From a virus, in the IMG/VR virus record IMGVR_UViG_3300017963_000596, positions 1-30,713 of that record: 30,713 nucleotides of DNA; one strand, given 5' to 3'. Made by a program: the position numbers and the translations under genes. Shown piece by piece: positions 1-30,713 of the stretch; position 1 is the first letter of the stretch, and each line of letters begins with the position of its first letter. The notes beneath the pieces were generated by a model. It saw only the letters and a list, made by a program, of their open reading frames with translations, had not been told where the DNA came from and searched no databases.

Positions 1-1
1 C

Positions 2-38
2 CATTTCTCTTCTCCTTTGCCCCCGTTTCCGGGGGCTG
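2..38 (-). promoter_or_regulatory. GNRA-loop hairpin plus ribosome-binding site, copy 1
   Basis: Read on the minus strand, a 7-bp stem GCCCCCG/CGGGGGC closed by a GAAA tetraloop (19-36) is followed by AAAGGAG and an ATG at 4-2. The reading frame runs off the left edge, so only the start of that gene is visible. The same 28-base unit occurs 500 bases away at 511-538 in front of another gene. No U-tract follows the stem on the minus strand, so it does not look like a terminator for this operon. A translational or RNA-stability role is inference. Confidence 0.6.
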
Positions 39-55
39 TTGTTGTTCTGTGGCTG

Positions 56-502
56 CTATTTTTTTAGCTCTGCTGCTATTTCATCCCATTCTGGATCCGG
101 CGGGAACCCATGAACTCTATCCTCAATATCTAATAAATAGTTTTTAATGGCCTCGCGGGCTTTGCCTGCTGCATAGGGGTAGCGGTAGGATAGAGCGTCA
201 AAAAATAATTGTGCGGGTTTTTCTTTGTCTCGATAATACCCTAAAAGAGTTTTTACAAATTCTCCGTTTGGGTGGTCTTTTACTTCACTAATTCTCATGA
301 TCTCGATATCGCCCCGATCCTCGTCTAAACTCAGGACCATTATTTCTGTTCGTTCATCGTTTAAATCATAATCCGGCTCAAGATATACGCATGATCCATA
401 TTCCTCATTGTCTACAACGTCGTAGGCGCCGACGTATTGCCATCCTGTTGATTCTTCAGCAGCCCTAACAATTGACCTGTGGATGTTTAATAGTGCTTTC
501 AT
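56..502 (-). CDS. hypothetical acidic protein, 148 aa
   Basis: I do not recognise this protein. It is soluble and acidic, with many Asp, Glu and Tyr residues, no signal peptide and no membrane segment. The C-terminal half looks helical and ends DEIAAELKK. I chose the ATG at 502 because AAGGAG lies 8-9 bases upstream. The longer frame begins with TTG at 562 and would translate through the tetraloop hairpin at 519-536. It lies downstream of the ArdC-like gene and the 54-aa gene on the same strand, in what looks like an accessory or early operon. The neighbourhood suggests a host-takeover or counter-defence role, but nothing in the sequence shows that. Confidence 0.75.
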   Translation of the reverse strand: MKALLNIHRSIVRAAEESTGWQYVGAYDVVDNEEYGSCVYLEPDYDLNDERTEIMVLSLDEDRGDIEIMRISEVKDHPNGEFVKTLLGYYRDKEKPAQLFFDALSYRYPYAAGKAREAIKNYLLDIEDRVHGFPPDPEWDEIAAELKK

Positions 503-510
503 TTTTGTTA

Positions 511-538
511 TCTCCTTTGCCCCCGTTTCCGGGGGCTG
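511..538 (-). promoter_or_regulatory. GNRA-loop hairpin plus ribosome-binding site, copy 2
   Basis: This is identical to the unit at 11-38: a seven-pair GC stem, a GAAA loop (519-536 on the minus strand), then AAAGGAG, here followed 8 bases later by the ATG at 502. Exact conservation across two otherwise different leaders argues against chance. The hairpin sits 3-4 bases from the Shine-Dalgarno core, close enough to affect ribosome loading or protect the 5' end after cleavage. Confidence 0.6.
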
Positions 539-594
539 GTTTAGTTTATATTGTTTTATCAATGCGATTTATATACCTCCATTTCTATATTCAT

Positions 595-759
595 TCATGA
601 CCCGAATTCTTCCTCAAAAAGTTTCGCGTATCTCTTTGCAGAGGCTTTGAATGTTTTTGACTTCATAAATTCAATTAATTCCTCACGGTTTGTATGGCCC
701 TTTTCTATGGCATCCAGTAGCGTCAATTTTATGGCTGCTTTTGCGTATTCTGGATTCAT
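595..759 (-). CDS. small hypothetical protein, 54 aa
   Basis: A small basic, mostly helical protein (begins MNPEYAKAAIKL, ends KLFEEEFGS), unrecognised. The ATG at 759 is one base after the stop codon of the ArdC-like gene, and GGGAGG inside that gene's last codons serves as its ribosome-binding site. The two genes are therefore probably translationally coupled. The central part, with an asparagine-arginine-glutamate-glutamate turn and a Lys/Ala-rich helix, could be a small helical DNA- or protein-binding bundle, but no motif proves it. Its position next to ardC suggests it travels with that module. Confidence 0.65.
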   Translation of the reverse strand: MNPEYAKAAIKLTLLDAIEKGHTNREELIEFMKSKTFKASAKRYAKLFEEEFGS

Positions 760-760
760 T

Positions 761-1612
761 TTATGCAGCCTCCCTGATTTTTTCGGCGTCCGTCAATATC
801 AGGTTTACGCAATTGCATATCCTGTCAATGAGCCGCATACATACGGATATGGCCGTTTCTTTTTTTTTGCCTGTATATCCCTGGATATATGACCATGCGC
901 CACCCAAGTCTGCCTCATGCTCGTAACCGAGCATTTTTAGGATTACGGCGCCGCCAAGCTCTGCAACGACTTCATTTTCCATGTCCTGACCTGGCACTTT
1001 TTTTATTGTTTTGAGCCGATCATCGGCTGCGTGAATCATTTCATGCGCCCATGTTGATAGATTTTCGACTCCGAGAGCTATGACCCCGTTATGTGAGTAA
1101 TACCCATAATATTTACCGCCCTTGCCATTAAATGATGTGACTTTGAGCCCCCATTTTTCAGCTACTTCGTAAAATGGGAGGGCTCTTAGCCTTGATTTTT
1201 CTTTTTGGTCTTCGGAGGATGCTTTCTCCCATTTTTTTTGATCATATATTTCTGTGTCTTCAAGCCGAAAAACTGGGATAGATTTAAACCCATACAAAAA
1301 GTTTTTTTCTTCTTGGTTGCCTGCCTCGTCTGTTTCTTTGCGCTTGGCAATACATGGGCCCAGGATGTGAAAAGCTTTCGCGCCTTTTTTGACCTTGCGG
1401 CCGGCTGCGCCCCACTGCTTAAAACCCCTGGCGTCTGATGTGCCACTGATGGCCTTGATAAATTGATTGTTCCATGACCATTTGTTTGATGGGATATCGT
1501 CTGATCTGTTTACAAATATGCTTTTCAGCGTTTCTGGGAGATCGCCGGTTTTGAATTGTGTTATGATCGCCTGGCAGGTTTCTTGACTTTTACCATAAAA
1601 TTTAATAGACAT
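761..1612 (-). CDS. ardC: ArdC-like antirestriction protein with zincin metallopeptidase domain
   Basis: A 283-aa protein with two recognisable parts. Residues about 44-90 carry the ArdC N-terminal ssDNA-binding signature: a W-x-W-N-N start, then DARGF, QW and GR-x-VKKG, ending in a short strand before a Pro. Residues 188-194 contain WAHEMIH, the HExxH zinc site of the metallopeptidase half, followed by a Glu in an N-E-V-V-A-E-L segment near residue 218 as the likely third ligand. ArdC proteins are carried by plasmids and phages, and characterised members protect incoming DNA from restriction enzymes. They are members of the polyvalent protein set. The start is supported by AAGGGAG upstream. 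The last 50 residues are Cys-rich and less typical. Family assignment is strong; the activity itself is inferred. Confidence 0.88.
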   Translation of the reverse strand: MSIKFYGKSQETCQAIITQFKTGDLPETLKSIFVNRSDDIPSNKWSWNNQFIKAISGTSDARGFKQWGAAGRKVKKGAKAFHILGPCIAKRKETDEAGNQEEKNFLYGFKSIPVFRLEDTEIYDQKKWEKASSEDQKEKSRLRALPFYEVAEKWGLKVTSFNGKGGKYYGYYSHNGVIALGVENLSTWAHEMIHAADDRLKTIKKVPGQDMENEVVAELGGAVILKMLGYEHEADLGGAWSYIQGYTGKKKETAISVCMRLIDRICNCVNLILTDAEKIREAA

Positions 1613-1649
1613 GATTTTAGCTCCCTTCGCTTTGAGGGGTTTTTTGTTT

Positions 1650-1681
1650 CCCCTTGCCAGTGTTGGCGCACTGGCAAGGGG
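1650..1681 (+). terminator. 13-bp hairpin with plus-strand T-tract (antisense terminator or 5' UTR hairpin)
   Basis: A perfect 13-bp stem (1650-1662 with 1669-1681) and a 6-base loop. On the plus strand it is followed by TTTTTATTTATTT, the form of a Rho-independent terminator. Both flanking genes are on the minus strand, so it would stop antisense transcription or, in the sense RNA, form a strong hairpin about 40 bases before the ardC-like start. Confidence 0.6.
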
Positions 1682-1688
1682 TTTTTAT

Positions 1689-1973
1689 TTATTTGATTTT
1701 GTCGCTTGTTTTTTCAAAACGCCCGTATATTTCGCCGAATACTATACCGTTCTTATCTATTACCGTAACACCTCCAAAATCTTTCCATTTTTTGTACTGC
1801 CTCATAACCCCTGTAAATTTTTCGTGTCGTGTAAAACGGTCACCGTAGTATGATGGAAGAATAACCGCATAATTAAAACGATTGCCGAAATCTATAACCC
1901 TGTCGTACATATCGCTTGCAAGGTCATGAATTGTTCCTGTGTTGCTCATTTTTTGTTTAATTACAACTTTCAT
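1689..1973 (-). CDS. hypothetical protein, 94 aa
   Basis: This protein is unrecognised. It is a mixed alpha/beta protein of 94 residues, basic at both ends, with an aromatic-rich middle (NRFNYAVILPSYYGDRFTRH) and a compact beta-hairpin-like segment around residues 67-80 that is rich in Gly and Val. There is no signal peptide, membrane segment or metal site. The ATG at 1973 follows a run of seven G residues in a purine-rich leader that can act as ribosome-binding site. A second Met at residue 9 is an alternative start. It stands between the 41-aa gene and the ArdC-like gene in the same minus-strand unit and is probably co-transcribed from the promoter at 2186-2214. Confidence 0.6.
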   Translation of the reverse strand: MKVVIKQKMSNTGTIHDLASDMYDRVIDFGNRFNYAVILPSYYGDRFTRHEKFTGVMRQYKKWKDFGGVTVIDKNGIVFGEIYGRFEKTSDKIK

Positions 1974-1991
1974 TTTTTTACCCCCCCTGTC

Positions 1992-2117
1992 TCACGTTTT
2001 CTCGCGCTTTATCACTATGCCGTAACAACCATGATCCGCCCTATATGCTGCCATTGCTGTATCAAGGTTTGGAGCGATGCAAGACCAACCGTTTTTAAAA
2101 ATAAATCTGTATTCCAT
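1992..2117 (-). CDS. small hypothetical protein, 41 aa
   Basis: This is a short gene with a good leader: AAGGAG lies about 7 bases before the ATG at 2117. The product starts MEYRFIFKNGWSC, has Ala- and Tyr-rich middle residues and ends IKREKT. I do not recognise it. A 'KNGWSCIAPNLDTAMAAY'-like layout (beta strand, then a helix) is common in very small phage proteins that adorn or inhibit host factors, but that is only analogy. It is the first gene after the promoter at 2186-2214. Its leader shares a C-rich run plus AAGCGAAGG with the leader of the ArdC-like gene. Confidence 0.6.
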   Translation of the reverse strand: MEYRFIFKNGWSCIAPNLDTAMAAYRADHGCYGIVIKREKT

Positions 2118-2185
2118 TTTCAATCTCCTTCGCTTGGGTTTTTGTCACCCTTTCGTTTGCTCGGTCTGCCGCCGATGTTGGAATC

Positions 2186-2214
2186 CTTATCGCATGTATA
2201 ATTTATGCAGTCAA
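2186..2214 (-). promoter_or_regulatory. sigma-70-type promoter for the leftward operon
   Basis: Minus strand: TTGACT (2214-2209), a 17-base spacer and GATAAG (2191-2186). The -35 matches consensus in 5 of 6 positions and the -10 in 4 of 6. It is 69 bases before the ATG at 2117 and points into the minus-strand genes. No repressor gene is visible nearby. Confidence 0.55.
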
Positions 2215-2334
2215 GATATTTTTTAATTAATTTTAAAATTAAATTGCAAATTAATTTAAAAATTATATTGTTTCAGTGGTTTAGGGCATAAAAAAATATT
2301 TATTTTAAAATTGGTAGTCGTTTTTTTGTGTTTT

Positions 2335-2354
2335 TAGGCGCATATAGGCGCATA
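2335..2354. repeat. left attP arm: tandem pair of TAGGCGCATA
   Basis: Two perfect abutting copies of the 10-mer TAGGCGCATA, in an AT-rich setting, centred about 105 bases left of the tRNA-like core. A further perfect copy plus a degenerate one lies on the other side (2518-2537). This is the arrangement of arm-type sites bound by a tyrosine integrase. Confidence 0.6.
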
Positions 2355-2427
2355 TTTTATTAATATATTGGCATTTTGAAAATGCTAAATTGCTGTTTTT
2401 ATTGTATTAAGTAATTTGTAAAAGGTC

Positions 2428-2471
2428 TGAAAATCCCCGTGTCGGCAGTTCGATTCTGTCCCTCGGCATCA
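2428..2471 (+). other. attP: attP core: 3' half of a tRNA-Phe-like gene
   Basis: From the anticodon loop onward this reads as a tRNA 3' half: a loop containing GAA (Phe anticodon), then ATCCCC, a 5-base variable loop GTGTC, a T-stem GGCAG/CTGTC of five pairs around TTCGATT, and acceptor strand CCTCGGC plus A. No encoded CCA follows (TCA instead). The 5' half is absent and the anticodon stem fails just upstream, so this is not a working tRNA. Phages and islands commonly integrate in tRNA 3' ends and carry this identity segment as attP. Confidence 0.7.
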
Positions 2472-2517
2472 ATGATTACAATAAGTTATTTTGTTTTTTT
2501 AATATTAAAATATTTTT

Positions 2518-2537
2518 TAGGCGCATATAGGGTGCGT
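2518..2537. repeat. right attP arm: TAGGCGCATA plus degenerate second copy
   Basis: TAGGCGCATA at 2518-2527 is followed directly by TAGGGTGCGT, a degenerate partner. It mirrors the tandem pair at 2335-2354 on the other side of the tRNA-like core. Repeats on both sides imply an unsplit attP rather than a prophage end. Confidence 0.55.
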
Positions 2538-3010
2538 TTTTTTGCCTCATCAATCTCATCGCCGATTATAGCCGCAACACGCCTGCACCATTTTTTTTAT
2601 CCCCCTATCCCCCTGAATTAATTGGTCACATCATTTTTTACATAGTTTTTTGATAGTAATATCTATCTATTTTGATTTCCCCCGGTATGCGTGTATGTAT
2701 AGGTAAAAAAATATGTAAAATATGTTAACATGCTGTCTTGATTCACAATATTACATCATATTTTGTGTGCAATATCATGTTTTGTGTGTTTTTGTGCGCG
2801 CTGGTGGTGGGTTGACTGTTTTTTTTGCGCATTTGGGGGTGTCGACGGATGGATGCGCTTCATGCAAATTTGATCATTTATGGGGGGAGGGGAGGTTTTG
2901 GTTTTGGGATATTTGTTGGTTTTTTTGTGGGATCAGGGGTGCTACATCCTGGGTTGTTGTGGAGCGTTTAGTTGTTGCATTGGTCCCTATGTGCGCCTGT
3001 CGGGTTTGGC
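2538..3010. other. intergenic, no convincing gene
   Basis: This stretch is AT-rich at first and then GT-rich on the plus strand. Open frames here have atypical Cys/Trp/Phe-rich translations and no ribosome-binding sites. I see no tRNA, CRISPR or strong hairpin. The attP arms lie to the left and the late promoter candidate to the right. Confidence 0.5.
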
Positions 3011-3040
3011 TTGACTTGTAAGGCACTGATATGGTAAGAT
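3011..3040 (+). promoter_or_regulatory. sigma-70-type promoter for the rightward (late) operon
   Basis: TTGACT (3011-3016), an 18-base spacer and TAAGAT (3035-3040), followed 80 bases later by the first plus-strand gene. The -35 matches 5 of 6 and the -10 matches 4 of 6. It is the best candidate found between attP and the packaging genes. Confidence 0.5.
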
Positions 3041-3120
3041 ATTTATGCTTTTGACATGGGGTTATGTTATTCTGTTGTAATTTTAAGTTTTACCTGTAAC
3101 TTGTTGAAAAGGTTGAATAA

Positions 3121-3408
3121 ATGGCTGAATCACGCGTTTTGATAGGACGGCAGGCAATTCAGGATTATTTGGGGGTTTCTCGGCGCAGATTCGGTTCGTT
3201 AGTCGCCGGCGGGTTGCCGGCCGCAAAACGCATGATCGGCGGGCGGGAGTATTGGTTGAGCGACAAGGATCTGCTCGACTATTGGTTCAAAGGATTGATT
3301 GTAGGGGCTGACCTGGCGCCAGGCACTGTGTTTAATCGGTGGCAATCGTCGTTTGAGGATGGGACAGCGGCGACCGGTGGTAGGGCTTTGGTTTCCAATC
3401 CTAATTAG
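3121..3408 (+). CDS. HTH DNA-binding protein, possible terminase small subunit
   Basis: A 95-aa protein. Residues 7-55 match the winged helix-turn-helix layout used by AlpA/excisionase and Nu1-type proteins: IGRQAIQDYLGVSRRRFGSL, then a Gly-Leu-Pro turn, a wing carrying GREYW, and a closing helix beginning SDKDLLDYW. Nu1-like terminase small subunits use this fold to recognise the packaging site. As the first gene of the packaging operon it is a candidate TerS, but an excisionase or late regulator is equally compatible with so short a protein. No clear Shine-Dalgarno precedes the start; a GAAAAGG lies 10 bases upstream. It is separated from the terminase large subunit by a 390-base repeat-bearing gap. 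Confidence 0.65.
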   Translation: MAESRVLIGRQAIQDYLGVSRRRFGSLVAGGLPAAKRMIGGREYWLSDKDLLDYWFKGLIVGADLAPGTVFNRWQSSFEDGTAATGGRALVSNPN

Positions 3409-3801
3409 ACAGCATTCACCCAACTTCCTCGGATCCGCCCAGCTTGGAGGCATTCAACCGGCTTAGTCGATTCCGCGTGGCTCGGTTGTTTTTGTTTGAT
3501 TGGCGGGGGAGGGCTGCCGTTTTTTTCCGGCGGTTGTTTGTTGGGCTTGCTTTTCTTTTTCTCGTGCCCCGGTTTGGGGGGGGTACCCTTCTGTTTTGAA
3601 AATACTACCTTCGGCATTCACGGGATTTTATTTTTTTTCAAGAAGTTCCCTGACCGGTTCTCTGTTATGGGGTAGGGGGTCAAAATCGGTGCGGCGCGGT
3701 GTCGTAAGTGTGTGTCAAGGTGTTGTTTGGGGTGTGTTTGGGGTGTGTTTGGGGTGTGTTTGGGGCCCTAAATAAACTTTCGTGTTATGGAAGTTTACAT
3801 G
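3409..3801. other. non-coding gap with GT-rich tandem repeats, candidate pac/cos region
   Basis: No credible gene is visible; open frames on both strands have extreme Phe/Trp/Cys or Lys/Pro composition. Three perfect 11-base units GTGTGTTTGGG (3732-3764) and a degenerate 12-base unit before them (3720-3731) end 37 bases before the terminase start. Iterated sites next to terminase genes are typical of packaging initiation sequences; here that role is inferred. Confidence 0.45.
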
Positions 3802-5772
3802 GGACGTGTATCCAAGATAGAGGCTTATGATCTGCGGGACGTGGTGTTGGGGCTTTATTTTGACAAGGGCTTCAACGGCGACGCAATAGCGGATCGGATA
3901 AACGAGGACCTGGCCACCCGTGGCATCAATGACTCAATCCACCGGGCGGCGGTGAACCGGTTTTTGAAGTCGGAACGGGAAGCCCGGCAGGCACAGGCCC
4001 GGGCGCAATATAAAGAATACGCGTCCGAAACACTTTCCAATGATCTGGATGCGCTTGAGGAAGTCAAGGGCTGGCATCTGTTTACTTTTCGTGATGAGAA
4101 CAACAGTCACAAGAAACGGCGGAATGCGGCGGTTGATTTGGTCAAGACCATCGAGACGAAGCTGAAGCTTGCGCTTGCTTGCGATAGCGGCGACAAATCC
4201 CAGGTGCTTTCCATTGTTAAAAACGAGGTTGCGGCGCTAACGGACAGCGGGCGATCAGCGGGCGATCTGGATTATACAATATTCCAGCGGAACCCAACGG
4301 CGTTTGGTGAGGTTATTCTCGGCGAAACCTATACCGATGACGTTAAGACCCTTATGGATTCGGTTCGGGATAACCAAATCACAATTGCCCGGTCTGCGAA
4401 TGCGACGGGCAAGACCCACGCGGCCGCCCGTATCGCTACCTGGTGGCTGAAATGTTTTCAAGACTCCCAGGTGTACACGGCCGCTGCGCCGCCTGAGAAC
4501 AACCTGAAAAAGCTTTTATGGGGTGAGATCGTCGGACTGACGGAGAATCACCCGGACATATTCAAAGATTTTACAACGCAATCCCTCCATATTTCAAGGT
4601 CGGCACAATCTTTCTTGACGGGTGTGACAATCCCAATGAGCGGGACGGAGCAAGCCCGTGAAGCGAAATTCTCAGGGAAGCATGCGCCGCACCTTCTTTT
4701 TATCCTCGACGAAGGCGACGCGATTCCTGACGAGGTGTACCGGGGAATTGAATCATGCATGTCCGGCGGCAATGCGCGGCTGCTTGTGATGTTTAACCCC
4801 CGGGGTGAACAGGGCGAAGTGTGGCGGATGGAGCGGGACGAACGTGCTGCAGTTGTCGAGCTGACGGCGTTCCGTCACCCCAACGTCATGACCGGGGAAG
4901 ACGTAATACCCGGGGCGGTGACGCGGGATAAGACCATCAGCCGGATACATAAGTGGACACGGCCTTTGTCGGATGGGGAGCAGCCGGACAGCGAATGCTT
5001 CAGGCTGCCGGAATTCCTCGAAAACGAAACCACTGTTAACGAAGCCGGAAAAGAATACCCGCCGTTGAAAGCCGGATGGTATAAAATCATGGAGCCGGCA
5101 TTTGCCTATATGGTTTTGGGGCAGTACCCGAGTGTCGGATCTTCACAGCTAATCAGCCGGGAATGGGTATCGCGGGCGAGAGCGCGTTGGGATTCCTATG
5201 TTGTGGAAAAGGGCGAAGTGCCGCCGGCCGGCGTACGGCCGGTGTCCGGCCTCGACGTGGCTGAATTCGGCGTTGATGCAAATGTTTTTTGCAGCCGCTA
5301 TGGCGGCTGGGTGGCTCGTATGCGGTCATGGACGGGCATGGACCCGGTCGCGACGACGGACCGGGCCGTCACCGAAGCAGCGGAGGCGGGGTCTTCTTTA
5401 GTAAATGTTGACGGGACCGGTGTCGGTGCGGGGGTTGCGCCCGGCCTGGTGAAACAGGATATTACCGCTTTTTCAGTAAAAACGGCAGGAGCTGCCACAA
5501 AAACAACAGAACTTGGCGATTTCAAAATACTCCGCGACCAGCTTTGGTGGGAATGCCGGCAATGGCTCTGGAAAGACCCAGGGGCGATGCTTCCGCCGGA
5601 TGACTTGCTGATTGAAGAGCTGCTTCTCCCGGATTACCGGGTTGACGGCGGCAAGATCAGGATCATGCAAAAGGATGTGATGAAAGAAAAACTGAAGCGG
5701 TCACCGGACCGGGCCGATGCGCTTGTGCTCACCTTCCATGACCCAGGCCAGCTATTCTCAGAGGCCGGTTAA
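3802..5772 (+). CDS. terL: terminase large subunit with fused small-terminase-like N-terminus
   Basis: ATP-driven DNA packaging motor and headful nuclease. Numbering from the first in-frame ATG at 3787, Walker A is ARSANATGKT (201-210), Walker B is LLFILDEGD (303-311), and the RNase H-type nuclease shows GLDVAEFGVDA near 485, a second acid in VNVDGTG, and a third in RADALVLT near the C-terminus. About 150 residues precede the ATPase. They begin MGRVSKIEAYDL and resemble the Mu gp27/DUF3486 type small subunit. I chose the ATG at 3802 because GGAAG precedes it and the DUF3486-like domain starts there; the ATG at 3787 has no ribosome-binding site. At about 656 aa the protein is longer than usual TerL (450-550). 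Very sure of TerL; the fusion is moderately sure. Confidence 0.93.
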   Translation, partial: GRVSKIEAYDLRDVVLGLYFDKGFNGDAIADRINEDLATRGINDSIHRAAVNRFLKSEREARQAQARAQYKEYASETLSNDLDALEEVKGWHLFTFRDENNSHKKRRNAAVDLVKTIETKLKLALACDSGDKSQVLSIVKNEVAALTDSGRSAGDLDYTIFQRNPTAFGEVILGETYTDDVKTLMDSVRDNQITIARSANATGKTHAAARIATWWLKCFQDSQVYTAAAPPENNLKKLLWGEIVGLTENHPDIFKDFTTQSLHISRSAQSFLTGVTIPMSGTEQAREAKFSGKHAPHLLFILDEGDAIPDEVYRGIESCMSGGNARLLVMFNPRGEQGEVWRMERDERAAVVELTAFRHPNVMTGEDVIPGAVTRDKTISRIHKWTRPLSDGEQPDSECFRLPEFLENETTVNEAGKEYPPLKAGWYKIMEPAFAYMVLGQYPSVGSSQLISREWVSRARARWDSYVVEKGEVPPAGVRPVSGLDVAEFGVDANVFCSRYGGWVARMRSWTGMDPVATTDRAVTEAAEAGSSLVNVDGTGVGAGVAPGLVKQDITAFSVKTAGAATKTTELGDFKILRDQLWWECRQWLWKDPGAMLPPDDLLIEELLLPDYRVDGGKIRIMQKDVMKEKLKRSPDRADALVLTFHDPGQLFSEAG

Positions 5773-6401
5773 TGATTCCAAGAAAACCGATAATCGAGAA
5801 AGACGGCGACAGGCTTATCGTTCAAAGCCGAGAGCGGCAGGTGTATCTTGACCGCCGGCTTTCTTTTGTATGGCCCGATGCCGGGTTCCCCGGGTATTTC
5901 GTTATGGTTGGAAGGCTGGACGAAAGCAGCATCATTGACGATTATCCCTACGTCATTCTTGACGAGGGTGAACGGCCGGACAAAAACAACCTCTATGAAG
6001 CGGTTATCGCATCAATGCGGCGGTGGCATGCAAAATGGATGTTCGCCGAGATAAAGGGGGGCTGGACGCTGCTCAATATCAATTTCGCCGCCTGGCTCAA
6101 AAAAATGAACGTCACCGGCGTTCGCCTTATCGATACACATGAGTTTTCAGGCATCCGTGAAACCATCCCGATGATACGGTCGATGATAAAACATGGATCG
6201 ATAATCATGACAGAAGGCCCGCTAAAACGGCAGTTATCTCAAATAACATCCGAAGATTTGCGCACATCGGACGGGAAGCCGGTAGAATCACGGTTCCCGG
6301 CGGTGTCTGCGTTCGGCAATATTGTCAATTCATACGAGCTTTATCCGTTCAAGAAGCGAAAACGCAAAAACACGCAAAGCAAAAAAGAGGGGTATTCATG
6401 A
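5772..6401 (+). CDS. hypothetical protein, 209 aa, coupled to terL
   Basis: Starts within the terL stop codon (TAATG), so it is probably translated by ribosomes finishing terL. It is an alpha/beta protein of mixed charge that I do not recognise. The central part (residues 75-135) has regular Trp- and Ile-rich strands and helices and contains RLIDTHEFSGIRE. The C-terminus is strongly basic (KKRKRKNTQSKK), suggesting nucleic-acid contact. Location between terminase and head genes suggests a role in packaging or capsid assembly. I saw no catalytic motif that would identify an enzyme. Confidence 0.75.
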   Translation: MIPRKPIIEKDGDRLIVQSRERQVYLDRRLSFVWPDAGFPGYFVMVGRLDESSIIDDYPYVILDEGERPDKNNLYEAVIASMRRWHAKWMFAEIKGGWTLLNINFAAWLKKMNVTGVRLIDTHEFSGIRETIPMIRSMIKHGSIIMTEGPLKRQLSQITSEDLRTSDGKPVESRFPAVSAFGNIVNSYELYPFKKRKRKNTQSKKEGYS

Positions 6402-6481
6402 AGCGGGGGATAAAGGGACGCGATATCCTGATTGTGTGGACAATTGCGGCAATACTCATATATTTAATCCGATTGTTTTGA
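6398..6481 (+). CDS. 27-aa single-pass membrane peptide
   Basis: This very small gene overlaps the preceding stop by ATGA and ends 9 bases before the next start. The product begins MKRGIKGRD, followed by a single hydrophobic helix of about 17 residues (ILIVWTIAAILIYLIRL). The positive N-terminus and one membrane span give the form of a small membrane-anchored phage protein. Possible roles include a holin-like or stress peptide, but position in the packaging/head module does not help to choose. It was too short to be found by a length-limited search. Confidence 0.55.
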   Translation: MKRGIKGRDILIVWTIAAILIYLIRLF

Positions 6482-6490
6482 GGGGATACC

Positions 6491-7048
6491 ATGACGGCAA
6501 CACATTTTACCGACCTGACAATAGACGACGACCTGATTGTTTTGGGCGACGCGACCATCACAGGTTCAACAACCATCACCGGCACATTGACGGCCGATAT
6601 CACCGGAGATGTTACCGGAGACGTTACCGGAGACGTTACCGGAGACGTGACAGGTGATCTGACCGGGGATGTTACGGGCGATTCCGGCAACTGCACCTAT
6701 ACCGCAATCGGGACAGTTTCAGCCACCGGAACGGCGGATTTGTTTATCGCACCGGCGGATGTGACCATCACCGGCCTGAAAATAACAGTGACGACCGGAA
6801 TAACCGGGAATGATGTCAATTATTGGTCGGTAAAAGCCGTGAATAAAACGGCGACGGAAGACCTGTCGAGCGCGACGGTTGACACAACTTCCGGCACGGA
6901 CATTACGGCCGATACCGGGTTTGATATTACCATCGATCAGAACGCCGACATCGATGAGGGCGAAGTGATCCAGGTGAGCTATACCAAAGCGGCATCAGCG
7001 GCGGATCTTGTAAACCTTGCGGCGTCCGTCGCATGGAAGACGAGGTAA
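6491..7048 (+). CDS. fibre-like structural protein with GDVT tandem repeats
   Basis: 185 aa. Residues about 35-65 consist of repeated TGDV units (12-base DNA units near 6600-6682). The rest is Thr/Gly/Ala/Ile-rich beta material of the kind found in trimeric fibre shafts. Similar 'ADVTGDVTGNVTG' stretches are common in marine phage fibre and head-fibre proteins. GAGGGG 5-6 bases before the ATG is a good ribosome-binding site. It is followed after 3 bases by another beta-rich gene. A virion surface fibre or decoration role is inferred; no domain fixes its place on the particle. Confidence 0.7.
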   Translation: MTATHFTDLTIDDDLIVLGDATITGSTTITGTLTADITGDVTGDVTGDVTGDVTGDLTGDVTGDSGNCTYTAIGTVSATGTADLFIAPADVTITGLKITVTTGITGNDVNYWSVKAVNKTATEDLSSATVDTTSGTDITADTGFDITIDQNADIDEGEVIQVSYTKAASAADLVNLAASVAWKTR

Positions 7049-7051
7049 TCA

Positions 7052-7654
7052 ATGCCGACCGGAAGCGGGAGATCCGTGACACTTGAAGACGGCGGGTTCA
7101 TTGTCCTTGCGGGGAGTGCCATCGGGTACGACGATTTACAAGTATCTGCGTCTGCCGCAAAACTGCCCGCATCTTCAGCGCCGACATGGACAACTTTCGA
7201 CTTTAATATTCCCGGCGGGGTTGAATTTAATGTTTTGGGTTTTGGCATTGGAGAATATCAAGATTTGTATATACAGACATCCCATCGGCAGAAGCTAAAT
7301 ACAATCCTTGACAACCATATCCACTGGACAATCCCGAGTGATTCCGCATCTGATAAAATTAAGTTTCAACTGGATGTGATCGCTGCGGGGATAAATGAAG
7401 CTTTCGCGGTACCGCCCGGGAGTCCATTTACATCTGAGCATACGCTTTCCGGTGATGAATCAGGCGGCCATAAATTGCTTGACCTTGCGGACATACCGGC
7501 TGTTAATACAACGCCGTCCACGATCTATATTGCAAGGCTGACAAGGATTGCGGCGTCAAGCAGCGACTATTCATCGGATGTATATATCCTTTTCAATGAC
7601 AGCCACTACATGATCGATACGCCGGCTGGAAGCCGGCAGGAGGGCAGCAAATAA
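7052..7654 (+). CDS. phage structural protein, 200 aa
   Basis: A beta-rich protein with few charged clusters. The middle (residues 75-110) reads as a regular sandwich: a His-x-His-Trp strand DNHIHWTIPS, then KIKFQLDVIAAGIN. This arrangement recurs in hypothetical structural proteins of environmental phages. There is no signal peptide or membrane segment. It has GAGG before the start and shares its stop with the next start (TAATG). It stands in a run of three beta-rich genes between the terminase and the portal, so a head-fibre or surface-decoration complex is likely. The precise role is unknown. Confidence 0.7.
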   Translation: MPTGSGRSVTLEDGGFIVLAGSAIGYDDLQVSASAAKLPASSAPTWTTFDFNIPGGVEFNVLGFGIGEYQDLYIQTSHRQKLNTILDNHIHWTIPSDSASDKIKFQLDVIAAGINEAFAVPPGSPFTSEHTLSGDESGGHKLLDLADIPAVNTTPSTIYIARLTRIAASSSDYSSDVYILFNDSHYMIDTPAGSRQEGSK

Positions 7655-8319
7655 TGGCGATCCCGACCAGTTTCAGGAATGGGGTTGAGGTTAACGGTGC
7701 GGTATTTGCCGCCGACGATGCGTTCTTTATCGGCGACCGGGACACAAACGGTAGTTGGAAGATGTACAGCAATAGCGGCGTCTATACCATCGCAAGAAGA
7801 GAATCCGGTTCATGGGTTGACAAATTCACATTGTCGGCGGCCGCCGGGAACGAAACAGGAATTATTTTCGGCGACGGAACAACGGACGGGAGCTGGAAGG
7901 TGGAGCAGTCTGACGACGGGCTTGTTTTCTCTATTCTGGACACAACATGGGTGCCGACATTCACCATGACGGAAGAAACCGGTGACGAGACGCTGACGTT
8001 CGGAGAGGATCTAGGCCTCGATACGCTTCGCATACGCACGGACGGATCCGAGGGGAAGTTTTATTTTGACCATGTGATACAGGTGGACCCCTCAATACAG
8101 ATTGCAAGCGGCGTTACCATTGCGCCGGAGACGGGGGATATAAGCGCTGTAGAGGTCACTCAAAACAGGGTAGTCCTTGACCAGTCGGCGGCGCCGGATG
8201 ACCCGGATTCCGGGTATAGCACCATGTGGATGGACAGCACTACCGGTGACATCATGATAAAAATTAATTTCGGCGGAACCACAAAGACGGCGACGCTGGC
8301 GGACTATTCGGCGCTATAA
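7654..8319 (+). CDS. fibre-like structural protein with internal repeat, 221 aa
   Basis: The first half contains two copies of a module of about 45-50 residues: D-x-N/T-x-GSWK, then a short Gly/Val or Gly/Leu strand, then W-V-x-x-F-T-L/M. One begins near residue 25 and the other near residue 72. The second half is a beta-rich stalk-like section that includes SGVTIAPETGDI and a C-terminal KINFGGTTKTATL strand, reminiscent of phage fibre ends. Start and stop overlap the neighbours by TAATG. I infer a virion surface fibre or its adaptor; there is no enzymatic motif. Confidence 0.65.
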   Translation: MAIPTSFRNGVEVNGAVFAADDAFFIGDRDTNGSWKMYSNSGVYTIARRESGSWVDKFTLSAAAGNETGIIFGDGTTDGSWKVEQSDDGLVFSILDTTWVPTFTMTEETGDETLTFGEDLGLDTLRIRTDGSEGKFYFDHVIQVDPSIQIASGVTIAPETGDISAVEVTQNRVVLDQSAAPDDPDSGYSTMWMDSTTGDIMIKINFGGTTKTATLADYSAL

Positions 8320-10493
8320 TGGCATTATCGAGACAAGGCAAAGAACAGCAGCGGCAAGACGGCACCGCAAGTGTCGCCGGCGGGAGCGCGTCGGTTGCGT
8401 CCGGGGGGTATGATATGGCCGGAAGCGCCGATCTCGCCGGGTATCAAATGGAGATGGGCGAAGACCAACGGCCGCCGGCGGATTCGCCGATGGACGGTCT
8501 TTCAAGCCATTGCCGTGATCTTTACGAGGAATACCGCAGCAGCGACTACCGAAAGAAAAAGATTAAAGAGATAGAAGAGTCAAGGAAACGCTACCGCCAG
8601 GAACGCCCGGCCGCTAAAGATTATCCTTGGCCGGGCTGTTCAAATAAATCGCTTGGGATTGATGCGATTGTTGTAGACACCCTGCTTCCACGGATATACT
8701 CGCAGCTTTTTGGCGATTCGGATTTCATATCCATCGAGCCGCAGGGGCCGGAAGATGTCGAGAAGGTCGATGACATCAAGGCGGCTGCGGGCTGGGCATT
8801 GAATACCAATTGCAAAATCAAGGCCCAAATGCGCGACCCCATCAAAGATATGCTGATTGACGGCACTATTTTTTTGCTGCCGTCATGGTCCGAGAAACCG
8901 GCCTACCAGGTTATACGGGTACAAACCCCAATCTTTTCCGATATGTCCGGCCAGTTATGGCCGATGCCCCAGGAGCGACAGACGCCCCAATTTAAGGCGA
9001 TGGTCCAAATGGGGGTGTTCAGGTATGCCGGGGCGACTGAAGACGTGACACAGAGCGAAACAACGGTGTTCAAAGCCGATATCGAAGCAATCAACATATA
9101 TGATTCGTTTTGGCCGGATACCGGCGAGGACTGGGAGGACCAACCTTTTCTTCGGATGATTTACCCGACCTACGAAGAACTTGAAGAGATGAGCGAAGAA
9201 AACGGCGGTCCCTACAAGAACATCACGCCGGATTTGATAACAAACATGGGGCGGGATTCGGCGGAAGAGCCGGACACGGACGCCATGAATAAAGGCGTCC
9301 GCCATTCACAGTATACCCGCGAGGTCCATATTCTTGAATGCCATGTGCCTTATAGAGGCGAATGGTGGCTTTGTTCCTATGCCGTTCAGGGGGCATGGCG
9401 GGAAGTGCGGCGGCAACCCATGCGGGACGTTTTCGGCCACGGCCGAAAGCCTGTTCACAGGCTTAGCATTTTCAGGGAAAGCAACGAAAGCATGGGCACC
9501 GGTTTGCCGGCGAAGATCCGGCATTATTCCACGGGTTGCGATGACCTTTACAACCAGATGATAGACTGCGGAACGGTTGAAAACCTCCCGTTCGGGTTTA
9601 TTGAGTGGGGGCCGGGCCTGGATGATATGGACTGGGAAGTAGCCCCAGGGAAATGGATACCCCTCCCGGCCGGGTCAAAAGCAATCCCCGTTATCCACCC
9701 GAGCCGATCCGCTAACTTTATAAACTACATTGAATTGTTGCTTGGGTTCATGGAACGAATGGTCAGCCTTTTGGACGCGACCATTGCCGGCCGGACCAAC
9801 GCAAGCGGCGCCGTGACTGAAACATACGCCGGCATGAGCCTGCTTGTTCAGGAGTCAAATATAAAGCATCAATTTATGGGGGAATCCATTAGAGATACCC
9901 TTGGTGTGATGGTGCGGGACATTCTCAGTTTGTATGGTCAATTTGCGCCGTTTGATTCAAAGATGCGGATATTTGAAAACAACGCATATGTATTCAAACC
10001 ATTTGATTTAAAGGCAATCCAATGCGAATACGATGTGACGATAAACGTTGCGAACGCCAGCGCAAACAAGGCGCTCAACCGGGCCGAGAAGATGGAGTTG
10101 TATAAAATTCTCGGCAATTCGCCGGTTGGCAATTTAGTCAAATCGACTCAAGAGCTACTCAAAACATATGATCTGAAGGATGTTGATAATTGGATCAAGC
10201 CGGAGGTGACGGCGATGATCCAGGCCATGCAGCAGGCGCCAGAGCTGCCCAAAGTGGTTGCTCAGTATATGCAGCAGCGGGAGCAGCAGCAGCGGGAAAA
10301 ACAGATTGCGGATGAGGCAAAGGCGAATATCCACCGGCGGGAAGTCGAGCGGCAGGTCGAGCGACCTGTTGAAGACCGAAAAATATTTGACCAGTCGAGG
10401 GAATCGGCTAAACGCCAGTTATTGAAACCGGCCGGAGAACGCGCGGCGTTTGCGGACATGATGCCGGCCATGCAAGGAGCGACCCCAATATGA
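8319..10493 (+). CDS. portal protein
   Basis: 724 aa, about the length of the P22 portal (725). The portal is the dodecameric ring through which terminase pumps DNA. After a flexible Gly/Ala-rich lead, residues about 65-115 carry a helical stretch and the turn PWPGCSNKSLGIDAI, typical of long podovirus-type portals. A core of mixed strands and helices follows, with a conserved LEN-like region and an Ala/Asn-rich helix near residue 575 (NVANASANKALNRAEKM). The C-terminal part (about 640-690) is a Gln/Glu/Arg-rich helix that resembles a barrel or crown extension. It lies directly after structural genes and before the scaffold and capsid. Confident on portal; the P22-type grouping is less certain. 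Confidence 0.85.
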   Translation: MALSRQGKEQQRQDGTASVAGGSASVASGGYDMAGSADLAGYQMEMGEDQRPPADSPMDGLSSHCRDLYEEYRSSDYRKKKIKEIEESRKRYRQERPAAKDYPWPGCSNKSLGIDAIVVDTLLPRIYSQLFGDSDFISIEPQGPEDVEKVDDIKAAAGWALNTNCKIKAQMRDPIKDMLIDGTIFLLPSWSEKPAYQVIRVQTPIFSDMSGQLWPMPQERQTPQFKAMVQMGVFRYAGATEDVTQSETTVFKADIEAINIYDSFWPDTGEDWEDQPFLRMIYPTYEELEEMSEENGGPYKNITPDLITNMGRDSAEEPDTDAMNKGVRHSQYTREVHILECHVPYRGEWWLCSYAVQGAWREVRRQPMRDVFGHGRKPVHRLSIFRESNESMGTGLPAKIRHYSTGCDDLYNQMIDCGTVENLPFGFIEWGPGLDDMDWEVAPGKWIPLPAGSKAIPVIHPSRSANFINYIELLLGFMERMVSLLDATIAGRTNASGAVTETYAGMSLLVQESNIKHQFMGESIRDTLGVMVRDILSLYGQFAPFDSKMRIFENNAYVFKPFDLKAIQCEYDVTINVANASANKALNRAEKMELYKILGNSPVGNLVKSTQELLKTYDLKDVDNWIKPEVTAMIQAMQQAPELPKVVAQYMQQREQQQREKQIADEAKANIHRREVERQVERPVEDRKIFDQSRESAKRQLLKPAGERAAFADMMPAMQGATPI

Positions 10494-10750
10494 CCCCTTT
10501 TGAAAGCGGCATTAATGCATTGCTCGGGTTTGAAGAGCAGCTATGCGTTAGAATGCACCAATCACCGGAGCCAGGCGACAGAAGCCAGGCATATCATCAG
10601 GCACATGCGGTTCGGGCCTGCATAAACAAATTTGCCAAAGCGTTTTTGTCAGAAGATGATTACAAAAAGTTTTGTGACAAAATCGGAGAAATGCACCGGA
10701 CGGTTGAAATGAGATCTTTTAATATCAACCTGACATCGGAGGGGGGTTGA
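10490..10750 (+). CDS. small helical protein between portal and scaffold, 86 aa
   Basis: Overlaps the portal stop by ATGA. The product is all-helical in appearance: FESGINALLGFEEQLCVRMH, then a His-rich section, then a helix beginning INKFAKAFLSEDDYKKF. No family is recognised. Small helical genes between portal and scaffold are common in podovirus genomes and often have unknown head-assembly roles. The two cysteines do not form a metal motif. Confidence 0.7.
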   Translation: MTPFESGINALLGFEEQLCVRMHQSPEPGDRSQAYHQAHAVRACINKFAKAFLSEDDYKKFCDKIGEMHRTVEMRSFNINLTSEGG

Positions 10751-10751
10751 T

Positions 10752-11786
10752 ATGGCGGAGATCAGATCTTTTTCATTCGGAGACGAAGCGCCGGATACCA
10801 ATATCGGCGGGTTCAATGACATCACATTAGCGCCTGAAGATATACAGGATGAAGCCCCGGCGGCACTGGCCGGCAAAGATGAGGCTGAAGAAGATGATCC
10901 AAGAGGGAATATTGAAGGGGATCAAGTTCATCCCGATAACCAGGGGCAGCCCGATAATGAAAATTTTGCGGGAAGAGCCCCCGAAGCTGACCCCGTACCA
11001 GCGCAGGGAGATAGCGAGGCCCAACAAACCCAGGGCCAGCCGGATGAACAGTCAAATCAAAAAGAAGGAGTGCCCCAACCCGACGAGCAGATAAAACTGC
11101 TTATCGCGAAGCAACAGGCGCAGATTGACTACCTGACCGGCCTGCTTTCATCCCAACAGGCTGGCGACGGCAACGGGCAGGCACAGGCGCTGGAAAACGC
11201 CGCCGCCAATGACATCGGCATAACAGAAGAGGAAATTGTCGCAGACCCGGTGGGCGCCATTCGCAAAGCGGTTGACGCGAAGATTTCGGCATTCCGAAAA
11301 GAGCAGCAGGCCCAGCAGGCCCAGCATCAGCAATCAACTGAATTGAAAGCCAAGCAGGAGCAATCCTGGTCGGTGCTTCAGGAGCGGATGCCGGTGTTTC
11401 AGAATGAGCATGTTCAGCAGATGTGGGCAAACGTATTTTACAACCCGGCAAACGGGTATTTGAATGACCCGGCGGGGCCGATTCGGGCCGGCAACCATGT
11501 CGCAAACATGCTACGAGGGATGGGCATGGCGCCGCAGAATCAGCCACAGGCGCCGTCAGAACAGGCGGCGCCGCCCAACAACGCAGACATAAAAACGGTT
11601 GAAGCAAACGCGGCTGCTGCGGAAAGGGCAAGACAGGCCCGCGTAAAAAAAAGCGCCATGCATGGCGGCGGCAAGGGGGGCAACCGACAGAAGGTAAGCG
11701 GGTTGAAGCCGCAGCATCTTCAATACGCAAAGGAGTTCGGGCTTGACCCATCGGCGATAGAGAAAGTGATTGCGGGGAGGAAATGA
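10752..11786 (+). CDS. scaffolding protein (putative)
   Basis: 344 aa of low-complexity helical sequence: a strongly acidic, Pro/Gln-rich first third, a coiled-coil-prone Gln/Ala-rich middle (residues about 110-210), an Ala/Pro/Gln linker and a basic C-terminus (KKSAMHGGGKGGNRQK, then a helix ending AGRK). An acidic body with a basic C-terminal coat-binding tail is the usual layout of P22-type scaffolds. Position between portal and capsid genes fits. There is no protease motif. The start overlaps no gene and has GGAGGGG upstream. The assignment rests on composition and synteny, not on a sequence motif. Confidence 0.75.
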   Translation: MAEIRSFSFGDEAPDTNIGGFNDITLAPEDIQDEAPAALAGKDEAEEDDPRGNIEGDQVHPDNQGQPDNENFAGRAPEADPVPAQGDSEAQQTQGQPDEQSNQKEGVPQPDEQIKLLIAKQQAQIDYLTGLLSSQQAGDGNGQAQALENAAANDIGITEEEIVADPVGAIRKAVDAKISAFRKEQQAQQAQHQQSTELKAKQEQSWSVLQERMPVFQNEHVQQMWANVFYNPANGYLNDPAGPIRAGNHVANMLRGMGMAPQNQPQAPSEQAAPPNNADIKTVEANAAAAERARQARVKKSAMHGGGKGGNRQKVSGLKPQHLQYAKEFGLDPSAIEKVIAGRK

Positions 11787-12052
11787 AAACAATTATCGGC
11801 ATTATGATTTTGGCTCTGGCAGTCGCAGGATGCGGGGCAACCGGGAAGATCGACAAGGGCAAAGCGGAAATTGTTGCGGGGAAAATTATTGAAATCGGCA
11901 TGTCAGTCGAGGAAATGATCGATATCCTTGGCGCACCTGACAGCGCATCCACCGGTACAAGAGATTTGAGCGCAATGCCGGAGATGCAATATCAGTACGG
12001 AGATGCGGTTATTTTAGTCCGGGACAGGAAGATAGTGGAGGTGATTCGATGA
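11783..12052 (+). CDS. BamE/SmpA-like lipoprotein, 89 aa
   Basis: A short signal peptide with lipobox LAVAGC (Cys 17), followed by a compact alpha/beta domain carrying IGMSVEEMIDILGAPDS, the hallmark helix and Gly-x-Pro turn of the SmpA/OmlA (BamE) fold. Lipid modification would anchor it in an outer membrane, implying a Gram-negative host. It overlaps the scaffold stop (ATGA) and the next start, so it is made together with head proteins. Phage lipoproteins of this size often block re-infection by masking a receptor (for example Llp of T5), or it could contact the Bam machinery. Fold match is good; function is open. Confidence 0.75.
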   Translation: MKTIIGIMILALAVAGCGATGKIDKGKAEIVAGKIIEIGMSVEEMIDILGAPDSASTGTRDLSAMPEMQYQYGDAVILVRDRKIVEVIR

Positions 12053-12657
12053 GGGCGGCAAAAGAAGAAAAACGGAAAGAAGACGGGCCGGAAGCAACTC
12101 AGTTGGCCACCCCGGAGCAGCCTTCGGCCATGACGCTATCAGACATTGACCGGCAAGTTCGTCAGGCCGTTGACGCCTCCATTGCGGATCCCGTTCGCAT
12201 CGATTCCGTGGAAGAGCTTGCTCACAGAACATGGATGGCGGTGCCAAAAGTGTTTAAGGAGCAGTACCCGGAACGATCATACAAATGGCTTTCGATCAAC
12301 GGGCTTCACTCTGACCTGACCAGCGCAAACGGGCTTTGGCAGCTTGTCAACCGAAGCAATCACCCGAATGTGCCGGACAGTTTTTTTGACCTTGCGACCG
12401 GCGGGGTGATTTATTCAGGTCAAAACATCCTGGCTTATACCTGGCTTGATAATGTGGTGAAGCTTGAGAAAAAGACGCTCGCGGATTTCGACGCTGGTGA
12501 AAAGGCCATGCGGGCAAAATTCAACCAGACATACCACGGCGCGGACGGGAAAGCGGCGGTTGTCATGGAAGAGGTTGGTGACCAGGGCAAAATGACGCCC
12601 GGGACACAACCAATCGTTATGACAACCGACTCGGATTACGATTTCGGATCGGTATAA
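12049..12657 (+). CDS. hypothetical head-module protein, 202 aa
   Basis: Begins inside the lipoprotein stop region (ATGA). The first 40 residues are charged and disordered-looking; a globular domain follows, with helix RIDSVEELAHRTWMAVPKVF and an aromatic middle around KWLSINGLH. The C-terminus is Thr/Asp/Gly-rich and ends DSDYDFGSV, like an exposed tail. I do not recognise a family. Its place between the scaffold/lipoprotein pair and the decoration/capsid pair suggests a head component or assembly factor. No membrane segment is present. Confidence 0.7.
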   Translation: MRAAKEEKRKEDGPEATQLATPEQPSAMTLSDIDRQVRQAVDASIADPVRIDSVEELAHRTWMAVPKVFKEQYPERSYKWLSINGLHSDLTSANGLWQLVNRSNHPNVPDSFFDLATGGVIYSGQNILAYTWLDNVVKLEKKTLADFDAGEKAMRAKFNQTYHGADGKAAVVMEEVGDQGKMTPGTQPIVMTTDSDYDFGSV

Positions 12658-12691
12658 TAAATTATTAACCAAATAAACAAAGGGGTTCAAC

Positions 12692-13228
12692 ATGGCAAAC
12701 ACAGACGGCGCTTTCGGTTTAAGACCGGTCCACAAGGACGCGCGAGTTAACAAGTACGCAGTCACCGCCGGGGCAAGCAAGATTCACATTGGGACGCCTG
12801 TGCTTATGGCTGCCGGAGGCACGGCATCCGTTGGGACTGCCGCCGCCCTGCTTTTGGGCGTTGCGGTTGGTTTTTTCGATGATGAGGGCGTTCCGCAAAG
12901 CTACTACCCCGGCGGGAGCGTTACCGGGTGGCATGTGATGGTAGCGGATGACCCAAGGCAGGAATTCGTGGTACAGGAAGACAGCACCGGCGGGGCGCTT
13001 GCATTGACAGACCGTGGGCTGAACGCAGATCTTGTAGCAGGCACCGGAAACGACTATACAGGGTTGAGCGGCTGGGAACTTGACAGTTCGACAGCCGACA
13101 CAACCGATACGCTTCAATGCCGAATCATAGACCTTTACGATGACCCGGACAACGCGGTCGGGAATTATGCAAAATGGGTGGTAAGAATCAATTACCACTT
13201 CCACGGCGACAACACAGCAGGCATCTAA
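12692..13228 (+). CDS. capsid decoration-type structural protein, 178 aa
   Basis: Begins MANTDGAFGLRPVHK, a start shared by many short capsid-adjacent proteins of environmental phages (MANxxAPFGLRPV). The rest is beta-rich with Gly/Ala/Asp loops and few helices, matching a surface or head decoration protein. It lies immediately before the major capsid gene, the usual position for a decoration or minor capsid protein. AAAGGGG provides the ribosome-binding site, and a 34-base AT-rich leader precedes it, so expression is probably high. Function is by synteny and family resemblance. Confidence 0.75.
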   Translation: MANTDGAFGLRPVHKDARVNKYAVTAGASKIHIGTPVLMAAGGTASVGTAAALLLGVAVGFFDDEGVPQSYYPGGSVTGWHVMVADDPRQEFVVQEDSTGGALALTDRGLNADLVAGTGNDYTGLSGWELDSSTADTTDTLQCRIIDLYDDPDNAVGNYAKWVVRINYHFHGDNTAGI

Positions 13229-13276
13229 AGTAAAAACGGCTAAGACCCCGGCCGATAACAGATAAGGAGACAAAAA

Positions 13277-14185
13277 ATGGCAACTGAAGCGAGAAGCACA
13301 TTCAACAATTTCCTGCAAGATACGCTGTTCGCAGTGGCTCAGGATAAGGGGTTCAAGCGGCATCCGCAGGAATGGAAAGACTGGTGCGTCACCCGGACCA
13401 GCAAGCAAGCCTATGAAGAGTCAGGCTACATGAGCGGGTTCGGTTACCTGGCAAACAAGCCGGAAGGCGCGGACGTTTCTTATGATTCCAGAATCCAAGG
13501 GCCGGTCAAGCGGTGGGTTCACGATACATTTGCCCTTGGCGTTCGCATCACAGAGGAAGCAATCGAAGACCTTCAAAAGTATGTCATGAGTACCGCAATG
13601 AAAGACCTTGGCACTTCTGCGGCGGCGACCCTGCACAAGATGGCGACCCGGATGCTGATGACCGGCACCGCGACCACTTACCATACCACAGGCGCAGGGG
13701 TTGCGCTTTTTAGCGCAAGCCATTCCCTGCTGGGCGGCGGCACATGGTCAAATTTGGGATCGGCGGCGACACCGACAGAAGCGGCGCTCACGGCAGCCAT
13801 CCGAAATTTTGAGCAAATTACCGATCATCGGGGAAAACAGTATGCGCAGATGGCAAAGACCGTTGTCTGCGGCCCAAGCCTTGAGTTTACCTTCGATAAG
13901 CTGCTTGGTAGCACCTATGAGCCGGATACCGCCAATAATGCGGTCAATGCCGTGATCCGCCGCCGAAAGCTGAAGCTTGTCGTCGATCATGAAATTACCG
14001 ATGACAGGTGGGTGGTGTTCGGGGAAAAAGACCCGGATGTAGGGTTTATTCACTTTGACCGAGTGCGCCCGACCATGAGCCGCCACGGCGACCCCGACAC
14101 CGGCGACGCCCTTTTTGTTGTTCGGTGCCGATTTTCGAACGAGTGTAACGACCCGCGTTCCGCTTACATGATTCCAAATGCATAG
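13277..14185 (+). CDS. major capsid protein
   Basis: 302 aa. An N-terminal helical segment (residues 1-50) leads into a beta/alpha core. Residues about 137-175 have the segment VALFSASHSLLGGGTWSNLG, like the A-LFS-x-H region of Mu gpT-type coat proteins (about 305 aa), and a long helix ALTAAIRNFEQITDHRG. AAGGAG 7-9 bases before the ATG is the strongest ribosome-binding site of the operon, as expected for the most abundant virion protein. The protein is much shorter than the P22 coat (430). Capsid identity is well supported by position and length; the gpT grouping is tentative. Confidence 0.82.
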   Translation: MATEARSTFNNFLQDTLFAVAQDKGFKRHPQEWKDWCVTRTSKQAYEESGYMSGFGYLANKPEGADVSYDSRIQGPVKRWVHDTFALGVRITEEAIEDLQKYVMSTAMKDLGTSAAATLHKMATRMLMTGTATTYHTTGAGVALFSASHSLLGGGTWSNLGSAATPTEAALTAAIRNFEQITDHRGKQYAQMAKTVVCGPSLEFTFDKLLGSTYEPDTANNAVNAVIRRRKLKLVVDHEITDDRWVVFGEKDPDVGFIHFDRVRPTMSRHGDPDTGDALFVVRCRFSNECNDPRSAYMIPNA

Positions 14186-14197
14186 GGAGCGCGGCTA

Positions 14198-14419
14198 ATG
14201 GCTTGGCAGAAAAACATGGGGTCAGATCTGCCAGAACAGCTATACCCCGCCCGCGTGCTCTACAACGCGGGCGGGAGTATAGCGACCCCGCCGGAAGACG
14301 ATGACGTAATCAGCACGCTGCTTATCTGCGACATTTGCGGACGGCCGTTTAACGACAAGGCGGAGGTCGTTCGGATGGATAACAAAGTGCTGCACAGCGA
14401 GTGCATAGATGAAAGTTAA
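14198..14419 (+). CDS. small zinc-finger protein after capsid, 73 aa
   Basis: Residues 43-69 have two Cys pairs in the form C-x2-C ... H-x2-C (CDICGRPFND then HSEC), a treble-clef/LIM-like zinc site. The N-terminal half is short and Pro-rich. The first 85 bases include a very stable hairpin (14240-14282). Small zinc-binding proteins appear in several late-operon slots of this genome (17885-18034 and others). Function is unknown; a structural or assembly cofactor role is inference. Confidence 0.7.
   Translation: MAWQKNMGSDLPEQLYPARVLYNAGGSIATPPEDDDVISTLLICDICGRPFNDKAEVVRMDNKVLHSECIDES
14240..14282 (+). other. 16-bp coding hairpin just downstream of the capsid gene
   Basis: Arms CTATACCCCGCCCGCG (14240-14255) and its complement with one bulged A (14266-14282) surround a 10-base loop. 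The hairpin lies within the zinc-finger gene 55 bases after the capsid stop, where RNA structure often separates high capsid expression from downstream genes. No T-tract follows, so it is not a simple terminator. Confidence 0.6.
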
Positions 14420-14428
14420 AGGTATCAA

Positions 14429-15091
14429 ATGGCAAACGCCCAGACGGTAACAGCGGCGCAGTTGATTACCCGCATCCGGTATGATCTTCGCGATGCGAAC
14501 GCGCATCAATGGGCGGACGCAGAGCTTTTGTCGTATATCAACGACACGCTTGAGCTGATATACGAAATACTCGTTGACTGCGATTCGGAGCTTATTCGGA
14601 CAGGGAGCGGCACGTTTGACACCGTTTCAGGGACGGAAGCGTATGACCTCGCATCGAATACTATGGGCGACTTTTGGTCGCCATACCGGATATGGTGCCC
14701 GACGGACGGACCCAAGGAGTTGACGCAGGTAAACACGGATGAACGGTACGAATACCAGGTAGACGCAACGACCTGGAACCAGGGGGAGCCGTGGTTTTAT
14801 TACCTTGAAGGGGATAATATCGGGATTCTGCCGATACCGGACGGGATATACCAAATTAATCTCAAATATTATCCGAATTTTGTCCCGCTTGCGACGACTG
14901 CCGCAAACATGCCTTTGCGTAATTTGTTCAATCTCCAGGTTATGGAGGCGGTTAAAATGGAGGCCAAGAACCGCGACATGGTTAACACGGGGATTGAAAC
15001 CGCTTTGATGGCGCTGTTCCAGGATCGGGCGGCGGCGATTATGCGCAAGCGCGGGAAGCGGGACTATCAGATGATGCCGAGGTTTAAGTGA
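14429..15091 (+). CDS. head-tail connector/adaptor protein
   Basis: 220 aa. The first 45 residues form two amphipathic helices with the typical adaptor opening LITRIRYDLRDANAHQWADA, then INDTLELIYE, seen in phage adaptor proteins that follow the capsid and bind the portal ring. The centre is beta-rich with GIYQINLKYYPNF, and the end is a long helix leading to a basic tail KRGKRDY. Length and position (after the capsid, before the tail nozzle protein) match the gp4 or adaptor slot of podoviruses. Good confidence on role class, lower on exact family. Confidence 0.75.
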   Translation: MANAQTVTAAQLITRIRYDLRDANAHQWADAELLSYINDTLELIYEILVDCDSELIRTGSGTFDTVSGTEAYDLASNTMGDFWSPYRIWCPTDGPKELTQVNTDERYEYQVDATTWNQGEPWFYYLEGDNIGILPIPDGIYQINLKYYPNFVPLATTAANMPLRNLFNLQVMEAVKMEAKNRDMVNTGIETALMALFQDRAAAIMRKRGKRDYQMMPRFK

Positions 15092-17340
15092 GATGGATAA
15101 TCATATGCCTGTTTTTGTGCGGGTGCGATGGGTTGGATATGTATAGCGAACTTTACCGGCAGGCAAACCGTGTGCGGACACCAAAGCGGCAAGTGGTAAG
15201 CTGGGGGCCGTTTACCGGCGGGCTTGTCACTGCGCGGGAAGCAGAGCGGTGCAACCGGACAGAGTGCCCGGACCTTCAAAATATGGTGATAGAAACCGAG
15301 CGACTGGTGCGGACGCGGGATGGATTGTCGGCCGTATGCAGCGGGGTTGATGGCACGGTTCTTGCGGTAAAAGACGTTACCGTAAACGGAACAGATTATA
15401 CAATCATCGGCGGTGATGACGGTGGTCTTGTATCTCATTCCGGGACACTTTACAAAAAAGACGGGACAAGCGTAGAGGCGTTTCAGAACGATGCTTACCT
15501 GGCCGGGCCGCCGAGGTTTGCGGCATTCAATGACATGCTGATGATATTCGACAGCGGCATGCTGAAATATTGGGACGGTAAGCCATGGGCAACCGGCGCC
15601 ACATACGAGGTTGTTCTCGGCGCTTATGACGCAGGCATCGGCGCTGACGCCTACCTTGCGGACTATCGTTCGCCGGGGTATGCCGGGATCCGGCAGCCGG
15701 AGGCCCATATCGGTTCGGCTCTCGGGAGCGGGGGCGGGAAATCCGGTGTTGCTGTCGGTGTTTCAATCCCGGAGATAGAGACAACGACCATATCCATCGG
15801 CTTGCCGACGGTAACGGTGTCGCTCGGAAGATGGGGAAACGGATACGCCGGCACGGAAACGCCGGTGACAATAAAGCTGATCAATATCCAGAGCGCGGTT
15901 GAGGTGGACATCGCCGAAGCCGACCTTGTTGACCCCAGCGATCTGCCGCAGATAACCACAGCCGGCGGAACGGACCCGACGGAATATCAGGAATATACAT
16001 ACACCTTTACGACAGCGGATTTGTCCTATACCCCAGGAATGCCCGAAAGAATGGGCATGACATATTTAAACCCAAATTACCTTGTAGCGGTTGAATTCGC
16101 CGGCGGGGATGCGTCAAATTATGTGTATGTCCAGACATACACAATCGATTATTATGGGGTATCCGGGAACAAGTATACTTGGGGCGGTTCGAGCTACGGG
16201 ACAACGGATCCTTATTCAAGAGCCGTCATGAGCGTTCGCAGGAACAGGGCACCGGACGCCATTGACGGAATAGTTCATGCTAACCGGCTGTTTGTCATTG
16301 AGGGACCGGACGGGACACACCCGGACCGGTTGTGGTACAGCGGCGCCGGAAACCCGTTTGACTGGTCCAGCCCAAACAGCGGCGGATATATCGACACCGG
16401 GAAACCCATTGGCGGTATCGCCTCTTTTTACGGGGATGTATGGGTATTCGGCACCACCCGTGATCCGTCGCTGCGGCGCCTGACAGGCGATACGCCGGCG
16501 GAGTATGCCCTTGAAGATACCATGCAGGAGATTGCCGGGCATTACAAAAGCATTGTGACGACCCCGGCCGATGTCTATTTTCTCCATCCGGCCGGCATGG
16601 ATTCCGTTCGGGTGATGCAGGAGTTCGGCGATGTGCGGGCTATAAGCCAGACCATGGCGATCAAGGACGTTGTTACAAGCAATTACGACACCACGGCATT
16701 TGCTGGCTATGACCCCCACAGCGGCCTGGTGCTGCTGAAGCTGAACGATTCAACGGACGATATATATGCGATTCACACCCGGATAAAACTATCCCGGACA
16801 ATCGGTGATATTGTCTATCAGGTTTCTCCTATTGCTAAGTGGGTGCTTAATCTGCCGCAGATATCCGGTAATGATCAATCCCCGACGGCTTTTGGCAGCG
16901 GCGAGGGTTTCGCTTATATCGGGACGGATCAGGGTGCGGTGTATAAGATTGACAACAGCGTTGTGACCGACGCCGGCAACGCCGTCTCCTATAGTTTGAA
17001 GACGGCCTATATGTCAACGCGGTTTGGCGAGATGAACGCAAGACGTGCAAACTTTGACGCGTTCGGGGATGACGGCGGCAGTCTGAGAATCATTTTTTAC
17101 ACGAATCACAGCCGCACGGCGCTGTTTTATCAGGACATAGACCTGCCGACAAGCCTTGTTTCATCCGACCCGGACGACCCTTCCGGCGGGGATGATTTCA
17201 TGCTGAACTTTGACCGGTTCAACGTGAACTTCCCTTTCAGGGCATTGATGATGGAATATTCAAATATCACCTTGAACGGGAATAACCCCATTTATTTTGG
17301 CGGGATATCGGTTCAGGGATTTAACAAGGGGAGTTTGTAG
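15088..17340 (+). CDS. large tail stabilisation/nozzle-type protein, 750 aa
   Basis: A long beta-rich protein with Gly/Asp-turn repeats, especially residues 380-640, in the pattern of beta-propeller or nozzle proteins such as P22 gp10 (472 aa, shorter) and T7 gp12. Key segments are GPFTGGLVTAREAE near 40, HANRLFVIEGPDGTHPD near 400, and GFAYIGTDQGAVYKID near 610. It follows the adaptor gene, as gp10 does. The GTG start at 15088 overlaps the previous stop by 4 bases and yields a short hydrophobic N-terminus with LFLC; a start at Met 15139 would remove it. Nozzle role is inferred from layout and synteny. Confidence 0.7.
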   Translation: MRWIIICLFLCGCDGLDMYSELYRQANRVRTPKRQVVSWGPFTGGLVTAREAERCNRTECPDLQNMVIETERLVRTRDGLSAVCSGVDGTVLAVKDVTVNGTDYTIIGGDDGGLVSHSGTLYKKDGTSVEAFQNDAYLAGPPRFAAFNDMLMIFDSGMLKYWDGKPWATGATYEVVLGAYDAGIGADAYLADYRSPGYAGIRQPEAHIGSALGSGGGKSGVAVGVSIPEIETTTISIGLPTVTVSLGRWGNGYAGTETPVTIKLINIQSAVEVDIAEADLVDPSDLPQITTAGGTDPTEYQEYTYTFTTADLSYTPGMPERMGMTYLNPNYLVAVEFAGGDASNYVYVQTYTIDYYGVSGNKYTWGGSSYGTTDPYSRAVMSVRRNRAPDAIDGIVHANRLFVIEGPDGTHPDRLWYSGAGNPFDWSSPNSGGYIDTGKPIGGIASFYGDVWVFGTTRDPSLRRLTGDTPAEYALEDTMQEIAGHYKSIVTTPADVYFLHPAGMDSVRVMQEFGDVRAISQTMAIKDVVTSNYDTTAFAGYDPHSGLVLLKLNDSTDDIYAIHTRIKLSRTIGDIVYQVSPIAKWVLNLPQISGNDQSPTAFGSGEGFAYIGTDQGAVYKIDNSVVTDAGNAVSYSLKTAYMSTRFGEMNARRANFDAFGDDGGSLRIIFYTNHSRTALFYQDIDLPTSLVSSDPDDPSGGDDFMLNFDRFNVNFPFRALMMEYSNITLNGNNPIYFGGISVQGFNKGSL

Positions 17341-17342
17341 CA

Positions 17343-17888
17343 ATGGCAATGCCGACGATTCAAAGCCAATTTTTAAGCGATGTAAACAAGACATCGAATC
17401 CGGGCAGCCAGGGCCAGGCAGAAAGCGGCATCCTGGATTTTTCAAATATCACGCCCAGCTATTCATACAGCAGAAGCGCAAGCGGGCTGGGGCCGACAGC
17501 GTTCAACCAGTTCAAACCGCTGCTCGGAACCGGGCCTGGGAGCATGCCGGACCTGATTTCCCAATGGGGCGACCGGGCCATGAGCCAATACAAGGTTGGG
17601 CAGGACGATATCATAAACGTCATGAACCAGGTTGCGAACGACCGGGCCGCCAGAGGGATAATGGGCGGCACTGAGGCCCAGAACCTTCGGGCAAACCTGC
17701 TGGGGCAGCTTGCGCAAAGCACGCTCGACAACCGGGCCAATGTGCTGGGGCAGGTGATGGATCTTTCAGCGAGAGCCATGCCGCAGCTTTTGAGCCTGGG
17801 GCAGCGAAGCGACAGTTTTAATTTTAATACAAGCCCGGATGATTACCGCATCATCGCGGACATGATACAAAGCGGGTTTACGGGATGA
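17343..17888 (+). CDS. virion internal or tail-needle-like protein, 181 aa
   Basis: An Asn/Gln/Ser-rich protein with helical stretches, for example DRAMSQYKVGQDDIINVMNQ and the Ala/Leu/Arg-rich section after residue 100. It lacks signal peptide, metal or catalytic motifs. It sits two bases after the tail nozzle gene and overlaps the next by ATGA. The composition resembles phage proteins that are packaged or ejected. No family recognised. Confidence 0.6.
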   Translation: MAMPTIQSQFLSDVNKTSNPGSQGQAESGILDFSNITPSYSYSRSASGLGPTAFNQFKPLLGTGPGSMPDLISQWGDRAMSQYKVGQDDIINVMNQVANDRAARGIMGGTEAQNLRANLLGQLAQSTLDNRANVLGQVMDLSARAMPQLLSLGQRSDSFNFNTSPDDYRIIADMIQSGFTG

Positions 17889-18034
17889 CGGAACCCATAT
17901 GCGAAATATGCGGGGCGCCCATGGTGATAGACGAATGGGGCGGATGGTACTGGACCTGTTTTTCATGCGGCGCAATCGGCCGGCTGGCGACTTATGAGGA
18001 AACCGACCGGCAGCAGGAAAGGCTTCAGGGCTAA
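17885..18034 (+). CDS. 49-aa zinc-ribbon protein
   Basis: Starts within the preceding stop (ATGA). Two Cys pairs, CEICG and CFSCG, separated by 16 residues including DEWGGWYW, form a rubredoxin-like zinc ribbon. The tail is charged (EETDRQQERLQG). Very small phage zinc ribbons of this type are common but mostly uncharacterised. It is one of at least four mini zinc-binding proteins in the window. Confidence 0.65.
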   Translation: MTEPICEICGAPMVIDEWGGWYWTCFSCGAIGRLATYEETDRQQERLQG

Positions 18035-18037
18035 AAT

Positions 18038-18442
18038 GTGGACAAGCTGCTTGATTTGTTTGTTGAGTACAACAAAAAATATAAGGAGCTATTTCAAATT
18101 GTTTATACAGCGCTTGGCGGGCTTGTCGGCATCATTCTCTATCGTGAGCGTAAGAAGTACAAAGAAGGCACGGACGCGGCAAAGGTAGCAGAGAACGAGA
18201 AAAGAATAAAAGTGATCGGGGATAAAGTTGAAGATTTGGAGGACAAGATTTCATCGATAACCGCTAATGTCCGGTCATGCCAGAGCGCCCGGCCGCAGTT
18301 GATGGCGCCGATAGAGGCCCGGATAAACGAAATGGAGAAACGCTTAATTTTCATGCTTGAATCCAACCGGGAAGCGGCAAAACGCGAGAAAGAGCATGAA
18401 GTTGCTATGCTTATGAAGGAAATTGAAAGGATGGTGAAATAA
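18038..18442 (+). CDS. membrane-anchored coiled-coil protein, 134 aa (spanin- or holin-like candidate)
   Basis: Residues about 18-37 form one hydrophobic span (LFQIVYTALGGLVGIILY) followed by a basic patch RERKK and about 95 residues of charged coiled coil with heptad Leu/Ile/Met positions and a lone Cys. This N-in, single-span plus coiled-coil design is like the inner-membrane subunit of spanins (Rz), but it also fits a tail-associated membrane protein. It starts with GTG at 18038; an overlapping ATG at 18036 is in another frame. No endolysin is visible in this window, so a lysis role is only a possibility. Confidence 0.6.
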   Translation: MDKLLDLFVEYNKKYKELFQIVYTALGGLVGIILYRERKKYKEGTDAAKVAENEKRIKVIGDKVEDLEDKISSITANVRSCQSARPQLMAPIEARINEMEKRLIFMLESNREAAKREKEHEVAMLMKEIERMVK

Positions 18443-19482
18443 TGCCGAGCATGGGCGGCAGTGGAGATTATGGCGGAGATGATGTCAGCGGGACCGGCAT
18501 TGGCGGCGGCATCGGCGGCGGTGAGAACAGTAGGGCCGGGTATGGCGGTTTCGGCGGGCTTGGCATCGGGAACCCAGGGAGTTATGGAGGGATTCAGAGC
18601 GTCGGTGCGCCCGGTTTTTCCGGTGGTTATGGGTCTGACGGCGGGGCTTACCAGTCGAACGAGGGTGCGCTTCAATCGTTGTATGATTCTTTGTATGCCG
18701 TTCAGCAGACCCAGGGGATCCCGAAGCTGGCAAAGGCGGCGCTTCCGACGCTGCTATCTGCAATGGGGATTCCGTTCGGCGGGGTGATGACCATGGGGCT
18801 GGATAAGATAGCGGGAACCGTCGGCAAACGGAACGCGACTCTTGACGCCATGCGCGAAGCGGGGGTTACGGATGAGCAATTAGCCGATATGTTCGGGCGT
18901 TCGCCTGTAAGCACGTTTGGCAGTGACAGCCCAGCCATGTGGGGCAGTGATTGGCAGGGGCAGACATTTGTCGGGATGCCCGGCGGCTCCGGTAGCGGAG
19001 ACGCCGGCGGTGCTGTGGACGCGGCCCCCGGATCAACGGCCGGCGCTACCGGCGGCCTTGCGGATGACTGGCGGGCGTTCGAAGACAAGTTTATGGGGCT
19101 GGGTGATCAGATAATGTCTGATTACCAAAACCGCATGAGCGGGCTGCCTCAGTTGGATTTAAAGCTTCCGGGACGAATGGGCGGCGGCAACGTGCCGCTT
19201 GCGCCGGGCAAATGGGCGGCCATGGCCGGCGATCAGGCCCGGGTTGAAGGCGGGATAATGGACCGGATGGCGGAGGCGGGCGCAATGGGCATCGGCGGCC
19301 GGCAGGATATATGGCGGACCAAAGAGCAGATCGAGAATCAGATAAACATGCAGAACCGGGCAATAGACGCCAATGAGCCGAGCGCGTGGGAAAGCTGGGC
19401 GCCGGTAGTTGCCTCCGGCGTCGATACGATTTTCAATACGGACTGGGGCGAAGTCGCGGATACCATCGGCGGCTGGTTTTAA
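18442..19482 (+). CDS. Gly/Ala-rich virion protein, possible DNA ejection protein
   Basis: 346 aa. The first 75 residues are almost entirely Gly, Ser, Tyr and Asp (disordered). A hydrophobic helical section (residues 90-130) contains the run AKAALPTLLSAMGIPFGGVM, and Met/Gly/Ala/Gln-rich segments follow. The C-terminal helices have WRTKEQIENQINMQNRAI. Such unstructured, Gly-rich, amphipathic proteins next to very large internal proteins are typical of podovirus ejection complexes. It overlaps the preceding gene by one base and the next by TAATG. Inferred class only. Confidence 0.6.
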   Translation: MPSMGGSGDYGGDDVSGTGIGGGIGGGENSRAGYGGFGGLGIGNPGSYGGIQSVGAPGFSGGYGSDGGAYQSNEGALQSLYDSLYAVQQTQGIPKLAKAALPTLLSAMGIPFGGVMTMGLDKIAGTVGKRNATLDAMREAGVTDEQLADMFGRSPVSTFGSDSPAMWGSDWQGQTFVGMPGGSGSGDAGGAVDAAPGSTAGATGGLADDWRAFEDKFMGLGDQIMSDYQNRMSGLPQLDLKLPGRMGGGNVPLAPGKWAAMAGDQARVEGGIMDRMAEAGAMGIGGRQDIWRTKEQIENQINMQNRAIDANEPSAWESWAPVVASGVDTIFNTDWGEVADTIGGWF

Positions 19483-19691
19483 TGGGGGGCATCGAAGACC
19501 TGACCGTTATGTTGAATGATTTGGCGATACTGCGGGAGCAGGAGCATGAAGACAACGGCCGGAGGCTAAGAGGCGCAATTGACTTTGAAACATATATCCG
19601 AAACCGGAGTCACCGGCGGAAGACGATGGAACATATTGTTGACGCCATGATTGAAATTAAGCGGACGGGTTTGACGGATTTGAAAGGTTGA
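19482..19691 (+). CDS. small helical protein, paralogue A, 69 aa
   Basis: Starts inside the previous stop (TAATG). Residues 13-62 contain LAILREQEHEDNGRRLRGAI, then DFETYIRN, a basic turn and a second helix ending with a VDAMIEIKR-type segment: two helices with a basic turn. The next gene is a close copy. There is no recognised family. The basic surface and size would fit an oligomeric virion or nucleic-acid-binding protein. Confidence 0.65.
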   Translation: MGGIEDLTVMLNDLAILREQEHEDNGRRLRGAIDFETYIRNRSHRRKTMEHIVDAMIEIKRTGLTDLKG

Positions 19692-19725
19692 TTTTTTAGC
19701 GGTGCTGTCTTGGCGGATATCGCGG

Positions 19726-19896
19726 ATGATAGACCACCTGGCGATTCTCAGGAACCAGGAGCGTGAGGACAGCGCCCGGATGCAGCGCGGCGCAATTGAT
19801 TTTGAAACTTACAGAACCGCCCGGAACGGCAGAAGGAAGGATATGGAACAGATTGTCGATGCCATGGTTAATTTAAAGCGTCAGGAAGAGGGGTAA
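19726..19896 (+). CDS. small helical protein, paralogue B, 56 aa
   Basis: Tandem duplicate of the previous gene: both share LAILR-x-QE-x-ED, then RGAIDFETY and a Q/H-IVDAM helix, with about 60 percent identity in the shared core by eye. I chose the ATG at 19726, aligned with the conserved core and preceded by GGATAT. A GTG at 19702 would add eight residues. A 34-base non-coding gap separates the pair, unlike the overlaps elsewhere in the operon. Confidence 0.6.
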   Translation: MIDHLAILRNQEREDSARMQRGAIDFETYRTARNGRRKDMEQIVDAMVNLKRQEEG

Positions 19897-19900
19897 CAGA

Positions 19901-20812
19901 ATGGCTGATGGTCTTGAAGGTCTTGCAAGGTTGATCCCACAGGCGATGGCGGCGGCCGGGAACAGCCCCGCTGGCGTTCGCAATGTGATTGCGCAGCAGC
20001 AGCAGATGGACGACCGCCGTGAGCAGGAGAATCAGCGTGAGCGGCTTCGTGCGTTCGGCCGGGAGATTTTCAGCGGCCAGGCGGGCGGCGGCGCGACGCC
20101 TGAAACGATATTTGCGGCAGCGCAGAAGTACAGCATACCACCGGGGCAGGCCATGAAGCTGGCCTCTGATTTTATGGCGTTCCGGCAGGCCCGGCGGCAG
20201 GCAGAGATGGGGCCGGAGGTCAGCGTTTCAACGCCGATGGAAGGCGGCGGCTATGTTCGCCGGCGCATGCCCCGGGTTCAGGCAAGCCAGTACACGGCGC
20301 AGACACCCGGCTCGTTTATTGGTGAACTCTACGGGCGGCCTGCGCCCCAGCGCCCGATACAAGACCCGTTCAGAGCAAGCAAGCTGGGGATCTTCGACAC
20401 CCGGTCAGGTAAGATCGTATCGCGGGCGCCGATTGGCGGCGGTGGCGGCGGCATGCCGAAACCGAGGATGTTAAACATTTACAGGAAGACACCTGAAGGC
20501 GGCATTGTTTCAGCGCAGGTGCCTGAAAATCAATACCCCTATTATGCAAAGGACGGGTGGCAGTTCGGGGAGTTGAAACCGGCAAGGACGGACCCGAAGC
20601 CGGCCGGCGGCTTGAGCGATAATTCGGTGATACAGAATATCCGTGAAACCGTTTTGATGGGCGGCGGTAATGCATCGGATGCGGATGCGAAGATATACCA
20701 ATATTTTGAAGCGAAGAAACGCAACGGCGGCGACCGTGAGGCGGCGCTGATGGAAGTTATGGCGCCGCCGGCACAGGCGCCCGCCGACAATGATCCGTTA
20801 GGGATTCGATAA
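19901..20812 (+). CDS. Gln/Arg-rich virion protein, 303 aa
   Basis: The N-terminal 100 residues form long polar helices rich in Gln, Arg and Ala (QQQQMDDRREQENQRERLRA), followed by a helix FAAAQKYSIPPGQAMKLASD. The C-terminal part is Pro/Gly-rich with beta turns, and the stop overlaps the start of the giant gene (TAATG). Composition resembles internal virion proteins. Its adjacency to the 1658-aa protein suggests both are packaged and ejected together. No domain recognised. Confidence 0.6.
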   Translation: MADGLEGLARLIPQAMAAAGNSPAGVRNVIAQQQQMDDRREQENQRERLRAFGREIFSGQAGGGATPETIFAAAQKYSIPPGQAMKLASDFMAFRQARRQAEMGPEVSVSTPMEGGGYVRRRMPRVQASQYTAQTPGSFIGELYGRPAPQRPIQDPFRASKLGIFDTRSGKIVSRAPIGGGGGGMPKPRMLNIYRKTPEGGIVSAQVPENQYPYYAKDGWQFGELKPARTDPKPAGGLSDNSVIQNIRETVLMGGGNASDADAKIYQYFEAKKRNGGDREAALMEVMAPPAQAPADNDPLGIR

Positions 20813-23800
20813 TGAATTTTTCGGACGTTCGGAAGCAATACCCGCAATATGATGATTTGGATGACGCGGCCCTGGCAAAGGGGCTGCACCAGAAATTCTA
20901 TTCAGACATGCCGTTTGATGATTTCGCGGCGCGGGTCGGGTACGCTCCTCAGCAGAAGTCTCCGTGGCTTGCCACATTACGGGAGCGGGTGACGCCCGAC
21001 CCGTCGTTTGAAGATGACGTTGACGCCGGCGGGATTGGTATTGACCCGGATACGGCGAAGCAGTCGGCGGAATCGATGACCCGGATTGGTGGCGCATTGG
21101 CCGGCGGGTTGGCTGCTTTTCCTGCGGGCGGCCTTGCGGGTGCAGGGAGGTTGATCGGTGAGGACGTTAAGGATGCATATACGGCGCTGGCTGGCGGAAG
21201 GGCGGATTTTAACGGCAATTTGGGCAAGGCTGCCCATACGGTGGAAGCTGTGGCTGGCCTGCCGAATCGGCTTTTAAAGACCGAAGGAGAGCAAAAGGCC
21301 CTTGAGACGATCATGAAGCCCATGGAATGGGTGGAGAACGCGGGGCGGTTTTACGGGGATGCGGTATATAATGCCACAGGTGACCCCAACCTTGCGGCGA
21401 CAGCAAAAACGGTGTTTGAAGCGATAAGTTTTCTGGGCCTTCCTGAAATGAAGGCGAAGCTGATAAAATCCGCTAGGGCAGGAAAAGCGGCGGAATTGCA
21501 GCGGGCCACCACAGAGGCCGTGGATATATTGAATGAGATCGTTGCCGGTGAAAAAGCGATAAGAAGAGGGCAGAAGCTAAAAACAAAAAAACAAGAAGTG
21601 ATTTCTGCGCTTGAAAAATTGCAGTCAGAGCCACGGAGACTTGCGCAATTATCTGAAATTGAGCGCAGGTTAAAACTAAGGAATTATATACCTAAAGAAA
21701 AATCCGGTCAGTTCCCGGCAAAATCAGCCCGTGAATCATACGAGGCTTTTGCAACGCAAGACCCAAGGATTAAGGCGGAGATAGAGGCAAGCCGAATCCC
21801 TGAACTTGAACGGATGCGCCGGCAATATGAAGAGGCCCAGCGTCAATATGAGCAAATAAGGGACTATATACCACCGGAAGAAACCGGGCAGTTTCCGCAA
21901 AAACCAGCCCGTGAATCATACGAGGCTTTTGCAACGCAAGACCCAAGGATTAAGGCGGAGATAGAGGCCCGACAACGGCCGGAGCTTGAGCGCCTGCGCG
22001 AGCAGATTGCGGAGCGGGACGCCCGAGGCGAATATGCCGACATGATCCGTCAGGCGGAAGAACGCCAGCGCATAGAGAACGCGGCAGAGTACGGAACACA
22101 GCCAAGGAGTTTATTCGGAGGAACCCGGCAGGAACCAGCGACATTTACTGACCCGATCCGGCCGGAGCGCCAACAGGCGCTTAATATAACCAGGGCGGCG
22201 GAACCAGCCGCCCCAACACAAACACCTGCGGCACCTCTCCCCAAAGCCGGTGTGCCGGCGGCCGCCCCGACGACGGGCAACCTCCCCCAGAGGGGCGGCC
22301 GCCAAACCCGACCGGCATATACACGAGGCCCGACAACCATCGGCGGCGCTATCCGCCAGTTCACCGGCGGCAAGGGGATCAGTCGCCGTGGTGTCCGGCT
22401 CCATGCGGGGAATGATATTTTCAGGAACCTGCCCCAAGAAGCGCGGATGGCAATCAAAAACGGGGGCGTTTCCCTGGATTTGGTTGAAGACTATCTAAAG
22501 CGGGAAGGCTATCTCTACCCTGAACAGGATCTCATTGAAGTGCTTCGGCAGGAACCGGGCGCAATGGGCTTCGGAAAGATCGCGGTTGAAGGCGAACGGT
22601 CACCCGGCCAGCGGATGCGACCGGAAGAGCAGCGGGTGTTAAACGAACCCGAATATGACCCGGCATGGGATGAAGTAAAAACCCAGGCCGACATTGACGC
22701 CCTGAACGAGAAAAGCGGACAATCCGTATTCGATTTTTTCGAGCAGAAAGCGCGAGAGCGGCAGGAACAGAAAGCACCATCTAAAGAATTACCCAAAGAA
22801 AAACCCTGGATAGAACAGGTAAAAGAGCGGAGAGAAACGAATAGGGCGAAATACGAAGCAGAACCAAATATGACAGCACAAGAGAAAAACGTGATGTCTG
22901 ATATTGACAGACAAGATATCATCGAACCTGAGCGAGCTGGCGTAGCCGTTACCAAAACTTTTCTTCCTGAAAAGGCCACAGCAAAATATTTTAATAAAGA
23001 AAAGACATTAAAACAAAACATAAAAGATTTAGGCTATGGACTTCAGAAAAGGAAATTAAATAGATATGGAACCACGATCAATGAAGTTATTGACAAAAAT
23101 GGTAAGGTAAAAACAAGGGGAGAAGCTGAAACCGTAAGTAATTGGTTAAAGAGAAAACATGGTTTAGCCGAAAAAGATAACCCAATAAAAAAATTATTTA
23201 ATGATCAAAGCGGCTCTATAAAAATAGACCCAATAAGCGCAAAAGACCGCCATCTTCAAAGAATCGCCGACGATGAAGTGCTGAAAAAAGTTCACGGCAT
23301 GATCGGATACAATGAAAAACAAACCGCCATGGGCGATATCTGGGTGGGCGGCATGGAGAAGATGATTGACCGGTTTGACGCGCTGGGCCGGGAGAAGGGA
23401 AGGGCGCTGAACCCCATCGATAAAATGGGCCTGCCGACATCCGAGGCGCACAAGGCGGCGCTGCGGTTCAACAGTTATAAGGATGTGACGGCCATGAAGT
23501 TCAATGAACTGGCCAAGGCCATCCCCCCAAGCGTCCGTCAGGAACCGCTTATTTTCTCGGATTATGTGAATGCCCACCGGGCAAAAACACGGGCGGCGCG
23601 GGGGCTTAAGAACCCGAATAAGGTCACACTCGATGACGCGAACGCGGCCATTGCCGCATGGGAAAAGAAATGGACGGACGGTGGGCGGCCTTTGAAGGCT
23701 TTGAAAGACGGGTATGATGCGTTTCAGAAGTGGGCAGACAGGAATATTCTCCGGGATATGGTTGATGCCGGCATTATATCCAAAGAACGATACAGAGAAA

Positions 23801-25788
23801 TAAAAGACAAGAACGAGCATTATGCCTCGTTTGATGTCCTTGATCATGTGCCGGATGACATTAACGCAATACCCGGAAGCATGCCGTCAAAGGAGTATTT
23901 CAGCCTGGCGAACCAAGACGTTGTAAAGGCTATGACCGGCACGGAGAAGCGAATCGCCGACCCGATGGAGGCGACGTTCAGGAAGTTTATGCGGGCGCAG
24001 GAGCTGGCGGCCCGTAACCGGGTGGCGTCTGCTTTGATAGATGACCCGCTCGTTTCTGCAAATTTTCGGCGGGTGGCGAAATCGAAGAAGGAATTCGGGA
24101 TACTCCGTAATCAGAAACAAAATCCGCTGATGGATAGCCAGGTGCCGAAGACGCACGAGATTATAAACCGGTTTAAAGACGGACGCGTAGAATCTTATGC
24201 GGTGCCGAAGGAGATGGCCGAGGCGATGAAGCAGCTTTCTCCGGCTACGGCGCCTCGGGTGCTTCAAGCGATAAATCGTGCGTTTCGTAAGAGCGCGACG
24301 ACGCTTTATATTCCTTTTACGGTGTCAAACGCCATGCGCGATTTTATCATGGCCTATTCAACCTCCCCGACATACAAGGCCCATCAATTGGGCAATTATA
24401 TACTGGATTGGAACAAGGGCTTTTGGGAGGGGGTTAAATACGAGTTTGGGAACAAGTCAAATATCGCCCAGCAGTATGTTAAGGACGGGGGAGGGTTCGG
24501 TTACTCCGGCACGCTGCGGACGGCGCAGGGAGCTAAACAGGGGGTTTTCAGCGAACCATCCTTAAGGCGTGCCGGAGCCACTATTATAAAAACACCGTTC
24601 CAGTTAATCGAAAAAATGTCCGGGGCTGTTGAGCTTGCACCCCGGATAGCGGTTTATGAGCGGGCTAAAAGAATGGGTGTTTCGGGTGAAGACGCGGCGC
24701 TTTTGGCCCGGCGGAGTACGGTTGATTTTAACCAGGCTGGAACGGCGATGCGGGTGTACAACCAGTGGGTGCCCTTTTTGAATGCGCGGGTTCAGGGCAA
24801 GCTGAACCTTGCGCGGGCGCTGCGGCGTGACCCAAAGGATACGCTGGCGAAGGTAGCCTTGACGGTTGCGCTGCCGGGAGTGGTGACATACGCGTGGAAC
24901 CGGCTTAATTTCAGCGAGTTGTATGATGACATACCGGAATATATCAAGCAGAATTATTTTGTGATTGTGACGGGCACGGGCACGGATGAGCGTGGGCGGA
25001 CGGCGCCAAAGTACCATGTCATTTCCAAGGGGGATACGGGCCAGATGGCCTGGAACCCCATAGAGTATATGCTCGACCGGATGTGGGACAAGGACCGGGA
25101 GGGAGCAACAAAATTTCTTGTTAATTTTTTGTCGGATGTTTCGCCGGTTGAGTTTGCCAGGGAGGGCGAGTTATCGGCGAGCAAGGCGCTTTCATCTACC
25201 CTGCCGCCGCCGGCAAAGGCGGTTATCGAGCCGGCGGTGAATTACAGCTTTTACCAGGGCCGGGAGGTTGTGCCGCGTTATATGGCTGAGCGGGTGCGGC
25301 CGGGGAAGCAGGCGTTTGATAATACGCCGCAAGTGTATAAAACCATGGGCGAAAAATTGGGCGTTGCGCCTTTGAAGATTCAAAATGTAATGAGCAACCT
25401 TTTTGCCGGGTATGGGCGGGAGGGGCTTGACCCGGATGCAATGATAAAGGGTTTGACCGGCCGGCTGACGAAGGTGAAGGGCGGCGAGCATGAGCGCAAG
25501 GCGTGGGAGGATATTGAGGACCTTGAGGCGGAGTACCAGTATGCGCGGTCTGACGCGGCCGAGGCTGTTGAGGCGGGGGATCGGAAGGAGGCGCTTCGGA
25601 TTATGCGGGATTGGAACAAGGATGCAATCCGCCGGATTACTGAATACAACAAGCGGTTTAAAAAGTATGGGCTTGGAGACAAGGGCGGGCTGAGAAAAAA
25701 TATGTTCAGCTATGATAAAATGCGTAATGTATTGATGAAGCGCCAGGACGCGCGGCCGCCGATTCAGCGGCGGCTGTCGGTGCGATAG
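20812..25788 (+). CDS. giant internal virion/polyvalent protein with LPD38-like C-terminus, 1658 aa
   Basis: The N-terminal 45 residues (a YPQYDDLDDAALAKG, then FYSDMPFDDFAARVGY layout) match the short entry domain of many phage ejection proteins. Residues 90-113 are a hydrophobic Gly/Ala segment. Two near-identical 60-aa units follow at about 306-387, then coiled-coil and Pro-rich regions. From about 1170 the sequence NAMRDFIMAYSTSPTYKAHQ and a later hydrophobic helix (FLNARVQG... near 1320) resemble large polyvalent protein associated domain 38. Such proteins are built as modular, host-injected factors. A markedly AT-rich insert lies at residues about 653-810. Position after virion genes supports packaging; family assignment is moderate. 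Confidence 0.75.
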   Translation: MNFSDVRKQYPQYDDLDDAALAKGLHQKFYSDMPFDDFAARVGYAPQQKSPWLATLRERVTPDPSFEDDVDAGGIGIDPDTAKQSAESMTRIGGALAGGLAAFPAGGLAGAGRLIGEDVKDAYTALAGGRADFNGNLGKAAHTVEAVAGLPNRLLKTEGEQKALETIMKPMEWVENAGRFYGDAVYNATGDPNLAATAKTVFEAISFLGLPEMKAKLIKSARAGKAAELQRATTEAVDILNEIVAGEKAIRRGQKLKTKKQEVISALEKLQSEPRRLAQLSEIERRLKLRNYIPKEKSGQFPAKSARESYEAFATQDPRIKAEIEASRIPELERMRRQYEEAQRQYEQIRDYIPPEETGQFPQKPARESYEAFATQDPRIKAEIEARQRPELERLREQIAERDARGEYADMIRQAEERQRIENAAEYGTQPRSLFGGTRQEPATFTDPIRPERQQALNITRAAEPAAPTQTPAAPLPKAGVPAAAPTTGNLPQRGGRQTRPAYTRGPTTIGGAIRQFTGGKGISRRGVRLHAGNDIFRNLPQEARMAIKNGGVSLDLVEDYLKREGYLYPEQDLIEVLRQEPGAMGFGKIAVEGERSPGQRMRPEEQRVLNEPEYDPAWDEVKTQADIDALNEKSGQSVFDFFEQKARERQEQKAPSKELPKEKPWIEQVKERRETNRAKYEAEPNMTAQEKNVMSDIDRQDIIEPERAGVAVTKTFLPEKATAKYFNKEKTLKQNIKDLGYGLQKRKLNRYGTTINEVIDKNGKVKTRGEAETVSNWLKRKHGLAEKDNPIKKLFNDQSGSIKIDPISAKDRHLQRIADDEVLKKVHGMIGYNEKQTAMGDIWVGGMEKMIDRFDALGREKGRALNPIDKMGLPTSEAHKAALRFNSYKDVTAMKFNELAKAIPPSVRQEPLIFSDYVNAHRAKTRAARGLKNPNKVTLDDANAAIAAWEKKWTDGGRPLKALKDGYDAFQKWADRNILRDMVDAGIISKERYREIKDKNEHYASFDVLDHVPDDINAIPGSMPSKEYFSLANQDVVKAMTGTEKRIADPMEATFRKFMRAQELAARNRVASALIDDPLVSANFRRVAKSKKEFGILRNQKQNPLMDSQVPKTHEIINRFKDGRVESYAVPKEMAEAMKQLSPATAPRVLQAINRAFRKSATTLYIPFTVSNAMRDFIMAYSTSPTYKAHQLGNYILDWNKGFWEGVKYEFGNKSNIAQQYVKDGGGFGYSGTLRTAQGAKQGVFSEPSLRRAGATIIKTPFQLIEKMSGAVELAPRIAVYERAKRMGVSGEDAALLARRSTVDFNQAGTAMRVYNQWVPFLNARVQGKLNLARALRRDPKDTLAKVALTVALPGVVTYAWNRLNFSELYDDIPEYIKQNYFVIVTGTGTDERGRTAPKYHVISKGDTGQMAWNPIEYMLDRMWDKDREGATKFLVNFLSDVSPVEFAREGELSASKALSSTLPPPAKAVIEPAVNYSFYQGREVVPRYMAERVRPGKQAFDNTPQVYKTMGEKLGVAPLKIQNVMSNLFAGYGREGLDPDAMIKGLTGRLTKVKGGEHERKAWEDIEDLEAEYQYARSDAAEAVEAGDRKEALRIMRDWNKDAIRRITEYNKRFKKYGLGDKGGLRKNMFSYDKMRNVLMKRQDARPPIQRRLSVR
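21725..21968 (+). repeat. 180-bp in-frame direct repeat inside the giant gene
   Basis: A 64-base segment at 21725-21788 recurs exactly at 21905-21968, 180 bases apart. Less exact similarity continues on the 5' side (I-P-x-E-x-x-GQFP-x-K motif). It encodes a charged helical unit beginning ESYEAFATQDPRIKAEIEA. The near-identical DNA indicates a recent duplication or gene conversion. Confidence 0.85.
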
Positions 25789-25800
25789 AGGGGAACCGAT

Positions 25801-26325
25801 ATGACGGAAACAGACCGGATGTTTGACAGCGGCGATAGTTGGCAATGGGGTCTTTTGTCCACGGACAATGCGGCGGTTTACCGGGTTCACAGGAACCGGC
25901 ACCCGACGGTAACCATTCACCCCGGGACGAAGTTGGAACATGGCGCCATAACCGGTTCGGGGTTTGTTGTAGGCGAAACGATAACGGGGGATACGAGCGG
26001 ACGGACGGGGGAAGTATCCTATGTCGGCTCCGGTTTTGTTTATGTTGTCGGAGAAATAGGGTCAAGCGCTTGGGATACATCCACCCCTGATAATATCAGC
26101 GGCGGCACATCCGGGACAACAGCGGATTTGACGGGAACGGACACGAGCGAGGCGAAGATTGAAGAGAGCCACAGCCCGCACGATGGTGGTGTTTTAGCGT
26201 TCAAAGACTGGCCGTTCGGCAACCAGGCGAGCGCGACAGGGGCATTGAGCAAGACACTTTATGGGGATGCTCGATACCTGCGTTTTTCTTCGGTTTCAGG
26301 GTTTAATCTATTTGAGGTTGTCTGA
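25801..26325 (+). CDS. tail structural protein, 174 aa
   Basis: A Gly/Thr/Ser-rich beta protein that follows the giant gene after a GGGGAA leader. It contains a repeat of short ITGDTSGRTGEVSYVGSG-like strands typical of fibre-associated folds. It overlaps the following gene by TGATG and probably joins the LRR protein to the tail tip or forms its stalk. No enzymatic motif. Function inferred from position and composition. Confidence 0.6.
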   Translation: MTETDRMFDSGDSWQWGLLSTDNAAVYRVHRNRHPTVTIHPGTKLEHGAITGSGFVVGETITGDTSGRTGEVSYVGSGFVYVVGEIGSSAWDTSTPDNISGGTSGTTADLTGTDTSEAKIEESHSPHDGGVLAFKDWPFGNQASATGALSKTLYGDARYLRFSSVSGFNLFEVV

Positions 26326-28205
26326 TGACATTAGATGCGCATTCAGGGCCGCATTGGGCCGATCCGTGGAATGATATATGGTATGGGCCGTTTTACAATT
26401 ATATAGAGCTGCCGGCGGTGCCGGTGCCGACAATTCTTTTTGAGTTGTCCGGGGCGATGTCTATTAAGTCGGACAGCGGCACAACCTATGACGTGACCGG
26501 CTGGAATACGGACGGGACGTTTGACCTTTCAGGCGGAGGAACGACGAGCTATGCAGACGGGGCGCCGTTTGATTTGGTGAGCGTCGGAACAGACTGGGCG
26601 CCGGATAATAGCTGGCAGCGGCCATATTTAATGCTGCTTAGCGATGGCGTCGGCGGCTATAATGACGCGCAGGTTTTTTTCAACGGAACCTATAGGGGCG
26701 ACGGTATAGAATACACAGCCGACACTGTTGAAATTGGCGACGATTTTACTTTTATAATGCAGGTAAACACCCGAGAACTTAGATCCGGCGTTGATCAAAA
26801 GTATTGGTCGATTGAAAATGGCCGTGATGTCTCGCTCTATATCAATGATCAGGGGAAACTTGGCATAACAAACAAGAATAGTTCAGTAGAAAGCACAACG
26901 CCTGTTTCGCTTGATTATGCTGAGAAGGAGTGGGTGTGGGTTGGCATCCGCAGTATTGGCGGGGTGGCGCAGTTTATAATCGATACGCCGGTTGACGCAA
27001 CATTCCCAATATCTAATTATACGGTCACCGGGGATTTGAATTTAGCGAATAGCGGATCGTATTCAAACAACGGGATGTTTGACCTGGCCCATGCGGCTTA
27101 CTTTGACAGCGGTTTGTCAGCCTATGAAATTACGTTGTATGAAAACGACAATCTAAGATCAACCCCTGAACCGAATATACAAAACATGGTCAGCAATGAT
27201 CAGGTTGGATTTGTCCATTTGTATGATTACACGATTGGGCCGGCGGCCGGGTTCACATGGAGTTTTTCAGACGGCATGGATGTTTCAACAATTTCAGAAT
27301 TGTCGATGCACCCGACAAATAAAAAGATAACCGTCATCGATATCGGCGGCAGCGATACAACAAGTCTACTGGATGTGCGCCAATTTGAAGAGTTGGGGTC
27401 TGTAATCTTCGACAATACGGATATTGAAGAGGTTTTGTTGGGGAATTCCAGCAACATAACCATTGTGAACGGGCAGGCTGCAGATCTTCAATACATAAGC
27501 CCTGAAGGCTTAACGAATTTGGCCGCGTTAAATATTATCGATAATGACGATGTTGGGAGCATCGATGTTTCAAGCAACCTGCTGCTTGAAGAACTCAAGG
27601 TTACAAATGCGGGCTTGTCTTCGCTGGATGTGACGAACAACACGGAGTTGACGATTCTGTACGCGGCCGAAAATACATTTAGCTCTTTAGACGTTACGGA
27701 TTTGACAAAACTGGTTTCATTTTTTGTTAATGCGAATCCGAATTTGACGGCGCTTGACCTATCGCAGAATACAGCCCTTGTCACGGTTAGAGCCCAGGAC
27801 AATCCGCTGGTTACGTCTTTAGATCTTTCTAACAACGCAAATTTGCAAACGCTATGGTGTCATAGGGGGGGGCTTACATCGATTGATACCAGCGGAGCGA
27901 CATCGCTGAAAACGCTTTTAGCTTATGACAACCCGATAGCCACGAACTTTGATTTTAGTAATAACGCTCAAAGGACGTCTATCGATATTGGGGATTGCGG
28001 GTTGTCTCAAGCCGAAGTCGATTCAGTGATAGATGATGTCTGGCAATTGCGGGCGACATCCCCGACCATGACCCGGTTTGATATAGCGGGGAACGCAGCG
28101 CCCAGCGGGGTTTACCAGGCCGCAAGCCCGCCGACGACGGGGAAGGAAAAGTTGTATGATTTGGTTGAAAACTACGGCTATGGGAATGTTTTTTACACGG
28201 CTTAG
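26325..28205 (+). CDS. tail-tip/receptor-binding protein with LamG-like and leucine-rich repeat domains
   Basis: 626 aa. Residues about 90-260 look like a concanavalin/LamG-type beta sandwich: VEIGDDFTFIMQVNTRE, then Trp-Ser-Ile-Glu strands, then KEWVWVGIRSIGGVAQFIID. Residues about 390-590 form eight or so leucine-rich repeats of about 21 residues with LDVTNN, LDLSQN and LDLSNN as the recurring core, of the bacterial surface-protein type. The C-terminus is a short cap. Last large gene of the late operon, so a tail fibre or tip that recognises a host surface ligand is the best guess. LRRs are unusual in phage receptor-binding proteins. Similar LRRs occur in bacterial and plant-associated surface proteins. 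Confidence 0.75.
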   Translation: MTLDAHSGPHWADPWNDIWYGPFYNYIELPAVPVPTILFELSGAMSIKSDSGTTYDVTGWNTDGTFDLSGGGTTSYADGAPFDLVSVGTDWAPDNSWQRPYLMLLSDGVGGYNDAQVFFNGTYRGDGIEYTADTVEIGDDFTFIMQVNTRELRSGVDQKYWSIENGRDVSLYINDQGKLGITNKNSSVESTTPVSLDYAEKEWVWVGIRSIGGVAQFIIDTPVDATFPISNYTVTGDLNLANSGSYSNNGMFDLAHAAYFDSGLSAYEITLYENDNLRSTPEPNIQNMVSNDQVGFVHLYDYTIGPAAGFTWSFSDGMDVSTISELSMHPTNKKITVIDIGGSDTTSLLDVRQFEELGSVIFDNTDIEEVLLGNSSNITIVNGQAADLQYISPEGLTNLAALNIIDNDDVGSIDVSSNLLLEELKVTNAGLSSLDVTNNTELTILYAAENTFSSLDVTDLTKLVSFFVNANPNLTALDLSQNTALVTVRAQDNPLVTSLDLSNNANLQTLWCHRGGLTSIDTSGATSLKTLLAYDNPIATNFDFSNNAQRTSIDIGDCGLSQAEVDSVIDDVWQLRATSPTMTRFDIAGNAAPSGVYQAASPPTTGKEKLYDLVENYGYGNVFYTA

Positions 28206-28213
28206 GAGTTATT

Positions 28214-28396
28214 ATGTCTTTAGTTAGCAGTGAAGCAGGCGAGCCGTTTGATGTTGAGTATGTGGTCCGGCAACCGACTGGCGAACTTGAGCGGGTTGTT
28301 ATTGGTGCAGGGGATGTCCTGGTTGTTTCTCGTGAATGCCAGGTTGAATCTTTTACTTATTTAATTGATCATAAAGAAAGATTGAGGGGGATGTAA
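28214..28396 (+). CDS. hypothetical protein, 60 aa
   Basis: AGGAG seven bases before the start. The product begins MSLVSSEAGEPFDVEYVV and is a small alpha/beta protein with a hydrophobic centre, no signal peptide and no cysteine pair. It overlaps the next gene by TAATG. Not recognised. Its position at the end of the late operon leaves tail assembly, chaperone or lysis-regulatory roles open. Confidence 0.6.
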   Translation: MSLVSSEAGEPFDVEYVVRQPTGELERVVIGAGDVLVVSRECQVESFTYLIDHKERLRGM

Positions 28397-28695
28397 TGGC
28401 GACAAATATTCATGTTAAATCGACGACTGAGATGGGCAGGAATGCAAACGAGATGGGCCGGGCTGGGCGCCGGTTTCTTGAAATGCTTAAGGGCATGGAT
28501 GGCACAAGGCTCGAAGCCATTGCCCAGGGTAATGCGGAAATGGCGGCTATATTTGGTATCGATGATCTTACACAGGCGCAGGATTTCAGCAATCGATGGG
28601 CCGATTTGGTGGCGGAGTTGTTTGATGCTACGGACCCGAATTACGGGAACTATAATCTTTTGCGCGAGTTTATTTATACGATTATGCCGGCTTAG
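28396..28695 (+). CDS. hypothetical helical protein, last gene of the late operon, 99 aa
   Basis: Overlaps the previous stop (TAATG). It is Met/Asn/Gly-rich at the start, then helical with LEAIAQGNAEMAAIFGIDDL and a C-terminal NYNLLREFIYTIM segment. There is no signal or membrane segment. I do not recognise it. It may be a tail-fibre chaperone, as such small genes often follow fibre genes, but sequence alone does not show it. It is the last plus-strand gene, 38 bases from the convergent minus-strand array. Confidence 0.65.
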   Translation: MATNIHVKSTTEMGRNANEMGRAGRRFLEMLKGMDGTRLEAIAQGNAEMAAIFGIDDLTQAQDFSNRWADLVAELFDATDPNYGNYNLLREFIYTIMPA

Positions 28696-28732
28696 GTGTT
28701 GTAGCGCAGGTATTTTTGCCTGCGCTAACGCC
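28695..28732. terminator. hairpin between convergent operons
   Basis: Arms GGTGTT-(GT)-AGCGCAGG and CCTGCGCT-AACGCC pair over 14 bp with a 2-base bulge and a loop TATTTTTG. No long T-tract follows on either side, so it is a weak or bidirectional terminator. GTT comes before AAC here, opposite to the AAC ... GTT order of the attC sites. Confidence 0.5.
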
Positions 28733-28733
28733 A

Positions 28734-28928
28734 TCATAAACAGACTTCCCAACAACCATTTATTAACACAAATGGTATCTCATCCCCGAATTTGAAGCCG
28801 TGCATATCATTACACACAAGATGGTTGTCAATTTTAGCTTTTATATGCAGGCTATCAATAATATTTGTGATAGTCGCCCACGGGCTTTCACCGTTTAAAA
28901 AAACTTTTACATCATCTCCTATTTTCAT
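28734..28928 (-). CDS. small beta-rich protein, last gene of the cassette array, 64 aa
   Basis: Begins MKIGDDVKVFLNGESPW, a short SH3-like beta barrel pattern (Gly-Asp-x-V-x-V-F, then alternating strands). AGGGG lies about 8 bases before the start. It overlaps the end of the previous gene by 17 bases. The gene ends beside the hairpin that faces the late operon. Not recognised; possible small nucleic-acid-binding protein, weakly supported. Confidence 0.6.
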   Translation of the reverse strand: MKIGDDVKVFLNGESPWATITNIIDSLHIKAKIDNHLVCNDMHGFKFGDEIPFVLINGCWEVCL

Positions 28929-29067
28929 TTTGTACCCCTAAAGTAACTTGGTTAGGTGATTGTAGATTGCCGCATGGAACGACAACCACAACACCGTTGA
29001 CATCTACAGCGTGATTTCTTGGTTTACCTTTGCTTATGATAACCACAATTCCCTTTTTGCCGTTCAT
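28912..29067 (-). CDS. small hypothetical protein, 51 aa
   Basis: Start chosen at Met 29067 (begins MNGKKGIVVIISKGKP). A longer frame starts at 29121 but overlaps the preceding gene by 47 bases. No strong Shine-Dalgarno precedes 29067, so coupling to the gene that stops at 29075 is likely. The product is a basic, Val/Ile/Lys-rich beta protein. Not recognised. Confidence 0.5.
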   Translation of the reverse strand: MNGKKGIVVIISKGKPRNHAVDVNGVVVVVPCGNLQSPNQVTLGVQNENRR

Positions 29068-29074
29068 TTGATTG

Positions 29075-29257
29075 TTATACCGATGTTGCCTCTTCAATTT
29101 CTTCTTCGTAGTCATAAGCAAGATTCGAACACAGTTTCAATAATTTCATTCTATAGCGTTGTTCTTCCTTGCTCAAATTATCGTCATCCATCGCATCATA
29201 ACATTCTTTCAATGCCTTGTAGGTGTTTTCAAAACGACAATAGCTCATATTCATCAT
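29075..29257 (-). CDS. phage YCRFENT-type small protein, 60 aa
   Basis: AGGAG lies about 9 bases before the ATG at 29257. The product has the MSYCRFENT opening and an ALKECYDAMDD helix that recur in small phage hypothetical proteins (MSYCRFxNTxxDLxxCxx). The rest is a helical, acidic C-terminus. Role unknown but frequent in phage early regions. Immediately upstream on this strand is attC-like site 29275-29361, whose GTTATAC end abuts this leader, so the gene looks like the first gene of a cassette. Confidence 0.7.
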   Translation of the reverse strand: MMNMSYCRFENTYKALKECYDAMDDDNLSKEEQRYRMKLLKLCSNLAYDYEEEIEEATSV

Positions 29258-29274
29258 GGCTGTTTCTCCTGTAG

Positions 29275-29361
29275 GTATAACGTGTTTATAACCGGCGGCG
29301 AGAATCCGCACCATCTGAAGAACGGGGAGAGTTTCCGTCCGGTTTAGAAACCTGGTTAGCT
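29275..29361 (-). other. attC: attC-like integron recombination site 3
   Basis: Minus strand: R'' AGCTAAC, CAG spacer, L'' GTTTCTAAACCGGACGG, a 36-base terminal structure, L' CCGCCGGTTATAAAC, CAC spacer, R' GTTATAC. L'' and L' pair over 14 bp with one internal mismatch and two extrahelical A residues on L'', the hallmark of attC. The stop codon of the upstream gene (29286) falls inside L', and a ribosome-binding site follows R' directly. This matches cassette structure. Confidence 0.7.
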
Positions 29362-29498
29362 GGCTTTGCTGTGTGTACAATATAAGGATATTCGCCGTTC
29401 ATATAATCTGCCCATGCTTTTGCAATCTCTCTTTTTTGTGGCAACCCGGTTCCTTCAACATTTGTCATTGTGTTGCGCCAATGAGTTACATATTCCAT
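29286..29498 (-). CDS. cassette gene, hypothetical protein, 70 aa
   Basis: AGGAG precedes the ATG at 29498. Residues 1-40 look globular (begins MEYVTHWRNTMTNVEG, contains EIAKAWADYMNGEY). The last 25 residues are encoded by the attC site and are a low-complexity Ser/Arg/Asp tail, as is usual when a cassette gene reads into its attC. Not recognised. Its boundary with the next unit on the right is the repeat at 29518-29587. Confidence 0.65.
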   Translation of the reverse strand: MEYVTHWRNTMTNVEGTGLPQKREIAKAWADYMNGEYPYIVHTAKPANQVSKPDGNSPRSSDGADSRRRL

Positions 29499-29517
29499 GA
29501 CCTCTCCTTTTCAGCTA

Positions 29518-29587
29518 ACGTTTGAATGAGCGGTTATCGTCATAGTTAAGCGGTGCGCAGGCTTCGGCCGCAGTTAAAACAATAATT
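29518..29587 (-). repeat. 70-bp direct repeat, copy 1 (gene 3' end plus flank)
   Basis: About 70 bases recur at 29817-29886, 299 bases away, with only a few changes. The repeat covers the last codons of a zinc-ribbon gene and its downstream flank. On the minus strand this copy ends in GTTAGCT next to a ribosome-binding site, like an R' site, but I could not fold an attC hairpin from it. Confidence 0.7.
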
Positions 29588-29797
29588 AATAGGGCCTGGC
29601 TCTATTATGTCATTGCATGATTCGCACATACCCTGCGCATCCGCTTTGACGGATTGTTCTTTTGCGCCGTCTTCAGAGATGCGGATATCACCATTTCTAA
29701 AATCAACCCATTGCCCGTTGTAGTACAGCCTGACCACATCGTCATTTAATGTCATTGTAGGGCTTTCTATCGGCCTTACGAAGATATCAACGTCCAT
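29546..29797 (-). CDS. zinc-ribbon-tailed protein A, 83 aa
   Basis: The N-terminal 50 residues are a beta-rich domain (starts MDVDIFVRPIESPTM, contains RLYYNGQWVDFRNGD) different from the next gene's. The last 30 residues contain VKADAQ, a Cys-x2-Cys pair (CESC), a short loop, NYCFNCGR and SLRTA, a zinc ribbon shared almost identically with protein B. GGAGG 6 bases before the ATG at 29797 fixes the start; upstream in-frame Met codons lack such a site. Function unknown. The C-terminal tag-like ribbon on different N-terminal domains suggests a shared partner. Confidence 0.7.
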   Translation of the reverse strand: MDVDIFVRPIESPTMTLNDDVVRLYYNGQWVDFRNGDIRISEDGAKEQSVKADAQGMCESCNDIIEPGPINYCFNCGRSLRTA

Positions 29798-29816
29798 TAT
29801 TCCTCCAAGCAAAAGT

Positions 29817-29886
29817 ACGTTTGAATGAGCGGTTATCGTCATAGTTAAGCGGTGCGCAGGCATCGCCCGCAGTTAAAACAATAATT
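29817..29886 (-). repeat. 70-bp direct repeat, copy 2
   Basis: Second copy of the repeat at 29518-29587. It covers the 3' end of protein B and its flank; beyond the shared part the sequences diverge at once (GTAC here versus GTTAG in copy 1). Confidence 0.7.
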
Positions 29887-30084
29887 ACCGCCGAGTGCAT
29901 TCGGGCCAATGTGTTCACAAAAAAGACATGGCCTCTGCGCATCCGCTTTGACGGCTTGTTCTGCTCGTTTCTGCATCTCTATTATTTCAGCCGTTATGTT
30001 TTTTAACGGCCCGAAACAACCGTAATATGAAGCATCAGTTACGGCGCACCATATAGCTTCCTGCCATTCATTTTCAGTTTTCAT
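29845..30084 (-). CDS. zinc-ribbon-tailed protein B, 79 aa
   Basis: The N-terminal half is helical (MKTENEWQEAIWCAVTDASY, then an ITAEIIEMQKRAEQ helix) and unrelated to that of protein A. The C-terminal 30 residues repeat its ribbon: VKADAQ, CLFC, a Gly/Asn loop, NYCFNCGR, CLRTA. AGGAA precedes the ATG at 30084. The shared ribbon plus the 70-bp DNA repeat show that one gene 3' end was copied onto another N-terminal domain. Function unknown. Confidence 0.7.
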   Translation of the reverse strand: MKTENEWQEAIWCAVTDASYYGCFGPLKNITAEIIEMQKRAEQAVKADAQRPCLFCEHIGPNALGGNYCFNCGRCLRTA

Positions 30085-30113
30085 GTTTTCCTGTGTGGAG
30101 CAGAACAGGGCAA

Positions 30114-30176
30114 TGACAACTCACGATTTAGCACTTAAACTCAGCCCTGATAATCCGCTCGACTACCTAGTTATGA
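30114..30176 (-). other. possible degenerate attC-like site
   Basis: Minus strand: TCATAAC (which contains the TAA stop of the gene ending at 30171) at one end and GTTGTCA at the other, 63 bases apart, followed 29 bases later by the next start codon. The arms pair only weakly by eye (about 6 of 9 in the best section). Position at a cassette boundary is right, fold is not convincing. Confidence 0.3.
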
Positions 30177-30449
30177 ACGCTCTAACCTTCTGCCGCCGTT
30201 TATATCTTCAACTATTGTCGCACCATGAACAAATGTTAATGCCTCCGCAATATTATCGCCCTGCTGGGTCGTGACCTGGACAATGCAGCCAAGACCCTCT
30301 ATTTCACATGCTTTTGTTGATTTCATCCAATTTTCTTTTTTTGACGATGCTTTACAAAGCAACCGGAAGAGATCGCCGTCTCCAACAACGTTGACATCTT
30401 TTACGTTTTCTTTTACTTCGGCAATACTTGTGTTGTGTAGTGTCTTCAT
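30171..30449 (-). CDS. cassette gene, hypothetical protein, 92 aa
   Basis: Start fixed by AAAGGAG 6 bases before the ATG at 30449; it begins MKTLHNTSIAEVKENV. It is an alpha/beta protein with a basic helix FRLLCKASSKKENWMK and a C-terminal beta strand VQVTTQQG. Not recognised. Its leader starts 25 bases after the GTTATAC of attC site 2 and its stop lies in a TCATAAC, like a single-gene integron cassette. Confidence 0.7.
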   Translation of the reverse strand: MKTLHNTSIAEVKENVKDVNVVGDGDLFRLLCKASSKKENWMKSTKACEIEGLGCIVQVTTQQGDNIAEALTFVHGATIVEDINGGRRLERS

Positions 30450-30473
30450 CTTATCTCCTTTATAGGTTGTTGT

Positions 30474-30534
30474 GTATAACGTCGTAATCAGCGGCCGGGG
30501 CTTTTTCCGGTCTGCTGGATAAAGCTGGTTGTGT
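30474..30534 (-). other. attC: attC-like integron recombination site 2
   Basis: Minus strand, 61 bases: R'' ACACAAC, CAGCTTTATCCAGCAGACCGG arm, AAAAAG loop, then CCGCTGATTACGAC arm and R' GTTATAC. L'' and L' pair around TTATCCAGC/GCTGATTA with extrahelical bases on L''. Size, conserved AAC ... GTT ends and an A-rich loop match site 1. It closes the short cassette on its right and abuts the leader of the 92-aa gene on its left. Confidence 0.72.
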
Positions 30535-30647
30535 GCCCCCTGGATGCTGGCCACGGTGTGTCTCAATCCGCTGGTGGTGAGACAGTGACCGCAGCCGGGA
30601 TTCGAACCCTACACCCGCCATGCATCTCTGTATTTTACGGGAGGGGC
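30535..30647 (-). other. very short cassette between attC sites 1 and 2
   Basis: A 113-base unit flanked by attC-like sites. It contains a B-box-like segment GGGTTCGAATCCC followed by a few pairs of acceptor-like sequence, but no matching 5' part, so it is at most a tRNA 3' remnant. An open frame (begins MAGVGFESRLRSLSHH) runs on through attC site 2 to 30460, but its composition and overlap with the tRNA-like part argue against a real gene. Confidence 0.45.
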
Positions 30648-30707
30648 ACATAACGGCGCTAATCAGCCGCGCGGCTTTTTGCGTCGGCTGAATTAGCTTG
30701 GTTATCT
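30648..30707 (-). other. attC: attC-like integron recombination site 1
   Basis: Minus strand, 60 bases: R'' AGATAAC, CAA spacer, L'' GCTAATTCAGCCG, terminal loop with AAAAA, L' CGGCTGATTAGC, GCC spacer and R' GTTATGT. L'' and L' pair perfectly over 12 bp with a single extrahelical T, the classic attC asymmetry. The translation KLIQPT ... AARLISAV is the kind of peptide seen where open frames run through attC sites of environmental integrons. Best of the three sites. Confidence 0.8.
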
Positions 30708-30713
30708 GTTTCC

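Follow-up and report, generated by a model that had tools for sequence, protein, structure and literature searches.

An array of attC sites and small genes joined to the late operon of a phage contig

Phage-linked gene-cassette arrays are known but rarely reported. Seventeen phage CALINs have been described, and five of six attC sites from virulent phages proved to be substrates of IntI1 (Qi et al. 2023, PMC9892861). In the same work, the CALINs of the virulent phages TJE1, PH101 and P12002L combine several attC sites with small genes, with no integrase seen; in TJE1 and PH101 all genes and sites run in one direction, and in TJE1 a terminator-like palindrome marks the array boundary. The Vibrio anguillarum prophage Va_90-11-286_p16 is joined to an integron array, its host is known and its excision points are attC repeats (PMC9892861).

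The locus reported here resembles these systems in each of the three CALIN traits and in the joining of a phage to an integron array. TJE1, PH101 and P12002L were isolated and their attC sites tested, whereas the present locus is known from contig fragments and from sequence alone; the likely host phylum also differs, and the array at this locus is not the same in two related phages. Unlike Va_90-11-286_p16, it shows neither host DNA nor an attachment site. A preliminary description of this DNA called the arrangement unusual, which was overstated: phage CALINs had been published in 2023, as had the recombination of phage attC sites by IntI1 (PMC9892861). Since this kind of finding is already in print, the surprise is moderate. 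What the locus adds is the pairing of one position, holding different cassettes in two related phages, with an integron-rich likely host lineage. If the array lies inside the phage genome, cassette traffic between phages and integrons becomes directly testable by comparing near-identical phages from one environment.

Layout of the window and its cassette genes

The window, that is, the whole stretch analysed, is the complete IMG/VR record IMGVR_UViG_3300017963_000596 (30,713 bases). It contains three gene blocks: leftward genes at the left end, a rightward operon at about 3.1-28.7 kb, and small leftward genes that occupy the rest of the contig from 28,734 on. The terminase matches phrog_2 (E 1.7e-27), and the structural region matches the families SU10_portal, LPD38 and Phage_capsid_4. 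The features that concern us are as follows.

3787-28695, plus: phage packaging and structural region (terminase, portal, capsid, LPD38 polyvalent protein, LRR protein)
28700-28727, no strand: terminator-like hairpin GCGCAGG..CCTGCGC separating the convergent late operon and array (fold z -2.75)
28734-28928, minus: last gene on the array strand, 64 aa
28912-29067, minus: small ORF, about 51 aa, no family match
29075-29257, minus: YCRFENT phage-type gene, 60 aa; ribosome-binding site (RBS) CAGGAG after site 3, stop codon TAA in a GTATAAC box
29275-29361, minus: attC site 3, 87 nt; R''/R' AGCTAAC..GTTATAC
29286-29498, minus: cassette gene, 70 aa, no assigned function; stop codon within site 3
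29532-29662, minus: attC site 5, 131 nt; R' core GAT; arms nearly identical to those of site 4, loop different
29546-29797, minus: cassette gene, 83 aa; stop codon within site 5; weak zinc ribbon (Pfam Zn_ribbon_15, E 0.016, below cut-off)
29831-29964, minus: attC site 4, 134 nt; loop codes for the end of the preceding protein; R' core GAT, not GTT
29845-30084, minus: cassette gene with a zinc-ribbon-like tail, CxxC...CFNCGRCLRTA; stop codon within site 4
30171-30449, minus: cassette gene, 92 aa, no assigned function; RBS AAAGGAG directly after site 2
30474-30534, minus: attC site 2, 61 nt; R''/R' ACACAAC..GTTATAC
30648-30707, minus (top strand): attC site 1, 60 nt; R'' GATAAC, R' GTTATGT; two extrahelical bases on the L'' arm

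Much of the preliminary description of this layout is borne out. Sites and small genes share one orientation, all of them lying on the minus strand; three gene stops (29845, 29546 and 29286) fall within attC sites, and RBS-like sequences follow the sites. The array is joined to the late operon across the 38-base gap that had been described, from the late operon stop at 28695 to the next gene at 28734. That no intI is in view is true within the contig, which stops 6 bases beyond site 1. A tyrosine recombinase is absent from both this contig and that of the closest relative phage, IMGVR_UViG_3300018080_000469. Because both contigs end inside the array, an integrase could lie just outside, and the array may be either a CALIN or part of a flanking host integron.

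With three strong and two weaker attC sites within 1.5 kb, the locus exceeds the two nearby sites that a CALIN requires. Several attC sites of one orientation alternate with small genes of the same strand, the site being conserved and the cargo not, as in a gene-cassette array. The cargo does include the phage-type gene that had been pointed out: the YCRFENT gene matches phrog_8760 (E 9.7e-14) and has relatives in 73 phage records. None of 146 genomes from the order that includes Desulfogranum marinum yielded its protein, and the array itself had no BLAST match among phage records. Several array genes have no recognisable attC site behind them, and the 113-base stretch between sites 1 and 2 (30535-30647) holds no convincing gene. 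That stretch includes a tRNA T-arm-like sequence, GTTCGAATC, which is not a tRNA according to ARAGORN.

In both phages, large attC loops (window 29831-29964 and 29532-29662; L004:495-622 in the relative) code for Cys-rich C-terminal tails of cassette proteins (CxxC...CFNCGRxLRTA; CGDC...CCCH). The zinc-ribbon tail in the window gave one weak match among 395 genomes. At the other end of the window, the leftward genes include one for an ArdC-type anti-restriction protein (761-1612; phrog_7245, E 1.2e-13).

The attC sites and their statistical support

Extrahelical bases, a central spacer, a variable terminal structure and the choice of the bottom strand are features of attC sites (Bouvier et al., PMC2727003). 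The end boxes R'' (AAC) and R' (GTT) are present in sites 1-3, while sites 4 and 5 have GAT as the R' core. Site 1 has its extrahelical bases, T and A, on the minus-strand 5' (L'') arm, which is the canonical orientation. Its free energy is also well below that of shuffled sequences (z -4.35); the values for site 2 (-0.28) and site 3 (-0.92) are not significant.

We scored the window with two covariance models, whose E-values are rough owing to a short calibration. Model R1 was built from 18 canonical chromosomal attC sites at loci beside integron integrases, with the window excluded, and the covariation of its structure on these host sites is 0.526, against 0.183 when shuffled (0/500 shuffles). 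R1 gives site 1 34.8 bits (E 2.8e-7) on the minus strand and 14.4 bits on the plus strand, gives site 2 13.5 bits (E 0.33), and does not report site 3 in the window search. Model R2 was built from 37 chromosomal Desulfobacterota attC sites. Its training set includes sites that were retrieved for their likeness to sites 1 and 2 and is thus partly circular; as independent evidence, R2 counts only for sites 3, 4 and 5. It gives 52.9 bits for site 1, 40.1 for site 2 (E 2.4e-7), 26.8 for site 3 (E 3.9e-4), 21.1 for site 4 (E 0.009 over the whole window) and 18.2 for site 5 (E 0.046). These five best matches in 30.7 kb all lie on the minus strand and within the interval of the preliminary description, and R2 matches nowhere else in the 30.7 kb with E <1.

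In a separate fixed-register scan of the whole minus strand, the three sites of the preliminary description occupy ranks 1-3 (27.5, 24.7 and 22.7; next 19.8), with P of 0/2000, 0.0025 and 0.0175 against dinucleotide shuffles of the array, site 3 having the 0.0025. The attC layout proposed for these three sites thus stands at 30648-30707, 30474-30534 and 29275-29361, with support from R2 and the register scan and, for site 1, from R1 as well, and the failure of a covariance model to match them, named beforehand as a refuting outcome, did not occur. Their number had been understated, as R2 adds the overlooked sites 4 and 5. A plus-strand sequence at 27283-27398 that scored in the fixed-register scan is a false positive reported by neither covariance model. 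Rfam contains no family matching the attC sites.

Sites 4 and 5 need to be read together. The region holds direct repeats of 28 nt and 71 nt (D1 and D2), because these contain both arms of the two near-identical sites; being mutual copies, sites 4 and 5 are not counted as independent hits. Given the GAT R' core, site 4 is probably impaired, and both sites may be inactive. At gene boundaries in the window (29513-29539, minus) and in the relative (L004:915-942) lie short attC-like stubs that have R'' and R' but lack the hairpin. They score 10.6 and 11.7 bits, which is chance level, and are possibly attC sites that have lost the hairpin.

Chromosomal relatives of site 1 and a related phage

Site 1 belongs to an attC family of Desulfobacterota chromosomes. 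Its DNA has matches in 61 of 395 Desulfobacterota genomes, with the same structure and register. The better matches are 83-98% identical; in the best, identity is about 90% or higher across 52-64 bases, and over the full length of site 1 the identity to chromosomal sites reaches 91-93%. The matches span the L''-loop-L' core, the R'' and R' flanks being variable; the family is too conserved for a pair count to reveal covariation. Among ten site 1-like loci examined, R1 places an attC match at that position in all ten and finds further attC matches in six. Site 2 has weaker chromosomal matches (81-86% identity, E down to 6e-8). Apart from these sites, array DNA is shared with Desulfobacterota genomes over no more than a few tens of bases at a time. 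Gene cassettes are expected to show just this combination, in which the recombination site is conserved and the cargo is unrelated. Unlike the Desulfobacterota chromosomal integrons, the array has no integrase or attI in view and shares none of their cargo. A strict pattern of the site 1 core was found in no other viral contig, and the family is therefore otherwise known from chromosomes.

The genomes also point to likely hosts. Relatives of the window terminase (75-76%), located through a conserved terminase stretch, occur in Desulfosarcina and Desulfogranum; pattern searches with an LPD38 alignment and a whole-terminase alignment returned only relatives already known. Integron integrases were sought in seven genomes with such terminase relatives and in the order of Desulfogranum marinum, the likely host order, where 80 of 146 genomes have one above the curated cut-off; this order is an integron-rich lineage. 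Loci beside these integrases supplied the attC sites of R1. Several assembled contigs in it break soon after the integron integrase.

The closest relative phage, IMGVR_UViG_3300018080_000469 (loci L002, L004 and L005), has a late operon collinear with that of the window; DNA identity is about 67-76% along most of it. Its contig likewise ends in an array, at the end of the late operon and on the opposite strand, with a phrog_3472 gene at the array end. The attC sites of this array are as follows.

L004:76-127: attC site, R2 37.9 bits
L004:256-355: attC site, R2 30.2 bits
L004:495-622: attC site, R2 33.4 bits

The cassette genes of L004 differ from those of the window, so that array content is entirely different at the same locus, and the two junction sequences show no blastn similarity. 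Conservation of the same gene order in related phages, which had been named as a refuting outcome, did not occur: the closest relative carries other cassettes at the same place. In 797 kb of related loci R1 has two matches with E<1, both within the L004 array. On 43 whole related virus records it matches in the closest one alone, most of the others being fragments or more distant.

Origin of the array

The right-end array is genuine and of Desulfobacterota type. Together, these results suggest that it is part of the phage genome, where it converges with the late operon and serves as a locus for accessory genes; we put the probability of this reading at about 0.7. The GAT core of sites 4 and 5, the weaker site 3, the lack of the strict site 1 core in other viral contigs and the R1 matches in just the closest of 43 related virus records count against it, and in the window and L004 alike the late operon flanks the array on one side, the contig ending in the array on the other. 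Late genes adjoining attR would look identical, and one could therefore suppose that the window is the end of a prophage integrated beside or in a host chromosomal integron, with the related contig a similar prophage from another host. The chromosomal nature of the site 1 family, the absence of its strict core from other viral contigs and the ending of both contigs in the array fit such an origin, and attC-flanked prophages are known in Vibrio anguillarum (PMC9892861). However, neither contig has a tyrosine recombinase, the window has no obvious host gene, the two junctions lack blastn similarity, and in both contigs genes of phage families on the array strand adjoin the late operon. We consider a prophage end unlikely. 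A chimeric assembly, joining a phage contig to one from a bacterial integron, would fit the metagenomic origin and a contig that stops 6 bases past a repeated site, but the second contig shows the same architecture with a different sequence, which makes a chimera highly improbable.

A further possibility, compatible with a phage-borne array, is that attC sites were captured once and that the array is now a degenerate, immobile remnant, ordinary phage DNA kept for its genes. The two sites with a GAT core, the stem-deleted stubs at chance-level scores and the genes with no recognisable attC site behind them are in keeping with decay, whereas the canonical site 1, so close to chromosomal sites over its full length, and the wholly different content in two related phages are not. 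Such decay seems rather doubtful to us, though less so than a prophage end.

For a phage-borne array, we propose the following model. During infection, the bottom strand of an attC site, when single-stranded, would fold, and a host integron integrase could recombine the folded site with another attC or with attI. Cassettes would be gained, lost or swapped in this way, and the phage would sample small accessory genes, phage-type ones included. These viruses of sulfate-reducer-type bacteria probably carry exchangeable gene cassettes. It is tempting to speculate, as a tentative extension, that a clade of Desulfobacterota phages maintains a locus reserved for cassettes, opposite the late operon's end and refreshed through host integron integrases, with phage-type genes serving as cassettes.

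Relatives of the window terminase were also seen at two loci (L011 and L019) in short elements with a tyrosine-integrase-like gene, amid apparent host genes and without an array. These elements are possibly satellites or prophage remnants.
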